Shown here: piece after piece, positions 1 through 64,000 of the stretch
Position numbering within the stretch: position 1 is the stretch's first letter
Layout of the letters: each line of letters opens with the position of its first letter
Assembly: GCF_003347515.1 (NCBI RefSeq)
Contig: NZ_QEII01000314.1
Coordinates: 62,001 to 126,000 of the forward strand
Reading direction: 5' to 3'
Source of the DNA: Rhodoferax ferrireducens
GTDB lineage: Bacteria; Pseudomonadota; Gammaproteobacteria; Burkholderiales; Burkholderiaceae_C
DNA: 64,000 nt
Notes under the pieces: generated by a model
What the model was told of the DNA's origin: nothing
The model's input: only the letters and a program-made list of their open reading frames with translations
Database searches by the model: none
Program-made: the position numbers and the translations under genes

Positions 1-218
1 ATGTGCCAGACGTCGATGCCGCCGTGGCCCAGGCCGTTGCTGCCGGTGCAACCGTCACCATGCCGGTCGCCGACATGTTTTGGGGCGATCGCTATGGCGT
101 GCTGCAAGATCCTTTCGGCCACAACTGGTCGGTGGCGACGCATCAGCGGGATTTGAGCCCGCAAGAGATACAAGAGGCGATGCCCAAGATGGACACGATG
201 AACAAGACGTGCACTTGA
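1..218 (+). CDS. VOC family protein (glyoxalase-like), 5'-truncated by window edge
   Basis: Only the last 71 or so codons are in the window; the reading frame is open from base 3 and the true start lies upstream. The visible part is the second half of a vicinal-oxygen-chelate (glyoxalase/bleomycin-resistance) fold, with the characteristic end motif GDRYGVLQDPFGHNW followed by a short helical tail. It resembles the complete VOC protein at 21349-21822, which ends GDRAGSLLDPFGHKW, so the two are probably paralogues of the PhnB-like type. Substrate cannot be read from the sequence. It ends 12 bases before the ECF42 sigma gene; small VOC and YCII proteins are typical neighbours of ECF42 genes, so co-transcription is likely. 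Confidence 0.85.
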   Translation, partial: VPDVDAAVAQAVAAGATVTMPVADMFWGDRYGVLQDPFGHNWSVATHQRDLSPQEIQEAMPKMDTMNKTCT

Positions 219-230
219 GCCGCTGCAGCC

Positions 231-1511
231 GTGGTGGCCAGCGTGACACAACAGTCGCTGGAGGCGATTTGGCGGATTGAGGGCGCCAGCATCATCGCGG
301 CGGTGGCTCGCATGGTGCGCGACATCGGCCTGGCCGAAGAACTGGCGCAGGACGCCTTGGTCGCGGCGCTGGAACACTGGCCCGCTGACGGCGTGCCGCA
401 GAATCCGGCCGCCTGGCTGATGACGACTGCCAGGAACCGGGCACTGGACCATTTGCGACGCGCCAGGATGCTGCTGGAGAAGCACGATCAGATCGGCCAT
501 GAGCTTGAGGCCCAGCAGGCTTTGTTCGTGCCCGATTTTGTGGATGCCCTGGATGCGGCCCGATCGGACCAGATCGGCGACGACTTGCTGCGCCTCATCT
601 TCACGGCCTGCCACCCAGTGCTCTCGACCGAGGCGCGCGTTGCCTTGACCCTCAAGCTGCTTGGCGGCCTGAGCACCGCCGAGATCGCACGGGCCTGCCT
701 GGTGCCAGAGCCCGCCGTCGCGCAACGCATCGTGCGCGCCAAGCGAACGCTGACCGAGGCGCATGTGCCGTTTGAACTGCTCCAGGGGGACGCCTTGAGA
801 CCGCGCCTGGGCTCGGTGCTGGAGGTGATTTACCTGATTTTCAACGAAGGCTATACCGCCACCCGTGGCGGCGAGTGGATGCGCCCGGCTCTCACCGACG
901 AAGCCGTGCGCCTGGGGCGCGTGCTGGCCGGGCTGGCCCCCGGGGAAGCCGAAGTGCATGGACTGGTGGCGTTGATGGAGCTGCAGGCCTCGCGTGTCGC
1001 CGCACGCATTGACGCATCGGGCCGGCCCATACTGCTGCCCGATCAGGACCGCAGCCGGTGGGACCGGCTGCTCATTCGCCGCGGCCTTGCGGCATTGGAA
1101 CGTGCTGAGTCGTTGGGCGGGACGCTGGGGCCTTATGCATTGCAGGCGGCCATTGCAGCCTGCCATGCCCGCGCCAACACGCACGCAGAAACCGACTGGC
1201 CGCGCATCGTCGCTATTTACGATGCCTTGGCGCAGGTGATGCCCTCACCCATCGTCGAGCTCAACCGTGCCGTCGCCGTAGGGATAGCTTTCGGCCCGGC
1301 TGCGGGGCTGGAGATCGTGGATTCTTTGTTGGCCCATCCACAATTGGCGCGTTACCAATGGTTACCCAGTGTGCGGGCCGACTTGCTCGCCAAGCTGGGT
1401 CGGCATGACGAAGCGCGGACAGAGTTTGAACGTGCGGCAGGGTTGGCGCAGAACGCGCAGGAACGCCAGCTGCTGCAGGAGCGTGCGCTGGCGCAGGCCC
1501 GTTACCGGTAG
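231..1511 (+). CDS. ECF42-type RNA polymerase sigma factor with C-terminal extension
   Basis: The 426-residue product has sigma-70 region 2 at about residues 10-85 (AEELAQDALVAALEHWP, then an RNRALDHLRR helix), region 4 at about 115-170 (LSTAEIARACLVPEPAVAQR helix-turn-helix), and a long helical C-terminal domain (about 180-426). That layout is the ECF42/DUF6596 family, which works without a classical anti-sigma factor; the C-terminal domain is thought to control activity. The first candidate start is GTG at 231, with another GTG in frame at 243; neither has a strong ribosome site. It follows a VOC gene by 12 bases and runs convergently into the lipoprotein gene, overlapping its end by 10 bases. 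The target promoters are unknown; known ECF42 members control small DGPF/VOC-type genes. Confidence 0.9.
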   Translation: MVASVTQQSLEAIWRIEGASIIAAVARMVRDIGLAEELAQDALVAALEHWPADGVPQNPAAWLMTTARNRALDHLRRARMLLEKHDQIGHELEAQQALFVPDFVDALDAARSDQIGDDLLRLIFTACHPVLSTEARVALTLKLLGGLSTAEIARACLVPEPAVAQRIVRAKRTLTEAHVPFELLQGDALRPRLGSVLEVIYLIFNEGYTATRGGEWMRPALTDEAVRLGRVLAGLAPGEAEVHGLVALMELQASRVAARIDASGRPILLPDQDRSRWDRLLIRRGLAALERAESLGGTLGPYALQAAIAACHARANTHAETDWPRIVAIYDALAQVMPSPIVELNRAVAVGIAFGPAAGLEIVDSLLAHPQLARYQWLPSVRADLLAKLGRHDEARTEFERAAGLAQNAQERQLLQERALAQARYR

Positions 1512-1792
1512 CGCGGATCGCTGGGCCGTGCGTCCCACGGATTGGGCACCCCATCGCCGTCACGGTCGCGGTCGTAGCGGTTCGGAACACCGTCGCGATC
1601 CTGGTCGCGCGTGCGCGGGCGGCTGGGCTGAGCCCGGCCGTCATCGCCGTAGCGGTACACGCCGCTGCCATAAACGGTGACCGGCGGCGCCACCTGCGCC
1701 CGAGATGGGCCATAGCCGCCATGCGGGGCCGGGTACACGGCGCAACCCGAGACACCGGCGGTGACCACCAAAACCAAAAGAAGTTTTTTCAT
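1502..1792 (-). CDS. small lipoprotein with Asp-rich calcium-binding-type repeats
   Basis: The 96-residue product starts at ATG 1790-1792 (MKKLLLVLVV), has a type II signal peptide with lipobox VSGC near residue 17, and a C-terminal stretch with DQDRDGVPN and DRDGDGVPN units that resemble thrombospondin type 3 calcium-binding loops. The start is preceded by an AGGAC ribosome site. A longer upstream frame exists but would hide the signal peptide. The gene at 3785-4063 is a paralogue with the same CAVYP start after the lipobox and the same DxDxDGVPNRxD end. Envelope location is well supported; function is unknown. Confidence 0.85.
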   Translation of the reverse strand: MKKLLLVLVVTAGVSGCAVYPAPHGGYGPSRAQVAPPVTVYGSGVYRYGDDGRAQPSRPRTRDQDRDGVPNRYDRDRDGDGVPNPWDARPSDPRYR

Positions 1793-1856
1793 GAAATGTC
1801 CTGACATCCGCCAATGACGGGCACATCCATTGGATGCGCGAAAGGTGTCTGGGAGG

Positions 1857-1898
1857 TGTCGGCTTGTGCAACAGGGGTGTCTGTTGGTTACCAAGTGT
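1857..1898 (-). promoter_or_regulatory. promoter element shared with the paralogous lipoprotein gene at 3785-4063
   Basis: The segment contains TGTCGGCTTGTG (1857-1868) and GTTACCAAGTGT (1887-1898). The same two blocks, in the same order, lie in front of the paralogue at 4135-4175. Read on the coding strand the second block is ACACTTGGTAAC, close to the RstA-type box TACATNTNGTTACA of OmpR-family regulators. The box ends about 95 bases from the start codon. The match is by eye; the regulator is not known. Confidence 0.5.
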
Positions 1899-1989
1899 TG
1901 CGGTGCGAAACGCAGCAGGTGCCGGGTAAGGGGAACTATCGGCCATGGGCGGTGGTCGCACGACATAAGCAAAAAACTGGAGTATCGCT

Positions 1990-3024
1990 ATGCAAATCGG
2001 CATGATCGGATTGGGGCGCATGGGCGCCAACATGACAACGCGGCTGCTGCGTTCAGGCCACGCCTGCGTCGTCCATGGCACGCACCCCGAGGTGGTCGAG
2101 CGCCTCGTCGCCCAAGGCGCCACCGGTGTGGCCTCGCTGACGCAGCAGGTCAAGACGCTGACGCAGCCGCGCGTGCTCTGGCTGATGGTGCCGGCGGCCG
2201 CCGTCGACGAGACGCTGGACAAACTGGTGCCGTTGCTCGACGCTGGCGACATCGTCATCGACGGCGGCAACTCCTGGTACCGCGACGACATCCGGCGCGC
2301 CACCGCCTTGCGGGCCTCGGGCCTGCACTATGTCGATGTGGGCACCAGTGGTGGCGTCGCCGGCCTGGCGCGCGGCTACTGCCTGATGATCGGCGGCGAG
2401 GTTGACGTCGTGCAGCACCTGACGCCGCTGTTCGCGGCGCTGGCGCCCGGGGCGGGCAGCGCCCCACCCACGCCGGGGCGCAAGCCCGACAGCGGCAGCG
2501 CCGACCAGGGCTACCTGCACTGCGGACCGCACGGTGCCGGGCACTTCGTCAAGATGGTCCACAACGGCATCGAGTACGGTGTCATGGCCGCCTACGCCGA
2601 GGGCCTGAACATCCTGCGCCACGCCAACATCGGCAAGCAGACTGGCGCGGTCGATGCCGAGACCACGCCCTTGCGCGAACCCGAGATGTACCAGTTTGAA
2701 ATGGACCTGCCCGAGATCGCCGAGGTCTGGCGCCGGGGCAGCGTGATTGGCTCGTGGCTGCTCGACCTGACCGCCAGCGCGCTCGCCGCCAACCCGACGC
2801 TGGAAGGCTTGCAGGGCCGAGTCTCCGATTCCGGCGAAGGGCGCTGGACCATCCAGGCCGCCGTGGACGAAGGCGTGCCGGCGCCGGTGCTGAGCGCCGC
2901 GCTCTATGCCCGCTTCGGCTCGCGCGGCCAGGCCGACTTTGCCAACCGCGTGCAATCGGCAATGCGGCACGAATTCGGCGGCCATGTCGAGAAGGCTACG
3001 GACGAACCCAGGCCGGAGTCCTGA
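1990..3024 (+). CDS. gnd: 6-phosphogluconate dehydrogenase, decarboxylating, short type
   Basis: The 344-residue enzyme oxidises and decarboxylates 6-phosphogluconate to ribulose 5-phosphate in the oxidative pentose phosphate pathway. It shows the Rossmann loop GLGRMGANM (residues 7-15), the substrate-loop motif GTSGGVAGLARGYCLMIGG (about 117-135) and the catalytic helix GHFVKMVHNGIEYGVM with its Lys and Asn. The length fits the short family (about 300-340 residues) rather than the 470-residue E. coli Gnd type; short members are often NAD-preferring, but the residues after strand 2 (HGTHPE) do not settle the cofactor. A Gly/Pro-rich insert at about 153-173 is unusual. The next 61 codons downstream are a remnant of zwf, the preceding enzyme in the pathway. 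Confidence 0.9.
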   Translation: MQIGMIGLGRMGANMTTRLLRSGHACVVHGTHPEVVERLVAQGATGVASLTQQVKTLTQPRVLWLMVPAAAVDETLDKLVPLLDAGDIVIDGGNSWYRDDIRRATALRASGLHYVDVGTSGGVAGLARGYCLMIGGEVDVVQHLTPLFAALAPGAGSAPPTPGRKPDSGSADQGYLHCGPHGAGHFVKMVHNGIEYGVMAAYAEGLNILRHANIGKQTGAVDAETTPLREPEMYQFEMDLPEIAEVWRRGSVIGSWLLDLTASALAANPTLEGLQGRVSDSGEGRWTIQAAVDEGVPAPVLSAALYARFGSRGQADFANRVQSAMRHEFGGHVEKATDEPRPES

Positions 3025-3025
3025 G

Positions 3026-3211
3026 ATGGGTCTCGGGATGCCCGCCGATCTGGTGCGCGGCCAGTATGCCGGCTACCGCGACGAGCCGCGTGTTGCCAAG
3101 GACTCGGACGTCGAGACCTACTGCGATTTGTGGTGCCGGGTCTTGAAGGGAAGGGCTTTGGGCGAGCGGCGCACAATCAGGCCAGCAAGGGGGACCCTGA
3201 ATGCATCGTAG
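3026..3211 (+). pseudogene. zwf: remnant of glucose-6-phosphate 1-dehydrogenase (zwf)
   Basis: A 61-codon frame beginning one base after the gnd stop encodes DLVRGQYAGYRDEPRVAKDS followed by DVETYCDL. This closely matches the conserved G6PDH block around the substrate/NADP site, typically VRGQ(Y/F)xGYxxExGVxxDSxxETxxAL, in which the Gly before Val is here Arg. The rest of the roughly 490-residue enzyme, including the RIDHYLGKE active site, is absent on both sides, and the frame then runs into non-homologous sequence. The position next to gnd fits a former zwf-gnd pair. Whether the piece is translated is unknown; it overlaps the start of the DUF1439 gene. A complete zwf, if any, lies outside the window. 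Confidence 0.7.
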
Positions 3212-3767
3212 ATTCTTTTTAAGCGCAGTTCGTTGCCTGACATTGGCCGGGGTGGTTTGGGCGACCTTGCCGGGTGCCCAGGCCCAGCCTCGCTACACCG
3301 TGTCTGCCGAGCAACTGCAGCAGGCGGCAGCGCAGCGTTTCCCGCTGCGTTATCCGGTGGCGGGTCTGCTGAATCTGGACGTGCAGGCGCCGCGCCTGCG
3401 CCTGCTGCCCGAGCAAAACCGCCTGAGCGCCGAGATGGCGGTCGAGGCCGCCGGCCCGGCGCTGGAGCGCAGCCACGCGGGCACTTTCGAGATGGACTTT
3501 GCGTTGCGCTACGAGGCCAGCGACCGCACTATTCGCGCTCACCAGCTGCGCTTCAAGCGCCTGCGCTTTGCGGATCTGCAGCCGGCGGCGTCCGAGTTGC
3601 TCAACACCTACGGGCCAGCCTTGACCGAGCAGTCCTTGCACGAGGTGGTGGTGCACCAATTGCGTCCGCAGGACCTGGCGCTGGCCGATACCATGGGGCT
3701 GCAACCGGGCAGCATCACGGTGACGGACAAGGGCCTGGTGATTGGCTTTGTGGCCAAGCCGCTTTGA
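3201..3767 (+). CDS. DUF1439 family exported protein
   Basis: The 188-residue product has an N-terminal signal peptide (basic MHRRF, hydrophobic core, AQA cleavage near residue 28) and then a DUF1439/YceB-like domain, a periplasmic fold with long beta strands seen in small envelope proteins. Unlike E. coli YceB it has no lipobox, so it is probably free in the periplasm. The ATG at 3201 follows an AAGGGGG ribosome site and is therefore preferred. It lies downstream of gnd and overlaps the last codons of the zwf remnant. No biochemical role is established. Confidence 0.8.
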   Translation: MHRRFFLSAVRCLTLAGVVWATLPGAQAQPRYTVSAEQLQQAAAQRFPLRYPVAGLLNLDVQAPRLRLLPEQNRLSAEMAVEAAGPALERSHAGTFEMDFALRYEASDRTIRAHQLRFKRLRFADLQPAASELLNTYGPALTEQSLHEVVVHQLRPQDLALADTMGLQPGSITVTDKGLVIGFVAKPL

Positions 3768-3784
3768 ACGCGGACTGACCGAAC

Positions 3785-4063
3785 TTAGCGGCGACGCGGA
3801 TCGTGGGGTCGGCGATCGAAGCGGTTGGGAACGCCATCGTGGTCACGGTCGCGCATGCCGGGACGAGCGCGGTAGTAGCCTCGCGGGTAAACGTGAGGGG
3901 TGGCGCGAGGGTAGGCGTTCTGGTACACAACGCTGCCGTGAATGTACAGAGGCGGCGCCACCACGTAAGGCGCGCTCGGGCCATAAGTTTCATACGGGGC
4001 CGCCGGGTAAACCGCGCAACCCGACAGGCCGGCAACGGCCAAAACAAGTAGAAGCGTTTTCAT
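3785..4063 (-). CDS. small lipoprotein with Asp-rich calcium-binding-type end (paralogue)
   Basis: The 92-residue product starts at MKTLLLVLAV, has lipobox LSGC near residue 16, a Pro/Tyr-rich middle and a C-terminal RDRDHDGVPNRFD unit. It shares start, lipobox context (GCAVYP) and end with the lipoprotein at 1502-1792 but has one Asp-rich loop instead of two. Both have the same GTCAGGAC leader before the start codon and the same far-upstream promoter blocks, so they look like a recent duplication under common control, now separated by gnd and the DUF1439 gene. Function unknown. Confidence 0.85.
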   Translation of the reverse strand: MKTLLLVLAVAGLSGCAVYPAAPYETYGPSAPYVVAPPLYIHGSVVYQNAYPRATPHVYPRGYYRARPGMRDRDHDGVPNRFDRRPHDPRRR

Positions 4064-4134
4064 GATGCGTCCTGACACCCGGCATGACAACACGCTGGGT
4101 GATTTGATTGGACTCGCCCGAAGTTTCGCGCGTA

Positions 4135-4175
4135 TGTCGGCTTGTGGAGAAGGTGTATCTCCCGTTACCAAATGT
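4135..4175 (-). promoter_or_regulatory. promoter element shared with the lipoprotein gene at 1502-1792
   Basis: TGTCGGCTTGTG (4135-4146) and GTTACCAAATGT (4164-4175) repeat the two blocks found at 1857-1898. On the coding strand the second is ACATTTGGTAAC, which differs at one defined position from the RstA/OmpR-type ACATNTNGTTAC core. It ends about 101 bases from the start codon, nearly the same distance as in the paralogue. Confidence 0.5.
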
Positions 4176-4206
4176 CACATAAGTAGGCAGGCCGTTGACG
4201 CCCCGT

Positions 4207-5352
4207 TCAGTCCTGAAAATACCAATAGCCGGCATTCACCCAGGCGCTGAGCTGACGCGCAAACTCAGGGTCTTGCAAGCCGGTTTTCAGCATGGCATGG
4301 CTCAGGCTGTCGTTGTCGCACAGCACCCTGACCGTGGCCTGGAGCGCCGCGCCGAATTCAAAACGCTCGCCGTCGATGTGGCAAACCCCTTGTGTCACCG
4401 TCTCGTCCACATAAAAGCAGCGCAAGCCACCGGTTCGGAGCAGGTCTTGTTCCCTCAGGGTGTTGGCCATATCCGCCGCATCCAGGGGTTCCTCCAGGGC
4501 TTGCAGATCGAGTGCGCATTTGGTCCTGGACAGAAAGCTGCCGGCGAAATCCGCCATCAGGGCATCGTTGTCCAAAAGGCCTTGTAGCTGCGCTTTGATC
4601 ATCGCGAAATCGCGCGCGTTGATCTGACCCTGATGCTGGTGAATCGGCCGCCCGGGGTCGCTCAAGAGCGCCTTTCCGAGCTCCTTGTCGATCACATGGT
4701 CGGCCAGCCCGCTGAGCATGTCGCAGGCCGATTTGCCGCGGAAACCGACCGAAAAACTCATCGACTTTTCCAGCGATACGCCGTCATGGGGGAAGCCCGG
4801 CGGGATGTACAAAATATCGCCGGGCAGCAGTTCGACGTCAATGATGGCCTCGAAGGGATCGGTATGCAGCAGCGCGGCATGGGCGGCAAATTGCCGGTGA
4901 TCGCCCCGGTCGCCCACGCGCCAGTGGCGACGCCCGGAACCCTGGCAAATAAAAACGTCGTACAGGTCGATGTGCGGGCCGACACCGCCGCCGGGCGTGG
5001 CGTAGCTGATCATCACATCGTCGAAACGCCACTTCGGGATGAACGAAAAAGGCGGCACCAGCGCGGCCACCTCGGGCGACCAGTGGTTCACGGCCTGCAC
5101 GACGAGCGTCCAGCCCTCGTCGCCAAAACGCGCATAGGACTCGAACGGACCGACCTCGGCCTGCCACTGGCCGGCGTCCTTGTAAACCAGGCGCGACTCC
5201 ACCTCTTCCTCGCAGGCCAGCCCGGCCAGTTCATTGGGGCTGATCAAGTCCGCGAAGTGCTCAAAGCCCTGCCGGATGACCACCGGCTTTTGTTGCCAGT
5301 AATGCGCCATAAAGTGTTCCAGGGAGAAGTCAGCCAGGTTGAGTTTGAGCAT
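4207..5352 (-). CDS. roxA: 50S ribosomal protein L16 3-hydroxylase (ribosomal oxygenase)
   Basis: The 381-residue protein is a JmjC/cupin Fe(II)/2-oxoglutarate dioxygenase of the RoxA/YcfD family, which hydroxylates an arginine of ribosomal protein L16. The iron ligands are visible as H127-x-D129 in GPHIDLYDVF and H189 in IPPGFPHDG, at almost the same positions as in E. coli RoxA. The C-terminal dimerisation and winged-helix part follows and the length is normal. It is the first of three consecutive minus-strand oxygenase genes (with alkB and a 2OG oxygenase), separated from alkB by 110 bases, so independent promoters are possible. Confidence 0.93.
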   Translation of the reverse strand: MLKLNLADFSLEHFMAHYWQQKPVVIRQGFEHFADLISPNELAGLACEEEVESRLVYKDAGQWQAEVGPFESYARFGDEGWTLVVQAVNHWSPEVAALVPPFSFIPKWRFDDVMISYATPGGGVGPHIDLYDVFICQGSGRRHWRVGDRGDHRQFAAHAALLHTDPFEAIIDVELLPGDILYIPPGFPHDGVSLEKSMSFSVGFRGKSACDMLSGLADHVIDKELGKALLSDPGRPIHQHQGQINARDFAMIKAQLQGLLDNDALMADFAGSFLSRTKCALDLQALEEPLDAADMANTLREQDLLRTGGLRCFYVDETVTQGVCHIDGERFEFGAALQATVRVLCDNDSLSHAMLKTGLQDPEFARQLSAWVNAGYWYFQD

Positions 5353-5462
5353 TGCCGTCGAGTAGAAAGGTGAAGCGAATAGGAAATCGAGGCCTAGTGT
5401 CGGGGCTTATGGCCGTGGTTTGCAGCACCTTGACCGACAGCTTGCCAAGTTATTGTTTTCGA

Positions 5463-6122
5463 TCAAGCATTCGCGCGGCGAAACGTCAGATTGATGCGGC
5501 GCCGGCCCAGCAGCGCATGCTCGCCGTCCGCCAGGGGGGCGACGCCGTGGTACGCCAGCCGCGCCGGCCCGCCCCAGACGACGACGTCGCCATGGCTGAG
5601 CCGGTAGCGCTGCGGACGCTCGCTGCGGCGCGGCGTGCCAAACAGAAACACCGCGGGCAGGCCCAGTGACAGCGAAACAATGGGGGCGGAAAAATCCTTC
5701 TCGTCCCGGTCCTGGTGGAGCGAGAGCTTGGCGCCGGGCGCGTACTCGTTGATGAGGCAGGCGTCGGGCCGGAACTGCGCGAAGCCGGCCTGCGCTGCCG
5801 CCCGTTGCGCCAGATCCAGGCAGCAGGCCGGCATGGCCGGCCAGGGCTGGCCCGAGAGCGGGTCCAGCGCGGCGTAGCGGTAGCCGTCCGGGTCTGACAC
5901 CCAGCCGAGCGGGCCGCAGTTGCTCATGGCCACCGACGTGGTGTAGCCGCCGGGCGTGCGCATGTGGCGCAAGGGCGCCCTGGCGATGACCGCGTTGATG
6001 GCCTGCAGCAGGGCGGCATCGTCCGCCCGGGCAAAGCCATGCAGCAGCACGGCGCCGGGCGCCAGCAGCGTCTGCGCGGCCTCGCAGGACGGCGGCAAGT
6101 CATCAAAAAGATCGGCGGTCAA
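5463..6122 (-). CDS. alkB: DNA oxidative demethylase AlkB
   Basis: The 219-residue protein repairs 1-methyladenine and 3-methylcytosine in DNA and RNA by Fe(II)/2-oxoglutarate-dependent oxidation. The full AlkB signature is present: MRTPGGYTTSV substrate lid (about 54-64), iron ligands H136-x-D138 in LSLHQDRDE and H192 in AYHGV, and the 2OG-binding arginines R209 and R215 in RINLTFR. Length matches the family. The gene is not fused to or next to ada in this window. The next gene upstream is another Fe/2OG oxygenase only 36 bases away, suggesting co-transcription. Confidence 0.96.
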   Translation of the reverse strand: MTADLFDDLPPSCEAAQTLLAPGAVLLHGFARADDAALLQAINAVIARAPLRHMRTPGGYTTSVAMSNCGPLGWVSDPDGYRYAALDPLSGQPWPAMPACCLDLAQRAAAQAGFAQFRPDACLINEYAPGAKLSLHQDRDEKDFSAPIVSLSLGLPAVFLFGTPRRSERPQRYRLSHGDVVVWGGPARLAYHGVAPLADGEHALLGRRRINLTFRRANA

Positions 6123-6158
6123 ACGGTTTCCTGTGGCGTGTGTTGAGATCCTGCCATG

Positions 6159-6893
6159 CTACTGCGCATCATGAAAAATTACACCCAGTGTGTGGCGCTG
6201 GCCCGAGCGCAGCTGGCTCACGCCATGGCGCATATTGACCCGGTAAAAACCCTTGCTGCCCTGCACCGGTCGGTGGTGCACGGCAAAAATCACCGCATCG
6301 CCTTGCGCCAGCGGCACGACCTCGGGCCGGGACTGCATGCGCGGGCGCTGCTCGGTCAGCACAAACTCGCCACCGGTGAAATCTTCATGGGGCCGTGACA
6401 AGAGCACCGCCAGCTGCAGTGGAAACACATGTTCGCCGTACAAGTCCTGGTGCAGGCAGTTGTAGTCGCCCTCTGCATACTGCAACAGCAGCGGCGTCGG
6501 GCGGGTCTGGCCCGCCGCGTGGCAGCGCGCCAGAAAATCCGCATGTTCCGGCGGGAAACGCACATCAATGCCCATGGCCTCGTTCCATCGATTCGCCACG
6601 CCGACCAGCCGGGGGTACAGCGTGGCGCGAAGCGCTTGTACCAGCCCGGGCAGCGGGTAATTGAAGTACTGGTATTCACCGCGGCCAAAACTGTGTCGCG
6701 CCATCACCACCCGGCTGCGAAAGTGGCTAATCTGCGGGTAGAGCTTGACGAGGGACTCGCACTCGGCAGCGCTGAGCAGTTGCGCAAGCACCGCGCTGCC
6801 ATGACTTTGCAGCGTTTCTGTGAGCGCTGTCCAGTCGGTATCCGACCGCAGGTGCGGCCCTGGCGGGGCTTCAAATACAGGGTTGGTGTTCAT
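6159..6893 (-). CDS. 2OG-Fe(II) oxygenase (prolyl-hydroxylase-like), neighbour of alkB
   Basis: Starting at MNTNPVFEAP the product is 244 residues. A longer upstream frame is open but gives a low-complexity basic N-terminus and would overlap the divergent MFS gene. The double-stranded beta-helix core has iron ligands H148-x-D150 in NCLHQDLYG and probably H223 in NMRHGVS, with a following Arg in GQRHTLGVIFHD for 2-oxoglutarate. This family occurs next to alkB or ada-type repair genes in several Proteobacteria, but its substrate is not established. It probably forms an operon with alkB. Divergent from the MFS exporter at 7044, with 150 bases between. Confidence 0.85.
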   Translation of the reverse strand: MNTNPVFEAPPGPHLRSDTDWTALTETLQSHGSAVLAQLLSAAECESLVKLYPQISHFRSRVVMARHSFGRGEYQYFNYPLPGLVQALRATLYPRLVGVANRWNEAMGIDVRFPPEHADFLARCHAAGQTRPTPLLLQYAEGDYNCLHQDLYGEHVFPLQLAVLLSRPHEDFTGGEFVLTEQRPRMQSRPEVVPLAQGDAVIFAVHHRPVQGSKGFYRVNMRHGVSQLRSGQRHTLGVIFHDAQ

Positions 6894-7043
6894 CGCTTCG
6901 AGTCTAGATCGACAGCGATGCCTTGTCTGGCCGGAAACGGACCCGCCCTTTTGCCCTTGCCGCTGTCGTGGCCTGCGCTGGACAGCCGCACCGTGCCCCC
7001 GACATAATTCAAAAGAACTCCTGACGCGACAAGAGAACCATCC

Positions 7044-8591
7044 ATGCTGGCTAACGCGCAATCGCCTTGTGATGAAGGGATTATTCAGGCCCAGCGCAAG
7101 CTGGCGCGTGCTGCTTCAGCTGCATCCCAGCCATCTGCTCGGCCCGCTTCGGCCGGGGGAGAGACGTCCAGAAAAGGCTACGCCCTGGCCGCCACCGTGC
7201 TCGGCTCGTCCATGGCCTTCATCGACGGTTCCGTCGTCAACATCGCGCTGCCCGCGATTCAGCGTGACTTTGCCACTGGCGCCGGCGGCAATCTGGCGGC
7301 CATGCAGTGGATCATCAATGCTTATCTGCTGACACTGGGTTCGCTGGTACTGGTAGGTGGCTCGCTCGGGGATCGGTTCGGGCGCCGCCGCATGTTGATC
7401 ACGGGCATTGCGATTTTTACCGCGGCCTCCGTGGCCTGCGGGCTGGCCTCGGGTGCGACGGCCTTGATTGCCGCGCGGGCGCTGCAGGGCGTGGGCGCGG
7501 CGCTGCTGGTGCCGGCCAGTCTGGCCATCATCGGCAATGTGTTTGACGGTGATGCCCGCGGCAAGGCGATTGGCACCTGGGCGGCGTGGGCCTCCATCAC
7601 CGGCGCGGCCGGGCCGGTGATGGGTGGCTGGCTGGTGGATGCGGTGTCGTGGCGCGCCATCTTTTTCCTGAACCTGCCGCTGGCCGCGGCCACCGTCGGG
7701 CTGGCCTGGTATGCGGTGCCGGACAGCCGCGACCCCGATGCGCCACAGCAATTCGACTGGCTGGGCGTGCTGCTGGTGGCCAGCGGCCTGGGAGCCCTCA
7801 CTTATGGGCTGACGCGGGTCCCCGAACTCGGCTGGCTCCACCCAAGCGTGTTGTGGCCCATGGTGCTGGGCGTCGTCACGCTGGCGGCTTTTGGCGTGGC
7901 GCAGGCGCGGGTGCGCGCGCCCATGATGCCGCCCGCCTTGTTCCGCTCACGCGATTTTGTCGGCGCCAATCTGCTGACCTTGCTGCTGTACTTTGCACTG
8001 AGCGGGGTGCTGTTTTTTCTGCCCTTTGTGCTGATTGGCGCTTTCAGTTATTCAGCCACTGCGGCCGGTGCCACGCTGCTGCCTTTCTCCCTCATGGTGG
8101 GCCTGCTGTCATCCACTGCCGGCAAAGCCATGGAGCATCTTGGCGCCCGGCGCATGCTGACTTGGGGTCCGGTGATTGCCGCCCTCGGCCTGGCGCTGAT
8201 GGCGCTGCCAGGTGTCGGCTGGTCGTACTGGGCGGGTTTTTTCCCGGCTATGCTGGTGCTCGGCCTGGGCATGACGATTGCCATCGCGCCGCTCACCACC
8301 ACGGTGATGAACGCGGTCTCAACGGCCCACGCCGGGGTCGCCTCGGGCGTCAACAATGCGGTGGCGCGTGTGGCGGGTTTGCTGGCCGTGGCCGTGCTCG
8401 GTGTGGTGTTTGCCCTGGCCCTGGGCGGCCCGCTGGCAGGCGCACCGGCCGCGATGCTGATCCATGCGTTTCGCTGGGTCGTGCTGGCCACCGTGTTGTG
8501 CGCGCTGGCCTCGGCGGCCTGCGCCGTGGTGTTCATAACGCCTTGTCAATCGCCTCGTGCAGGTGCTGCAGGCCAAATGAAACATCGGTGA
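7044..8591 (+). CDS. MFS drug exporter, DHA2 (EmrB/QacA) family
   Basis: The 515-residue inner-membrane protein has about 45 mostly polar residues before the first membrane segment (ALAATVLGSSMAFIDGSVVN), then about 14 membrane segments. Motif A between helices 2 and 3 is GDRFGRRRM, and a motif C-like GAAGPVMGGWL follows in helix 5; together with the 14-helix count this is the DHA2 class of proton-driven multidrug exporters. The substrate is unknown and no membrane-fusion partner is adjacent. The last 20 codons overlap the convergent DsbA-like gene (8533-9072), which is a long overlap and may mean the C-terminus has drifted. Confidence 0.88.
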   Translation: MLANAQSPCDEGIIQAQRKLARAASAASQPSARPASAGGETSRKGYALAATVLGSSMAFIDGSVVNIALPAIQRDFATGAGGNLAAMQWIINAYLLTLGSLVLVGGSLGDRFGRRRMLITGIAIFTAASVACGLASGATALIAARALQGVGAALLVPASLAIIGNVFDGDARGKAIGTWAAWASITGAAGPVMGGWLVDAVSWRAIFFLNLPLAAATVGLAWYAVPDSRDPDAPQQFDWLGVLLVASGLGALTYGLTRVPELGWLHPSVLWPMVLGVVTLAAFGVAQARVRAPMMPPALFRSRDFVGANLLTLLLYFALSGVLFFLPFVLIGAFSYSATAAGATLLPFSLMVGLLSSTAGKAMEHLGARRMLTWGPVIAALGLALMALPGVGWSYWAGFFPAMLVLGLGMTIAIAPLTTTVMNAVSTAHAGVASGVNNAVARVAGLLAVAVLGVVFALALGGPLAGAPAAMLIHAFRWVVLATVLCALASAACAVVFITPCQSPRAGAAGQMKHR

Positions 8592-9072
8592 GCAGGCCAT
8601 TGACATAGAACGCCGGCGTGGCGCGCAGGCCCAGTTGCTGTCCGCTTTGCATATGCTCCTGCACGCGCTGCAGGTAGACGTGATCGTTCATCTCGTTTTG
8701 GTAGCGGGCCATGTCCAGGTCGAGCCGGCGGGCGTACTCCAGCAGGTGTTTTTCCTTCAGGTGCTGCTGGTGCTCGAACAGCAGGTCGTAATACGGCCAG
8801 AACTGGCCCTGAGCAGCAGCTGCCTCGGCCGCTTCGGCCGCCAGTTCGGCATCGGGATGGGCCTGGCGTTGCGGGTAGTGACGGTAGACAAAACGCAATT
8901 GGGGGCCGAAATGCGCGAGCATGATTTTCATCGCGGTATGCGCCTGCGCACAGGACGGGCATTGGAAGTCCCCGTATTCCACCAGCGTCACGCGGGCCGA
9001 CGCGGGCCCCTGGACGTGTTCAATGGCTGCGTTGGGTTCGAACACAGATTTGGGCCTGGCATGCTTGTTCAT
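8533..9072 (-). CDS. DsbA-family thioredoxin-fold oxidoreductase
   Basis: The 179-residue product has a CPSC active site (C38-C41 in GDFQCPSCAQ), an inserted helical domain and the cis-proline loop ATPAFYVNG (about 153-161), like DsbA/BdbD-type proteins of the thioredoxin_4 family. ATG at 9072 is preferred because an AGAGGTGAT ribosome site precedes it. No signal peptide or membrane anchor is seen after this start, so the protein may be cytoplasmic, like the FrnE/DsbA-like stress proteins, rather than a periplasmic disulfide former. It overlaps the end of the MFS gene by 59 bases on the opposite strand. Confidence 0.85.
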   Translation of the reverse strand: MNKHARPKSVFEPNAAIEHVQGPASARVTLVEYGDFQCPSCAQAHTAMKIMLAHFGPQLRFVYRHYPQRQAHPDAELAAEAAEAAAAQGQFWPYYDLLFEHQQHLKEKHLLEYARRLDLDMARYQNEMNDHVYLQRVQEHMQSGQQLGLRATPAFYVNGLLTDVSFGLQHLHEAIDKAL

Positions 9073-9136
9073 GACAATCACCTCTGAAATGTGAACAGCA
9101 CAGTATGCACCGCATGGCGCTTCCATGCAGCGCAGA

Positions 9137-11584
9137 TCAGGGTACGCGGACTTCGTTTGCCTGTGGCTCCGGCTCGCTCGGTCCTGGTGTGACTAGTGGT
9201 TCAGACGCCGGTCCGGTCGGCGAACTTGCGGGTGGTGCCTGCGGCGTAACCGTAACTTCCGTCGGATCTAGGCGCTTCTCAGGTGGCAAGCCCGCCTCGG
9301 CGGGCGGCAGCGACTCCGTTGGGGCCGCTGGCGGTAACTCGGGTTCGGGCTCAGGCGTGGGGGCCGAGGCGGGGGCTGGCGCTGGCGCGGGTTGCGGCAC
9401 CGGCTGGGGTTCGGGCGCCCGCCCGGTCTCTGGCGCTGGACCGAAAACGCTCTGACGCCAATCGCGCAGGCGGTCCCGCAGCAGACTGAAAAAGCCTGTG
9501 TCTTGCGGTGGCGCAAAACGGGCGCGCGAGTCGATGGCGCGCGCGCGCAGCGCCTGCACGGTGAAGTCGCCCACGATGGGCAGTGCACTGTGCGCGCCCT
9601 GGCCCCAATAGTCGCTGCGCAGGGTGACGCGGCCGTCGTTAAAGCCGACCCAGGCGCCCATCACCAGCTGCGGGTGCATCAGGATGAACCAGCCGTCGGT
9701 GTTGTCTTGCGTGGTGCCGGTTTTGCCGGCCAGGTCGGCGCGCAGCCCGTAGCGGCTGCGAATGGCGTTGCCCGTGCCCTTGTCCACCACGCCGCGCAGT
9801 GCGTCGAGCAGGGTGTAGTTGGCCTCGGCGGACAACGCAGGCTCGGGCGTTGCGGGGGCGAGCTCGGCCAGTACTTTGCCCTGGGCGTTTTCAATGCGCG
9901 TGACCAGCACCGGCTCCAGATAGGCGCCGGCGTTGGCGATGGTGGCGTAGGCACTGACCATCTCTTTCAGGCTGACCGGACTGGTGCCCAGCGCGAGCGA
10001 AGGCACGAGGTCGAGCTTGCTTTGGCGTACCCCCATGGCGCGGGCCAGTTTGGCAACCCGTTCCGGGCCGACGGCCTGCATGAGCTGGGCTGTGATGGTG
10101 TTTTTGGAATAGGCGAGGCCGTCGCGCAGGCTGATGGTTTGGCCGCTGGGTGGGGTGCCGTCGGTGGGGCGCCATACTTCGCCGCCCGGCATGGGGATTT
10201 CCACGGCCTGGTCGATGAAAGTGTCATCCGGGCTGGCCCCTTTGTCAAACGCGGCGCCGTAGACAAAAGGCTTGAAGGTGGAGCCGGGCTGGCGCCGCGC
10301 CTGCTGCACATGGTCAAACGGGTCTTGTGCGAAATCGCGGCTGCCGACCCAGGCGCGGATCTGGCCCGTGCGCGGGTCCAGCGCCATGAAGCCGGCCTGC
10401 AGCCGGGTTTTTTGCTCACGCAGATTGCGCATGAAGTCGACATCTTTCATGAGATTCTGCAAGGCCTTTTTGGCCGGCAGCCCGGCCTCCAGGGCGTTAC
10501 GGTACTCGGGCGATTCGCGCACAAAAGCTTGCACCAGCGGGTTGCGCTCGCCCCAGACCGCGCGCGCTTGCCAGGCGGCATCGGCCACGCCCTGCAGTTG
10601 CCGGCCCTGGCGCGCCACCGCCTGGTTGGCCAGGTTTTGCAGGCGCGAGTCGAGGGTGGTGCGCACCACCAGGCCATCGGTGTAGAGGCTGTAGTCGTTG
10701 CGGTCGGCCCAGTCGATCAGCCATTTGCGCAGTTGCTGGGCGAAGTGGGGTGCTGGGCCGGCCGGCTCGGTCTGGCGTTCGAAGTCGACACGCAGCGGCC
10801 GTTTTTGCAGCGTCTCGAATTGGGCCGCATCGAGCTGTTCGCGCTTGACCATTTGCGCCAGCACGATGTTGCGGCGCTGCACGGCGCGTTCGGGGTTGAG
10901 CACCGGGTTGTAGTAGCTGGTGCCCTTGAGCATGCCGACCAGCGTGGCGCTCTCCAGCAGGTCGAGCTGGTCGGCCGATTTGTCGAAATAAGTGCGCGCC
11001 GCCATCTCGATGCCGACGGCGTTGTAGAGAAAGGGCACGGTATTGAGGTAGGTCTCCAGGATTTCACGCTTGGTGTAGAGGGCCTCGATCTTGAACGCGG
11101 TGATGGCTTCCTTGAGCTTGCGCGTGAGCGTGGGCGCGCGACCCACTTCCTCCGGGTACAGGTTGCGCGCCAGTTGCTGGGTGAGGGTGGAGCCGCCTTG
11201 CCGGTCCCCCGAAAAGGTGCTCAAGGCGGCCGCGCCGGTGCGCCGCCAGTCCAGGCCGTGGTGCTGGTAAAAGCGGTGGTCTTCGGTGGCGATCAGGGCC
11301 GCGACCACCGAGGGGGCGATCTGTTCCAGCGGCACCCAGTCGCGATTCGCCCACTTGTACTCGGCCAGCAGCTTGCCGTCCGCCGAGAGGATCTGCGCGG
11401 GCTGTTCCAGCCGGGCCTTGCGGATGTCGCTGATGCCGGGGGTGAAGGGAATCAGCGCCAGCACATACAGCAAGAACAGCGCCGGCACGGCGGCCAGCGT
11501 CCATACCACGACGCGCCGGCTGGGACGGTGAAGGTGATGCAGCCGCTCTGAGAGCAGGGGTTTGAGTTGGGACAGTTTGATCAC
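9137..11584 (-). CDS. mrcA: penicillin-binding protein 1A (bifunctional transglycosylase/transpeptidase)
   Basis: The 815-residue class A PBP polymerises and cross-links peptidoglycan at the inner membrane. A single anchor lies at about 25-46. The glycosyltransferase domain shows EDHRFYQHHG (E101 catalytic) and QGGSTLTQQLARN (129-141). The transpeptidase domain has STFK (435-438), SKN (493-495) and KTGT (621-624). The last roughly 100 residues are a Pro/Glu/Ala-rich, probably disordered tail not needed for catalysis. The upstream gap holds nothing clear. PBP1A types usually require an outer-membrane activator, which is not in the window. Confidence 0.95.
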   Translation of the reverse strand: MIKLSQLKPLLSERLHHLHRPSRRVVVWTLAAVPALFLLYVLALIPFTPGISDIRKARLEQPAQILSADGKLLAEYKWANRDWVPLEQIAPSVVAALIATEDHRFYQHHGLDWRRTGAAALSTFSGDRQGGSTLTQQLARNLYPEEVGRAPTLTRKLKEAITAFKIEALYTKREILETYLNTVPFLYNAVGIEMAARTYFDKSADQLDLLESATLVGMLKGTSYYNPVLNPERAVQRRNIVLAQMVKREQLDAAQFETLQKRPLRVDFERQTEPAGPAPHFAQQLRKWLIDWADRNDYSLYTDGLVVRTTLDSRLQNLANQAVARQGRQLQGVADAAWQARAVWGERNPLVQAFVRESPEYRNALEAGLPAKKALQNLMKDVDFMRNLREQKTRLQAGFMALDPRTGQIRAWVGSRDFAQDPFDHVQQARRQPGSTFKPFVYGAAFDKGASPDDTFIDQAVEIPMPGGEVWRPTDGTPPSGQTISLRDGLAYSKNTITAQLMQAVGPERVAKLARAMGVRQSKLDLVPSLALGTSPVSLKEMVSAYATIANAGAYLEPVLVTRIENAQGKVLAELAPATPEPALSAEANYTLLDALRGVVDKGTGNAIRSRYGLRADLAGKTGTTQDNTDGWFILMHPQLVMGAWVGFNDGRVTLRSDYWGQGAHSALPIVGDFTVQALRARAIDSRARFAPPQDTGFFSLLRDRLRDWRQSVFGPAPETGRAPEPQPVPQPAPAPAPASAPTPEPEPELPPAAPTESLPPAEAGLPPEKRLDPTEVTVTPQAPPASSPTGPASEPLVTPGPSEPEPQANEVRVP

Positions 11585-11708
11585 GCAAGAACCAAGGACG
11601 AGGGGTGGGAAGGCCCGGGGGGTCTATTGTGGCTGTCACGGGATTCGGGTAGCGCCGGTGATCAACTTGGTCTATGCTGCAGCGCAATATAAACTTCAGG
11701 GAGTAACG

Positions 11709-12737
11709 ATGAAAAGCAAAATAGTTCTTGCACCAAGTCGGCGTTGGGGGGCAGGCGCGCTGGCATGGCTGTTAGCGTGCGGTTTGGCCCAAGCGGCAGA
11801 TGATTTGCCTGTGCTGCATGCCCAACCGCAACGCACCTCGGTCTCGGGCCTGTCCTCGGGGGCCTTCATGTCGGTGCAGTTTGGCACCGCCTACTCGGCC
11901 AGCGTCATGGGCGTCGGGGTCGTGGCCGGTGGTCCCTACAACTGTGCCTACGTCAACTTCGGGGGCATCATGACTTGCATGTCGGGCAGCCCATCGGGAC
12001 AGCTGTCCTGGCTGGCGGCAGAGGGCTTTTCCACACTGGGCCAAATCGATCCCGTGGCGGGTATTGCCAAGCAAAAGGTCTACGTTTTCAGCGGCACCCA
12101 AGACTCAGTGGTCAAACCACCCGTGGTGCAGGCCACGCGGGATTTCTACCAGGCCGCCGCCGTGCCCCAGACCAATCTTGCTTACGTGAACTCCTTGCCC
12201 GCCGGACACGCCTTTATTGCGTCGGCATTTGGCAATGTGTGCGCCACCAATGCGGCGCCCTACATTGACCAGTGCGCTCAAAAAGGCAAAGCGTATGACC
12301 AACCACGGGCCATCCTGCAGCATATTTACGGGCCGCTGCAGCCCGCCGTGGCCAGTCTGTCCTCCACGGTGCGACCCTTCGATCAGCGTACCTTTGCCAG
12401 CGCCGACACCGGGCTGGACAGCGTGGGCTATTACTACGTGCCCACCAGCTGCACGGCCAATTCAAGCGCGTGTGCCGTGCATGTGGTGTTCCATGGCTGC
12501 CAGCAGGGTGCCGCTGTCGTGGGCAGTGATGTGTACAGCAAGGTGGGCTACAACGCGTGGGCCGATAGCAACCGCGTCATTGTGTTGTACCCCCAGATAC
12601 TGGCCAGCCAAATGTCTCCTATGAACCCGGAAGGTTGCTGGGACTGGTGGGGTTACAGCGGCGATAACTTCCAGGTGCAAAGCGGGCCGCAGATGCTTGC
12701 CGTCAAGGCCATGGTGGATCGCCTCACTACGCCTTAA
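11709..12737 (+). CDS. short-chain-length polyhydroxyalkanoate depolymerase, extracellular catalytic type 2
   Basis: The 342-residue protein starts at MKSKIVLAPS after an AGGGAG ribosome site and carries a signal peptide cleaved near AQA (about 29). The lipase box is GLSSG with nucleophile S49 near the mature N-terminus, which marks type 2 catalytic domains, where the box precedes the oxyanion residue; Asp and His follow in FSGTQDS and AGHAF contexts. Several cysteines (CAYVNF, CMSGS, CATNAA, CAQKG) suggest disulfides. There is no obvious linker plus substrate-binding domain, so it is probably a periplasmic or oligomer-degrading PHB depolymerase. A convergent ECF sigma gene ends 5 bases away. 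Confidence 0.9.
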   Translation: MKSKIVLAPSRRWGAGALAWLLACGLAQAADDLPVLHAQPQRTSVSGLSSGAFMSVQFGTAYSASVMGVGVVAGGPYNCAYVNFGGIMTCMSGSPSGQLSWLAAEGFSTLGQIDPVAGIAKQKVYVFSGTQDSVVKPPVVQATRDFYQAAAVPQTNLAYVNSLPAGHAFIASAFGNVCATNAAPYIDQCAQKGKAYDQPRAILQHIYGPLQPAVASLSSTVRPFDQRTFASADTGLDSVGYYYVPTSCTANSSACAVHVVFHGCQQGAAVVGSDVYSKVGYNAWADSNRVIVLYPQILASQMSPMNPEGCWDWWGYSGDNFQVQSGPQMLAVKAMVDRLTTP

Positions 12738-12742
12738 ACACA

Positions 12743-13261
12743 TCAAGCCAACAAGTACTCCCGGGTCAGAGTGCGGGCGCGGTGCAAGCGGCTTTTGACG
12801 GCGGCCGACGTCAGCTGCAGCTGGACAGCGATTTCAGCAATCGACAGTTCTTCAAAGTCGCGCAGCAGGATGACCTCCCGATACGGCGCGGGCAAAGACT
12901 GCAGCGCGGCCGCCAGATCCAGCCGTAAATCAGCGGTCGAGTGGCGCGCCACCCAATGCTCAACCGCTGCTTCGTCGTAGGGGTCGTACTTAAAAGCCTG
13001 GCGGCCCAGGCGCCGGCACTCGCGTTTCACCACGGTGAACAACCAGCCCGAAAAAGCGGCCAGGGTGCGCACCGACTGCAGCCGGCGCGCCAGCACCAGC
13101 AGGGCCTCCTGCACGGCATCGTCCACATCGCTGATCAGGCAGTGGCGTTGCGCATAGCGACGAATGTCGGGGCGACACACGCGCAGCAAGGTCTCCAGCG
13201 CGCCAAGGTCACCGCCGTGCGCGGACTGCAAGACCAAGGCGTTTTGCGCACTGAGGGCCAT
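12743..13261 (-). CDS. ECF RNA polymerase sigma factor
   Basis: The 172-residue product has sigma region 2 at about residues 25-90 (VDDAVQEALLVLARRL, then AFSGWLFTVVKRECRRLGR) and region 4 at about 115-165 (LPAPYREVILLRDFEELSIA, then AAVKSRLHRAR). Length and layout are those of a typical extracytoplasmic-function sigma factor without extra domains. No anti-sigma factor with a zinc-binding or DUF4179-type domain is adjacent. The upstream partner, 6 bases away on the same strand, is a small DUF2892 membrane protein (13268-13480), so the two are probably one transcript. Confidence 0.92.
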   Translation of the reverse strand: MALSAQNALVLQSAHGGDLGALETLLRVCRPDIRRYAQRHCLISDVDDAVQEALLVLARRLQSVRTLAAFSGWLFTVVKRECRRLGRQAFKYDPYDEAAVEHWVARHSTADLRLDLAAALQSLPAPYREVILLRDFEELSIAEIAVQLQLTSAAVKSRLHRARTLTREYLLA

Positions 13262-13267
13262 GAAGGT

Positions 13268-13480
13268 TCAGGCCTTTTTGTCCAGCCGGCGCCCCACCAG
13301 CGCGCACATGGGGCAAAAGCCCACCAGGCCAGACACCGCCATACCCAAGGCGCCTGCGGCCACCAGCCAACCGGCAAGACCGGCCAGGGTGTAGACCGCG
13401 AATCCGGCGACAGCCAGGCCCATCAGGACGCGCAACAGCCGCTCCCAGGCGGGAAGATTTTTTACATACAAAGCAGACAT
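13268..13480 (-). CDS. DUF2892 (YgaP-type) small inner-membrane protein
   Basis: The 70-residue protein (start MSALYVKNLP at 13480) has two hydrophobic helices (about 16-38 and 40-60) separated by a short loop and ends with GFCPMCALVGRRLDKKA. The fold and the FCP-C motif match DUF2892, found as the membrane part of the rhodanese YgaP and as stand-alone proteins. It is first in a likely two-gene operon with the ECF sigma factor, 6 bases away. The two Cys residues of the CPMC motif face the end of helix 2 and could sense redox or sulfur species and affect the sigma factor; that is inference. Confidence 0.85.
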   Translation of the reverse strand: MSALYVKNLPAWERLLRVLMGLAVAGFAVYTLAGLAGWLVAAGALGMAVSGLVGFCPMCALVGRRLDKKA

Positions 13481-13600
13481 GGTTTGAAACCTTTTGACAT
13501 TCCGGGAACATTCCCATGAGCTAAGAGGCGGGCGCCCGGGCAATGGATTCGCGTGCATGCAACTATTTTTTATTTCTTCACGGTGCGGGGAAGGATAAAG

Positions 13601-14791
13601 CTAGCTTGCGCTCGGCCACAGGCGCACCGCCAGCGCGGTCAGGCCGGCGAGGGCCGCCATCGCACACACACCTTGCCAGCCCCAATGGCCCAGCACCAGG
13701 CTGCCCAATAAGGCACCGCTGGCCATGCCAATGAACATGCCGACAAACAGCACCGCATTGAGCCGGCTGCGGGCAGCGGGCTCGATGCTGTAGACGAGGG
13801 TCTGGTGGGCAATCAGCGCCGCCTGGGCGCCCAGGTCAAACACCACGGCGCCTGCCGCGATCAGCCACAACTGGCCGGGGCTCAGGGCCATCGCCACGAA
13901 GGCACCCGTCATCAGGGCGGCACCCAGGCGGGCGACCCGCTCGGGGCCTTGCCGGTCGGCCAGTCGTCCCGCCAAAGGCGCCGCCAGTGCGCCCGCCGCG
14001 CCAGCCAGACCAAAGGCCCCTGCGGCACTGCTGCCCAAGTGAAAAGGGGCGGCGTGCAGCATCACCGCCAGGGTGGACCAGAAGGCGCTGAAACCCAGGC
14101 TCAGCAGACCCTGCGCCAGGGCGGCGCGACGCAAGCCGCTGTGCCGCAGCCACAGCGTAGCCAGTGAACCCAGCAGCGCGCCATAGCTCAATTGGGTGGT
14201 GGGTGCAAAGCGTGGCAGGCCGTGCCAGACGGCCACGCCCAGCAGAGCAATGCTGACAGCGGCGGCCACAAACATGGTGCGCCAGCCCAGGTGTTCGGCC
14301 ACGAAGCCGCTGACCACGCGGGACAGCAAGATGCCCATCAGCAGGCCGGTCATCACGGTGCCGACCATCTTGCCGCGTTGCGCCTCGGGCGCCAGCGTGG
14401 CGGCAGCCGGCACGATGTCCTGCGCCAGCGTGGCCGCCAGGCCAATGGTCAGGCTGGCCGCCAGCAGCACACCCAGTGAAGGCGCGCTGGCCGCCACCAG
14501 CAGCGCCGCACTCAGCGCCACCGCCTTGCCCAGAATGATGCGGCGCCGGTCGAAACGGTCGCCCAGCGGCGCCAGCAACAAGATGCCCAGCGCATAGCCC
14601 AGTTGCGTCAGCGTCGGCACCAGGCCCATGGCGCCGGGCGGGGACTGAAACGCTTCTCCCAGTAGGCCGAGCATGGGCTGGCTGTAGTACAGGGTTGCGG
14701 CGGCCAGCCCGGCGCCGGTGGCCAGCAGAAGCATCAGGGAGGTGGGGAGGGAAGTCCCTGATTGGTTATGCGTAATGACATGGGACGACAT
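13601..14791 (-). CDS. MFS transporter, DHA1 family
   Basis: The 396-residue inner-membrane protein starts at MSSHVITHNQ and has 12 predicted membrane segments. The motif between helices 2 and 3 is GDRFDRRRI, and helix 5 carries a GxLxxRxxxG-like motif (GILLSRVVSGFVAEHLGWR). Architecture resembles YnfM/AraJ-type drug or sugar exporters. The gene diverges from a LysR regulator (14881) that has a palindromic site between the two, so it is probably the regulator's target. The substrate is not evident. Confidence 0.87.
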   Translation of the reverse strand: MSSHVITHNQSGTSLPTSLMLLLATGAGLAAATLYYSQPMLGLLGEAFQSPPGAMGLVPTLTQLGYALGILLLAPLGDRFDRRRIILGKAVALSAALLVAASAPSLGVLLAASLTIGLAATLAQDIVPAAATLAPEAQRGKMVGTVMTGLLMGILLSRVVSGFVAEHLGWRTMFVAAAVSIALLGVAVWHGLPRFAPTTQLSYGALLGSLATLWLRHSGLRRAALAQGLLSLGFSAFWSTLAVMLHAAPFHLGSSAAGAFGLAGAAGALAAPLAGRLADRQGPERVARLGAALMTGAFVAMALSPGQLWLIAAGAVVFDLGAQAALIAHQTLVYSIEPAARSRLNAVLFVGMFIGMASGALLGSLVLGHWGWQGVCAMAALAGLTALAVRLWPSAS

Positions 14792-14873
14792 CGTAAAAAC
14801 TCCGTTTTTGGGTGAGGCGCTAGTGTCGGATAGCTGAATTGCTTCTGGAACCCCCGGGCTGAGCACAATTGTT

Positions 14874-14888
14874 ATACGCTATGCGTAT
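14874..14888. promoter_or_regulatory. LysR-type operator, perfect palindrome over the regulator start codon
   Basis: ATACGCTATGCGTAT is a perfect inverted repeat (6-base arms, 3-base centre) and fits the LysR consensus T-N11-A, here as ATAC-N7-GTAT. It lies 82 bases upstream of the divergent MFS start and covers both candidate LysR start codons (14881 and 14887), a position expected for autorepression with activation of the divergent gene. Confidence 0.7.
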
Positions 14889-15807
14889 GAAAACCGCCCC
14901 AGACCGGATTGAACTCATGCAGACCTTTGTGCGCATCGTGGAGGCGGGCAGCCTGTCGGCGGCGGCGCTCCAGATGGGGGCGACCCAGCCCACCGTGAGC
15001 CGGCGCCTGCAGGCGTTGGAACGCTCGCTGGGACTGCGGCTGCTGCAGCGCTCGACCCATGCGATGAAGCTGACGGAAGAGGGTCAGCGCTGCTTTGCCC
15101 GCGCCAAGGAATTGCTGGGCAATTGGCAAGCCTTCGAGGCCGACCTGCGCGGCGCCACGGATATGCCCGAAGGTACGCTGCGTGTCGTCGTGCCGCACGC
15201 CATTGGCCAGCAGGAACTGGTGGCGCCGCTGGCAGAGTACCTGCGGCGCTACCCGCGCGTGGCGGTGGAGTGGCTGCTGCACGACCGCACACCGGAGTTC
15301 ATTGCCGGCGGCATTGACTGCGCCGTCCATGTGGGCGCGGTGGACGATCCGTCGGTGGTGGCCGTCAAGATCGCCGAGGTGCCACGCATCGTCGTCGCGG
15401 CACCGTCGGTGCTGGGCGATGCGCCTCTGCCGGCGCATGCGTCGGAGCTGGCCGGGCTGCCCTGGCTGGCGTTTCGCACGTTCTACCGCAACGACATCAC
15501 CTTGATCCACGCCCAGGGCGAGCAGCACCGCTTGCCGATCCAGCCGCGCATGAGCACCGACAGCCTGTTTGCCTTGCGCAACGCGGCCTTGCTGGGCTTG
15601 GGTGTATGTGTGGCATCTGCCTGGGCGGTGGCCGACGATGTGGCGCAGGGCACGCTGCTGCACCTGACGCCGCAATGGCACGCCGCGCCCTTGCCGATTT
15701 ACCTGCTCTACCCCTATGCCCATTTCTACCCGGCCAAGCTGCGCCGCTTTGTGGAAGTGCTGCGTGCGGCGCTGCCCGAGGACATCGGCCAGCCGCCCTC
15801 GCCCTAG
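14881..15807 (+). CDS. LysR-family transcriptional regulator (divergent from MFS exporter)
   Basis: About 308 residues. The winged helix-turn-helix is at about 10-65 (MQTFVRIVEAGSLSAAALQ, then TQPTVSRRLQALERSLGLRL), followed by the substrate-binding domain typical of the family. ATG at 14881 or 14887 is possible; both sit inside the palindromic operator, and no good ribosome site distinguishes them. An upstream TTG (14869) is also open but would place more of the operator inside the gene. The inducer is unknown. The end overlaps the convergent tautomerase gene by 4 bases. Confidence 0.9.
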   Translation: MRMKTAPDRIELMQTFVRIVEAGSLSAAALQMGATQPTVSRRLQALERSLGLRLLQRSTHAMKLTEEGQRCFARAKELLGNWQAFEADLRGATDMPEGTLRVVVPHAIGQQELVAPLAEYLRRYPRVAVEWLLHDRTPEFIAGGIDCAVHVGAVDDPSVVAVKIAEVPRIVVAAPSVLGDAPLPAHASELAGLPWLAFRTFYRNDITLIHAQGEQHRLPIQPRMSTDSLFALRNAALLGLGVCVASAWAVADDVAQGTLLHLTPQWHAAPLPIYLLYPYAHFYPAKLRRFVEVLRAALPEDIGQPPSP

Positions 15808-16211
15808 GTCCCCGACCCCGGCTGCTGCACCAGCGCCATGGCGAAAGTGCCTTCGCCCACGGACCAGTCCGAGTAATCGTTTTCGTGCATGAAGATGAAC
15901 ACATCCTGCGGCGCCACGTCGGCGCGCTGCGCCAGGTTGCGGGCGATGGCCGCGTACAGGGCGCGTTTCATGGCGTCGCTGCGGCCACGGCGCATGGTGA
16001 TTTCGACCACCACGACGCGGTCGGAGCGCGCCATGCCGTTGAACGTGCGGTTGCACCAGAATTGGCCGGGTTCGTAGGGCGCCACCATGTTGAACAGCTC
16101 ATCTTGCGGCATGCCGATGCTGTCCACCAGGGCCTGATGGATGCCTTCCACAATGCCTTGTTGCTGCGCGGGGCTGGTGTCTTTGGGAAGATGGGTGTGA
16201 ATGAATGGCAT
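15804..16211 (-). CDS. tautomerase family protein
   Basis: The 135-residue protein begins MPFIHTHLPK, leaving the N-terminal Pro that acts as catalytic base after Met removal. The length is that of the longer tautomerase families (about 125-140 residues) with two beta-alpha-beta units; VVVVEITMRRGRS and VFIFMHENDYSDW are the corresponding strands. The substrate is unknown. The gene diverges from a LysR regulator at 16316 over a 104-base gap, so it is the likely target of that regulator. Confidence 0.85.
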   Translation of the reverse strand: MPFIHTHLPKDTSPAQQQGIVEGIHQALVDSIGMPQDELFNMVAPYEPGQFWCNRTFNGMARSDRVVVVEITMRRGRSDAMKRALYAAIARNLAQRADVAPQDVFIFMHENDYSDWSVGEGTFAMALVQQPGSGT

Positions 16212-16315
16212 GTGATTTTTTCTCAAAAATAAAAACAGAGACGTCGATTTTTTAAGAAATTTCATCCAAAGAAAAGCGAGTTTTTGGGACTGTCTATATG
16301 ACATAAACTCAAATA

Positions 16316-17197
16316 ATGAAACGCCGCCTTCCCCCTCTCAATGCCTTGCGCGCCTTCGAGGCCGCAGCCCGTCTGGGCCGGATGACGGCAGCCGCCGACG
16401 AGCTGGCGGTCACCCCCGGCGCCATCAGCCGCCAGGTCCGGCAACTGGAAGACAGCCTGGGCCTGAGCCTGTTTGAAGGGTCCAAAAACAAACCCGAACT
16501 CACCTCGGCGGCACGCACCCTGCTGCCGGTACTGTCGGCCGCGCTGGACAGCATCGAGGCGGCGGTGCGCGCCCTGGGCGATACCGACAGCGGCACGCTG
16601 GATGTGTCCTGCTTCAGCACCTTCACCGTCAAGTGGTTGATTCCCCGGTTGTTTGATTTCCATAGCCGCTACCCCGACATTGAGATCCGGCTGCAAACGG
16701 CGGGGCATCTGGGCGACCTGGCGCGCGAGCGCTGCGACATGACCATCACGGTGGAAGCGTCCGCACCAGTCCAGGCCGAGGCAGGCACCACCTTGCCACT
16801 GTTCCCTGAACGTCTGGGTCCTGTGCTGACCCCCGCATTGGCCGCCCGCGTGGGGCTGCGCACACCGGACGATCTGGCGGGCCAGACGCTGCTGCAGTCC
16901 CAAACCCGGCTCAATGCCTGGGCGATGTGGGCGCAGGCCCACGGATGCGCCGCACCCACTCCCACCGGCCCGGTGTTCGAGCACTACTACTTCGCACTGC
17001 AAGCGGCCGTGGCGGGTCTGGGCATTTGCGTGGCGCCCTGGCATCTGGTGGCCGATGATGTGCAGGCCGGCCGCCTGCTGGCACCGCTGGGCTTTTGTGA
17101 CAGCGGCTACCACTACGTGGCCAAGCGCCGCCCGCAACGCAGCAAGAAACTCGACCTGTTTGGTGCCTGGCTGCAGGCGCAGGCGGCGCAGACCTGA
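16316..17197 (+). CDS. LysR-family transcriptional regulator (GcvA-like)
   Basis: The 293-residue protein starts MKRRLPPLNALRAFEAAARL, with helix-turn-helix MTAAADELAVTPGAISRQV at about 22-40 and a two-lobed effector domain ending with YHYVAKRRPQRSKK. The N-terminal LPPLNALRAFEAAAR signature is that of the GcvA/AmpR branch. It diverges from the tautomerase gene, and a weak TATGACATA palindrome lies just upstream of the start. The effector cannot be inferred. Confidence 0.9.
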   Translation: MKRRLPPLNALRAFEAAARLGRMTAAADELAVTPGAISRQVRQLEDSLGLSLFEGSKNKPELTSAARTLLPVLSAALDSIEAAVRALGDTDSGTLDVSCFSTFTVKWLIPRLFDFHSRYPDIEIRLQTAGHLGDLARERCDMTITVEASAPVQAEAGTTLPLFPERLGPVLTPALAARVGLRTPDDLAGQTLLQSQTRLNAWAMWAQAHGCAAPTPTGPVFEHYYFALQAAVAGLGICVAPWHLVADDVQAGRLLAPLGFCDSGYHYVAKRRPQRSKKLDLFGAWLQAQAAQT

Positions 17198-17203
17198 CGC
17201 GAC

Positions 17204-17851
17204 TTAACGCGCCGCCCATTGCCGCACATAGCCGGGCGGTGCCACGGTGCACAGCGGGTCCACCACGGGTGGCGCGGCCTGCACCACCCAAGGCAAGACA
17301 CCGGCCCAGGCCGCAATGTGCATGTCTTCGGCATCGTCCACCGGCCCGCCGCTGCGCACCTTGCAGGCGGCCTCAATCAGCCCGATGCGCATGACGGTGG
17401 TGGCGGCAAATTCCTTGTCGCTACCGGTGCGGATTTCAGCCTGCCGGCCTAGCGCAATCTTGTCCATGAACGCGGCCATGGAGGTGTGTTTTTCCAGCAC
17501 CCGTTCGAACACGCCATACACCATGGCCGAGCGGTAGTTCATCGAGTGGTTGAAGGCGGAGCGCGCCAGCACCAGCCCGTCGAGATGGGTGATGGTGACG
17601 CAGGCCTGCGTGCCCTTTTGCAGCAGCTTGAGCAGACGCCCGCCGTTGGAACCATGGATGTAGAGGTGCTCGCCTTCGCGCCAGCAGGCGGTGGGGATGC
17701 AGTGGGTTCCCTTGTCGTCGGCAAACGCGATATGGCACAGGTAGGCGGCGTCGATGATGGCGTGCAGGGTGGCGTGGTCGTAACGGGCGTTTTCGGCAAT
17801 GCGCCGCACCTGGGTGCGGTCGGAAGGGGCGTGGGCTGCGGTGGTTTCCAT
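17204..17851 (-). CDS. pyridoxamine 5'-phosphate oxidase-like flavin split-barrel protein
   Basis: The 215-residue protein belongs to the COG3467/NimA-like flavin-binding split-barrel group: N-terminal RIAENARYD, then CHIAFADDKGTHCIPTACWR, the FMN-phosphate loop YIHGSNGGRLLK (about 69-80) and the second-strand motif SAFNHSMNYRSAMVYG. Such proteins bind FMN, F420 or haem and act as reductases or stress proteins; the reaction is unknown here. It diverges from a MocR regulator (17955) over 103 bases, and this pairing recurs at 27677-30375 with a PaiB-like protein. Confidence 0.85.
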   Translation of the reverse strand: METTAAHAPSDRTQVRRIAENARYDHATLHAIIDAAYLCHIAFADDKGTHCIPTACWREGEHLYIHGSNGGRLLKLLQKGTQACVTITHLDGLVLARSAFNHSMNYRSAMVYGVFERVLEKHTSMAAFMDKIALGRQAEIRTGSDKEFAATTVMRIGLIEAACKVRSGGPVDDAEDMHIAAWAGVLPWVVQAAPPVVDPLCTVAPPGYVRQWAAR

Positions 17852-17904
17852 GGTGTTTCAGCAAAGGGGTTATGTGTGAATGGGGAGCAAAATGTAAGAG
17901 AAAT

Positions 17905-17926
17905 ATGGCTCCAAAATAAGATCCAT
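17905..17926. promoter_or_regulatory. candidate MocR operator between the PNPOx-like gene and mocR
   Basis: ATGGCTC (17905-17911) and GATCCAT (17920-17926) form an inverted repeat with 6 of 7 bases paired and an 8-base spacer; a further half-site-like AGGACCA lies at 17943-17949 next to the MocR start. MocR proteins bind paired half-sites in divergent promoters, so position and form fit, but the assignment is by eye. Confidence 0.4.
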
Positions 17927-17954
17927 AGACGTATTATTTTTTAGGACCACAAAA

Positions 17955-19409
17955 ATGGACTATCAACTCTTGTTCAGCGCTTTCACGGCGCTGCCGGCAC
18001 ACATGCCCTGGTCACGCCAGCGGCAGTTGCATGAATGCCTGCGCGGCGCCATCCGCAACGCCACCCTGGCCCGCGGCACCCGCTTGCCAGCCAGCCGCAC
18101 CCTGGCGCTGGAACTGGGGGTGTCGCGCAACACCGTGCTGTACGCCTACGACCAGCTGGCGACCGAGGGCTTCGTCCTGTCGGACCGGCGCGGCACGGTC
18201 GTGGCCTCGCTGGGTGCCGTGGCGCTGCCAGACCGGTTGGCGGTGCCCTTGCGCACCGGTTTGTCGCGGCGCACCCAGGGTCTGTCGGCCTTGCCGGGTT
18301 CGGACATGTCGGTGGCGTTTGCGCCCGGCGTGCCCTCGCTGGGGGATTTTCCGGTGACGCTGTGGCGCCGCTTGCTGGACCGCGCCTGGCGCTCGCTCAA
18401 ACCGGCGCAACTCAACTACGCCGACCCGGCGGGCGAGTTGCCACTGCGCACCGCCATTGCAGACCACCTGCGGGTGGCGCGTGGCGCGCTGGTGGAGAGT
18501 GGGCAGGTGTTTATCACCGATGGCACGCAAAGCAGCCTGGACCTGTGCGCGCGGGCCTTTGCCGACCCCGGCGACAAGGTCTGGATGGAAAACCCCGGCT
18601 ACCAGGGTGCACTGGCGGCCTTTCGCGCCGCGCAACTGAAACCCGTCGGCATTGTGGTCGACGCCGAGGGCCTGGCACCGGTGGCCAGCGACTGGCTGCG
18701 CCACCGCCCCAAGCTGATTTATGTGACGCCCTCCCACCAGTACCCGGTGGGCACGGTGCTCAGCCTGGCGCGCCGCATGGCCCTGATCGCGCAGGCCAGA
18801 AACGCGGCGGCGCTGATCATCGAGGACGACTACGACAGCGAGTTTCGCCACGAGGGGCCGCCCCTGTCGTGCATGCAGGGGCTGGCACCCGATGCGCCGG
18901 TGCTGTACCTGGGCACCTTCAGCAAGACCATGTTTCCGGCCTTGCGCATTGGCTTCATGGTGGTGCCTGCCGCACTGGTGGCACCGCTGGCGGCCCTGCT
19001 GGCGCGCTCGGCGCCGCGGGGGCGCACTGCCGACCAGTTGGCGCTGGCGGAGTTCATGCAAAGAGGCCATTTCAGCCTGCATTTGCGGCGCATGCGCCGC
19101 CTCTACCGACAGCGCCGGGACGCGTTGGTGGCGGCGCTGGAACAGCATCTGGGCGATGTGGCCGACGTGTATGGCGGCTCCGCCGGCATGCACCTGGCCC
19201 TGCGGCTGCGCGACGCAAGCACCGACGATGTGCGGCTCAGCACGCGTTTGCTGGGCTTGGGCATCGTGGCGCCGGCGCTCAGCCTGCATGCGGTGGGCAC
19301 GCGCATACAGCCCTGGCGGGGCTTTTTGCTGGGCTACGCCCAGGTGCCCGTCGAGGCGATGGAGAAGCTGGTGAAAATGCTGGCTGCCGTGGTTCACAAT
19401 GCCTCATGA
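17955..19409 (+). CDS. MocR-type transcriptional regulator (GntR HTH plus aminotransferase domain)
   Basis: The 484-residue protein has a GntR winged helix at about 15-80 (LHECLRGAIRNATLARGTRL, then ELGVSRNTVLYAYDQL) and a fold-type I PLP domain from about 115 on, with DPAGELPLR, an NPGY motif, EDDYDSEF, and the PLP-lysine motif GTFSKTMFPALRIGF. MocR regulators use PLP and sometimes an amine or amino acid as effector. It diverges from the split-barrel protein at 17204. Relatives include PdxR, GabR and EhuR; nothing identifies the ligand. Confidence 0.93.
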   Translation: MDYQLLFSAFTALPAHMPWSRQRQLHECLRGAIRNATLARGTRLPASRTLALELGVSRNTVLYAYDQLATEGFVLSDRRGTVVASLGAVALPDRLAVPLRTGLSRRTQGLSALPGSDMSVAFAPGVPSLGDFPVTLWRRLLDRAWRSLKPAQLNYADPAGELPLRTAIADHLRVARGALVESGQVFITDGTQSSLDLCARAFADPGDKVWMENPGYQGALAAFRAAQLKPVGIVVDAEGLAPVASDWLRHRPKLIYVTPSHQYPVGTVLSLARRMALIAQARNAAALIIEDDYDSEFRHEGPPLSCMQGLAPDAPVLYLGTFSKTMFPALRIGFMVVPAALVAPLAALLARSAPRGRTADQLALAEFMQRGHFSLHLRRMRRLYRQRRDALVAALEQHLGDVADVYGGSAGMHLALRLRDASTDDVRLSTRLLGLGIVAPALSLHAVGTRIQPWRGFLLGYAQVPVEAMEKLVKMLAAVVHNAS

Positions 19410-19419
19410 AGTCCTGAAA

Positions 19420-19472
19420 CGATAGCTGCTTGCGCAATATAGACGGGGGCTAGAGGCCGATTTGGCTTAAAT
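19420..19472 (+). repeat. dispersed ~45-base repeat, copy A (intergenic)
   Basis: Begins CGATAGCTGCTTGCGC and contains GACGGGGGCTAGAGGCCGAT (19443-19462). It shares the TAGCT...GCGC...GACGGGGGCT...GGCC...TTT pattern with copies at about 27083-27127, 39103-39149, 39961-40010, 51219-51250 and 55871-55914. Lies directly after mocR in an otherwise geneless 292-base gap. The rest of that gap (about 19473-19701) holds only a possible decayed minus-strand frame that I could not identify. Confidence 0.75.
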
Positions 19473-19701
19473 TCTCCGCAGCAATCGTCCTGAAGCCTGT
19501 CGACACCCGCGCATCGCTTGCCACCGCCTGCCAGCAGGCGCAGGGTGCGAGCGTCCTCTGGCGTCAGCAGGCCGCGCGCCAGGAAATTGTTGATACGCAA
19601 GGCATGGTCTTTCTGGATGTGGACACTGTTCGAAAGCAGCGGCACATACCCACTGCCGATCGCTGTTTTGACCCATGGATAACAAAAAGAGGAGATGAAA
19701 C

Positions 19702-20052
19702 ATGAGCGAGAACAAGGCCACCGTCGAAAGATACATGGACGGCTTTGGCAAATCCGATCACGCGCAAATCTTGTCGTGCCTGAGCGAGGACATTGAATGG
19801 GACATGCCGGGCGCATTTCATCTGGTCGGACGGGACGCGTTTGACAAGGAAATTGAAAATCCGGCATTCGTCGGCCGCCCAAGCATCACCATCAGCCGGA
19901 TGGTCGAGGAAGATGATGTTGTCGTGGCCGAGGGGGCGGTACGCGCCCAGAGAAAGGACGGTGGTCTTCTCAACGCCGTATTTTGCGATGTGTTCGTCAT
20001 GGAACACACGAAGATCAAGCGCTTGACGACGTACCTGACCGCGGTGACATAG
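19702..20052 (+). CDS. NTF2-like (SnoaL-type) protein
   Basis: The 116-residue protein MSENKATVERYMDGFGKSDH has the NTF2/SnoaL cone fold pattern: two N-terminal helices, the ILSCLSEDIEWDMPG strand and alternating long strands (TISRMVEEDDVVVAEG and so on). Such proteins are small isomerases, hydratases or ligand binders. An AGAGGAG ribosome site precedes the ATG. It is the first gene of a same-strand run of seven small genes (NTF2, DHFR-like, VOC, VOC, NTF2, GFA, VOC). Its substrate is unknown. Confidence 0.8.
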   Translation: MSENKATVERYMDGFGKSDHAQILSCLSEDIEWDMPGAFHLVGRDAFDKEIENPAFVGRPSITISRMVEEDDVVVAEGAVRAQRKDGGLLNAVFCDVFVMEHTKIKRLTTYLTAVT

Positions 20053-20072
20053 TGCCTTTGTTGGAGGAACCC

Positions 20073-20708
20073 ATGGCTCAACTGACTCTTACGGCTTTTT
20101 TGACCCTTGACGGCGTCATGCAGGCCCCCGGTGGCCCGGACGAAGACACCAGCGGCGGTTTTACCCACGGCGGCTGGCTGGTGCCTTATGCGGACGCCGA
20201 CATGGGGCAGTTCATGGTCGAGGTCCTTGCGCGTGCCGACGCGTTTTTGCTCGGGCGCGGCACCTATGAGATTTTTGCCGCGCACTGGCCCCGCGTCACC
20301 GATCCCACCGATTCGATTGCCACAGCGCTAAACGGGCAACCCAAATACGTGGCATCGAAGACGCTGGAGCGCGCCGACTGGCAGGGCACGACCGTGATCC
20401 GCGACGTGGTGGCCGAGCTCGCGCGGCTGAAGCCGCAATACCCGCGCGAGATCCAGGTGCACGGCAGCCCCGGCCTGGCGCAAACACTGCTCGCCAATGA
20501 CCTGGTGGACGTGTACCACCTGCTGCATTTCCCGCTGGTGCTGGGACAGGGCAAGCGCCTGTTCGGCGCCGGCACGGTTCCCGCCGCGCTCAAGCTCGCC
20601 GCCACCCAAACGACCAGCGCCGGCGTGATGATCAGCACCTACCAACGCGTCGGACAGCCAGCCTACGGTTCGTTCGAGGTGGACGAGCAGCCCAGGTTCT
20701 GGGATTGA
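20073..20708 (+). CDS. dihydrofolate reductase-family (RibD C-terminal-like) protein
   Basis: The 211-residue protein starts at MAQLTLTAFLTLDGVMQAPG after a TTGGAGGAA ribosome site, 20 bases behind the NTF2 gene. It has the RibD_C/DHFR-like Rossmann core: GRGTYEIFAAHWP, KYVASKTLERADW, then REIQVHGSPGLAQTLLANDL and FPLVLGQGKRLFG. Family members are predicted NADPH-dependent reductases but mostly lack known substrates. They are common in ECF- and VOC-associated clusters of Proteobacteria and Actinobacteria. Confidence 0.88.
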   Translation: MAQLTLTAFLTLDGVMQAPGGPDEDTSGGFTHGGWLVPYADADMGQFMVEVLARADAFLLGRGTYEIFAAHWPRVTDPTDSIATALNGQPKYVASKTLERADWQGTTVIRDVVAELARLKPQYPREIQVHGSPGLAQTLLANDLVDVYHLLHFPLVLGQGKRLFGAGTVPAALKLAATQTTSAGVMISTYQRVGQPAYGSFEVDEQPRFWD

Positions 20709-20817
20709 TCGAGCCCATCCATGATCAAGTCAATTCTGGGGCTTGAAAACCTGAACTCGATTACAGAGAATGAGTTCCGGTCGTTTCATAACAAGCCAGC
20801 TTAAGGAGTAGATCTGT

Positions 20818-21291
20818 ATGCAAAAAATTACCCCCTTCCTGTGGTTCGATAACCGGGCCGAAGAGGCCATGAATTTTTACACCTCGATTTTCAAGAACTC
20901 CAAGGTCTTGACGGTCACCCGTTACGGCGATGCCGGGCCAGGGCCGAAGGGCACGGTCATGACCGCCAATTTCCTGCTCGACGGGCAGGAGTTTGTGGCA
21001 TTGAACGGCGGCCCGGAATACAAGTTCACGCCGGCCATCTCCTTTGTCGTGAACTGCGAGTCGCAGCAAGAGGTTGATGAGTACTGGGACAAGCTCTCCG
21101 CTGGTGGACGGGAAGACCAATGTGCCTGGTTGCAGGATAAGTTCGGTGTGTCCTGGCAGATCGTGCCCACAATTCTCGTCAAGTTGTTGAGTGACCCCGA
21201 CCCGATCAAGGCGCAGCGCGTCATGGCGGCCATGATGAAAATGAAGAAGATCGACATTGCTGCTTTAAAGCGCGCCTACGAGCCGCAATAG
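20818..21291 (+). CDS. VOC family protein, PhnB/3-demethylubiquinone methyltransferase-like
   Basis: The 157-residue protein MQKITPFLWFDNRAEEAMNF belongs to the PhnB-like (PF06983) VOC group: FYTSIFKNSKV in the first module, ALNGGPEYKFTPAISFVV, then the QDKFGVSWQIVP end motif. This group is named after a domain once thought to be a ubiquinone methyltransferase; real activities are mostly unknown. It follows an AAGGAG ribosome site. One of three complete VOC genes in this run (with 21349 and 22698). Confidence 0.9.
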   Translation: MQKITPFLWFDNRAEEAMNFYTSIFKNSKVLTVTRYGDAGPGPKGTVMTANFLLDGQEFVALNGGPEYKFTPAISFVVNCESQQEVDEYWDKLSAGGREDQCAWLQDKFGVSWQIVPTILVKLLSDPDPIKAQRVMAAMMKMKKIDIAALKRAYEPQ

Positions 21292-21348
21292 TTCGTTGTC
21301 ATTCACCCGCCGATATCGGCAACACAACCCCCATCAAGGAGCACACCC

Positions 21349-21822
21349 ATGAGTACAGTCAAACCGACGCCCGAGGGCTTTCACGCCATCACGCCTTATC
21401 TTTCGGTCAAGGATGCGAAAGCCGCTATCGCGTTTTATGAAGGCGTCTTTGGCGCGAGCGAGGTTGGGCGCATCCTCATGCCGGGCGGCACCGTGGGGCA
21501 CGCCGAGTTGCAGATCGGGGATACCCGGCTCATGCTGGCCGAGGAGATGCCCGAGTGGGGCAATAAAAGCCCGACGACACTGGGCGGCTCGCCGGTCGGC
21601 ATCGCCTTGTATGTGGCCGATGTGGATGCCACCTACCAGCGGGCGATCGACGCGGGCGCGACCGTGGTCGAGCCGGTGAAAGACCAGTTCTACGGTGACC
21701 GCGCCGGGTCCTTGCTGGACCCGTTCGGGCACAAATGGCACGTCATGACGCACATTGAAGATGTCACGTTCGATGAGATGCAGAAACGCTGCGACGCGAT
21801 GTTCGCGGCCAAGGAAACATGA
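21349..21822 (+). CDS. VOC family protein (glyoxalase/bleomycin-resistance-like)
   Basis: The 157-residue protein starts MSTVKPTPEGFHAITPYLSV with CAAGGAG upstream. Two beta-alpha-beta-beta-beta modules are visible: AIAFYEGVFGASEVGRI, then GIALYVADVDATYQRAIDAG and the terminal DRAGSLLDPFGHKWHVMTH. A metal-binding His/Glu set is plausible (GHAELQIG). It resembles the truncated VOC gene at the window start. Its stop overlaps the next gene's start in an ATGA junction, so the two are translationally coupled. Confidence 0.9.
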   Translation: MSTVKPTPEGFHAITPYLSVKDAKAAIAFYEGVFGASEVGRILMPGGTVGHAELQIGDTRLMLAEEMPEWGNKSPTTLGGSPVGIALYVADVDATYQRAIDAGATVVEPVKDQFYGDRAGSLLDPFGHKWHVMTHIEDVTFDEMQKRCDAMFAAKET

Positions 21823-22277
21823 TGGCCCAAAGCAGCACCGTCAATGGCCGAGGCACGGGTGAAGCCGAGATTCGCAGCCTGGTCGCGGATTCGGTCAAGG
21901 CCTTGCGTGCCAAGGACATCGACCGACTGGTGGCCAGCTATGCGCCGGACGTTATGTTGTTCGATGTTGTCAACCCACTGCGCTCCCGGGGTGCGGATGC
22001 CGTCAGAAAGCGCCTGGAAGATTGGCTCACGTTCCGGGACCCGATCGAGTACGAAGTTCGGGACCTGAGCATTAGTACGGCCGGTGACGTGGCCTTTTCC
22101 CACAGTCTGAACCACGTCAACGCCACAACAAACGACGGAAAGAAACTTGATATGTGGTGGCGCGCCAGCGTGGGTTACCGAAAGCTGGACGGCAAGTGGC
22201 TTATCACGCTTGAGCATGTGTCCGTGCCTTTCGACGTGACCAGCGGCAAGGCCTCGCTGGATCTCAAGCCGGAATGA
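21819..22277 (+). CDS. SnoaL-like/NTF2 superfamily protein
   Basis: The 152-residue protein has the SnoaL/DUF4440 pattern: EIRSLVADSVKALRAKDIDR, then LVASYAPDVMLFDVVNPLRS and long strands ending WWRASVGYRKLDGKWLITLE. Start and stop codons overlap the neighbours (ATGA with the VOC gene before, ATGA with the GFA gene after), which strongly suggests coordinated translation of this trio. Function unknown; family members bind small hydrophobic ligands. Confidence 0.88.
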   Translation: MMAQSSTVNGRGTGEAEIRSLVADSVKALRAKDIDRLVASYAPDVMLFDVVNPLRSRGADAVRKRLEDWLTFRDPIEYEVRDLSISTAGDVAFSHSLNHVNATTNDGKKLDMWWRASVGYRKLDGKWLITLEHVSVPFDVTSGKASLDLKPE

Positions 22278-22639
22278 CGCTGAGAGAACACATGATTTAC
22301 AAAGGTAGTTGTCACTGCGGAAAAATCGCATTTGAAGTGGATGGCGAACTCACCGGGGCGATGGCATGCAACTGCTCTATCTGCTCTCGCAAAGGCTCGC
22401 TCATGTGGTTCGTGCCGCGTGACAAGCTTCGCTTGCTCACATCGGAAGAAGGCATGGGCACCTATACCTTCAACAAGCATGTCATCAAGCACCACTTCTG
22501 CCAGACTTGTGGCATACATCCGTATGGTGAGGCGGTAGACCCCCAAGGCAATCGAATGGCCGCCATCAATATTCGCTGCCTCGAAGACCTTGACTTGACC
22601 ACCGTTCCGGTGAAAAACTTCGACGGTCGAGCCCGGTGA
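22274..22639 (+). CDS. GFA (glutathione-dependent formaldehyde-activating enzyme-like) zinc protein
   Basis: The 121-residue protein has the Mss4-like GFA/CENP-V fold with zinc-binding Cys motifs SCHCG (about 12-16), CNCSICSRKG (about 34-43) and CQTCGIHPYG (about 76-85). The ATG at 22274 overlaps the previous stop; a second ATG at 22292 (MIYKGSCHCG) is the conventional family start and equally possible. Despite the family name, most members do not have a proven formaldehyde role. Confidence 0.9.
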   Translation: MTLREHMIYKGSCHCGKIAFEVDGELTGAMACNCSICSRKGSLMWFVPRDKLRLLTSEEGMGTYTFNKHVIKHHFCQTCGIHPYGEAVDPQGNRMAAINIRCLEDLDLTTVPVKNFDGRAR

Positions 22640-22697
22640 CGGCCGTGAAGAAGTGAGATGGAGAGATCAACACTAACCACTGATAAAGGAGATAGCC

Positions 22698-23111
22698 ATG
22701 CTGGTTCAGCCCTATTTATTCTTCGATGGCCGCTGCGAAGAAGCCCTGGAGTTTTACCGCGCCAAGCTGGGCGCCGAGGTGACGATGCTGATGCGCTTCA
22801 AGGAAAGCCCGGAGCCGATACCCGCCGACATGTGCCCGCCCGGCTCGGAAGACAAAGTGATGCACGCGAGTTTCACCATCGGTGAGACAACGCTGATGGC
22901 TTCGGATGGCCGCGCCACGGGGAACCCGGTGTTCAAGGGTTTTTCGCTGTCGCTGTCGGTCCCGAATGACGCCGAGGCCCAGCGCCTGTTCAACGCCTTG
23001 AGCGAGGGCGGCAAGGTGGAAATGCCGCTGGCCAAGACCTTTTATGCCTCGTCCTTCGGCATGGTGGCCGACCGCTTCGGCGTGGGATGGATGATCATCA
23101 CGGCGCCTTGA
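22698..23111 (+). CDS. VOC family protein, PhnB-like
   Basis: The 137-residue protein MLVQPYLFFDGRCEEALEFY is a single-chain VOC/PhnB protein related to E. coli YjdN: FYRAKLGAEVTMLMRFKESP, MHASFTIGETTLMASDG, and the end motif YASSFGMVADRFGVGWMI. It follows an AAAGGAG ribosome site and closes the run of small genes. A strong terminator lies 16 bases after the stop. Confidence 0.92.
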   Translation: MLVQPYLFFDGRCEEALEFYRAKLGAEVTMLMRFKESPEPIPADMCPPGSEDKVMHASFTIGETTLMASDGRATGNPVFKGFSLSLSVPNDAEAQRLFNALSEGGKVEMPLAKTFYASSFGMVADRFGVGWMIITAP

Positions 23112-23126
23112 GGCGAGCCAGCTCAT

Positions 23127-23154
23127 AAAAAAAGCGCCCGAAGGCGCTTTTTTT
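23127..23154. terminator. bidirectional rho-independent terminator
   Basis: A perfect 12-base-pair stem (A7 GCGCC / GGCGC T7) with a CGAA tetraloop lies between the convergent VOC (ends 23111) and gap (ends 23173) genes. The poly-A and poly-T flanks form part of the stem, so it can terminate transcripts from both sides. Confidence 0.9.
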
Positions 23155-23172
23155 ATCGAAGCCGAAGGCCGC

Positions 23173-24186
<1,014 letters not shown>

Positions 24187-24204
24187 TTAAAAATTGAAAA
24201 CTGA

Positions 24205-26325
<2,121 letters not shown>

Positions 26326-26453
26326 CTGTGCCAACTCCGGGGTAGTTCTGGGTGTGTGGGGGAAAACCCAGCATTTTACCGGGCGCAGGGAAATGCCCGA
26401 TTTGTTCGGCTTGCTGGCCGCTGCCACGCCTTGCATGCGTATAGTCTCCACCC

Positions 26454-26834
26454 ATGCACGGACTCCACCTCACCGCCGATCTTCACCAGTGCCAATGCGC
26501 CTCGCAATGGCTGACGGACGCTGCCTTGTTGGGCGAGCGTTGTGTGCTGGCCGTGGCGGCTGCGGGCCTGCAGGCGGTGGCGCATGTTGTTCATGCCTTT
26601 CCCGGCACGGCGCAAGGCCCGGGCGGCGTCACGGCCACGGTGCTGCTGGCCGAGTCGCACCTGTGCGTGCACACCTGGCCCGAGCAACAAGCCGTGACGC
26701 TGGACGTCTATGTCTGCAATTTTGGCGGCGACCACAGTGCCAAGGCGCACCTGCTGATGGCCGCGCTGGTGGCCTTGTTTGAACCTGGCGACGTGGTGCG
26801 TAACAGCCTGACACGAGGAAGAATCACCGCATGA
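26454..26834 (+). CDS. speH: S-adenosylmethionine decarboxylase proenzyme-like, SpeH type
   Basis: The 126-residue protein resembles class 1b AdoMet decarboxylases that self-cleave to create a pyruvoyl cofactor. The cleavage site E67-S68 lies in [15 protein letters not shown]73 and C88 (DVYVCNFGG) match the processing His and the catalytic Cys. It would supply decarboxylated AdoMet for aminopropyl transfer, for example to the membrane SpeE-like enzyme at 49945-51501. Its stop overlaps murU's start by 4 bases. Such SpeH copies often occur in DUF350/SPFH/SpeE loci rather than as housekeeping speD. Confidence 0.88.
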
Positions 26835-27688
26835 AATTGACGCCTGCATCCACGCACCCCAAGACGGTGTCGCCCATCAAGGCCATGATTCTGGCGGCCG
26901 GGCGTGGTGAGCGCATGCGACCGCTGACCGACACCACGCCCAAACCGCTGTTGCCGGTACGTGGCAAGCCGCTGATGCAGTGGCCGCTGGAAGCGCTGGC
27001 GCGCGGCGGCTTTGACGCGGTGGTGGTGAACACCGCCTGGCTGGGAGCGCAGATTGCCGACCGGTTCAAGAGTGTTTTTGTGCTCCAGCCCCCGTCCAAT
27101 AAGCGCGAACAGCTACTAAATGAGGAGTGCTTGCACATCACGTACTCGGATGAGGGGCGTGACTTTGGCGGCGCCCTGGAAACCGCTGGCGGCATTGCAC
27201 GGGCCTTGCCGCTGCTGTGTCCGCCGGCCGCCATCGGCGCCAGTGCGGAGGTGTTCTGGGTGCTGGCCGGCGACGTGTTTGCGCCGGATTTTGTGTTTGC
27301 GCAAGCGGCGGTGGATCGCTTTGCTGCCAGTGACAAACTGGCCCATCTGTGGCTGGTGCCCAACCCCGAGCACAACCGCAAGGGCGATTTCGGCCTGTCG
27401 GTGAATCCAAATGACGTACAGGGCATGGGCCTGGCGCTGAACCTCGGCCCGGATGACGCGCGCCCACGCTACACCTATTCCACCATCGGCCTGTACCGGC
27501 GCCAACTGTTTGCGCAACCCTGGTGCGACATCGCCCCCGGCAATCCTCACGGCATCAAGGCGGCGCTGGCGCCCTTGCTGCGTGCGGCCATGGATCAGGC
27601 ACGGGTCAGCGCCGAGCTCTACACGGGATGCTGGACCGATGTCGGTACACCGCAGCGGCTGGCGCAATTGAACGCCTCAGCCCCTTAA
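26831..27688 (+). CDS. murU: N-acetylmuramate alpha-1-phosphate uridylyltransferase-like nucleotidyltransferase
   Basis: The 285-residue nucleotidyltransferase has the signature AMILAAGRGERMRPLTDTTP followed by KPLLPVRGKPL, and the metal-site GDVFAPDF and WTDVGTPQRL motifs of MurU, which makes UDP-MurNAc in the peptidoglycan recycling bypass. At about residues 82-100 (SVFVLQPPSNKREQLLNEEC) there is an in-frame insertion that ordinary MurU proteins lack; it is encoded by a dispersed repeat (27083-27127). It begins inside the last codon of speH. The insertion falls in a loop before strand ITYSDEG, so activity may be retained. Confidence 0.85.
   Translation: MKLTPASTHPKTVSPIKAMILAAGRGERMRPLTDTTPKPLLPVRGKPLMQWPLEALARGGFDAVVVNTAWLGAQIADRFKSVFVLQPPSNKREQLLNEECLHITYSDEGRDFGGALETAGGIARALPLLCPPAAIGASAEVFWVLAGDVFAPDFVFAQAAVDRFAASDKLAHLWLVPNPEHNRKGDFGLSVNPNDVQGMGLALNLGPDDARPRYTYSTIGLYRRQLFAQPWCDIAPGNPHGIKAALAPLLRAAMDQARVSAELYTGCWTDVGTPQRLAQLNASAP
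27083..27127 (-). repeat. dispersed repeat, copy B, inside murU
   Basis: Read on the minus strand this is TAGTAGCTGTTCGCGC followed by TTATTGGACGGGGGCTGGAG, matching the TAGCTG...GCGC...GACGGGGGCT pattern of the family. It is in frame in murU and encodes the peptide LQPPSNKREQLL, absent from typical MurU proteins. Confidence 0.75.
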
Positions 27689-28309
27689 CTTCACCAGGGC
27701 TGCCATACGGGCAGCGTCCGTGCCCTGGCTGCTCAACCCGGCCGCAACACCTTGCTGGTCGGCAGCGGTGCAGTTCTGGCTGACCTTCCATTTGCCCACC
27801 CAGCGTTGCACCGGGATCTCGATCGCGACGATGGCTTTGAGCATGCTGGCGATGTAGTCGGCCGGCGCGTCAGACACCTGCCAGGGCAGGGCCTGGCCAG
27901 CCTCGTGGGCCTGGGTCAGGCGGGTCACCACCTCCAGCACCCGGGCCGGATCTTCGAAGGCCTGCGGCACGCCGTGGGCGTGCACGGTGGCGTAATTCCA
28001 GGTCGGCACGGCCTTGCCGTGGGCGTGCTTGCTGGGGTACCAGTTGGGCGACACATAGGCCTGCGGCCCGGTGAACACCGCCACCGACGGGGCACCTGCA
28101 GCCAGCGCCTGCCACACCGGATTGGCGCGCGCCACATGGCCGACCAGCGTGCCGTGTTCGCCCCGGTCCGCGTCCAGCAAAAACGGAATGTGGTTGACCA
28201 GCAGCTCGCCCTGGTGCTGGACGATCCAGGTGGCCAGCGGGTGGGTGCGCACCAGCGCGTGCAGCGTGGCGGCGTCGGTCTCTTCGAAGTGGGGCGGCAG
28301 ATAGGTCAT
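27677..28309 (-). CDS. PaiB-like FMN-binding negative transcriptional regulator family protein
   Basis: The 210-residue protein MTYLPPHFEETDAATLHALV is a PaiB-family flavin split-barrel protein: HIPFLLDADRGEHGTLVGHV, the VFTGPQAYVSPNWYPSK motif and VPTWNYATVHAHG are characteristic. B. subtilis PaiB affects sporulation and protease genes, but many relatives are probably FMN enzymes. Start overlaps the upstream OsmC stop (ATGA), so the two are co-translated. The operon diverges from a MocR regulator at 28918. Overlaps the end of murU by 12 bases, convergently. Confidence 0.9.
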   Translation of the reverse strand: MTYLPPHFEETDAATLHALVRTHPLATWIVQHQGELLVNHIPFLLDADRGEHGTLVGHVARANPVWQALAAGAPSVAVFTGPQAYVSPNWYPSKHAHGKAVPTWNYATVHAHGVPQAFEDPARVLEVVTRLTQAHEAGQALPWQVSDAPADYIASMLKAIVAIEIPVQRWVGKWKVSQNCTAADQQGVAAGLSSQGTDAARMAALVKLRG

Positions 28310-28794
28310 GGGTTGGAGCTGGTGGGGGTTGCAAAAACGGGTTCGCACAGCACTTCGGTCTTGACCGAGTTGGCGATAAAGCAGGAGGCATGTGCGCGGT
28401 GGTGCAAGTCCTGTAGCTCCGCCAGCGTGGGGCAGCGCTCTGGCGCAAACTGCACGGCCGGGCGCAGGGTGACACGGGTCATGGCCACCTGGCCTTCGGC
28501 GTTGCGCGCCATCACGCCCACGGCCTCGTCGCGGTAACTGTCCACCACCCAGCCGGCCCGGGCGGCCACGTCCAGAAACCAGAGCATATGGCAGCTGGAC
28601 AGGGATGCGACAAAAGCCTCCTCGGGGTCCACGCCCGCCGGGTCGGAATAGGGCAGCGGCACCACATGCGGCGAGGACGAAGCGCTCACCACCGCCCCGC
28701 CGTCGAAGTGCCAGGCGTGGCGGCGGCTGTAGCGGTGGTCGGTAAACGGCGCTTGGTCGCGCTGCCAGAGAACGGTGCTGGTGTGCTGGGCCAT
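28306..28794 (-). CDS. OsmC-family peroxiredoxin-like protein
   Basis: The 162-residue protein has the two OsmC cysteines, in ASLSSCHMLWFL (about C68) and AHASCFIANSVKTEV (about C138), and the SPHVVPLPYSDP region. OsmC/Ohr proteins reduce organic hydroperoxides through this Cys pair. First gene of an operon with the PaiB-like gene. A MocR-family regulator lies 124 bases away on the opposite strand and probably controls both. The substrate is not predictable; it groups with OsmC-like (YhfA/SACOL-type) rather than Ohr proper. Confidence 0.9.
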   Translation of the reverse strand: MAQHTSTVLWQRDQAPFTDHRYSRRHAWHFDGGAVVSASSSPHVVPLPYSDPAGVDPEEAFVASLSSCHMLWFLDVAARAGWVVDSYRDEAVGVMARNAEGQVAMTRVTLRPAVQFAPERCPTLAELQDLHHRAHASCFIANSVKTEVLCEPVFATPTSSNP

Positions 28795-28917
28795 GGTGGG
28801 CTCTCGGTTGGACTGCAAGGAAACGACGCTGAAGGCGCCTTGGGCGCGGTAGCACGGGCTGCTACAGTGGTTCCTTAGTTTATAAAACTTCCATGCATTG
28901 CAAAGGGCCAATTCAGC

Positions 28918-30375
28918 ATGAGTCAAAGAGCCAATGCACCCAAGACCGCACCTCAACCGCGCGCCGAGTCGGTGCGTCAGCGGGTTTACCTGGAGCTGCG
29001 CCGCGCCATTGAACAAGGCACTTTCAAGCCCGGCACGCGCCTGCCCGCGTCGCGTGCGCAGGCCCAGACCCTGGGGGTGTCGCGCAACAGCGTGTTGTGG
29101 GCGCTGGAGCGCCTGCAGTCCGAAGGTTATGTGGTGGCGCGCGTGGGGGACGGCAGCTACGTGGCCGACGACTTGGGCGCCTTGGGTGCTACGCCCATGG
29201 GCTTGCGTCCCGCCGTGAGTGCCGGCCTGTCGCAGCGCGGGCAACTGATTGCCGACACCGTGCTGCACTGGAACCCGCCCCTGCAGGCGGCGCTGCCTTT
29301 TCGCATCGGGGCGCCCGAGGTGGCCACCTTCCCCTTTGCCCTGTGGGACCGGCTGGCGCGCCAGGCCTCCAAGGCCCAGCGCATGGCGCAAGCCCAGTAC
29401 CTGGACCCGGCCGGTGCGCCCGCGCTGCGTGACGCCGTTGCGCAGTGGCTGTGGGTATCGCGCGGCATCCGCTGCGAGGCCGGCCAGGTGGTGGTGTGCT
29501 CGGGCTCGCAGCAGGCCATCGACCTGATTGGCCGCCTGTTGCTGGACGTGGGCGATGAAGCGCTGGTGGAGGACCCCGGCTACCCCGGCATCCGCGCCAG
29601 TCTGGCAGGCCATGGGGTTAGCGTACGGCCCGTGCCGGTCGATGCAGAGGGGCTGGTGATCGACCAGACCGTCACGCAATGGCCCGCCGCGCGGCTGGCG
29701 GTGGTCACACCCACCTCGCAGTTTCCCACCGGCGTGCGCATGAGCCTCAAGCGTCGCCTGGCCCTGCTGGATTGGGCCAACGCGCAGCGCGCCTGGATTG
29801 TCGAAGACGACTACGACGGGGAGTTCCAGTACGGCACACACCGCCTGCCGGCCCTGTGCAGCCTGCCCCACGCAGAGCGCGTGTTGTATGTGGGCACCTT
29901 TTCCAAAACACTGCACCCCGGCTTGCGCCTGGGTTTTGTGGTGCTGCCGCATGCGCTGGCCAACGCTTTCGCCATGGCCCGCGCCATCAGCGACCGCCAT
30001 GCGCCCGGCGACGCCCAGGCGGTGCTGGCCCGCTTCATCACGGAGGGTCATCTGCTGCGCCACTTGCGCCGCATGCGCGAGCTCTACCCGCAGCGCCAGC
30101 GGGTGCTGATAGACGCCCTGGCCGACGCCAGCCACGGCCAGCTGCAGCTGCGGCCCAGCGAGCAAGGCCTGCATTTGCTGCATGAATTGCCGGCGGACCA
30201 AAACGACCAGACCCTGTCCGCGCGCGCCCAGGCTGCGGGCATTCTGCTGGCGCCCCTGTCGCGTTACACCATCGCGTCCACGCGCCGGGGCTGGCTGTTT
30301 GGTTACGCCGGTTATGACACGGCTGCGCTGCGTGCTGCAGCCGCCAGGCTCGGTGTTTTGCTGCAAGCCAAGTAG
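28918..30375 (+). CDS. MocR-type transcriptional regulator (GntR HTH plus aminotransferase domain)
   Basis: The 485-residue protein has a GntR winged helix at about 18-80 (VRQRVYLELRRAIEQGTFKP, then LGVSRNSVLWALERLQSEGY) and a PLP aminotransferase-like domain with DPAGAPALR, EDPGYPGIR, VEDDYDGEF and the PLP-Lys motif GTFSKTLHPGLRLGF. It diverges from the OsmC-PaiB operon over 123 bases. Together with the MocR at 17955, divergent from another flavin split-barrel gene, it suggests two related regulatory modules in this window. The effector is unknown. Confidence 0.93.
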   Translation: MSQRANAPKTAPQPRAESVRQRVYLELRRAIEQGTFKPGTRLPASRAQAQTLGVSRNSVLWALERLQSEGYVVARVGDGSYVADDLGALGATPMGLRPAVSAGLSQRGQLIADTVLHWNPPLQAALPFRIGAPEVATFPFALWDRLARQASKAQRMAQAQYLDPAGAPALRDAVAQWLWVSRGIRCEAGQVVVCSGSQQAIDLIGRLLLDVGDEALVEDPGYPGIRASLAGHGVSVRPVPVDAEGLVIDQTVTQWPAARLAVVTPTSQFPTGVRMSLKRRLALLDWANAQRAWIVEDDYDGEFQYGTHRLPALCSLPHAERVLYVGTFSKTLHPGLRLGFVVLPHALANAFAMARAISDRHAPGDAQAVLARFITEGHLLRHLRRMRELYPQRQRVLIDALADASHGQLQLRPSEQGLHLLHELPADQNDQTLSARAQAAGILLAPLSRYTIASTRRGWLFGYAGYDTAALRAAAARLGVLLQAK

Positions 30376-30432
30376 CCAAGCACAAGTCAGTGCCGCGCTT
30401 TACACTGGACCATTGAACACCTGATCCACACC

Positions 30433-31818
30433 ATGACCTTCGCCCTGTATTCACAACGTCGCGCTGCCCTGGCAGCCCAACTCGGCCCCAAGGGCATCGC
30501 CATTTTGCCCACCGCGCCCGAACAGCAGCGCAACCGCGACGCCGACTTTTTGTTCCGGCATGACAGCTACTTTTATTACTTGACTGGTTTCACCGAGCCC
30601 AGGGCCTGGCTGGTGATTACCGGCGACGGCAAGAGCACTTTGTTTTGTGCGCCGAAAGACCTGGAGCGTGAAATCTGGGATGGCTACCGGTTGGGGCCGG
30701 AGGCCGCGCCCGCCCAACTGGGTGTGGACGCGGCTTTTTCGGTTACTGAGTTGGACGCCCAGATGTCCGGTCTGCTGGACGGCCGCGATGCCATCTGGTA
30801 TCCCTTTGCCACCCACAAGGGGCTGGAATCGCGCGTCGATGGCTGGCTGGGCAGCCTGCGCGCCCGTGTCCGTTATGGCACCTTGTGCCCCGAGCAGCAA
30901 CGCGATTTGTGCGGTCCGCTCGACGAGATGCGACTGGTTAAAGACCCCTATGAGCAAGCCACCATGCGCCGCGCCGCGCAGATCAGTGCCGGTGCCCACA
31001 TCCGCGCCATGCAGTTGAGTGCCCGCATGCTGCGGGGTGGCCAGGAGGTGCGTGAATACCACCTGGACGCCGAACTGCTGCACGAGTTTCGCCGCCATGG
31101 TTCGCAGTACCCGGCCTATGGTTCCATCGTGGCCGCCGGCGCCAACGCCTGCGTGCTGCACTACCGCGCCGACACGGCTCCGGTGCGTGACGGTGAACTG
31201 GTGTTGATCGACGCGGGTTGCGAACTCGATGGCTATGCGTCCGACATCACCCGCACCTTCCCCGCCAACGGCAAGTTCAGCGGACCCCAGCGCGCGCTGT
31301 ACGAGCTGGTGCTGGCCTCGCAGGAAGCCGCCATTGCCGTGACAAAGACCGGCGCCCGCTTTACCGACCCGCACGAAGCCAGCGTCAAGGTGTTGGCACA
31401 GGGCCTGCTGGACTTGGGGCTGCTGGACGCCAATAAGGTGGGGACACTACAGGACGTGATTGAAAAACGCGCCTACTTCCAGTTCTACATGCACCGCACC
31501 GGCCACTGGCTGGGTATGGACGTGCACGACTGTGGTGGCTACATCGAGCCGTCAGAAGTCGGCACGGTGAGCGAGCGAAAAGACCCGTTGAGCGGCGAAG
31601 TCATCAAAAACCGGCCCAGCCGCATTCTGCGAGCCGGCATGGTGCTGACGATAGAGCCCGGCCTTTATGTGCGGCCGGCTGACGGGGTGCCGGCCCAGTT
31701 CCACAACATCGGTATTCGCATCGAGGACGATGCCATCGTGACGGACTCCGGCTGCGAATTGATCAGCCGCGGTGTGCCGGTGCAAGCGGACGAGATTGAG
31801 GCACTGATGCGGGAGTGA
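30433..31818 (+). CDS. pepP: Xaa-Pro aminopeptidase P
   Basis: The 461-residue dinuclear-metal peptidase removes N-terminal residues preceding proline. The N-terminal creatinase-like domain (about 1-170) begins FALYSQRRAALAAQLG with YYLTGFTEPRAWLVI. The pita-bread domain carries LIDAGCELDGYASDITRTFP (two Asp ligands), the His of HRTGHWLGMDVHDCGGY, and Glu ligands in GMVLTIEPGLY and GIRIEDDAIV. Length and order fit E. coli PepP. It follows mocR with a 57-base gap and is probably independent of it. Confidence 0.95.
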   Translation: MTFALYSQRRAALAAQLGPKGIAILPTAPEQQRNRDADFLFRHDSYFYYLTGFTEPRAWLVITGDGKSTLFCAPKDLEREIWDGYRLGPEAAPAQLGVDAAFSVTELDAQMSGLLDGRDAIWYPFATHKGLESRVDGWLGSLRARVRYGTLCPEQQRDLCGPLDEMRLVKDPYEQATMRRAAQISAGAHIRAMQLSARMLRGGQEVREYHLDAELLHEFRRHGSQYPAYGSIVAAGANACVLHYRADTAPVRDGELVLIDAGCELDGYASDITRTFPANGKFSGPQRALYELVLASQEAAIAVTKTGARFTDPHEASVKVLAQGLLDLGLLDANKVGTLQDVIEKRAYFQFYMHRTGHWLGMDVHDCGGYIEPSEVGTVSERKDPLSGEVIKNRPSRILRAGMVLTIEPGLYVRPADGVPAQFHNIGIRIEDDAIVTDSGCELISRGVPVQADEIEALMRE

Positions 31819-31905
31819 GTGCATTCAGGGCGCCAATCCCGTCGGGATATTGCGAATTAGCAACTGAACCGTCAATATCGAGGCAGTTGGCGTCGGATTC
31901 CGATA

Positions 31906-31932
31906 GCATGTTTGCTCAAGGATCAAACATGC
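31906..31932 (+). promoter_or_regulatory. stem-loop with the ribosome site in its loop
   Basis: GCATGTTTG (31906-31914) pairs perfectly with CAAACATGC (31924-31932). The 9-base loop contains AAGGA (31918-31922), 11 bases before the ATG at 31934. The structure ends one base before the start codon and could modulate translation; no known riboswitch or thermometer family is recognised. Confidence 0.5.
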
Positions 31933-31933
31933 C

Positions 31934-32818
31934 ATGCCTATCCATATCGGTCACCAGACGCGAACTGCCCTAGTCACTGTCGGCTGTGTCGGCGTCATCG
32001 GCATGGCCGGTCTGGCCCGCGCCGAACCGATGGTTGAATTGACCGCAACGCACATCCCTGCGTTTGGCCCGGTCAAGAACGTCCCATGGTGGGAGAAAGA
32101 GGCCAGTCCAGCGTTGGATGCCACCGATGTCGAAGGCCGGACAAACGATGCCGATGATGCAATCTCAGCGCAAGAACTGCTTGTCAGGAATCGTCCAGCG
32201 GGTCACTCAGATGCCGGACGAAGTGAAAGAGGACAAGCCGCAAGATCGCTGTTGCCGGCGGGCGCCCAAGTCACGGGGCCATCGACTTCATTCGCGGAGG
32301 CCTCGGGTGTCAAAGAGGACGCGGCGTGGCGCGCTGAACTTGCCCACACCGTTCTGGACGCGGTTCGCCCGGCCTACGAAGGACTGGCCGGCGCTGGCGT
32401 CCTGGGTGCCATACGCGATATGGAGTCTGGGCTCGGCCTGGACAGGGGCTGGTCGTTTGATGACGCACTGTCAGGCAATTACTCGCCGAATGGAGGCCCG
32501 GGCTCCCATGCCGAATCGGTGTCGTGGGCCGGGTCCGGCAATCGATCCGACACGTCCAATCGACCGCGCTCCGCCGCACAGATCGCCGATGACCAGAGGA
32601 ACGCCGCAGTCCTCCTGGAAAAATTCATTGACGAAATCATGCCGTGGGTCCTCGCGCTGGTCGGGGTGTATGCGCTCGGGTACATGGTCAAGTTTTCGCT
32701 GGAATACAGTCAGTGGAGAGCGGTACGCCGGCGCAAGCGCAGCGCCTTCAGTTCAAGACAGCCGGTACGCACGGTGCGCAAGCGACACAGGCGACATAAA
32801 CACCGCCCCACGGTCTGA
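31934..32818 (+). CDS. hypothetical exported protein with C-terminal membrane anchor and basic tail
   Basis: I do not recognise this 294-residue protein. It begins with a signal peptide (TALVTVGCVGVIGMAGLARA, about 11-30), followed by a low-complexity, mostly polar region with PVKNVPWWEKEASPALD and Gly/Ser-rich segments, one membrane helix (about 238-260, MPWVLALVGVYALGYMVKFS) and a tail of about 35 residues very rich in Arg and Lys (RRRKRSAFSSRQPVRTVRKR). If the signal peptide is cleaved, the body would be periplasmic and the basic tail cytoplasmic. Another long frame (32064-33017) overlaps but lacks these features. Convergent with the OmpA-like gene 20 bases away. Confidence 0.7.
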   Translation: MPIHIGHQTRTALVTVGCVGVIGMAGLARAEPMVELTATHIPAFGPVKNVPWWEKEASPALDATDVEGRTNDADDAISAQELLVRNRPAGHSDAGRSERGQAARSLLPAGAQVTGPSTSFAEASGVKEDAAWRAELAHTVLDAVRPAYEGLAGAGVLGAIRDMESGLGLDRGWSFDDALSGNYSPNGGPGSHAESVSWAGSGNRSDTSNRPRSAAQIADDQRNAAVLLEKFIDEIMPWVLALVGVYALGYMVKFSLEYSQWRAVRRRKRSAFSSRQPVRTVRKRHRRHKHRPTV

Positions 32819-32838
32819 TTTTCGACGCCTGTTGCCGA

Positions 32839-33495
32839 TTATTTTTGGGACAGCGGGCGCTCAGCGAGGAAGATTTCAATACGGCGGTTCCTGGCCCGAC
32901 CGGTCTCGCTGTTGTTATCCGCAATCGGCTCGCGCGAACCCCGGCCATCGATCTGGATGCGACGCCCATCCACGCCGCGCGAAACCAGATAGTCGCGTGC
33001 GCTGGCCGCACGGTTGACCGACAAGGGATTGTTGATGGCGTCAGATCCGGTGCTGTCGGTGTGTCCGATCACACGGATTTCAGTATTGGCCTGGCTGCTC
33101 AAGCCTTGCGCAAACTGGTCAAGAATGGGCCGCAGGTTCGGCCTGATGTCGGATCGGCCTGTGTCGAACGAGATATCACTCGGAATGTTCAGCTTGAGCT
33201 GGTTGTCGGGCGTCTGCGTCACAGCCACACCGGTGCCCGCCGTGGCCTTTTCCATGGCGGCCTTTTTCTGGGCCATCTGGTTGGACCAGATGTAGCCCCC
33301 CAGTGCACCCAAACCGGCGCCGACTGCCACCGCGCCCCGGTCATCCCCGATGGCCGCACCCGCCAGGGCGCCTATGCCCCCGCCGATGGCTGCACTGCGC
33401 TGCGCATCGCTCATGTTGGCGCAGCCTGTGGCCAGCACGGCGACGGCGCCAAAAATCAAAGCGATCGAACCGCTACGTGATGCAATAGTTGTCAT
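32839..33495 (-). CDS. OmpA-family lipoprotein with glycine-zipper segment (YiaD-like)
   Basis: The 218-residue product has a lipoprotein signal with VLATGC (about 20-25), a Gly/Ala zipper segment (GGGIGALAGAAIGDDRGAVA, then AGLGALGGYIW) and an OmpA C-terminal peptidoglycan-binding domain with the motif IRVIGHTDSTGSDAINNPLS followed by NRAASARDYLVSRG. It anchors the outer membrane to peptidoglycan or acts as a lipoprotein of the YiaD/Pal type. No tol or pal genes are adjacent. Confidence 0.93.
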   Translation of the reverse strand: MTTIASRSGSIALIFGAVAVLATGCANMSDAQRSAAIGGGIGALAGAAIGDDRGAVAVGAGLGALGGYIWSNQMAQKKAAMEKATAGTGVAVTQTPDNQLKLNIPSDISFDTGRSDIRPNLRPILDQFAQGLSSQANTEIRVIGHTDSTGSDAINNPLSVNRAASARDYLVSRGVDGRRIQIDGRGSREPIADNNSETGRARNRRIEIFLAERPLSQK

Positions 33496-33723
33496 AAGTC
33501 ATCCTTCATGTGAAGTTTTAGTGTAACTATTTGGCGCTTTTCATGGGGGAGGCGGCTCCCCGCACGGGCTCAATGATGCAGCGTAGTAGCACCGTCTTTG
33601 TCCATTTTTGCGTTTTCGCAATGGGCGATTTCCGGTTTCTGAATTTAATGATTCACCAGTCAGCCGCAGGTGCGGCGATGCCGGTTCGTGCATGGCCCGG
33701 CTGCGACGCGAAGGAGGCCCACC

Positions 33724-34548
33724 ATGAGCACGATCACGACAAAAGACGGTACCCATATTTTCTATAAGGATTGGGGGGCGGGACAGCCGCTGGTGTTCAG
33801 TCACGGCTGGCCCCTCAATGCGGACAGTTGGGAGTCCCAGATGCTGTTTCTGGCCTCACACGGCTTTCGCTGCATCGCCCATGACCGCCGCGGCCATGGC
33901 CGGTCGAGCCAGCCTTGGGGCGGCAACGACATGGACACTTTTGCTGACGACCTGGCCTTGCTCATCGACACGCTGGTTCTGCAAGACGCCGTTCTGATCG
34001 GCTTCTCCATGGGCGGCGGTGAAGTGGCCCGCTACATCGGCCGTCACGGCACGCAACACGTGGCCAAGGCGGCGCTGATCGCCGCCGTGCCACCGCTGAT
34101 GCTGAAGACGCCGGCCAATCCCGATGGTGTGCCGATGGCGGTGTTCGATGGCTTGCGGGCCAGCGCCACCGCCGATCGCGCCCAGTTGTACAAAGATCTC
34201 GCCAGCGGCCCGTTCTTCGGGGCCAACCGGCCCGGTGCCAAGGTTTCGCAGGGCATGATCGACGCCTTCTGGCTGCGCGGCATGCAGGCCAGTCACAAGA
34301 GCACGCTGGACTGCATCAAGGCCTTCTCCGAGACCGACTTCACCGACGACCTCCAGAAATTCGACGTGCCGACGCTGATCGTGCATGGCGACGACGACCA
34401 GATTGTCCCGATCGCCACCTCGGCCTTGCGCGTATCGAAGCTGGTCCCGAAGGCGAGCCTGAAGGTCTACGCCGGGGCACCCCATGGCCTCGCGGATACG
34501 CACAAAGACCAGCTCAACGCTGATCTGCTGGCTTTCCTGCGATCCTGA
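33724..34548 (+). CDS. alpha/beta hydrolase, non-haem chloroperoxidase-like
   Basis: The 274-residue enzyme starts at [20 protein letters not shown] after a GAAGGAGG ribosome site. The nucleophile elbow is [17 protein letters not shown] (Ser about 97), with oxyanion [11 protein letters not shown], the acid in [10 protein letters not shown] (Asp about 227) and His in [12 protein letters not shown]. This is the cofactor-free haloperoxidase/esterase group; in vivo they are esterases. A stop 35 bases inside the convergent pip gene means the ends overlap. Confidence 0.93.
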
Positions 34549-35512
34549 AGTCGAGTTTGAATTGCTCAGTCGCGGCGACCAGCGCGCTGGCAATACCGGG
34601 TTCGAAGGCCGCGTGCCCAGCGTCTTCAATCATCCGAAAACTCGCCTCGGGCCAAGCCTGATGCAGGCGCCAGGCGGAGCGCGGGGGGCACACCACGTCG
34701 TAGCGCCCCTGAATGATGACGGCCGGCAGGTGGCGAATTCGGTCCACGTTGCGGATCAGCTGGTCGTCCGTCAAAAAAGCGTCGTGGCGAAAATAGTGCG
34801 CCTCCAGCCGGCCCACGCCCAGCGCCACCGCGTCCGAGCCAAACTCGTCCGCCACCTCGGGGTGGGGCAGCAGATGCAGGCAACTGCCCTCGTAACGGCT
34901 CCAGGTACGCGCCGCCTGCAAATTTTCTTCCGCGTTGTCGCTGAACAGGCGCTTGACGTAGGCTTGCAGTAAATCACCCCGTTCTGCCTCTGGAATATTG
35001 GCCACGAACTGGGCATGCTCTTGCGGAAAAAACCACTGGACGCCATTCAGAAACCAGTCGATCTCGGGCTGGGTGCACAGAAAGATGCCGCGCAGGACGA
35101 AACCGGTGCAGCACTCGGGGTGCGCCTCGCCATAGGCCAGGGCCAGTGTTGAGCCCCAGGAGCCGCCAAACACCAGCCACTGCGTGATGCCCAGCATCTG
35201 CCGCAGGCGCTCGATATCGCCAATGAGCAGCTGGGTGGTGTTGTTGCGATACTCGCCCAGCGGCGTTGACTTGCCCGCGCCGCGCTGGTCAAACAGCACG
35301 ATGCGGTAGTAGGCCGGGTCAAAAAATTGACGATGCCGCGGTGACAGGCCCGCGCCCGGCCCACCATGCAGGAACAGCACCGGCACCCCCTTGGGGTTGC
35401 CGCACTCTTCCCAATACAGGGTGTGCACCTCGTCCACTGGCAAGCGGCCGCTGCGGTAAGGTTCGATGAGGGGATAGACGGCGGTGCGCAGGGTCAATTC
35501 AGTCACGGGCAT
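34514..35512 (-). CDS. pip: prolyl iminopeptidase
   Basis: The 332-residue S33-family peptidase releases N-terminal proline. It has the [18 protein letters not shown] oxyanion region (about 49-66), nucleophile elbow GGSWGS with S118, acid D272 in GRYDVVCP, and H300 in [11 protein letters not shown]. The start [10 protein letters not shown] has GAAAGGA upstream; a longer frame is open but not needed. Overlaps the convergent hydrolase gene by 35 bases. Confidence 0.95.
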
Positions 35513-35584
35513 TTCCTTTCGATGGGATGGCGACACTGTAATCTGGCGTGCAGTGCCCGCGTGCGTGGATGGTATGGTCAGGCC

Positions 35585-36292
35585 ATGAAAACACAAATTG
35601 ATCATCTGGTTGTCGTGGCGAAAACCTTGGAGCTCGGCGTGCAGTGGTGCGAGGCCACGCTGGGCATCACGCCCGGTCCGGGCGGTGAACATGAACAGTA
35701 TGGCACCCACAACCGCTTGTTCAAAATCGCCACACCGGCCCACCCGCTGGCTTATTTCGAAATCATCGCCATTAATCCAGACGCCAAAAGGCCCGCCAAT
35801 GCGCCGGCCAGGCGCTGGTTTGACATGGACGATGAGGCGCTGCGAGCGGCCGTCGCGATTGAGCCAAGGCTGGTGCATTTCGTGGCCAATACCGACGACA
35901 TTCAGGCCGCCCGCATCGCCTTGAAGAAGCAGGAGATTGAACGCGGGCTGGCCGTGCAAGCCAAGCGTCATTCACGCAAAGGCGTATTGCAATGGCAAAT
36001 CACCGTGCGCGAGGATGGGCAACGTCTGTTCAATGGTGCACTGCCCAGCCTGATTCAATGGGGCAAACCCGATGCCGCCGAGCCCTTGCGCCTGCACCCC
36101 CGGAACAGCCTGCCGCGTTCGGGCGTGACGCTGCAGAGTATTGGTGTCACCCATCCCACGGCCGTCAAACTGCAGGCGGCTTTTGAGGCCATCGGGCTCA
36201 CGGGTGTGGCGGTTGAGACGGGCCCGGCCAACATCACCGCAACCCTGCACACCCCCAAGGGCACCATCGAGCTTCATAGCCACGGGATTTAG
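35585..36292 (+). CDS. VOC family protein with glyoxalase-like domain
   Basis: The 235-residue protein MKTQIDHLVVVAKTLELGVQ has the N-terminal glyoxalase-like (PF13468) half: DHLVVVAKTL, GVQWCEATLGITPGPGGEHE and the HNRLFKI pattern, followed by the second half ending PKGTIELHSHG. Proteins of this group are often annotated as glyoxalase-like without known substrate. Divergent from pip, with 72 bases between. Confidence 0.88.
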   Translation: MKTQIDHLVVVAKTLELGVQWCEATLGITPGPGGEHEQYGTHNRLFKIATPAHPLAYFEIIAINPDAKRPANAPARRWFDMDDEALRAAVAIEPRLVHFVANTDDIQAARIALKKQEIERGLAVQAKRHSRKGVLQWQITVREDGQRLFNGALPSLIQWGKPDAAEPLRLHPRNSLPRSGVTLQSIGVTHPTAVKLQAAFEAIGLTGVAVETGPANITATLHTPKGTIELHSHGI

Positions 36293-36349
36293 CGGCAGCT
36301 CTCTAATCCGCACGCTTTTCGTGCACGGATGCACTGAGTTTGTGCGATA

Positions 36350-36365
36350 CTAGGGTTTACCCTAG
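36350..36365. promoter_or_regulatory. 16-base palindrome in the DUF3563 promoter
   Basis: CTAGGGTTTACCCTAG has 7-base arms and a TT centre, and lies 39 bases before the start of the 54-codon DUF3563 gene. It overlaps the expected promoter -10 region (TACTAG at 36348-36353). A repressor or activator site is the simplest reading. Confidence 0.5.
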
Positions 36366-36404
36366 GAAGACGGGGGTGTCGTCTTCATTTCCGGAGTCAT
36401 CGCC

Positions 36405-36569
36405 ATGAACATCCTCTTTTCCCTGTGGTTCTCTGCCCGAAGTCTGGTCCGCGCTTGGGCGCGCCTTGTCGACCGGCATGAGCAGCGGGATCTCGAATCC
36501 TATCTCTCCCAATCCCAGTCTCTCGCCGACCTTGAGTACCGCGAACGTCACGGGATGCAACCTCACTAA
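36405..36569 (+). CDS. DUF3563-like small protein
   Basis: A 54-codon gene below the usual length cutoff: MNILFSLWFSARSLVRAWAR, then LVDRHEQRDLESYLSQSQSL and ADLEYRERHGMQPH. The amphipathic N-terminus and the (E/D)(R/L)E(S/A)YL...SLADLE(Y/A)R end match DUF3563, small proteins found mainly in Burkholderiales. A CCGGAG ribosome site lies about 9 bases before the ATG, and a 16-base palindrome lies upstream. Function unknown. Confidence 0.75.
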   Translation: MNILFSLWFSARSLVRAWARLVDRHEQRDLESYLSQSQSLADLEYRERHGMQPH

Positions 36570-36625
36570 TCGGGCGGCCTCCCGTTGCCAACGGGCACCC
36601 GACCCAGACTTTCCAGAACATTTAT

Positions 36626-36826
36626 ATGCACATCTTTTTTTTCCTCAAATCTCTTTTCGCCGCCCCCACATTCGAGGCGGGTGAACGCGTCAATCTGGTT
36701 CGCCGCGGCACCATCGAGCGCACCGACGGCTACGTTGTTGGCCAGACGGCCGAGGGCGTCCTGGTCGAATGGCCGCGCGCAGGTTCCAGCTTTGTGGACG
36801 CCTCGGAGCTGTCCGTCATCGGCTAA
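36626..36826 (+). CDS. small hypothetical protein
   Basis: The 66-residue frame starts with a hydrophobic MHIFFFLKSLFAAPTF and continues with an SH3-like beta pattern (GERVNLVRRGTIERTDGYVV, then GQTAEGVLVEWPRAGSSFVD). The second half reads like a compact KOW/SH3-type small domain. No clear ribosome site precedes the ATG. It follows the DUF3563 gene by 56 bases and overlaps the convergent tag gene by 4 bases. Family not recognised. Confidence 0.5.
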   Translation: MHIFFFLKSLFAAPTFEAGERVNLVRRGTIERTDGYVVGQTAEGVLVEWPRAGSSFVDASELSVIG

Positions 36827-37431
36827 ATAACTGGCACGGCGCTCTTGTCATGCGCTGTTCGCAGGAAGCATCCAGTGGCATGGTCGTTGACAATGCCCAC
36901 CGCCTGCATCCACGCGTAAACGATCGTTGGCCCGACAAACTTGAAGCCGCGCCGCTTCATTTCAGTCGAAATCCGTGCTGAGAGCGGGGACGAGGCGACG
37001 AAAGTCCTGCCGTCACCGTGGAGCACCTGGCCATCGGTGAAGGACCAGCAGAACGCGCTGAAGTCCTCTGCCCGATCCGCCATGTCGCAGAAGATGCGGG
37101 CGCCCTTGATCGTGGCCTCGATCTTGGCGCGCGAGCGGATGATGCCCGGGTTGTCGAGCAGTCGAAGCACATCGCTTTCAGTGAAACGTGCCACCTTGAC
37201 CGGATCGAAGCCGGCGAACGCTTCGCGGAACGCCTCACGCTTGCGCAGCACCGTGATCCAGGCGAGGCCGGCCTGGAAACCTTCGAGCATCAGCATCTCC
37301 CACAATGCACGTGAGTCGTGCTCCGGCACGCCCCATTCTTCATCGTGGTACGCCTGCATCAGCGGCTCAGTGCCGGCCCAGCTGCAGCGTTGGCAAGTAG
37401 GCAGGCCGGTCGTGGCATGGTCAGTGTTCAA
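36823..37431 (-). CDS. tag: DNA-3-methyladenine glycosylase I
   Basis: The 202-residue base-excision glycosylase removes 3-methyladenine. The family signature is clear: CQRCSWAG with the zinc Cys pair near the N-terminus, YHDEEWGVPEHDSRALWEML, FQAGLAWITVLRKREAFREA and the C-terminal GFKFVGPTIVYAWMQAVGIV, followed by the DH (zinc) residues NDHATGC. With alkB in the same window it adds a second alkylation repair activity, about 31 kb away and not co-transcribed. Confidence 0.96.
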   Translation of the reverse strand: MNTDHATTGLPTCQRCSWAGTEPLMQAYHDEEWGVPEHDSRALWEMLMLEGFQAGLAWITVLRKREAFREAFAGFDPVKVARFTESDVLRLLDNPGIIRSRAKIEATIKGARIFCDMADRAEDFSAFCWSFTDGQVLHGDGRTFVASSPLSARISTEMKRRGFKFVGPTIVYAWMQAVGIVNDHATGCFLRTAHDKSAVPVI

Positions 37432-37445
37432 AGTTCAAGGCCGGT

Positions 37446-37589
37446 TTAGCGGTCCGCAATTGGTTTTTCGGTGAACAAGTAGTCCTTCAGTTCGCTGGAA
37501 AACTTGGGGTCTTTGCGCCGGAGCCACTCCTGCACCATGGAGGCGTGCTCCTTCTCCTCGTCTCGATTGTGCTCAAGTATGGCACTACA
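37446..37589 (-). pseudogene. C-terminal remnant of an encapsulated ferritin (EncFtn)-like protein
   Basis: This frame reads SAILEHNRDEEKEHASMVQE, then WLRRKDPKFSSELKDYLFTE and KPIADR, to a TAA at 37446. It is a close match to the C-terminal half of encapsulated ferritins, whose conserved block is AILxHNRDEEKEHAxMxLEW(I/L)RRxDPK...YLFTEKPI. The N-terminal ferroxidase helix (with EELEAVDWY) is missing: upstream the frame becomes non-homologous at a run of seven A/T (37589-37595 on the plus strand). No encapsulin gene is in the window. Probably an inactivated fragment; a sequencing frameshift alone would not restore the missing helix. Confidence 0.65.
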
Positions 37590-37828
37590 AAAAAACCTGT
37601 CGAAAATGTTGGAACTCCGCGTGGCGCGTCCTCCAGGACGACAAAAAGCAAGGTCTCAGCTTTGGTGAATCCGCAGAGACCGGCCGCTGTCGCCAGGCGC
37701 TGCTGCGCCTCATCCACCGACGACGCCTCCACGGTCAGCTGGATTTGTCGGGTCACTGGGTCAAAGGCACAGTAAAAGCGGCCCCTGATGCCGATATTTT
37801 CCGCTTGTCGAAATGCTGAAGTGTTCAT
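37487..37828 (-). CDS. hypothetical ORF running out of frame into the EncFtn remnant
   Basis: A 113-codon frame starts MNTSAFRQAENIGIRGRFYC and continues with a plausible alpha/beta pattern (FDPVTRQIQLTVEASSVDEA, QQRLATAAGLCGFTKAETLL) for about 80 residues, then overlaps the EncFtn remnant in a different frame and ends with low-quality Arg/Ser/Pro sequence. The first 80 residues may be a real domain whose native end was lost, or the 5' part of a broken gene. I do not recognise the family. Confidence 0.35.
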   Translation of the reverse strand: MNTSAFRQAENIGIRGRFYCAFDPVTRQIQLTVEASSVDEAQQRLATAAGLCGFTKAETLLFVVLEDAPRGVPTFSTGFFVVPYLSTIETRRRSTPPWCRSGSGAKTPSFPAN

Positions 37829-38043
37829 GACTTGATTACCGGAAAAGTTGCGTGCTTGAATTCAAGGGTTCAACAAAATTCACTGGCCTGATCCATTTTT
37901 CATGCCGCATAGTAGGTCAGACAGGCCTTGCGCATCTGTGCGACACCGTACGCTGTGTGGCTTACATTTGAGGCGTTCCCTTTGTCATCGAAAATCACCG
38001 CGGGCGCCTCCTGGCCCAGGACCAACTACACATCAAGGCGCCC

Positions 38044-38535
38044 ATGGTTGCTGCATATAAGCCACAAATTACCCCCATCTCCTACGACGGTATTGACAGC
38101 AATACTTCAGCAGGGGCGTTGCCCGAGCTCCTGGATCGCCTCGATTCACGAGGGGGCTACGACCCCCGGACCGGCAAGCTGACCCCGTTCAAAAACATGA
38201 GCGATGATTTTGACGAGAGCCTGATCAACGAAATGCTCGACAGCCTGACCGCCGCCGTGGAAGCGGGCTTGAGCACGCCAGCCACTTTCTTGAAGGACTT
38301 CTTTGCCACTGACGCAGATGTGCAGAACTTTGCCGATGCACTGGATGAGTACGCCGACGAAGGCACGTTCTGGGTCAATGACCGGCACTTCAACGCCTTC
38401 GTCAATGCAATCAATGCCGACGAAAGAGACGCGGTGACTTACGCGGCGATGGCAGAACGCATTCGCGAACTGGTGGAGTTGGCGCGTGAATCGGCTCAAA
38501 AATCCGCCAAATCGGCGGCCAAGAAATCCAGGTAA
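38044..38535 (+). CDS. hypothetical protein, acidic, with Lys/Ala-rich tail
   Basis: The 163-residue protein MVAAYKPQITPISYDGIDSN is strongly acidic in the middle (SDDFDESLINEMLDSLTAAV, DADVQNFADALDEYADEGTF) and ends with a Lys/Ala/Ser tail (ESAQKSAKSAAKKSR). Mostly helical by residue pattern; no signal peptide or membrane segment. The frame is open to a TGA at 37969 but no start codon is found before 38044. An AAGG lies 5-8 bases upstream. The family is not recognised. Upstream (37829-38043) I see nothing else supportable. Confidence 0.6.
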   Translation: MVAAYKPQITPISYDGIDSNTSAGALPELLDRLDSRGGYDPRTGKLTPFKNMSDDFDESLINEMLDSLTAAVEAGLSTPATFLKDFFATDADVQNFADALDEYADEGTFWVNDRHFNAFVNAINADERDAVTYAAMAERIRELVELARESAQKSAKSAAKKSR

Positions 38536-38570
38536 TTGATTCAGGGAAACCCTTTTAAGTTTGCTGTCCG

Positions 38571-38807
38571 TCAAATGCCGAGCAGCGCTTTGGCCTCGTC
38601 CAAGGCTTTCAAGGAGTCCTCGTGCTTGCCTTCCTTGTGCAGCTTCTCGCCCTCGGCACGAAGGGATTTAACTTTTGACAAATCAGCGGCAGCCAGAGCG
38701 GGTTTGGTGGCGAGCTTGGCATCAATCGCTTTCATCTCGTTCGGACAGTGGTTGGCAAAAACTGAAGTGGCAACAAGAGCCATTGAACAGAGCAGAAATT
38801 TTTTCAT
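38571..38807 (-). CDS. small exported helical protein
   Basis: The 78-residue protein MKKFLLCSMALVATSVFANH has a signal peptide with cleavage after VFA and a single Cys next to it, followed by helices (MKAIDAKLATKPALAAADLS, KVKSLRAEGEKLHKEGKHED) ending SLKALDEAKALLGI. The repeat-like KLHKEGKHEDSLKALDEAK pattern resembles a tetratricopeptide half-repeat. It is a periplasmic protein of unknown function; similar short proteins occur in Comamonadaceae. Convergent with the 38044 gene, 36 bases away. Confidence 0.65.
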   Translation of the reverse strand: MKKFLLCSMALVATSVFANHCPNEMKAIDAKLATKPALAAADLSKVKSLRAEGEKLHKEGKHEDSLKALDEAKALLGI

Positions 38808-38976
38808 ACGGCACCTCATGAGTGGCCAGAATATGCTGGCGAATTAATTTTCATGCAGCCCAACTGGGGCGTCCGCGCCTTTTGGGATAACTACTCTCTC
38901 AGTGATGTTTTCCTGAGTTGGCGGACAACGCGGGCGAGTTCATACGGGGGGCGCGGATTGGCCGTCCCTACGTCCA

Positions 38977-40632
38977 CTACTGTTTGCCCATGGCCACCGC
39001 GTCATGCCCCAGCGTGAAGGCTTCTTCAAACACCGAGTAGCCTGCCCAGTCGCTGTGGGCAAAACTCAGGCGATCGTGGGTTATCACTTGTTGCTCTCGT
39101 TTTTGTAGCTTCTTTCGCATATGGAACGGGGGCTGCAGGCCGATTTCATCCCTATTTCTCGGTACAGGGATGGCCATGGCGTGGCCGTAGCGTGTGATGT
39201 CGATGCGGCTGGTCTTGGCGGCCAAATCGGGATGCGCTACAGCCAGCTCGGCCAGGATCTCGTCGCGCCACGCCTGCCACGGTTTCTCCAGCAGTTGACG
39301 CCGGCCAGTGCCGGGGCCGCCGCGCACGTCGCCCAGCGACCGGTAATAGCTCAGCACCGTGGCGCCCGGCACCGGCCGCAGGCTCTGGTGCATGGCGTCC
39401 ACATAGCCCAGGCCGGGCGCGCCATACAAGACGTTGTCCCAGCTCGGCGCCGGGCCGGGGCGGTCATGCAGCGGGGACTTGATGTGGATATTGGCCACCA
39501 GCCAGGGCGCATACACGGTACGGAGCGCCGCCTGGCGCAAAAAGTCGGGCGCATCCTGCACCACACGGGCCGCAACAAAAAGCGGCAGCGCGACGATGGC
39601 GCGACTGGCCTGCCAGCGCTCCACGGTCTGGGTGGCGGTGTTGAAGGCGTCCACCTCCACGCCGTGTTTGAGGTTGGCGATGCGCAGCACCACGCGTCCG
39701 GTGTGCAGGCGCTCCTTCAAGGGGGCGGCCAGGCGCTGCGTGAGCCAGGCGTTGCCCTCGGGCCAGGTCAGCACGCCCTCGCGCTCCGCCGTCTCCATGC
39801 CGAGTGCGTGAAAACCGTGGCGGCTGGCAAAGTAGTGGAGGCCGGCCCAGGCCGACACGGTGGCGACGCCGGCGCCATAGTCGTCGCGGCAACAGTAGTC
39901 CAGGTACCAGCGCAGCTGCGGGTCACTCAGGCCGTTCTGGCGCAGGTATGCTTCGAAAGTGATAGCTGAAAGCGCATGTTGTACGGGGGCTAGAGGCCTG
40001 TTTGACACTGGAATCGTCCAGCGCGCCTGCTGGCGAACCTGCTCCACCAGGGCCGCGAACTTTTGGTACTGCTGCAGCGTTTCGCGGCCCACCCCTTGCA
40101 TGGGCAGCAGGCCGTCTTGCCATTCGCCATTGAAGAACAGGCGCTCCTGCGGGCTGTGGCACAGGTGGCGCTCGTCGTATTGCCAGCGGCCGGCGATGCG
40201 ACGGCGCAAGCCCAGCTCTTCCAGCAAGTCCTGCACCGCGGGCGCATCGTCGCTGGGCACGGGCAGGTAGTGCGCGCCCAGTGGGCAGGCGATGCCGTTC
40301 ACGGCGCCGCCTCGGCTGTTGCCACCGGGGCTGTCCTCCAGCTCCAGCAAAGCAAAATCGTCGCGGCCCTGCAGACGCAAGGCGCGCGCGGCAGCGAGGC
40401 CGGCCACGCCGCCGCCGGCAATCAGCACGTCGGTTTTGAACGTGACGGACGGCGCCGGCCACGACTTGCCATCGCGCAGCAGATGGCCACGTTCATGGTT
40501 GATGCCGGTGAAGCCGCCGCTGATGTCATCGGGTTTTGTGCAGCCGAGCAAGGGCAGGGCGGAGGCGGCGAGAAAGTGGCGGCGCAGAATTCCGGAAGAT
40601 TCTTGTGATGGCGCTGGCTTGGCGTCCATCAA
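38977..40632 (-). CDS. Tat-type lipoprotein FAD-dependent oxidoreductase (amine-oxidase fold) with two repeat-encoded insertions
   Basis: The 551-residue protein starts MMDAKPAPSQ and carries a Tat motif (LRRHFLAAS) followed by a lipobox-like LLGC (about 28-31). The FAD-binding ADP fold is DVLIAGGGVAGLAAARALRL (about 68-87) with GGNSRGG; the C-terminal half ends with the SDWAGYSVFEEAFTLGHDAV segment typical of flavin amine-oxidase-like proteins. Relatives sit in SPFH/DUF4178/DUF350/SpeE/SpeH loci and may act on polyamine-type amines. Two segments have no family counterpart: SNRPLAPVQHALSAIT (about 209-224) and LQPPFHMRKKLQKREQQ (about 501-517); both are encoded by the dispersed repeat (39961-40010 and 39103-39149). 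Confidence 0.85.
   Translation of the reverse strand: MMDAKPAPSQESSGILRRHFLAASALPLLGCTKPDDISGGFTGINHERGHLLRDGKSWPAPSVTFKTDVLIAGGGVAGLAAARALRLQGRDDFALLELEDSPGGNSRGGAVNGIACPLGAHYLPVPSDDAPAVQDLLEELGLRRRIAGRWQYDERHLCHSPQERLFFNGEWQDGLLPMQGVGRETLQQYQKFAALVEQVRQQARWTIPVSNRPLAPVQHALSAITFEAYLRQNGLSDPQLRWYLDYCCRDDYGAGVATVSAWAGLHYFASRHGFHALGMETAEREGVLTWPEGNAWLTQRLAAPLKERLHTGRVVLRIANLKHGVEVDAFNTATQTVERWQASRAIVALPLFVAARVVQDAPDFLRQAALRTVYAPWLVANIHIKSPLHDRPGPAPSWDNVLYGAPGLGYVDAMHQSLRPVPGATVLSYYRSLGDVRGGPGTGRRQLLEKPWQAWRDEILAELAVAHPDLAAKTSRIDITRYGHAMAIPVPRNRDEIGLQPPFHMRKKLQKREQQVITHDRLSFAHSDWAGYSVFEEAFTLGHDAVAMGKQ
39103..39149 (+). repeat. dispersed repeat, copy C, inside the FAD oxidoreductase gene
   Basis: TTGTAGCTTCTTTCGCATAT followed by GGAACGGGGGCTGCAGGCCG and ATTTCAT. 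It matches the family pattern TAGCT...GCGC/TCGC...ACGGGGGCT...GGCCGATTT. On the coding strand it yields LQPPFHMRKKLQ, sharing LQPP with the copy in murU, where it lies in the same frame. Confidence 0.75.
39961..40010 (+). repeat. dispersed repeat, copy D, inside the FAD oxidoreductase gene
   Basis: GATAGCTGAAAGCGCATGTT followed by GTACGGGGGCTAGAGGCCTG and TTTGACACTG. Nearly identical over the GGGGGCTAGAGGCC core to the intergenic copy at 19420. It encodes VSNRPLAPVQHALSAI on the minus strand, using CTA and AGG codons that are rare elsewhere in this gene. Confidence 0.8.
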
Positions 40633-40806
40633 AGTGCGATAGGGCTGGTGCGCAGGGCTTGGAGTTCTCTTGGGCTCAGACGCATGGTGTTGTCAGGTGA
40701 AGTATTTGGCAAGTTTACTGTGCCACCTGAAGAAAATGAGAGAACAAGCCCATGTGAGCCCACCATGGTCAAGTGCGAGTGGGGTCTACTCTCGGTGATT
40801 CGGCCG

Positions 40807-41196
40807 TCAAATGGCGTGGCCCAAAGCCTCAGCCTTTGGCTGCAAGTAGTCTGTCAATCCTTGAAACCACATCACTTCCACAAAGTCGCCACTGATCACC
40901 AGATCCTCGTCGTGCAGGGCTGCCAGAAAGGCTTCCTTGCCATCCTTGGCGGAAAGAATGGCATACCCCCTGGCCGCATCTTTAAAAGTCAGGCTGAACT
41001 TCGGACTGCCAGTGAGTCCCGCGATAGAGCTCACCTGACCATTTCTGATGCTGAAATGGCGGCCAACTCCGTCATTCGTTTGAATCTGAAATACAAGTTC
41101 CTTTCCTTCCACATACTTCGCGCACGCAGGATTTCTTTTGACGGCTCTCTGTAGTAGCTTCGTCAAGGCCCATAGCAAAATTTTGAACTTCAACAT
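40807..41196 (-). CDS. SCP2 sterol-binding-domain-like protein
   Basis: The 129-residue protein starts MLKFKILLWALTKLLQRAVK (a hydrophobic then basic N-terminus) and continues ELVFQIQTNDGVGRHFSIRN, SSIAGLTGSPKFSLTFKDAA, RGYAILSAKDGKEAFLAALH, DEDLVISGDFVEVMWFQGLT. The beta-rich middle with the LxFKDAA...GKxxFxxAL pattern resembles the SCP2/UbiJ-like lipid-binding fold. The assignment is by pattern only. The next 174 bases upstream (40633-40806 lies on its downstream side) contain nothing I can identify. Confidence 0.55.
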   Translation of the reverse strand: MLKFKILLWALTKLLQRAVKRNPACAKYVEGKELVFQIQTNDGVGRHFSIRNGQVSSIAGLTGSPKFSLTFKDAARGYAILSAKDGKEAFLAALHDEDLVISGDFVEVMWFQGLTDYLQPKAEALGHAI

Positions 41197-41242
41197 AGTG
41201 GTTTACTTTTTTTAAATTTGTTTCGTACGTCTCTACCGCGGA

Positions 41243-42088
41243 CTACTCGCCGAGAAACTGGAGAGCATGCTTCAGGAAGCGTTCCGGGTACTGGAACTGC
41301 GCCGCATGGCCGGCGTCCGGGTAGACGAATAGCTGCGCATTCGGGATGTTCTGGACCATGTACCAGGAATTGATGGTTGGAATCATCACGTCGTTCACGC
41401 CATTCAAGATAAATGTCGGCTGTTTGATGTCACGCAAGTGGGCGAAAGGCGCTTTGGAATCCAGCTTTGGCAGGTAATACATGTTGGCCTCGACTTGGGC
41501 CTGTATCACGGCGGGAGAGCTTGGCGGATCCTGGTCCACACGCTGGTGACGGCGCTTCCAGAAGTCGCGCCCGGCTTGCTGCGCAACTTCGGAACGACCA
41601 AAGAAAAGGAACAGGAAATCCTCGACCGTCGGAACCGGACGCGGTGCCGCTTCCAGCACGCCAGGATCTGAGTCGGGATTGCCACCCCGTGGCCCGGTTC
41701 CCAGCAGCATGAGCTGGCGAACCAGATCAGGGTGGCGCCGCGTCAGGTCCTGGGCCTGAAACCCACCCAGCGAGAAACCCAGGACATCAACCTTGGGAAT
41801 GCCAAGTGCTCGTATGACCGCTGCCGCGTCGTCTGCCATATGTTCAATGCGGGTGCGGGGTTGGCCGGACGAGGAGGCAACGCCACGACCGTTGAAGAGG
41901 ATCACCTCGCGCCCGGCCGCCAACCCGTCGGTCATCAGCGGGTCCCAGTGGTCCATGCCTCCACGGAAGTGCTGGAGGAAGAAGAGTGGCGGCTGGTCCG
42001 TCGCAGGGTTGCCCCAGCGGCGGTAGGCAAACTGGTCGCCATCGATTTCCACGAAGCGGGTAGGGGCGGTGAGGTGGGTGTGGTTCAT
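41243..42088 (-). CDS. alpha/beta hydrolase
   Basis: The 281-residue enzyme MNHTHLTAPTRFVEIDGDQF has oxyanion region FLQHFRGGMDHWDP, nucleophile elbow GFSLGGFQAQDLTRRHPD (Ser about 109), acid in LNGVNDVMIP and His in PDAGHAAQFQYPE. It is a paralogue of the hydrolase at 45051-45989 (both share DAAAVI/DDAITFI, GFS(L/M)GG and DAGH(A/G)xQFQ/IFQF features). The last gene of the minus-strand reductase cluster. Substrate not predictable; probably an esterase or C-C hydrolase. Confidence 0.9.
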   Translation of the reverse strand: MNHTHLTAPTRFVEIDGDQFAYRRWGNPATDQPPLFFLQHFRGGMDHWDPLMTDGLAAGREVILFNGRGVASSSGQPRTRIEHMADDAAAVIRALGIPKVDVLGFSLGGFQAQDLTRRHPDLVRQLMLLGTGPRGGNPDSDPGVLEAAPRPVPTVEDFLFLFFGRSEVAQQAGRDFWKRRHQRVDQDPPSSPAVIQAQVEANMYYLPKLDSKAPFAHLRDIKQPTFILNGVNDVMIPTINSWYMVQNIPNAQLFVYPDAGHAAQFQYPERFLKHALQFLGE

Positions 42089-42136
42089 GTTGAAATCCTT
42101 CGGTGATGAGTGGGGTCTGCCTGCGCTGCTGCGATC

Positions 42137-42961
42137 TCAAGTCACGCTTCGCACCGGCAACACGAATCGCGGCTTGCCGAGCACTTGGGTCGCAACCCGT
42201 GATGCCAAGCGCCGCGTCAAGAAGCGCACGCCGAAGGTTGATAGCTTGTTGAACAGGCCGGGCACCACCGTGCGCTTGCCAGCCAGCATCGCGCGGATCG
42301 CGGCCTGCGCCACAAACTCTGGGCTTTTCGTCGACGCGTTCGCGATCCACGAGTAGTCGCCCCCGCCGGACGCGGCGTGGAACGCGGTCTCGGTGCCGCC
42401 AGGGCAGATGCAGGTCACCGACAGCGGCGCGCCACGGTGCTCGTCATGGAGGCCCTCGCTGAAGTTGCGCACGAATGCTTTCGACGCGGCGTACAGCGCC
42501 ATGTTCGGCACCGACTGGTACGCGCCGGTCGACGCGATGTTCAGCATGTGCGCGGGCGTGGTGCTGGCCTTGTGCGCGTCGACGAAGCAGCGCGCGAGCG
42601 CCACGAGCGAGGTCATGTTGAGTTGGACGAGCTCGGCGTCGCGCGCCCAGTCGACCTCGTCGAACCGGCGGAAGTAGCCGAACCCGGCGTTGTTGATCAG
42701 GATGTCGATCGGACCACCGGCGGTCGCGGCCGCCCACAGCGCACGCGCGGCATCGGGCTTGCCGAGATCTGCGGTGACGATCTCGACCTTGACGCCCTTG
42801 CAGGTCGCGGCGACCGCCTCCAGTGCGTCGCGGCGCCACGCCGTCAGCACGAGATCGATGCCCAGCGCCGCGAGCTCACGCGCAATTGCCGCACCAATGC
42901 CGCTGGATGCGCCGGTCACCAGTGCACGCTTGCCCATGTGGGCGGAGGTGTAGGTACTCAT
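42137..42961 (-). CDS. SDR-family NAD(P)-dependent oxidoreductase
   Basis: The 274-residue protein starts at MSTYTSAHMGKRALVTGASS and has the classical SDR motifs TGASSGIGAAI (cofactor, about 16-26), NNAG (about 90-93), catalytic Ser in NIASTGAYQSVPN, YAASK with Tyr/Lys (about 157-161) and a PGGTETAF cap. Cofactor residues after the Gly-rich loop (TAWRRDALE) suggest NADP. It belongs to the COG0300 short-chain group (DltE-like). The segment is more GC-rich than its neighbours, which may reflect separate acquisition. Confidence 0.92.
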   Translation of the reverse strand: MSTYTSAHMGKRALVTGASSGIGAAIARELAALGIDLVLTAWRRDALEAVAATCKGVKVEIVTADLGKPDAARALWAAATAGGPIDILINNAGFGYFRRFDEVDWARDAELVQLNMTSLVALARCFVDAHKASTTPAHMLNIASTGAYQSVPNMALYAASKAFVRNFSEGLHDEHRGAPLSVTCICPGGTETAFHAASGGGDYSWIANASTKSPEFVAQAAIRAMLAGKRTVVPGLFNKLSTFGVRFLTRRLASRVATQVLGKPRFVLPVRSVT

Positions 42962-43053
42962 ATCGTTCTCCTTGTTGCGTGTAACGGCCAAGGACCTCCA
43001 AGGCCTGCGAGGTTTGCGTGTTCGAGTTCGCTGCCATCAGGGACGCTTGATGC

Positions 43054-44130
43054 TCAACCCGCGAGCGCCGGATAGTCCGTGTAACCCTTGGCGCCGGGCG
43101 TGTAGAACGTCTCCGGGGCAGGACCATTCAATGGTGCGTCTTGGCGCATGCGCTCGACCAGGTCAGGGTTGGCGATGAAAGGCCTGCCCATGGCGGTCAG
43201 GTCCGCGCGGCCTTCGCTCAGCGCCTGTTGTGCGCTGGCTTTGTTGAGCCCGCCGGCGAGGATGAAGGGGCCGTCGAATGCAGCCTTCAAATCGGCCTTC
43301 AGCTTCACCGGAACAGGCGGGGCGCCCATGGCCGAATGGTCCAGGACGTGAACGTACATGAGGCTGAGTGCGGAGAGTTGCTTCACCAGAGCCAGGTACT
43401 GTTCGTCCACGCCCTCGAATGCGCCGGTGCTATTGACCACACCGTGAGGCGACAGGCGGATGCCGACTCGCTCAGCGCCGATCTCCTTCACGGCCGCACG
43501 GGCGACCTCGAGCACCAGCCGGTTGCGCCCTTCGGCGGTGCCGCCGTAGCCGTCGGTGCGGCGGTTGACATTGGCGTTCAGGAATTGCTCAAGAAGGTAA
43601 CCGTTGGCCGCGTGCAATTCAATGCCGTCAAAGCCGGCCTTGATCGCGAGGCGTGCGGCCGTTGTGTACTCTGCAATCACGGCCTGGATGTCGGCCTCGG
43701 TCATGACGCGCGGCGGCGTGTGCGGCTGGCTGCCTTGCGTATCGGTCCACATCTCGCCAGGGCAGGTCTCGGGCGAAGGTCCAAAAACTTCGGCGCCGGC
43801 CGGCAGGTTGGCCTGGTGGGACACCCGACCGGTATGCATCAGCTGCACGACGATCTTGCCGCCCTTGGCATGGACCGCGTCGGTCACCAGCTTCCAGCCT
43901 TGCACCTGGGCGTCATTGAACAGACCCGGTATCCGGGCATAGCCCAAGCCGTTGGGCGACGGTGAGGTTCCTTCCGTGATGATGAGGCCGGCGCTTGCAC
44001 GCTGGGCGTAGTAGGTGGCCATCAGGCTATTGGCCGTGTTGTTGTCGCTCGCGCGGCTGCGCGTGAGCGGGGACATCACAGTGCGATTGTTGAGCGGGGT
44101 GGCACGCAGGGAGAAGGCTTCGAAGAGCAT
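43054..44130 (-). CDS. Old Yellow Enzyme family alkene reductase (NemA-like)
   Basis: The 358-residue FMN protein starts MLFEAFSLRATPLNNRTVMS and has the OYE features: TPLNNRTVMSPLTRSRAS near the FMN site, QLMHTGRVSHQANLPAG, the substrate pair His/Asn and Tyr in GFDGIELHAANGYLLEQFLN (about 170-189), RRTDGYGGTAEGRNRLVLEV and the RPFIANPDLVERM end. OYEs reduce alpha,beta-unsaturated carbonyls, nitro compounds and maleimides with NAD(P)H. In E. coli nemA is controlled by the TetR-type NemR; here a TetR gene heads the cluster but its sites differ from NemR's. Confidence 0.94.
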   Translation of the reverse strand: MLFEAFSLRATPLNNRTVMSPLTRSRASDNNTANSLMATYYAQRASAGLIITEGTSPSPNGLGYARIPGLFNDAQVQGWKLVTDAVHAKGGKIVVQLMHTGRVSHQANLPAGAEVFGPSPETCPGEMWTDTQGSQPHTPPRVMTEADIQAVIAEYTTAARLAIKAGFDGIELHAANGYLLEQFLNANVNRRTDGYGGTAEGRNRLVLEVARAAVKEIGAERVGIRLSPHGVVNSTGAFEGVDEQYLALVKQLSALSLMYVHVLDHSAMGAPPVPVKLKADLKAAFDGPFILAGGLNKASAQQALSEGRADLTAMGRPFIANPDLVERMRQDAPLNGPAPETFYTPGAKGYTDYPALAG

Positions 44131-44197
44131 GGGGTTGTCCTTGGAAAAATGGAAAAGGGAGAGAAAGGAAAGAGCAGCAACGGTCAGTTAGCTGGAA

Positions 44198-44998
44198 TCA
44201 ACCGATCTTGTAACGAGGGGCCGGCGTTCCAGCTTGGGTACCCGCGAACAGTTCGGAGCGAGCTGCTTCGTACTTTTCCCACAGACTTGCATCGGCGACT
44301 GACGGCCAGGTGATCGTTTCGCCCTGGTCCAGGCCCGCCAGCGCCGCATCGACCATGTGCTCGGTTGTCATCAAGGTCTCCTTGTTGAGGGCCGCCAGTG
44401 GGACGCCCGACAGATCCCAGAGCTCGGTGGCTGTCGACGCTGGCAGGACCAGCTGAACCTTCACCCCGGTTTCAGCCAGTTCTTGCTGCAAGCCTCTGCT
44501 GTATTGCAATACGAAGGCCTTGGTACCGCTGTAGATGGCGCTGATCGGCAGCGAGTGGACGGCCAGGACGGAAGCGATGTTGATGATCAGGCCCTGGTTC
44601 CTCGCCACGAAGGCCGGCACCGCAGCTTGCGTCAGGCGCGTCAGTGCGGTGATGTTGAGGGCAATCTGGGACAGCACGTCGTTTGCAGACGTCTGGGCAA
44701 CAGGTGCCAGGCGCGCAACACCGGCATTGTTCACCAGGACTTGCACATCCGCATTGGTGGCCAGAATCGTCTCGATTCGCGCCACATCCTGATCTTTGGT
44801 CAGGTCGGCCACGATTGGATCCGCTTTGACGCCGTGCGCCTTTGAGACCTGCGTGCAGAGGGCTTCCAGGCGGTCAGCGCGCCGGGCGACAAGGATGAGA
44901 TCGTATCCACGCGCAGCGAGGCGATCCGCATAGACGGCGCCGATGCCGGAGGAAGCCCCGGTGATAAGGGCGAATTTTTTAGAACGAGGATTTGTCAT
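44198..44998 (-). CDS. SDR-family oxidoreductase
   Basis: The 266-residue protein MTNPRSKKFALITGASSGIG has TGASSGIG (about 13-20), ARRADRLEAL cofactor contact, NNAGVARLAP (about 91-100), catalytic Ser in NIASVLAVHSLP, YSGTKAF (Tyr/Lys about 155-159) and the PASTATELWD cap. NADP preference is likely from the ARRADR motif. It lies between the OYE gene (67 bases) and the hydrolase at 45051 (52 bases), on the same strand, so it is probably transcribed with them. Confidence 0.93.
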   Translation of the reverse strand: MTNPRSKKFALITGASSGIGAVYADRLAARGYDLILVARRADRLEALCTQVSKAHGVKADPIVADLTKDQDVARIETILATNADVQVLVNNAGVARLAPVAQTSANDVLSQIALNITALTRLTQAAVPAFVARNQGLIINIASVLAVHSLPISAIYSGTKAFVLQYSRGLQQELAETGVKVQLVLPASTATELWDLSGVPLAALNKETLMTTEHMVDAALAGLDQGETITWPSVADASLWEKYEAARSELFAGTQAGTPAPRYKIG

Positions 44999-45050
44999 TG
45001 ATAGCTTTCTAATTAAATTGAGTGCTTAACGTGCGAATGCCTGAATCTGC

Positions 45051-45989
45051 CTATCGGGCAAGGAACTCCAGTGCGCTGGGCACGAAATCGGCATGGAACT
45101 GGAATATGCCGCCATGACCCGCATCGGGATAAACGATCAAGGTGCTGTTCGGAAGCCGCCGCGCCAAGTCGTGGGTGTTCGGCGTCGGGACCATGCGGTC
45201 AGCATCACCATTGACCACGAGTACGGGTTGCTTCACGACCGAGAGGTCCACGGGTTCTTTTTTGCCCCAGGCACGCAGCGCCTCCAACTGGGCTAGAAAT
45301 GCACTCACGGTGATTTCCTTGTCACGATTCTCAGAGCGCTCCTTCAGTCGATCAAGGAACGCCTTGCCAGCCTCGATGCCATTGGGTGTACGCGTGAAGA
45401 ACAGGTACTGCTTCGCATCCTGGCCCGTAAAGAAGCCCCTGAGCATGTCGTAGAAGGTCACACCCGACACTGAACTGATGCCCTCGCCACCCGCAGGTCC
45501 TGTTCCTGCGAGAACCATTTTTCGCACGAGTTGTGGCTCCTTCAAAACGATTTCCTGGGCAATCATGCCGCCCATGGAAAATCCCAAGAGGTCAACCTGC
45601 TTGAGCCCCATCGCCTGGATGAAAGTGATGGCGTCGTCGGCCATTTGCGCCATCGAATTCGACGGTGAACCACTCGACGCCCCGATGCCGCGGTTGTCAA
45701 ACGCGATGACGTGGTGCTTGGCGGCAATGCCATCCACGATGCGCGGATCCCAGTTGTCGAGTACGGCTGCCAGGTGGACGAGAAGCACCACCGGCGTGCC
45801 ACCATTGCTCTTCCCCAGCTCGCGGTACGCGAAGCTCACGCCGTCTGCCGTGATGGTTTGCGTTGCTACGGTTTTCCAAGAATTTTGGGTTACACCTTGG
45901 GGTATCGCTGCTGGCAACTCAGTGGCTGTCGCATAGAGGGATGCGGCCAACGTGAGTCCGAAGATGGCGAACTTGAGTAAATGCTTCAT
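45051..45989 (-). CDS. exported alpha/beta hydrolase
   Basis: The 312-residue protein MKHLLKFAIFGLTLAASLYA has a signal peptide cleaved near ATA (about 20-22), so it acts in the periplasm. Oxyanion region LLVHLAAVLDNWDPRIVDG, nucleophile elbow GFSMGGMIAQEIVLKEP (Ser about 139), acid in VNGDADRMVP and His in PDAGHGGIFQF are present. Its start overlaps the stop of the upstream SDR gene by 4 bases. Paralogue of the cytoplasmic hydrolase at 41243, which has no signal peptide. Confidence 0.92.
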   Translation of the reverse strand: MKHLLKFAIFGLTLAASLYATATELPAAIPQGVTQNSWKTVATQTITADGVSFAYRELGKSNGGTPVVLLVHLAAVLDNWDPRIVDGIAAKHHVIAFDNRGIGASSGSPSNSMAQMADDAITFIQAMGLKQVDLLGFSMGGMIAQEIVLKEPQLVRKMVLAGTGPAGGEGISSVSGVTFYDMLRGFFTGQDAKQYLFFTRTPNGIEAGKAFLDRLKERSENRDKEITVSAFLAQLEALRAWGKKEPVDLSVVKQPVLVVNGDADRMVPTPNTHDLARRLPNSTLIVYPDAGHGGIFQFHADFVPSALEFLAR

Positions 45990-46690
45990 GATGCCTGGGG
46001 CAGGTAGGCTGGACGTGGTGCCGTCAGACCTTGCCGGATCTGTTGGGTCAGCGCATCGGCCAGCACTTCATCCGCACCCGCTTCCAGTCCGTCCAGCGCG
46101 CGCTGGACGATTTCCTCGGCGCTGCTCTTCTGAACTTCGAAGCCCCGTGTGAGATCGGTATCGACATAGGCCATGTGCAAGCCCAGCACCTGGGTCTTCT
46201 GCCCCGCCAGCTCATGGCGCAGTGCATTCGTCAGCGACCAGGCTGCCGACTTGCTCGCCGAATAGGCGGCCAACTCGCCACCGTTGATCCACGATGCGAC
46301 CGACAACACATTGAGCAGCGCGCCACCGCCATTGGCTTTGAGCACGGGCGCAAAGGCCTTGCTCATGTTCAGCATGCCAAAGACGTTGGTCTCAAAAATG
46401 CGGCGTGTGACTTCATCACTGTCCGGTGCGAGAAACCCGCCGGGTTGGGCGATGCCCGCGTTGTTAATCACCAGCGTCACATCAGATGCTTGTTGAACGG
46501 CAGCAGCGACCTCTTCAGGTTTGGTGACGTCAAGCTGCAAAGCCTCGACACCCGGCAAGGTCACGGAGGCGGGATTGCGCGCGGCAGCGTAGACCTTGCG
46601 CGCGCCACGGGCGAGCAAAGCGCGCGCAAAGGCCAGACCGATTCCGCGGTTGGCGCCGGTGATAAGAACAACAGAATTTTCAATTTTCAT
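45986..46690 (-). CDS. SDR-family oxidoreductase
   Basis: The 234-residue protein MKIENSVVLITGANRGIGLA has TGANRGIG (about 11-18), a shorter segment after the second strand (AARNPASVTL), NNAGIAQPGG (about 77-86), Ser in NVLSVASWINGG and YSASKSA (Tyr/Lys). Probable operon head for the group 45986 down to 41243, because a palindromic site matching those at the TetR and acuI promoters lies 31 bases upstream (46721-46738). Confidence 0.92.
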   Translation of the reverse strand: MKIENSVVLITGANRGIGLAFARALLARGARKVYAAARNPASVTLPGVEALQLDVTKPEEVAAAVQQASDVTLVINNAGIAQPGGFLAPDSDEVTRRIFETNVFGMLNMSKAFAPVLKANGGGALLNVLSVASWINGGELAAYSASKSAAWSLTNALRHELAGQKTQVLGLHMAYVDTDLTRGFEVQKSSAEEIVQRALDGLEAGADEVLADALTQQIRQGLTAPRPAYLPQAS

Positions 46691-46720
46691 GGGGGACTCC
46701 TGGGGTTAAATGGGTACTAG

Positions 46721-46738
46721 GCATGACGAACGTCATAC
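46721..46738 (-). promoter_or_regulatory. TetR-type operator in front of the SDR-led operon
   Basis: On the minus strand this is GTATGACGTTCGTCATGC, a palindrome with ATGACG/CGTCAT arms. It shares TATGA...C.TCATGC with the sites at 49101-49118 and 49740-49757. Its TATGAC could serve as a -10 element for the SDR gene starting at 46690, so binding would block transcription. Confidence 0.65.
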
Positions 46739-46774
46739 AAAAAGACGTGCCATTGCGTGAGCAATGGCGACGAT

Positions 46775-47776
46775 TCAGCGAACCTTGATCACAGCCTTGC
46801 CTTTGGCACGTCCGCTTTCGACGTAGGCCAATGCCTCGTTGGTGGATTCGAAGGAAAAGACCTTGTCGACGACCGGGCGTATGGCGCCCGACTCGATCAA
46901 GGGCGTGATCTGCCGCAACTGGCTCCCGCTGGCTTTCATGAACAGGAAGGAGAAGCCGACATGGAGGCGCTTCGCTTTTCTGCGGGTTCCAAAACTCAGA
47001 GCGCGCATCACCTGTTTCACAAACCAGGGGGCCTTGATTTCTTCAGCAAACGCGGGATCAGGGGGGCCAGAGATGGAGATGAGTTTTCCGCCGGGTTTGA
47101 GCACATTGAGAGACTTCCCTAGCGTTTTGCCATCCTGGCTGTTCAGGACCACGTCGTAGTCGCGCAAGACATCCTCAAAGTCCTGCTTCTTGTAGTCGAT
47201 GACGACGTCCGCGCCCAGACTCTTCACGAGCGCGACATTGGTCGTGCTTGTCGTCGTGGCGACGGTCGCGCCCAGATGCTTGGCCAACTGGATGGCAAAA
47301 GTGCCGACACCACCGGAGCCGGCCTGGATGAAGACCTTCTGCCCCTTCTTTAGCTTGGCCCTCTCGACCAGCGCCTGCCAAACCGTCAAAGCCACCAGGG
47401 GAATGGAAGCGGCTTCTTCCATCGTGAGATTCTTGGGCTTGAGCGCCAAGGAGCCTTCTTTGACGGGGACGAATTCCGCGAACGTGCCGATCCGAAAATC
47501 ATCCGGCCGCGCATAAACCTCATCGCCTGGTCTGAACTGCCGCACGCGCGGGCCGACCTTGACGACCACCCCTGCCACATCGTGACCCAAGGCGGTGGGC
47601 AGTTGATAGGGCAGGATGAGCTTGAACTCTCCGCTCCGGATCTTGGTGTCCAGCAGGTTCACGCCTGCGGCGTGGACCTGGACCAGGACTTCGTCATCGC
47701 GCAGCTCCGGCGTCGGCATCTCTGCCAAGCGCAACGCGCGCTTTTTCCCATATCTCTCAAGAATAAATGCTTTCAT
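46775..47776 (-). CDS. NADP-dependent MDR-family oxidoreductase (quinone oxidoreductase-like)
   Basis: The 333-residue protein MKAFILERYGKKRALRLAEM is a zinc-free medium-chain reductase: GHDVAGVVVKVGPRVRQFRPGD, the QAGSGGVGTFAIQLAKHLGA nucleotide motif (about 153-172), VVLNSQDGKTLGKSLNVLKP and GRAKGKAVIKV at the end. Members reduce quinones or alkenals with NADPH. ATG at 47776 is preferred over an upstream extension. The gap to the acuI-like gene is 132 bases with no feature I can identify. Confidence 0.92.
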   Translation of the reverse strand: MKAFILERYGKKRALRLAEMPTPELRDDEVLVQVHAAGVNLLDTKIRSGEFKLILPYQLPTALGHDVAGVVVKVGPRVRQFRPGDEVYARPDDFRIGTFAEFVPVKEGSLALKPKNLTMEEAASIPLVALTVWQALVERAKLKKGQKVFIQAGSGGVGTFAIQLAKHLGATVATTTSTTNVALVKSLGADVVIDYKKQDFEDVLRDYDVVLNSQDGKTLGKSLNVLKPGGKLISISGPPDPAFAEEIKAPWFVKQVMRALSFGTRRKAKRLHVGFSFLFMKASGSQLRQITPLIESGAIRPVVDKVFSFESTNEALAYVESGRAKGKAVIKVR

Positions 47777-47908
47777 GTTTTTTTCCTTATGTAAGTGCGA
47801 CTGCAAGAACGCCATGGCGAGCGCGATCTCGACGGCAACGGCCACCAAGACGTCGGGCCCGACAAATAGTGCCCAGAATGCGGTTGATGGGGAGGTGTCG
47901 CGGCATAT

Positions 47909-48895
47909 TCATGCGTTGACGTCAACGACGGTGCGGCCCTGGACTTGTCCGGCGAACAATCGCTCGACGATCGCGGGCACGTCGGCCAGGGCCACCACCT
48001 GAGTCGTTCGCGCGAGCTTGCCCAGATCGAGGTCCCGCGCCAGTCGTGACCAAGCCTCGATGCGCACTTGTTGGAGCGCATTGACCGAATCGATGCCGGC
48101 CAGCGTTACGTTGCGCAGGATGAAAGGCAGCACCGAGGCCGGAAGATCCATGCCCTGGGCCAGGCCGCAAGCGGTGACCACGCCGCGGTACTTGGTCTGT
48201 GCCAATACATTGGCCAGCGTGTGGCTACCCACCGAGTCGACGGCGCCGGCCCATCTTTCAGCCGCGATCGGCGCGCCCGGCCCCGAGAGGGTCCGGCGAT
48301 CCATGATCTCGGCGGCCCCCAGGCTGCGCAGATACTCGCTTTCCTCAAGTCGCCCTGTGGACGCGACGACGCGGTAGCCCAGACCCGACAGGAGGGCGAT
48401 GGCGATGGAGCCGACGCCGCCATTGGCACCCGTCACGAGAATGTCTCCGTGCTGGGGTGTGAGCCCGCCATGCTCGAGCGCCAGCACCGACAGCATCGCC
48501 GTGTAGCCCGCCGTCCCGATGGCCATCGCGTCCTTGGTGGACAGGGCCGCTGGGAGTTTGACCAGCCACTCGCCTTTCACGCGCGCCCGCTGCGCATAGC
48601 CGCCGTGGTGGGTTTGGCTCAAGCCCCAGCCATTGGCGACGACGCGGTCGCCCGCCGCGATGCCGGGGTATGAGGAGGTCTTGACCGTGCCGGCGAAGTC
48701 GATGCCGGCAATCAGGGGGAACTGGCGAATCACCTCGGCACGACCGGTGATGGCCACGGCGTCCTTGTAATTCACGGTGGAGTAATCGACGTCGACCACG
48801 ACGTCTCCGGGCATGAGGTCTTGTTCGCTCAGCGAGACCACGCTGGTCGTAATCTTGTCACCCGTCTTGCTTGCGAGCAGTGCTTGGAATGTCAT
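47909..48895 (-). CDS. acuI: acrylyl-CoA reductase AcuI/YhdH-family MDR oxidoreductase
   Basis: The 328-residue protein MTFQALLASKTGDKITTSVV is a YhdH/AcuI-type medium-chain reductase with the family motif DVDYSTVNYKDAVAITGRAE, GIDFAGTV, DRVVANGWGLSQTHHGGYAQ, the GANGGVGSIAIALLSGLGY nucleotide loop (about 154-172) and the CGLAQGMDLPASVLPFILRN segment. AcuI reduces acryloyl-CoA to propionyl-CoA with NADPH and lowers acrylate toxicity. It is the first gene after TetR; the 260-base gap between them holds an operator at 49101-49118. Confidence 0.93.
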   Translation of the reverse strand: MTFQALLASKTGDKITTSVVSLSEQDLMPGDVVVDVDYSTVNYKDAVAITGRAEVIRQFPLIAGIDFAGTVKTSSYPGIAAGDRVVANGWGLSQTHHGGYAQRARVKGEWLVKLPAALSTKDAMAIGTAGYTAMLSVLALEHGGLTPQHGDILVTGANGGVGSIAIALLSGLGYRVVASTGRLEESEYLRSLGAAEIMDRRTLSGPGAPIAAERWAGAVDSVGSHTLANVLAQTKYRGVVTACGLAQGMDLPASVLPFILRNVTLAGIDSVNALQQVRIEAWSRLARDLDLGKLARTTQVVALADVPAIVERLFAGQVQGRTVVDVNA

Positions 48896-49100
48896 CGTTT
48901 TCTTTCAAATAGAGTGTTATCAAAGGCCAAAAGCGGCATGCGAAACGGCTAGCCGCCTAGGCTTCGAGTCGAAGGTCTTTCCGAACCCCGGCATCCAGCA
49001 CGCTGGCGGGCGCAAACCTGCGCAGCAGGCGCATGCGGTTGGCCATCAGGTGCACGGCCCAACAAAAGGGTTCGCCGGGGGGGGGCGGTATGTTTATGTC

Positions 49101-49118
49101 GCATGATGATTATCATAT
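49101..49118 (-). promoter_or_regulatory. TetR-type operator between tetR and acuI
   Basis: Minus-strand reading ATATGATAATCATCATGC, with ATGAT/ATCAT arms and a 4-base centre. 15 of 18 bases are identical to the site over the tetR start (49740-49757). It lies 206 bases before the acuI start and includes a possible -10 (TATGAT). Confidence 0.7.
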
Positions 49119-49155
49119 TTATGGGTGAGCGAAAAGGCAGTGAGTCTCCGTGGAT

Positions 49156-49743
49156 TCAGGCGGGAGGCAGGTGCTTCAATGCGGCCGCGCACAAGCTGTC
49201 CGACAGCGCGGGGTCGTCGACCACTCGGGCCAACAGCAATGTGCCCACCATGGTGGAAACGGTCACGAGGGCGCGTTCGTGGGCCCCGGGCTGCCCCCAG
49301 TCAGGCGACTGACGGGCGACAAGATCGATCATTTCCTTGATGTGCCGGGTGGTCACGCGGCGGACTTCGGGCGCCTGGCGCGGTGTCTCCGAGCCCAGTG
49401 CGGCCAGGGGACATCCCATTTCAATCTGCACCAGATGCTCTGGCGAGAGGTAGGCGCGAAGCATGGAGGCCAAAGCCTGTCCGGGAGGCACGCTGGCAAC
49501 AACCCCCGCCACGACGGCGGCTGACTCCGCGCACGCCCGGCCCGCGGCTTCCGCCAGCATGGCCTCGCGCGATGCGAAGTGGGCATAGAAGGCGCCATGG
49601 GTCAGGCCGGCCTCCTTCATGATGTCGGCGACGCCGGTGCCGTCGTAGCCGCTGCGCCGGATCGCCCGCGCCGCGGCGGATACGATGCGCTCGTGGGAGG
49701 CTTCCTTGGCTGCTGTTCTGACGTTGTGCTTTGAATTTCGCAT
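49156..49743 (-). CDS. TetR/AcrR-family transcriptional regulator
   Basis: The 195-residue protein starts MRNSKHNVRTAAKEASHERI with helix-turn-helix TGVADIMKEAGLTHGAFYAH (about 41-60) and a TetR C-terminal ligand domain (EMGCPLAALGSETPR has the single Cys). A Cys in the ligand domain of such reductase-linked TetRs can sense electrophiles, as in NemR; this is inference. Start ATG at 49743; 49755 and 49821 are in frame. The promoter's -10-like TATGAT ends about 8 bases from the ATG, so the mRNA may be nearly leaderless, and the operator 49740-49757 covers the start. Confidence 0.9.
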   Translation of the reverse strand: MRNSKHNVRTAAKEASHERIVSAAARAIRRSGYDGTGVADIMKEAGLTHGAFYAHFASREAMLAEAAGRACAESAAVVAGVVASVPPGQALASMLRAYLSPEHLVQIEMGCPLAALGSETPRQAPEVRRVTTRHIKEMIDLVARQSPDWGQPGAHERALVTVSTMVGTLLLARVVDDPALSDSLCAAALKHLPPA

Positions 49744-49757
49744 GATGCATATCATAC
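49740..49757 (-). promoter_or_regulatory. TetR-type operator over the tetR start codon
   Basis: Minus-strand reading GTATGATATGCATCATGC, with ATGAT/ATCAT arms. It overlaps the ATG at 49741-49743 and the TATGAT -10 candidate, as expected for autorepression. Shares TATGA-N4-C-N-TCATGC with the sites at 49101 and 46721. Confidence 0.7.
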
Positions 49758-49844
49758 ACAATTTCCCAAAAACACGTGCAGGGACATTTTGGCAATGCCG
49801 ACCGACCGACTTGAGGGGCAACCCCCGACCTTGGCAACCGCCTT

Positions 49845-49945
49845 ATTCCATTTCTAAATCATCCGTGTCGTTGTTGCTTCGCCTTGTCGTGCTACAGCAC
49901 TGCCTGCGGCTTCGCGCCTAGACACGAATGATTTGGAAACGGAAT
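49845..49945. repeat. 101-base imperfect palindrome between tetR and speE
   Basis: Arms 49845-49869 (ATTCCATTTCTAAATC...) and 49921-49945 pair over 22 of 25 bases. The 51-base loop contains a smaller hairpin (GTGCTACAGCAC) and two GCTTCGC units. The right arm touches the speE stop codon. It fits a mini-transposable or REP-like element, possibly serving as the speE terminator; sequences like it recur in Comamonadaceae as I remember them. Confidence 0.75.
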
Positions 49946-51501
49946 TACTTCGCCACCTTCCCCCACTCCGCTTCATACGTCGTCACCAGCAGCTGATTCG
50001 ACAAACGGTTCACCGGCGTGGGCAGCCGCGCCATGTCCAGCGGAAAGTCAAACAGGGGCGGCAGGCTGTGCGGTGTAAGGAAGCGCAGGCCTTCAGGCAG
50101 GGCTGTGGGCAGCCGGTACGGCCGGCGGCTGGCGACGACAAAGCCCCATTCACCGAAGCTGGGCACATGCGCGTGGTAGGGCGTGGCCGTGAGCCCGACC
50201 GACTCGATGGTGCTCACCACGGTCCAGAAACTCTTGCGCGCCACCAGCGGCGAGGTGGTCTGGATCACGGCATAACCGCTGGCGGCGAGGTGTTTGTCCA
50301 GCAGCGCGTAAAACGAGTTGGTGTAGAGCTTGCCGATAGAAAAATTGGTGGGGTCGGGGAAGTCCACCACGATCACGTCAAAGGTTTCTGTGCTGCGCTC
50401 CATCCAGCCGAAGGCATCGGTGTTGATGACCTTGACCTTGGGCGACTGCAAGGCCGCGCCATTGAGCTGCACCAGTGTGGTTTGCGTGGAGAAAAGCGTG
50501 GTCATGGCCGGGTCCAGTTCGACCAGGGTGACGCTTTCCACGCCCGGGTATTTCAGGATTTCACGCACCGCCATGCCGTCGCCGCCGCCCAGCACCGCTA
50601 CTTTTTTCGGCACGCCACCAGAAGCTGAGAAGGCCGCCATCACCGGGTGCACCAGCGCTTCGTGGTAACGGTATTCGTCGCGCTGGGCGAACTGCAGGTT
50701 GCCGTTCAAAAACAGCCGGTAGCCGGCCCGGCCCTCGCCACCGCCGTAGGTGAGCACAATGCGCTGGTAGGGCGAGGTGCTGGCAAACACCACGCGGTCC
50801 TGGTACATCTTGTCTTCGGCCCAGGTGGTCATCTGGTCGGCCGCCGCCATGCCGGCGGCCAGCGCGGCCAGCGTGGCGACGCAGGCGAAGGCGTGCGCCC
50901 TGAATTGCCGCAACTCATGGCGAAACAGCCACAGCGCCCACAGGGCCACGGCCGCGTTCATCAGGCCAAACAACAGGCCGGTGCGGATCAGGCCCAGCTG
51001 CGGCACCAGCACCAGCGGGAAGGCGAGCGACACCGCCAGCGCGCCCAGGTAGTCATAGGTCAGCACCTGCGACACCAGGTCTTTCAGCGCGACGTTGCGC
51101 TTGAGGATGCGCATCACCAGCGGAATCTCCAGCCCTACCAGCGTGCCCACTGCCAGCACCAGCGTGTACAGCAACAGGCGAAAAGAGCCAGGCAACCAGG
51201 CGTTAGCTATAAAAAGAATAGCTGGTAGCGCACCACCGACGAGGGCTACCATCAGTTCTATGCGCAAGAAGTGAGCGGGGAGCTGGCGCTCGAAAAAACG
51301 CGACAGATACGAGCCCACGCCCATGGCGAACAGGTAGGTGCCGATGATGGTGGAAAACTGCAGCACCGAGTCGCCCAGCAAATAGGACGCCAGTGCGCCG
51401 GCCGCGAGTTCATACACCAGGCCGCAGGCCGAGACGACAAAAACCGAGGCCAGCAGGGCGACTTCAACCGGGCGCGGCCCGGTCTGCTCGGCCGGGCTCA
51501 C
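49945..51501 (-). CDS. speE: membrane-anchored polyamine aminopropyltransferase (spermidine synthase-like)
   Basis: The 518-residue protein has an N-terminal membrane part with about seven helices (residues 10-220) and a C-terminal spermidine-synthase domain: VAVLGGGDGMAVREILKYPG for decarboxylated AdoMet, ESVTLVELDP, VINTDAFGWM and the catalytic-Asp region VIVVDFPDPTN. A GTG start at 51501 overlaps the DUF350 stop. Such membrane SpeE proteins occur with DUF350, DUF4178, SPFH and SpeH proteins in a locus of unproven function; the exact polyamine product is unknown. A weak repeat-like segment lies in a membrane helix (51219-51250). Confidence 0.88.
   Translation of the reverse strand: MSPAEQTGPRPVEVALLASVFVVSACGLVYELAAGALASYLLGDSVLQFSTIIGTYLFAMGVGSYLSRFFERQLPAHFLRIELMVALVGGALPAILFIANAWLPGSFRLLLYTLVLAVGTLVGLEIPLVMRILKRNVALKDLVSQVLTYDYLGALAVSLAFPLVLVPQLGLIRTGLLFGLMNAAVALWALWLFRHELRQFRAHAFACVATLAALAAGMAAADQMTTWAEDKMYQDRVVFASTSPYQRIVLTYGGGEGRAGYRLFLNGNLQFAQRDEYRYHEALVHPVMAAFSASGGVPKKVAVLGGGDGMAVREILKYPGVESVTLVELDPAMTTLFSTQTTLVQLNGAALQSPKVKVINTDAFGWMERSTETFDVIVVDFPDPTNFSIGKLYTNSFYALLDKHLAASGYAVIQTTSPLVARKSFWTVVSTIESVGLTATPYHAHVPSFGEWGFVVASRRPYRLPTALPEGLRFLTPHSLPPLFDFPLDMARLPTPVNRLSNQLLVTTYEAEWGKVAK
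51219..51250 (+). repeat. probable diverged copy E of the dispersed repeat, inside speE
   Basis: TAGCTGGTAGCGCACCACCG followed by ACGAGGGCTACC. It keeps TAGCTG, GCGC and a GACG(A)GGGCTA core but has diverged. In frame it encodes the helix segment GGALPAILFIA, so the copy may have been fitted to a membrane helix. Weaker than the other copies. Confidence 0.45.
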
Positions 51502-51719
51502 CCGTGGATGGCGGCTGCCACGATGATGCAAATGCCCAGCGACATGGCGGCCACCACCAGCGCCAGCGCCCGGTTTTGCTTTTCGACAATTTCTTCCCAC
51601 AGGTTGTAGGGCGTGAGCTTGTCGATGATCACAAAGGCCACCAGGAAAATGATCACACCCATCAGTGCAAACATGATGGAGCCAAAAAAGGCTCCCGATT
51701 TCAACCATTCCATACCCAT
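51498..51719 (-). CDS. DUF350 (YjfL-type) small inner-membrane protein
   Basis: The 73-residue protein MGMEWLKSGAFFGSIMFALM has two membrane helices (about 12-34 and 50-70) with a charged loop (DKLTPYNLWEEIVEKQNRAL) and matches DUF350/YjfL. E. coli YjfL sits in the yjfIJKL operon next to the PspA-like YjfJ, linking the family to membrane stress. Its stop overlaps the speE GTG start, so the two are co-translated. Upstream is a 61-base palindrome and then the DUF4178 gene. Confidence 0.9.
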   Translation of the reverse strand: MGMEWLKSGAFFGSIMFALMGVIIFLVAFVIIDKLTPYNLWEEIVEKQNRALALVVAAMSLGICIIVAAAIHG

Positions 51720-51749
51720 GATGCGTTCCTTTAAAAATTCAAATCGTCG

Positions 51750-51810
51750 TCATCGCGAGCGCAGCGTGGCAATCCAGGCTGCATGGATTGCCACGCTGCG
51801 CTCGCAATGA
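51750..51810. repeat. 61-base near-perfect palindrome (REP-like) between DUF350 and DUF4178 genes
   Basis: Arms 51750-51776 and 51784-51810 pair over 26 of 27 bases around a 7-base loop. The arm contains GCGAGCGCAGCGTGGCAATC, close to a palindrome type widely scattered in Proteobacteria. As it lies inside a likely operon, it may attenuate expression or stabilise the upstream mRNA. Confidence 0.8.
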
Positions 51811-51820
51811 CAGAACAGTG

Positions 51821-53401
51821 TCATTTATGTCCACCGCCACTGGAGAAGCCGCCAAACGAGCCGCCGGAGCTGCGCGAACTGGTGCTTGAACAATTCTCGA
51901 CCTTTGGGTCGCAGCGGGAGCAGCGGCTCATCAAGAACAGGAACAGCAGGATGATGAGAAAGAGCACGATGACCGTGCCGCAGCCTACCCCTTTGGTGAG
52001 GCTGGCGGGACCGGCGTCGCTGCGCTTGAGCAGCTCTTTTTTGTCTTCCAGCTTGAAGGCCTTGGCGACGGTATCGCTCTCGATCTGGTTGCCCGCCGAC
52101 CAGGTGACTTCGTTTGGCGACTGCTCCAGCGACAGCAGGCTTTTGCCGCTGGCAAAGTCGCGGTTCGAGGTCTTTTGCCCGCGGCTGACCTGCCAGTAAA
52201 ACTCGCCGGCCACATAGGTGGTCTCGGCGCTGTAACTCTCCTTGAGCTGGTAGCGGGTGCCCAGGTACGTGGCGCTCTGGCCGTTGCTGCTCATCACCGG
52301 CGCGCCGGTGGTGGGCTTGACCACGCTCCAGCCCTCGGTCGAATCCACCAGAAGAGTAAAGCCGCGTTTGGCGTTGTAGAGCAGATACTCTTCCCAGCCA
52401 AACTGCTCGTCGGGGTCGCTCGGGTCGCGGCCCATGCGGTGCTGAAAGCCCACCACCTGCCAGTCCAGACCCTGCAGTTTGCCTACCGTGCCGAGGGCGA
52501 TCAGGGGCTTCACCGGCTCGTCCTGAATCGCGTGCTTCAGCTCCGCGCCGACGCCCTGAGACAGGTCGATGAGGCTGTTGCAGGAGGCACAGCTCACGCT
52601 CTTGCTGGTGGCCAGCAGCACCGCCACGGGCGCGCCGCAGTTGGGGCAGCTGAACTGGCGGCCTTTTTCATCCTTGACCGATTCGTCGCGCAGGCCGGAC
52701 AGCTTGAGATCGTCCAGCAACACCGATTGGCCGATGGACACATTCGGCGGCTGGGTGCCGTAGTCGATGCTCAGCACGTCACCCGGCGAACGCCCGGTGG
52801 AACTCGTTGCCAGGTTTTGCCCGATGAGCCTGGTCCCGCCCTCCGGGTTGGTGCTGCTTGTGCCCTGGCTGCGCAATTCCACCATCGCAAAGGGCTGGCC
52901 CAGCGCCGGCAGGCGCGGTAGCTCGCCCTGCGCGGACATCAGGCTCACCTGCTGGTTGGACGCAACGGTGAATGAGGTGCCGTTGATGGCGGTGGTGGCG
53001 CCAACCCGAAAGCGCTCGGCCGCCGGCAGTTCGCGCTGCAGGGCCAGGGGCGTGCTGAAAACGTAGGCGCCGTTGTCTTCGCTCAAAAAGGCGCTGCGGC
53101 CGTCCGCCAGCACAGCGTGCCACTCGGTCCAGGTGCCTTCGCCATAACGGTATTGCAGGCGGCCCACCAGTGTGAACGCCTGGCCCTTCCAGTTGCCGCT
53201 GACCTGAAGTTGCAACGGGCTGTGGTCGTCGAACAGCTCGGCCATCTTGCCGATGCGCGAGAGCGTTTCGCCACTGCGCACCACCGTGCTCTGGCAATAG
53301 GCGCAGACTGCATGGGTGGACTGCGCACTGCGGAATTCAACCGGCGCGCCGCAGCCGGGGCAGGGCGCGCGGTAGGCGCGCTGGGGGGATTCGGTGGCCA
53401 A
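51821..53401 (-). CDS. DUF4178 domain protein with two zinc ribbons
   Basis: The 526-residue protein has an N-terminal zinc ribbon (CPGCGAPVEF...CAYC, about 14-36), a first DUF4178 domain, a second ribbon (CPNCGAPVAV...CASC, about 250-275), a second DUF4178-like domain with WQVVGFQHRMGRDPSDPDEQ, one membrane helix (about 472-495) and a Gly/Ser-rich C-terminus with GGSFGGFSSGGG. It probably lies at the cytoplasmic face of the inner membrane. It is co-transcribed with the SPFH gene 2 bases away. The function is unproven. Confidence 0.88.
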   Translation of the reverse strand: MATESPQRAYRAPCPGCGAPVEFRSAQSTHAVCAYCQSTVVRSGETLSRIGKMAELFDDHSPLQLQVSGNWKGQAFTLVGRLQYRYGEGTWTEWHAVLADGRSAFLSEDNGAYVFSTPLALQRELPAAERFRVGATTAINGTSFTVASNQQVSLMSAQGELPRLPALGQPFAMVELRSQGTSSTNPEGGTRLIGQNLATSSTGRSPGDVLSIDYGTQPPNVSIGQSVLLDDLKLSGLRDESVKDEKGRQFSCPNCGAPVAVLLATSKSVSCASCNSLIDLSQGVGAELKHAIQDEPVKPLIALGTVGKLQGLDWQVVGFQHRMGRDPSDPDEQFGWEEYLLYNAKRGFTLLVDSTEGWSVVKPTTGAPVMSSNGQSATYLGTRYQLKESYSAETTYVAGEFYWQVSRGQKTSNRDFASGKSLLSLEQSPNEVTWSAGNQIESDTVAKAFKLEDKKELLKRSDAGPASLTKGVGCGTVIVLFLIILLFLFLMSRCSRCDPKVENCSSTSSRSSGGSFGGFSSGGGHK

Positions 53402-53403
53402 GC

Positions 53404-54438
53404 TCAGACCAGTTTTTTCAGCAGCTCCGCCTTCTTCGCGTCAAACTCTTCCTGCGTCAGAATGCCCTTGGCTTTGAGTTCGCCCAGTTTTTCCAACGTC
53501 GCCATCACGTCTTCGGGTTTCACGCCCACCACGGGCGCCGCAGCGGCCGGGCCGGCAGCCGCGCCGCCCTGCAAACCGGCCTGCAGGTTCTGCGCCAGCA
53601 CCTGGCCCAGGGCGACGCCTGCGCCCAGTCCCATCGCGTCCCCGGCAATGCCACCGCCACCGGAGCCGGCACCTTCGGCAAATTTCGGAATCGCCTGGGC
53701 CGTCTGGTACTGCATGAACTTCGCCATGTCGTTGCCCACCATGCCCATGCCGATTTTCTGGTCGAGGATTTTTTGCAGCTCCTCCGGCAGTGACAGGTTT
53801 TGCACCGTCATGCCTTCGAGCTTCAGGCCGATCTTGGCGAACTCGGGCGCCAGCTGCGTGGTGAGCGCCTGCGCAAACATCAGCTGGTTGGCGGCCAGGT
53901 CCAGAAATGGAATGCCGCTGCTGGCGATGGCATTGCTGATGTTTTGTAGCACCAGTCCGCGCAATTGGCCATCCAGATCGCCCACGCCGTAGCTGTCGCG
54001 CGTGCCCGAAATTTCGGTGTGGAACAGTGCCGGCGTGGCCACGCGGAAGCTGTAGTTGCCAAAGGCGCGCAGGCGTATGGCGCCAAAGTCATTGTCGCGG
54101 ATGGTGATGGGCTGGGGCGTGCCCCACTTCTGGTCGACCTGCTGGCGTGTGCTGAAAAAATACACATCGCTCTTGAAGGGTGACTCGAACAGCTTGTCCC
54201 AGTTCTTCAGGTAGGTCAGCACCGGCAAGGTCTGGGTGCCGAGCTTGTAGGTGCCGGGTCCGAACACGTCGGCAATCTTGCCCTCGTTCACAAACAGCGC
54301 CATCTGCGACTCGCGCACGGTCAGCGAGGCGCCGTTCTGGATCTCCATCTCCGCCATGGGAAAGCGCCAGGAAAGTGTGCCATCCGAGGTTTCGGTCCAC
54401 TGAATGATGTCAATGAACTGTTTCTTGATGAAGTCCAT
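53404..54438 (-). CDS. SPFH-domain protein with C-terminal SHOCT motif (YdjI-like)
   Basis: The 344-residue protein starts MDFIKKQFIDIIQWTETSDG; its SPFH/band-7-like core runs to about 270 (GKIADVFGPGTYKLGTQTLP, FKSDVYFFSTRQQVDQKWGT), followed by a Gly-rich linker and a SHOCT segment (LGELKAKGILTQEEFDAKKA). B. subtilis YdjI, of the same type, belongs to ydjFGHI with a PspA homologue. No PspA gene is seen here. First gene of the probable operon SPFH-DUF4178-DUF350-SpeE. Confidence 0.9.
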   Translation of the reverse strand: MDFIKKQFIDIIQWTETSDGTLSWRFPMAEMEIQNGASLTVRESQMALFVNEGKIADVFGPGTYKLGTQTLPVLTYLKNWDKLFESPFKSDVYFFSTRQQVDQKWGTPQPITIRDNDFGAIRLRAFGNYSFRVATPALFHTEISGTRDSYGVGDLDGQLRGLVLQNISNAIASSGIPFLDLAANQLMFAQALTTQLAPEFAKIGLKLEGMTVQNLSLPEELQKILDQKIGMGMVGNDMAKFMQYQTAQAIPKFAEGAGSGGGGIAGDAMGLGAGVALGQVLAQNLQAGLQGGAAAGPAAAAPVVGVKPEDVMATLEKLGELKAKGILTQEEFDAKKAELLKKLV

Positions 54439-54543
54439 GAGTGCCACGGGCTGCTCCTGTAGGTGGGATGGGATTGGAATGATACCCGGCGTGGGGCAAT
54501 GCGGCGCGATTTTGCGTTTTCTCAATGGAGGGTTTTTCCGGTC

Positions 54544-54559
54544 GCGATAAACGTATCGC
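54544..54559. promoter_or_regulatory. possible operator upstream of the RND efflux operon
   Basis: GCGATAAACGTATCGC has 6-base perfect arms and a 4-base centre, about 125 bases before the adaptor gene and 106 bases before the SPFH start on the other strand. It could serve either gene. There is no regulator gene next to the efflux operon, so the binding protein is unknown. Confidence 0.3.
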
Positions 54560-54683
54560 CTCAAGACTCAAAAGACGCGCGAGCCCTGCATTCGCAGATG
54601 CCGGGAATGCTGGACTGTTTGCTTCAATTTCATACAAAGCCATGTCAATTGCCCTGCACTTTGTCCCCACGAAAGCCCCGCCC

Positions 54684-55913
54684 ATGAATGGCGCCCTGCG
54701 CCAGCGCTGGAGGCGGCTGGTCCTGCTGAGCGCCTTACCGTTGGCGCTGATCGCCTGCGGCAAGTCCACGGGTGCGCCCGACGGCGCCGGGGGCGCCATG
54801 CCGCCGCCCGAGGTGGCGGTGGTCACCGTCCAGGCCAAGGCCCAGCCGGTGGAGCAGGAATATGTGGGCCAGACCGCAGGCTCGCGCGAGACCGAAGTGC
54901 GGGCGCGGGTGGCCGGCATCCTGCAAAAGCGCCTGTATGAAGAGGGCACGACGGTCAAGGCCGGCACGCCCTTGTTCCAGATTGATCCGGCCACTTTCCA
55001 GACCCAGCTCGCCTCCGCCGAGGCGGCGGTGGCGGTGGCCGAGGCCAGGCTCAACCAGGCCCGGCGTGATGCCGCCCGCCTGGGGCCGCTGGCCGCCGAA
55101 AACGCCATCAGCCAGAAGGAATTCGACGACAGCAAATCGGCGCTGGAGACCGCGCAGGCCTCGCTGAAGCAGGCCACAGCGCAAGCCCAGGAAGCGCGCC
55201 TGAACCTGGGCTATACCCGGGTCGTGGCCCCCATTGGCGGCACCACGGGCAGCGCGGCCAAGTCGGACGGCAGCCTGGTTTCCGCGGGCGACAGCCTGCT
55301 GACGACCCTGGTGCAAACCAACCCGATGTACGTGAACTTCAGCATCTCGGAAAACGACTTGCTGCGCATGACCCGGCAGGTCAGCAGCGGGCAGCTGACC
55401 GTGCCCGGCAAGCGCGCCGCCAACGGCAGTCTGGGATTCACGGTGACCGTCAGGCTGGCCGACGGCAGCCTGTACCCGCGCAGCGGCAAACTCAATTTCG
55501 CCAGCGAACGGGTCAATCCCCAGACCGGCAGCTTCGATGCGCGGGCCGAGATTCCCAATCCGGACGGCAGCCTGCGTCCCGGCCAGTTTGTCCGTGTGGT
55601 CCTGGGCGGCGCGAGTCGCCCCAACACCTTGAGCGTGCCGCAGCGTGCCGTGATCGACAGTCCGATGGGCAAGATGGTGTTCGTGGTAACCCCGGACAAC
55701 AAGCTGGCCCCGCACCCGGTGGAGCTGGACGGCTGGACCCAGGGCGAGTGGATTGTGAGCAAAGGCCTGAAAGACGGCGACCGCGTGCTGGTGGACGGTT
55801 TCATCAAGGCGCATGAGCCGGGCATGACCGTCAAGCCCGTGCCGTATGTCGCCAATGCACAGGAAAAAACCGCTGCAGCGCCCGTTAATAAAGCGTCATC
55901 CGCTACAAAATAA
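54684..55913 (+). CDS. RND efflux periplasmic adaptor (AcrA/MexA family)
   Basis: The 409-residue lipoprotein starts at MNGALRQRWRRLVLLSALPL (54684; 54642 is an in-frame alternative) with lipobox LIAC (about 25-28). It shows the lipoyl half-motifs SRETEVRARVAGILQKRLYE and GTPLFQIDPATFQ, a coiled-coil hairpin (about 95-165) with the NAISQKEFDDSK segment and the beta-barrel GQFVRVVLGGASRPNTLSVP. Joins the inner-membrane pump with the outer-membrane channel. The last 12 codons (APVNKASSATK) are encoded by a dispersed repeat. First of a three-gene operon. Confidence 0.95.
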   Translation: MNGALRQRWRRLVLLSALPLALIACGKSTGAPDGAGGAMPPPEVAVVTVQAKAQPVEQEYVGQTAGSRETEVRARVAGILQKRLYEEGTTVKAGTPLFQIDPATFQTQLASAEAAVAVAEARLNQARRDAARLGPLAAENAISQKEFDDSKSALETAQASLKQATAQAQEARLNLGYTRVVAPIGGTTGSAAKSDGSLVSAGDSLLTTLVQTNPMYVNFSISENDLLRMTRQVSSGQLTVPGKRAANGSLGFTVTVRLADGSLYPRSGKLNFASERVNPQTGSFDARAEIPNPDGSLRPGQFVRVVLGGASRPNTLSVPQRAVIDSPMGKMVFVVTPDNKLAPHPVELDGWTQGEWIVSKGLKDGDRVLVDGFIKAHEPGMTVKPVPYVANAQEKTAAAPVNKASSATK

Positions 55914-55914
55914 G
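55871..55914 (-). repeat. dispersed repeat, copy F, at the end of the adaptor gene
   Basis: CGCTGCAGCGCCCGTTAATA followed by AAGCGTCATCCGCTACAAAA and TAAGG. Aligned with copy B it shares CAGC.CCCGT, TAAGCG and GCTAC.AAAT.AGG. It supplies the last codons and the stop of the adaptor gene and continues into the ribosome site (AAGGAG) of the pump gene. Confidence 0.6.
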
Positions 55915-55926
55915 GAGCGACGTTTT

Positions 55927-58900
55927 ATGTTCTCCAGATTTTTCATCGACCGGCCGATTTTTGCGTCGGTGCTCGCGCTGTTTGTCGTGCTGGCGGGGCT
56001 GGCGTCCATGCGCATCCTGCCCGTCTCGCGTTACCCGGAAATCTCGCCACCGGTGGTCAATGTGTTCGCCATCTATCCCGGCGCCTCGGCCGAGGTGCTG
56101 GAAAGCACGGTGGCCGCGCCCATCGAGCAGTCCATCAACGGTGTCGAGCGCATGCTCTACATGGACAGCACCTCCTCGGGCGACGGCACGGTTTCGATCA
56201 ACGTCACGTTTGATGTCGGCACCGACCTGGACATCGCGGCGGTGAACGTGAACAACCGCGTCAACCAGGTGCTCTCCAAACTGCCGCAAGAAGTGCAGCG
56301 CCAAGGCCTGACGGTGTCCAAGAGTTCGGCCAATTTCCTGGTGGTGGCCACGCTCTACTCGCCGGATGATCGCTACGACACCTTGTTCATCTCCAACTAC
56401 ATCACGCAAAACGTGCTCGACGCCATCAAGCGCGTGCCCGGCACGACCAATGTGCAAGTCTTCGGTGCCAAGGATTACGCCATGCGCATTTGGCTGCGTC
56501 CGGACCGCATGGCGCAACTGGGCGTGACGGTGGCTGACATCTCCAGCGCGGTCCGCGAGCAAAACGCCCAGTACGCCGCCGGCAAGATCGGCGCACCGCC
56601 CGACAACACCGAAGAGCTGACCTTGACCGTCACCGCCCGGGGCCGCTTGCTCGAGCCCGAGCAGTTTGGCGACATCGTGATCCGCAGCGGCGACAAGGGC
56701 GCCATCGTGCGCCTGAAGGATGTGGCGCGGGTCGTGCTGGGTTCCAAGGACTACAGCTTTTATGGCCGCATCGACGGGCACCCGTCGGTGCCGGTGGGGG
56801 TCTTTCTGCAGACCGGTGCCAACGCGCTGGACACCCGCGAGGCGGTGGAGAAGACTCTGCAGGAACTCAAGGCCAAGTTCCCTGAAGGCATGACCTATTC
56901 CACACCCTACGACACCACGCCGTTCGTGACGGAATCCATTTATGAGGTGCTCAAAACCCTGGCGGAAGCCATGGTGCTGGTGTTTCTGGTCGTCTACCTG
57001 TTTCTGCAAAGCTGGCGCGCCACCATCATTCCGGCGCTGGCGGTACCCGTGTCCCTGATCGGCACCCTGGCCGGCCTGCAGCTGCTGGGCTACAGCATCA
57101 ACACGCTGACCCTGTTCGGCATGGTGCTGGCCATCGGTATCGTCGTGGATGACGCGATCGTGGTGCTGGAAAACGTCGAGCGCCTGATGCACGAAGAAAA
57201 CATGAGTCCGCGCGACGCCGCCATTGAGGCCATGCATGAGGTCACCGGGCCGGTGGTCGCCATTGTGCTGGTGCTGTGCGCAGCGTTTATTCCGGTGGCT
57301 TTTCTGGGCGGGCTGGCCGGCGAGTTGTACCGCCAGTTCTCGGTCACGATCTCGATCGCGGTGGTGCTCTCCGGCCTGGTCGCTTTGACGCTCACGCCGG
57401 CCTTGTGTGCGGTCTTCCTCAAGCCGGGGGCCGAGCGCAAGAACGCGTTTTTCAATTGGTTCAATCGCAGTTTCAGTCGCGTGACCCAACGCTACACGAA
57501 AGGTGTGGCCTTTTTTCTCAGGCGTGGCGTGCTGGGTCTGATCCTGTTCATCGCGATGGGGGCCCTGACCGGGCTGCTGTTCAAACTGGTTCCCGGCGGC
57601 CTGGTGCCGGACGAGGACCAGGGCTATTTCATAGGTGCCGTGATCCTGCCCGAAGGCTCCTCGCTGGAGCGCACCAACCAGGTCGTGAAGCAGGTGGAAG
57701 CCGCCATGTCGCCGAATAAAAATATCGAAGCGGTGTTCAGCCTGGTGGGCCTGAATTTTCTGGGCGGCGGTGGCCTCAAGTCGTCGGCGGCCACCATGTT
57801 TTTTCCACTGCGCCCGTGGGGTGAGCGCAACCAGACCGCCCAGGAACTGGTGATGGAAACCTATATGAAGACCGCCGGCATCAAGGAAGGCCTGCCGCTG
57901 GCGTTTGCCCCGCCGTCCATCCAGGGCCTGGGCCAGACCGGCGGTTTTGAGTTCTACCTGCAAAACCGGGGCGATGGCGGCGTGCGCCGGCTGGCGCAAC
58001 TGCTGCCGGGTCTGTTGGCAGAAGCCAACAAGCAGCCCGAGCTGCAAGGTGTCAAGACGATATGGCAGGCCAATTCGCCGCAGCTGTTTGTCAGCGTGGA
58101 CACCGAAAAGGCGCACGCCATGGGCGTTGTGACGGCCGACATCTACAACACCCTGGCCGCCACCCTGGGCAGCCTCTACGTGAACGACTTCAACAAGAGC
58201 GGGCGCATCTACCAGGTGCTGATGCAGGCCGAAGGCCAGTACCGCGCCAAGCCGCAGGACATTGGCGCGCTGTATGTGCGTGCCAAAACCGGCCAGATGA
58301 TCCAGATCCGCTCGGTAGCCGAAGTCACGTTTGTCGCCGGGCCGGACTCGGTGCAGCATTTCAACGCGCTGCCCGCGATCCAGATTCTGGGTGAGGCCAA
58401 ACCTGGTTACAGCTCGGGCCAGGCCATCGCCGCGATGGAACGGGTGGCCAACCAGGTGCTGCCCGGTGATGCGGCTTACGACTGGGGTGGTTCCGCCTTC
58501 CAGCAAAAGCGCAGCAGTGGTGCGGGCGGTCTGGCACTGGGGGCGGGCTTTGTGATGATCTTTTTGATTTTGGCCGCGCAGTATGAAAAGTGGTCGCTGC
58601 CGTTCTCTGTCTTGCTGGCGCTGCCGTTCGGTATTTTTGGCGCCTTCCTGGCCGTGTATTTGCGCAACTTCACCAATGATGTGTATTTTCAGATCGGCCT
58701 GGTCACGCTGCTGGGCCTGTCGGCCAAGAACGCGATTCTGATCGTGGAGTTTGCGATGATGAAGGTGCACGAAGGCCTGTCGCCAGTCGCCGGCGCGCTG
58801 GAGGCGGCGCGCTTGCGCTTTCGGCCGATTCTGATGACCTCGCTGGCCTTTATCCTGGGGGTCTCGCCGCTGGCCTTTTCCAGCGGCGCGGGCGCCGCAG

Positions 58901-59076
58901 CGCGCCAGTCGATAGGCACCGGAGTGCTGGGCGGCATGCTGGCGGCCACCTTCCTGGCGATATTTCTGGTACCGCTGCTGTTCAAGCTGGTGAACGACTG
59001 GCATTTCCGCAGCCAGCCGGAGGACTACCAGTACCTGAACAAACCGGCCCATGGCCAGGGAGCGCCCCATGGCTGA
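55927..59076 (+). CDS. RND efflux inner-membrane pump (AcrB/MexB family)
   Basis: The 1049-residue proton-driven transporter starts MFSRFFIDRPIFASVLALFV. Twelve membrane helices, two large periplasmic loops and the HAE1 motifs are seen: GIVVDDAIVVLENVERLMHE in helix 4 with the proton-relay Asp pair (DD, about 407-408), and GLSAKNAILIVEFAM with the relay Lys in helix 10. The porter domain motif YGRIDGHPSVPVGVFLQTGA is also AcrB-like. Length matches MexB/AcrB. AGGAGCG precedes the ATG. Overlaps the start of the outer-membrane gene by 8 bases. Confidence 0.97.
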   Translation: MFSRFFIDRPIFASVLALFVVLAGLASMRILPVSRYPEISPPVVNVFAIYPGASAEVLESTVAAPIEQSINGVERMLYMDSTSSGDGTVSINVTFDVGTDLDIAAVNVNNRVNQVLSKLPQEVQRQGLTVSKSSANFLVVATLYSPDDRYDTLFISNYITQNVLDAIKRVPGTTNVQVFGAKDYAMRIWLRPDRMAQLGVTVADISSAVREQNAQYAAGKIGAPPDNTEELTLTVTARGRLLEPEQFGDIVIRSGDKGAIVRLKDVARVVLGSKDYSFYGRIDGHPSVPVGVFLQTGANALDTREAVEKTLQELKAKFPEGMTYSTPYDTTPFVTESIYEVLKTLAEAMVLVFLVVYLFLQSWRATIIPALAVPVSLIGTLAGLQLLGYSINTLTLFGMVLAIGIVVDDAIVVLENVERLMHEENMSPRDAAIEAMHEVTGPVVAIVLVLCAAFIPVAFLGGLAGELYRQFSVTISIAVVLSGLVALTLTPALCAVFLKPGAERKNAFFNWFNRSFSRVTQRYTKGVAFFLRRGVLGLILFIAMGALTGLLFKLVPGGLVPDEDQGYFIGAVILPEGSSLERTNQVVKQVEAAMSPNKNIEAVFSLVGLNFLGGGGLKSSAATMFFPLRPWGERNQTAQELVMETYMKTAGIKEGLPLAFAPPSIQGLGQTGGFEFYLQNRGDGGVRRLAQLLPGLLAEANKQPELQGVKTIWQANSPQLFVSVDTEKAHAMGVVTADIYNTLAATLGSLYVNDFNKSGRIYQVLMQAEGQYRAKPQDIGALYVRAKTGQMIQIRSVAEVTFVAGPDSVQHFNALPAIQILGEAKPGYSSGQAIAAMERVANQVLPGDAAYDWGGSAFQQKRSSGAGGLALGAGFVMIFLILAAQYEKWSLPFSVLLALPFGIFGAFLAVYLRNFTNDVYFQIGLVTLLGLSAKNAILIVEFAMMKVHEGLSPVAGALEAARLRFRPILMTSLAFILGVSPLAFSSGAGAAARQSIGTGVLGGMLAATFLAIFLVPLLFKLVNDWHFRSQPEDYQYLNKPAHGQGAPHG

Positions 59077-60529
59077 GCGCACCCCCATTCGCTGTTCAAT
59101 AACTATCACTTTGGTCGCTGTCTGCGCCCTCGCAGCCTGCGCTAGCACGTCTTTAGGCCCAGCCTACCAGCGGCCTGCGCTGGCGCTGCCCGACAACTTG
59201 CCTGCGACCGGTGGCAGCGCCCGCGTGGACTGGGCGGTGTGGTGGAAAGGTTTCCAGGACCCGGTGCTGGACGCCCTGATGGCCGAGGCCGCGCGCAACA
59301 GCCAGGACCTGGCGCTGGCCAGTGCCCGCATTGCCGAAGCCCGCGCGACCCTGGCGCAGAACCAGGCCAACTTTTACCCGACGGTGGACCTGAACGCCAG
59401 CGCCGCCCGCCAGCGCGCAAGCGAAAACGCCGCCAGCTTCAATGCCGAAACCCGTCCTTACTCGACCACGCAACAACTGGGCTTGAGCGCCAGCTACGAG
59501 ATCGACTTCTGGGGCAAATACGCGCGTGCCGATGACGCCGCCCGGGCCCGTCTCCTGAGCCAGACCGCCAACCAGGGTACGGTGCTGACCACCTTGTACG
59601 CCAACGTGGCACAAAGCTATTTCGCCCTGCGCGCGCTCGATGCGCAGACCACGCTGGCGGAGCAAACCCTGGCCACCCGGCAAGAGAACCTGCGTTTGCA
59701 ACTGCGCCGCTTTGACGGCGGTGTGATCGGCGAGCTGGACCTGCGCCAAGCCGAGTCGGAGGCGGCCGGCGTCGAGGCGACCCTGCAAGCCACCCGGCAA
59801 AACCGCGGCAACGCGGAGTCCGCGCTGGCGCTGCTGCTGGGCCGCCAGCCGGCCGGCATCATGCAACCGGTGCTGACACGTGGTCTGGAGGTGGGGGCGC
59901 TGTATGCCAGCCAGTCGATTCCGGCCGATTTGCCGTCGGACGTGTTGAGCCGCCGCCCCGACGTTCTCAGTGCCGAGCAAAGCCTGGTGGCCGCCAACGC
60001 CGACATCGGGCAGGCGCGCGCCGCCTACTTCCCTAAATTGAGCCTGACGGCGGGCCTGGGGCAGCAGTCGAAAGACCTGTCCAGCCTGTTCGATCCGGCC
60101 TCCCTGTTCTGGAACCTGATGGCGAATTTGACGCAGCCGGTGTTTCGCGCTGGCGCCATCGGCGCGGTGGTGGCCGCCGCCAATGCCCGAGAGCAGCAAG
60201 CCCTGGCCCAATACACCCAGACGGTGCAAAACGCCTTTCGCGATGTGCATGATGCATTGAACAATGTAGCGGCCGGGCGCGAGATTGCCGCCACCACCAG
60301 CCGACGCATCGAGGCCCTGCGCAACACCTTGCGGCTGTCCGATCTACGCTACAAAAACGGCTACTCCAGCTACCTGGAGGTATTGAATGCCCAGCGCGAT
60401 CTGGCCCAGGCCGAATCCGCCCTGATCGACACCCAGCGCAGCCAGCTCAATGCGGTGGTCAGCCTGTACCGGGCTTTGGGGGGTGGCTGGGAGGCGCAGG
60501 GCGGGGTGGCGCAAGCGGCCACGCCCTGA
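59069..60529 (+). CDS. outer-membrane efflux lipoprotein (OprM/NodT family)
   Basis: The 486-residue protein starts at MAERTPIRCSITITLVAVCA inside the last codons of the pump gene (59051 is an alternative start); its lipobox is LAAC (about 24-27). The two tandem OEP halves show SASYEIDFWGKYARADDAAR and DLRQAESEAAGVEATLQATR; the second half has SRRPDVLSAEQSLVAANADI and LSDLRYKNGYSSYLEVLNAQ. It forms the outer-membrane channel of the tripartite pump. Substrates of the pump are not evident. Confidence 0.94.
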   Translation: MAERTPIRCSITITLVAVCALAACASTSLGPAYQRPALALPDNLPATGGSARVDWAVWWKGFQDPVLDALMAEAARNSQDLALASARIAEARATLAQNQANFYPTVDLNASAARQRASENAASFNAETRPYSTTQQLGLSASYEIDFWGKYARADDAARARLLSQTANQGTVLTTLYANVAQSYFALRALDAQTTLAEQTLATRQENLRLQLRRFDGGVIGELDLRQAESEAAGVEATLQATRQNRGNAESALALLLGRQPAGIMQPVLTRGLEVGALYASQSIPADLPSDVLSRRPDVLSAEQSLVAANADIGQARAAYFPKLSLTAGLGQQSKDLSSLFDPASLFWNLMANLTQPVFRAGAIGAVVAAANAREQQALAQYTQTVQNAFRDVHDALNNVAAGREIAATTSRRIEALRNTLRLSDLRYKNGYSSYLEVLNAQRDLAQAESALIDTQRSQLNAVVSLYRALGGGWEAQGGVAQAATP

Positions 60530-60536
60530 TGACCGC

Positions 60537-61145
60537 TTAGAGTTTGGCCGCCTTGAATTCGCTTGTTTCGATGAGCTCGCAAAAGATGCGCATCAGGTGC
60601 GGGTCGTGTTTCTCGCCGGTTTCCTGGTGCAGTATGGGCATGATTTGCGCGTGCGTTTTCGAGCGATGGTAGGAGCGGGTCTGGGCCATGGCGTCGTAAC
60701 TGTCGGCGATGCTAATGATGCGCGAGGCAATTGAAATGGCTTCGCCAGCGAGCTGGTCTGGGTAACCCCGGCCGTCGTAATGCTCATGGTGGTGGCGAAT
60801 CGCCAAAGCCGCCTGCCGCGCGCCTTCGAGGTGGGTGACGGACATGATTTCCCAGCCGATCTCCGAGTGTTGTTTCATGATCTCCCACTCGGGCGGGTCA
60901 AATTGCGCCGGTTTCAAAAGGATGCAGTCGGGGATGCCGATTTTGCCAATGTCATGGAACGATGCGGCAATCTTCAGGATGCCCAATTCTTGTCGGGACA
61001 GGCCGCACGCCATGCCAATGGTTTCGCTCAGGCCCCGCACCCGCTCGGAGTGGAGCTGTGTCAAGGTATCGCGGTAACCCAGCGCCACCGAGAGCGCTCG
61101 GGTGTAGCTGTACAGGGCCACGTAGACGGGGTCTTCTGGTTCCAT
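60537..61145 (-). CDS. stand-alone HD-GYP domain protein
   Basis: The 202-residue protein has the metal-dependent HD-GYP pattern: H64-D65 in ASFHDIGKIGIPD, HHHEHYDGRGYPD (about 118-130, with GYP at 127-129) and ISIADSYDAM. HD-GYP proteins hydrolyse cyclic-di-GMP or related dinucleotides. It has no receiver or sensor domain, so input must come from elsewhere. It is convergent with the outer-membrane gene, 7 bases away. Confidence 0.92.
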   Translation of the reverse strand: MEPEDPVYVALYSYTRALSVALGYRDTLTQLHSERVRGLSETIGMACGLSRQELGILKIAASFHDIGKIGIPDCILLKPAQFDPPEWEIMKQHSEIGWEIMSVTHLEGARQAALAIRHHHEHYDGRGYPDQLAGEAISIASRIISIADSYDAMAQTRSYHRSKTHAQIMPILHQETGEKHDPHLMRIFCELIETSEFKAAKL

Positions 61146-61199
61146 TTGAGCCTTTGGAGAAAGTCTGGGGTCGCTGGGGCGCTCAAATTATGACCGGCA

Positions 61200-62618
61200 T
61201 CACAGTCTGCGAATCGGTTTCTTGCGCCAGACCAGCCGGTAATAGCATGTCTGCAAGGTCAGCATGGCCAAAAACGCCACGGGGTAGGCCGCCCAAATGC
61301 CGTTCAAGCCATAGGTGCTGCTCAACACCCAGGCCACCGGAATTTCAATGCAGGCGATGGCAAACATCGCAATCGCCGTGGGCGCGAACACCGTGCCGCT
61401 GGCCCGCATCAGGCCCGACAAGACCATGGACATGCCCATGATGACGCTGCTCCACAGCATGATGTGCAACAGCGTTTGCGCCATATCCACCACGGCCGCA
61501 TCGGTGATGAACAGCCCGATGATGTTGCGCGAAAACAGGTAGCCCAGCAAGACCAGCGAGCCAGTCAGCATCACATTCATCATGATGCCGGTGCGGGCAA
61601 TCTGGCCCAGGGTGTGGGCACGTCCGGCACCAATGGCTTGTGCGCCCAGGATGGATGCCGTGATCGCGATGGAGATGGCGGGAAACTGCACGTAGGACAC
61701 AATTTGGTTGACCGCGCCATAGGCTGCGGTGGCTTGCGAGCCATAGCGGTTGACCAAAAACAGCACGGCAATTTCGGCCACCGAGATCGTGATCATTGAC
61801 AAGGCCGTGGGCAGACCCACGAACAACACTTTTCTCAAAATGTGGCGGTCGATGCGCAGGTGTTTCATGAAGGCCGCGTTGGGTGCGAGGACGTGCTTCT
61901 TGCGCAGCAAATACCACGCGGTCCAACCCAGCGCGACGAGGTACGACATGACAGCGGCGTAAGCACCGCTGGCTACCCCCATGGCGGGCAATCCCGCCCA
62001 GCCCCGGATCAGCGCCGGTGTCAGCAACAGACCCACGGCCGTGGAAATCAGCAGTGTCATCAGCGGCGTGGTGGTGTCCCCGACGCCGCGCAGCATCGAG
62101 GTGATCAGCAAGAAGATAAACACGCCAGGTGTTGCCATCAACATGACGCGGGCGTAGGCGGTTGCCCCCGGCAAGATGTCAGCGGGTGTGCCCAAGGCCC
62201 GCAGCATCATTTCCGCGAAGGTACCGCCAAAGATCGCGACGACCAGTCCTGCGCACAGGCCCACGCTCAGGGTGGTGCCGGCAATGGCCTTGACGCGCCC
62301 CATCTCTTTGGCGCCCCAGGCCTGACCAATCAGGACGGCGGCGCCCGAGCCCATGCCGATCACGAAGGCAATCAGGAAGAACAGCACCGGAAAGAATGCA
62401 GACACCGACGCCATCGCATTCACGCCCAGCATTTGCCCCAGATAGATGTTGTTCACTGTGCCCGAGAGCGCTTGCAGGATGTTGCTGATGATCATGGGCA
62501 ACAGAAATGCCAGATAGCTTTTCCACAAGACGGGCGGCGATGCCGCAGGGCCTGAGACCGTCAAGTCCGTGTTGGGGGTCAGGGCGGTATTTGTATTCAT
62601 GGCCATTTCAGTGGTCAT
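61200..62618 (-). CDS. MATE-family multidrug efflux transporter
   Basis: The 472-residue protein (start MTTEMAMNTN at 62618, overlapping the DUF2239 stop in an ATGA junction) has 12 membrane helices in two MATE repeats: LPMIISNILQALSGTVNNIY in helix 1, GMGSGAAVLIGQAWGAKEMG, then GLPTALSMITISVAEIAVLF at the start of repeat 2 and SILGAQAIGAGRAH. It exports cations or drugs by Na+ or H+ antiport. Co-translated with DUF2239. Confidence 0.93.
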   Translation of the reverse strand: MTTEMAMNTNTALTPNTDLTVSGPAASPPVLWKSYLAFLLPMIISNILQALSGTVNNIYLGQMLGVNAMASVSAFFPVLFFLIAFVIGMGSGAAVLIGQAWGAKEMGRVKAIAGTTLSVGLCAGLVVAIFGGTFAEMMLRALGTPADILPGATAYARVMLMATPGVFIFLLITSMLRGVGDTTTPLMTLLISTAVGLLLTPALIRGWAGLPAMGVASGAYAAVMSYLVALGWTAWYLLRKKHVLAPNAAFMKHLRIDRHILRKVLFVGLPTALSMITISVAEIAVLFLVNRYGSQATAAYGAVNQIVSYVQFPAISIAITASILGAQAIGAGRAHTLGQIARTGIMMNVMLTGSLVLLGYLFSRNIIGLFITDAAVVDMAQTLLHIMLWSSVIMGMSMVLSGLMRASGTVFAPTAIAMFAIACIEIPVAWVLSSTYGLNGIWAAYPVAFLAMLTLQTCYYRLVWRKKPIRRL

Positions 62619-63280
62619 GCCCCGAAGGTGCTCATCAGGATTTTTTTCAGATGGGTTTGCACGTCCACGGGCCAGTTGGCGATCTGCGCCTCGAACCCGG
62701 CCTGGTCCCCGGCAAACAAGGCGCGGCTGGCTTCCTCGAAACAACGTTCATGACCGGCCATGGTGGACATGAACTTGTAAGCCGCCGCACTGCTTTGCCG
62801 CACGCGGTCTTTCACTTCGGTGTCGCGCCGGGCCACTTCCACCAATTTGCGCAGCGCCACCGAGGCGCCGCCGGACTGGCTGCTGAGCCATTCCCAATGG
62901 CGCGGCAGCAGTGTGACTTCACGCGCCACCACGCCCAAGCGAGGGCGACCGGGACCGCGCGCTGCGCCGGCGCTGACCCGGGGATCGGCCGCTGGCTCGG
63001 CAGCCGTTTGCGGAGCGGCGGTCTGGTCCGGCCCGGCAAGGGCGGTATTCGCTTGCGCCTGCAGACGCAGTCTGGCCGTGAACTCGTCCATCGAGCCGCG
63101 CCAGTCCAGCTCCAGGGTCTCGCTGCTGGCGTTGTCAAAGATCAGCACGGGGAGGGCTGTGCTGCTGTTTGCGGCCCCGTCAACCGCGATCTTGGCGACG
63201 ACGGCCACGTCCTTGAGTTCTCCCGTCGCGATGCATTGGCTGCCTTCAAAGGCGGTGCAGAGGGTCTTGAGCCATTCCAT
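62615..63280 (-). CDS. DUF2239 family protein
   Basis: The 221-residue protein MEWLKTLCTAFEGSQCIATG matches DUF2239: an N-terminal half with LPVLIFDNASSETLELDWRG, an Ala/Pro linker, then GPGRPRLGVVAREVTLLPRH followed by WEWLSSQSGGASVALRKLVE and an all-helical end. The GRPRLG...LLPRHWEWL block resembles a short DNA-binding-like helix-turn segment. Function is unknown. Its promoter has three direct repeats within the 71 bases before the ATG. Operon with the MATE gene. Confidence 0.9.
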   Translation of the reverse strand: MEWLKTLCTAFEGSQCIATGELKDVAVVAKIAVDGAANSSTALPVLIFDNASSETLELDWRGSMDEFTARLRLQAQANTALAGPDQTAAPQTAAEPAADPRVSAGAARGPGRPRLGVVAREVTLLPRHWEWLSSQSGGASVALRKLVEVARRDTEVKDRVRQSSAAAYKFMSTMAGHERCFEEASRALFAGDQAGFEAQIANWPVDVQTHLKKILMSTFGA

Positions 63281-63282
63281 AA

Positions 63283-63351
63283 TTTATCCGGGTTTAATTA
63301 AAGATTGAATTTTATCCGGGTATAAAAACCTTTAGTTTTAGCCGGGTAATA
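63283..63351 (-). promoter_or_regulatory. three direct repeats in the DUF2239 promoter
   Basis: TTTATCCGGGTTTAA (63283-63297), TTTATCCGGGTATAA (63311-63325) and TTTAGCCGGGTAATA (63337-63351) occur at 28- and 26-base intervals. The first ends 2 bases from the start codon of DUF2239. The spacing and repetition suggest cooperative binding of a repressor to this region and a self-contained switch for the DUF2239-MATE operon. Confidence 0.65.
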
Positions 63352-63494
63352 CTGTGATTGTCTTGGCGTGACCGATAGTTCCTATCAATCATTTAGCCAA
63401 AAGCAATTGGCTCAGTTGATTGATGCGTTCTACCATTCAACCCATGCCGATTTAAAACCTCTATCGGCAATTGTTCAACCCACTGGAGCCCACG

Positions 63495-63983
63495 ATGACT
63501 GCAAGCCAACGCCCCGAGATCAAAACCATGGCCAATCTGGAATCCGCCTTTGCTGGCGAATCCATGGCGCACATCAAATACCGTTACTTCGCCAAACTGG
63601 CACGCGAGATGGGTGACGAGGAAACGGCCCGCACCTTTGAAGCCACCGCCGACCAGGAGGTGATGCACGCCTTTGGCCACCTGGATTTGCTCTACCCCAA
63701 GGCCAGCATGACGCCGGCCAAGGCGCTGCAAATTGCCATTGACGGCGAAACCTACGAGTACACCGAGATGTACCCCGGCTTTCGCAAAACGGCGGAAGAA
63801 GAAGGCCATGCCGCCGCCGTGGCCGAGATGGACGAGCAGATTGAAGAGAGCAAGCTGCACGCCGCTGCCTTCCGCGCCACGCTGGAAAAAGCCCAGAAGC
63901 GCTTTGCCGCGCTGGCCAAGGTCGAAGAGCGCCACGCCAATCACTACAAGGCCCAGCTGGCCAAAGTGGTGGCGACAGCCTGA
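63495..63983 (+). CDS. rubrerythrin-family diiron protein without rubredoxin domain
   Basis: The 162-residue protein MTASQRPEIKTMANLESAFA is a four-helix ferritin-like diiron protein: ExxH ligands appear in FEATADQEVMHAFGH and AKVEERHANHYK, with further Glu in SAFAGESMAHIKYRYF and GETYEYTEMYPGF. Classical rubrerythrin has a C-terminal rubredoxin with four Cys; this protein has no Cys at all, so it lacks that electron-transfer domain. CTGGAG precedes the ATG. It diverges from the DUF2239 operon. Likely a peroxide reductase or ferritin-like protein. Confidence 0.9.
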   Translation: MTASQRPEIKTMANLESAFAGESMAHIKYRYFAKLAREMGDEETARTFEATADQEVMHAFGHLDLLYPKASMTPAKALQIAIDGETYEYTEMYPGFRKTAEEEGHAAAVAEMDEQIEESKLHAAAFRATLEKAQKRFAALAKVEERHANHYKAQLAKVVATA

Positions 63984-64000
63984 ACCGGAGTCCGGCCGCG

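What the first reader, a model, noticed from the sequence alone, without database searches (positions are those of the whole stretch)
46721..49757. A TetR regulon defined by three near-identical palindromes
The sites 49740-49757 (over tetR start), 49101-49118 (before acuI) and 46721-46738 (before an SDR gene) all read TATGA(T/C)NNNC(A/G)TCATGC toward the gene they precede. Each overlaps a possible -10 element. The third differs in the arms but keeps perfect symmetry. I saw no matching site before the other genes of the cluster. This predicts at least three regulated promoters for reductases of the OYE, SDR and MDR families.
Basis: partly seen in the sequence, partly recalled or inferred. Interest (0 to 1): 0.65.

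Follow-up and report, generated by a model that had tools for sequence, protein, structure and literature searches.

The report
TetR operators guarding a reductase cluster
Three copies of one short DNA palindrome look like the switches by which a repressor gene controls itself and a neighbouring set of detoxification-type enzymes, and the same palindrome recurs beside the same genes in many related bacteria, so this is a real but fairly ordinary regulatory circuit whose trigger chemical is still unknown.

Summary
The three sites match the stated pattern exactly and are the three best matches in the window to a matrix built from relatives. In the 6.87-Mb genome RYATGAYNNNNRTCATRY has 7 places: these three, two beside a paralogous tetR, two elsewhere. 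In 80 related tetR loci the palindrome lies at the tetR start in 80 (3 with one mismatch) and just after tetR in 77 (14 with one mismatch). Seeded only with the SDR protein, 33 of 40 homologues have it within 150 nt upstream, 24 exactly. Reading the sites as operators of the adjacent TetR is well supported; binding was not measured. Refinements: site A contains the tetR start codon; site B lies 205 nt before acuI because a first SDR gene was deleted, leaving its 3' end; site C probably heads a long unit including the OYE gene, which has no site of its own. The regulator is LmrA/YxaF-like. Its one invariant cysteine aligns with NemR Cys106, but NemR's electrophile-sensing Cys21 and Cys116 have no counterpart, so an electrophile inducer is only a lead. 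New member of a known kind.

The parts
49740..49757 (-). Operator A, GTATGATATGCATCATGC; contains an in-frame tetR ATG at 49743-49741 and a TATGAT hexamer 7 nt before it
   Evidence: same place in 80 of 80 related loci, 77 exact and 3 with one mismatch
49101..49118 (-). Operator B, ATATGATAATCATCATGC; 37 nt after the tetR stop codon, 205 nt before acuI
   Evidence: second site just after tetR in 77 of 80 related loci, 63 exact and 14 with one mismatch
46721..46738 (-). Operator C, GTATGACGTTCGTCATGC; 30 nt before the SDR_A start, in the TATGAC/GTCAT form
   Evidence: a site in the matching offset window in 14 of 80 loci, 10 of them with both changes of this form; upstream of 33 of 40 SDR_A homologues
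49156..49743 (-). tetR, 195 aa, TetR_N plus LmrA/YxaF-like C-terminal domain
   Evidence: Pfam PF00440 and PF21993; AlphaFold2 model mean pLDDT 86.4
48896..49100 (-). Leader between operator B and acuI; holds the 3' end (last 29 codons or so) of a deleted SDR gene
   Evidence: blastn to L058: site region and a 151-nt stretch ending at acuI (85% identity) with 751 nt between them in L058 and 54 nt in the window; the remnant reads as the C-terminus of the L058 SDR ORF
47909..48895 (-). acuI, acrylyl-CoA reductase (NADPH) family
   Evidence: NF051456, 471.9 bits against a cut-off of 440
46775..47776 (-). MDR2, quinone-reductase-like MDR oxidoreductase; 132 nt after acuI, unit membership inferred
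   Evidence: PF13602, PF08240; a homologue of 50% identity or more in the cluster of 61 of 68 relatives with 7 kb or more of sequence
46749..46768 (-). Terminator-like hairpin with T-run directly before operator C
   Evidence: in a scan whose total (6) does not exceed its shuffles (mean 7.7)
45986..46690 (-). SDR_A, short-chain dehydrogenase
   Evidence: NF006117, 431.1 bits against a cut-off of 299
45051..45989 (-). ABH_A, alpha/beta hydrolase
   Evidence: PF00561; overlaps SDR_A by 4 nt
44198..44998 (-). SDR_B
   Evidence: PF00106
43054..44130 (-). OYE, NemA-like; no operator of its own
   Evidence: PF00724; 40% identical to E. coli NemA; best upstream score -17 bits
42137..42961 (-). SDR_C (ATG at 42961; searches used a reading 6 nt longer)
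   Evidence: PF00106; start codon checked
41243..42088 (-). ABH_B, alpha/beta hydrolase
   Evidence: PF00561
40807..41196 (-). Small protein, 129 aa, no Pfam or NCBIfam match at E 0.001; possible end of the unit
   Evidence: homologue in the cluster of 4 of 68 relatives

Best explanation
The three palindromes are operators of the adjacent TetR-family repressor. A dimer binds ATGAY-N4-RTCAT at (A) its own promoter and start codon, so it limits its own synthesis, (B) the promoter of the acuI-MDR2 unit and (C) the promoter of a long unit SDR_A-ABH_A-SDR_B-OYE-SDR_C-ABH_B-small ORF. When an inducer is sensed the repressor leaves and the reductases are made. The most likely inducer class is a reactive electrophile or oxidant (enone, enal, quinone) that the reductases deal with, possibly sensed at Cys111. 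Shown here: the sites, their rarity, their conservation in sequence, spacing and position, and the gene content. Inferred: binding, repression, unit boundaries, inducer. The confidence given is for the operator-repressor core; for the electrophile inducer I would give somewhat below even odds.
For: Rarity: 7 places in 6.87 Mb, 5 beside tetR genes of this family; reversed-pattern control 1 match per strand. Conservation: 153 strict sites in 1.485 Mb of 80 related loci against a mean of 0.3 for 200 scrambled palindromes (largest 20); of spacers 0-11 nt only 4 gives more than one match. The spacer varies while the arms hardly do. SDR-seeded test: 24 of 40 exact, 33 of 40 with at most one mismatch within 150 nt; scrambled patterns mean 0.1 and 0.2, largest 19 and 29. 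Paralogues: the tetR at C324 (49%) is flanked by two identical sites of the same type; the tetR at C284 (44%) by two sites with a shared change, ATATGATNNNNRTAATAT, the only two of that pattern in the genome. Class-wide scan with a tight operator: 2 of 369 genomes, and in both the place adjoins a TetR with the helix AGLTHGGFYAHF.
Against: No binding or expression data. Part of the right arm of site A is the start codon and is conserved for coding as well. The 80 loci are related and are the best of at least 411; the SDR-seeded set shares some contigs with them. Seven of 40 SDR homologues lack the site within 150 nt (L127, L129, L130, L132, L133, L135, L162), and 3 of 80 loci lack site B (L040, L048, L049). 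Of 21 relatives (own genome left out) that hold the looser motif, 15 have no close tetR orthologue, so isolated copies occur. In the class-wide scan the reversed control also hit 2 of 369 genomes, so there the context, not the count, is the evidence. The -35 elements are weak and the promoter scan found none at the sites. For the inducer: Cys111 lies in a G-C motif shared with 2fd5, 3qbm and 3dpj; NemR's Lys175 is Arg173 here, and NemR Cys21 and Cys116, reported as essential for electrophiles, are Ile28 and Pro121.
Confidence: 0.87

Rival explanations
1. The palindromes are bound by several paralogous TetRs of the same genome, so the adjacent TetR is not the only controller.
For: The paralogue at C324 is flanked by sites of the same consensus, and its recognition helix differs little (AGLTHGAFYAHF against AGLTHGGFYAHF).
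Against: The palindrome accompanies the adjacent tetR in 80 of 80 loci (3 with one mismatch); the tetR at C284 has its own variant.
Confidence: 0.2
2. The sites are promoter or start-codon sequence (TATGAT plus ATG) that happens to look symmetric, with no dedicated repressor.
For: TATGAT resembles a -10 hexamer, and site A includes an in-frame ATG in 80 of 80 loci.
Against: The full two-arm palindrome also occurs at B and C, which hold no start codon of the next gene; spacer lengths 0-3 and 5-11 give at most 1 match each; only 7 places in 6.87 Mb.
Confidence: 0.03
3. The TetR acts as an activator, or controls only itself and unit B; unit C is driven otherwise in this strain.
For: A strict site directly before a downstream SDR_A was seen in 10 of the 80 tetR-seeded loci, 14 with a looser pattern in a fixed offset window.
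Against: In the SDR-seeded set 33 of 40 have it directly before SDR_A, and overlap with a -10-like hexamer suits repression.
Confidence: 0.1

Closest known systems
E. coli NemR / nemRA-gloA
   Same: TetR repressor with an Old Yellow Enzyme gene nearby; window OYE 40% identical to NemA; Cys111 aligns with NemR Cys106; NemR is rank 4 of the PDB fold hits and matched by the profile
   Different: 20% identity in the alignment; no similar operator within 160 nt of nemR (best has 4 mismatches); Lys175 is Arg, Cys21 and Cys116 are Ile and Pro; the enzyme set is larger
LmrA/YxaF (B. subtilis) subfamily of TetR, PF21993
   Same: C-terminal domain match just above the curated cut-off (27.6 against 27); YxaF structure 1sgm matched by the profile
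   Different: YxaF has GIP instead of GCP at the cysteine; YxaF's operator was not compared here
AcuR (acrylate utilization regulator)
   Same: TetR family; here too an acuI gene is nearby
   Different: NF051457 score 23.6 against a cut-off of 247; an acuI homologue of 50% identity or more in only 5 of 68 relatives' clusters
P. aeruginosa TetR of structure 2fd5
   Same: Best match by sequence profile and by fold; shares GCPL
   Different: Function and operator not found: one search for the tag PA3133 listed six papers, none of them, by title and abstract start, about it (that this tag belongs to 2fd5 is recalled)

Membership tests
TetR family, LmrA/YxaF-like subfamily | TetR_N DNA-binding domain | tested here: met
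   PF00440, 49.7 bits against 24
TetR family, LmrA/YxaF-like subfamily | PF21993 C-terminal domain | tested here: met
   27.6 bits against 27, barely
TetR family, LmrA/YxaF-like subfamily | All-helical TetR fold | tested here: met
   predicted model and PDB hits
Autoregulated local TetR regulon | The same palindrome at the regulator's own gene and at neighbouring genes | tested here: met
Autoregulated local TetR regulon | Regulator binds the operator and is released by a ligand | not testable with these tools
   needs a binding assay
NemR | Cys106 (response to reactive chlorine) | tested here: met
   Cys111 aligned; present in 81 of 81 rows, window included
NemR | Lys175, reported partner of Cys106 | tested here: not met
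   Arg173
NemR | Cys21 and Cys116 (response to electrophiles) | tested here: not met
   Ile28 and Pro121 in the alignment
NemR | Orthology and shared operator | tested here: not met
   20% identity; this palindrome is absent at nemR
AcuR | NF051457 above cut-off | tested here: not met
   23.6 against 247 bits

The most novel reading that the evidence does not exclude
A thiol switch built on a NemR-like cysteine in the LmrA/YxaF branch governs an expandable reductase island across Burkholderiales; in this genome three paralogous TetR-SDR modules coexist, two sharing one operator (cross-talk) and one with a shifted operator, giving a natural series for repressor-operator co-evolution and for electrophile or oxidant sensing. 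(Odds lowered from 0.3 on checking: NemR's electrophile cysteines have no counterpart here.)
Probability: 0.25. Interest if true: 0.55.

Novelty: new member of a known kind. Interest (0 to 1): 0.4.

Why it matters
It gives a precise predicted operator and target set to a TetR subfamily that recurs across Burkholderiales, so the genes can be named and a regulated promoter tested. The paralogues with matched and shifted operators make repressor-operator co-evolution testable in one strain. If the inducer is an electrophile or oxidant, it is another solution to the problem NemR solves.

Tried and rejected
Considered and rejected: chance palindromes; AcuR orthology; NemR orthology; a sigma-54 promoter at site C (a TGGCAC is there but the partner element does not fit; read by eye, not computed). 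Of the many one-mismatch places in the genome (one search lists only the first places), five stretches were looked at (L114-L118) and gave no match to this tetR; the exact place on C300 lies inside an ORF; the exact place on C313 lies at the start of what looks like a Crp-type regulator gene (the label is by eye, no family search) and stays unexplained. One place in G058 (L122) was fetched and lies beside no gene of the cluster.

Literature: nine searches listed no paper that, by title and abstract start, deals with this regulon or operator; one search listed 12 of 44 papers, one search found three unrelated papers, none. Only passages of three papers were seen. The library lacks most subscription journals, so absence there is weak evidence.
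Full report
THE SITES. On the minus strand the three sites read GTATGATATGCATCATGC (A, 49757-49740), ATATGATAATCATCATGC (B, 49118-49101) and GTATGACGTTCGTCATGC (C, 46738-46721). A weight matrix made from 85 distinct sites of relatives, the window left out, scores them 29.8 (B), 26.8 (A) and 25.3 (C) bits; the next place scores 7.9, and the 300 nt before eight other genes of the cluster reach at most -8.

GENOME FREQUENCY. In the 6.87-Mb genome RYATGAYNNNNRTCATRY has 7 places: A, B, C; two identical sites flanking a paralogous tetR on C324; one inside an ORF on C300; and one on C313 at the start of a regulator-like gene. The reversed control has one match per strand. Of 60 genomes searched with RTATGAYNNNNRTCATRY (own included), 22 have a match: the own genome, the six with a close tetR orthologue (67% identity or more), and 15 others whose places were not examined. 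In the six, the site after tetR is exact in 6, the site at its start in 5 and a site before SDR_A in 4.

CONSERVATION AT TETR. The scan for relatives kept the best 80 of at least 411 loci, all with titles pointing to Burkholderiales or left at a higher rank. At the tetR start the palindrome is exact in 77 and has one mismatch in 3 of 80; just after tetR it is exact in 63 and has one mismatch in 14 of 80, and is lacking in L040, L048 and L049. The 80 loci (1.485 Mb) hold 153 strict sites; 200 scrambled palindromes of the same arm composition average 0.3, largest 20 (the high ones were not inspected; presumably near-copies of the real pattern), and spacers other than 4 nt give 0 or 1. Arms hardly vary while the spacer does, which is what dimer binding predicts. 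At the place of site C, 14 of 80 loci have a site; 13 have the TATGAC left arm and 10 also the GTCAT right arm, as in the window; the other four are mixed.

A SECOND SEED. Because those loci were chosen by tetR, I repeated the test from the SDR_A protein alone. At E up to 1e-80, 42 of 200 genomes of the family, own included, had a homologue. I fetched the upstream DNA of 40; left out were the own genome and G010, fetched before. In 150 nt before the SDR start, 24 of 40 have the exact palindrome and 33 of 40 have it with at most one mismatch; scrambled patterns average 0.1 and 0.2, with largest values 19 and 29. Of the seven without the site, L129, L130, L132 and L133 have the palindrome at a tetR farther upstream; L127 and L135 have a more distant, divergently placed tetR (33-34%) and, by eye, keep the core ATGAYNNNNRTCAT with other outer bases; L162 has nothing. 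In 29 of the 40 the regulator belongs to a second tetR clade (42-53% identical) placed directly before SDR_A; 22 of these 29 also have an exact site at the tetR start, such as ATATGACGATCATCATAT.

PARALOGUES. In the window's genome the tetR on C324 (49%) is followed by an SDR_A homologue (63%), with a site before each; the tetR on C284 (44%) is followed by another (58%), with two sites of the changed form ATATGATNNNNRTAATAT, the only two such places in the genome. Operator and regulator thus seem to change together. A class-wide scan for ATATGAYGNNCRTCATAT hit 2 of 369 genomes; its reversed control also hit 2, so the count proves nothing. The context does: one is the tetR-SDR_A pair of G173, the other, in a different family, has two sites at the start of a TetR with the helix AGLTHGGFYAHF (L166).

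ANATOMY OF THE CONTROL. Site A contains an in-frame ATG in 80 of 80 loci; an in-frame stop lies within 60 nt upstream in 32, and a Shine-Dalgarno-like 4-mer precedes the ATG in 2 of 80. With TATGAT 7 nt before the ATG, a leaderless tetR mRNA is likely (inference). The -35 matches are weak, and the promoter scanner found nothing at the sites. Site B lies 37 nt after the tetR stop. The 205 nt between B and acuI hold a scar: the window matches L058 at the site and again over a 151-nt stretch up to the acuI start, with 751 nt between these in L058 and 54 nt in the window. In L058 that stretch holds a 274-codon SDR reading frame ending ...RLLRRFAPASVLDAGVRKDLRLDA; the window keeps ...RLLRRFAPASVLDAGVRKDLRLEA and a stop. 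Site C follows a terminator-like hairpin (such hairpins are no more frequent there than in shuffles). Genes from SDR_A to the 129-aa ORF run in one direction with gaps of -4 to 92 nt, so OYE is probably read from site C (inference); acuI and MDR2 are 132 nt apart.

WHAT IT SENSES. The TetR is a TetR_N / LmrA-YxaF-type protein, not AcuR. In 81 rows (80 relatives plus the window) Cys111 is the only invariant cysteine, and both paralogues keep it. In an alignment with NemR of E. coli K-12 it pairs with Cys106; Arg173 pairs with Lys175, Ile28 with Cys21 and Pro121 with Cys116. A review says that Cys106 is critical for NemR's response to hypochlorous acid, that a Cys106-Lys175 bond has been reported, and that Cys21 and Cys116 were essential for electrophiles (PMC5297802, passages). 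So the one shared cysteine is the chlorine-type one and the two electrophile ones are missing: this speaks partly against a NemR-like electrophile switch. A loose regular expression read Cys at this place in 30 of 34 TetRs of the SDR-seeded loci (the other four were not checked). The enzymes (OYE, MDR, SDR, acrylyl-CoA reductase) fit reduction of enones, enals and quinones. An electrophile or oxidant response stays the best guess, at somewhat below even odds.

AGAINST KNOWN WORK. Local TetR control of neighbouring enzyme genes is a well-known kind (PMC3511530, passages: in streptomycetes most TetR regulators less than 200 bp from a divergent neighbour regulate it; here the order is co-directional). 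A comparative study of Proteobacteria lists the TetR groups FabR, FadP, LiuQ, PsrA and RutR in the passages seen (PMC5343134). Nine literature searches listed nothing that looked like this operator or regulon.

VERDICT. Observation and interpretation are both sound; the kind is known, I found no description of this regulon in the library searched, and the inducer is open.

Noticed in passing
48896-49100: Scar of a deleted SDR gene: only its 3' end remains between operator B and acuI; L058, for one, keeps the whole gene.
   Followed up: yes
L111 3108-4527 and L112 3416-4859 (own genome C324 and C284): Two further tetR-SDR modules with their own flanking palindromes, one of the same type and one of a shifted type.
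   Followed up: partly
L119 2921-2938 (own genome C313:7420-7437): A matching palindrome at the start of what looks like a Crp-type regulator gene; owner unknown.
   Followed up: partly
49845-49945: Imperfect inverted repeat with arms of about 25 bp between tetR and the next gene, seen by eye.
   Followed up: no
51745-51812: Long near-perfect hairpin between genes, looks like a dispersed repeat, seen by eye.
   Followed up: no
upstream of the site-B and site-C equivalents in L031-L110: A T-rich block followed by a C/G-rich stretch is conserved just before the operators; may be terminators of the preceding genes, not resolved.
   Followed up: partly
L055 and L058: Second tetR copies (69% and 67%) about 5-6 kb upstream, each followed by its own palindrome, i.e. 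neighbouring duplicated islands.
   Followed up: no
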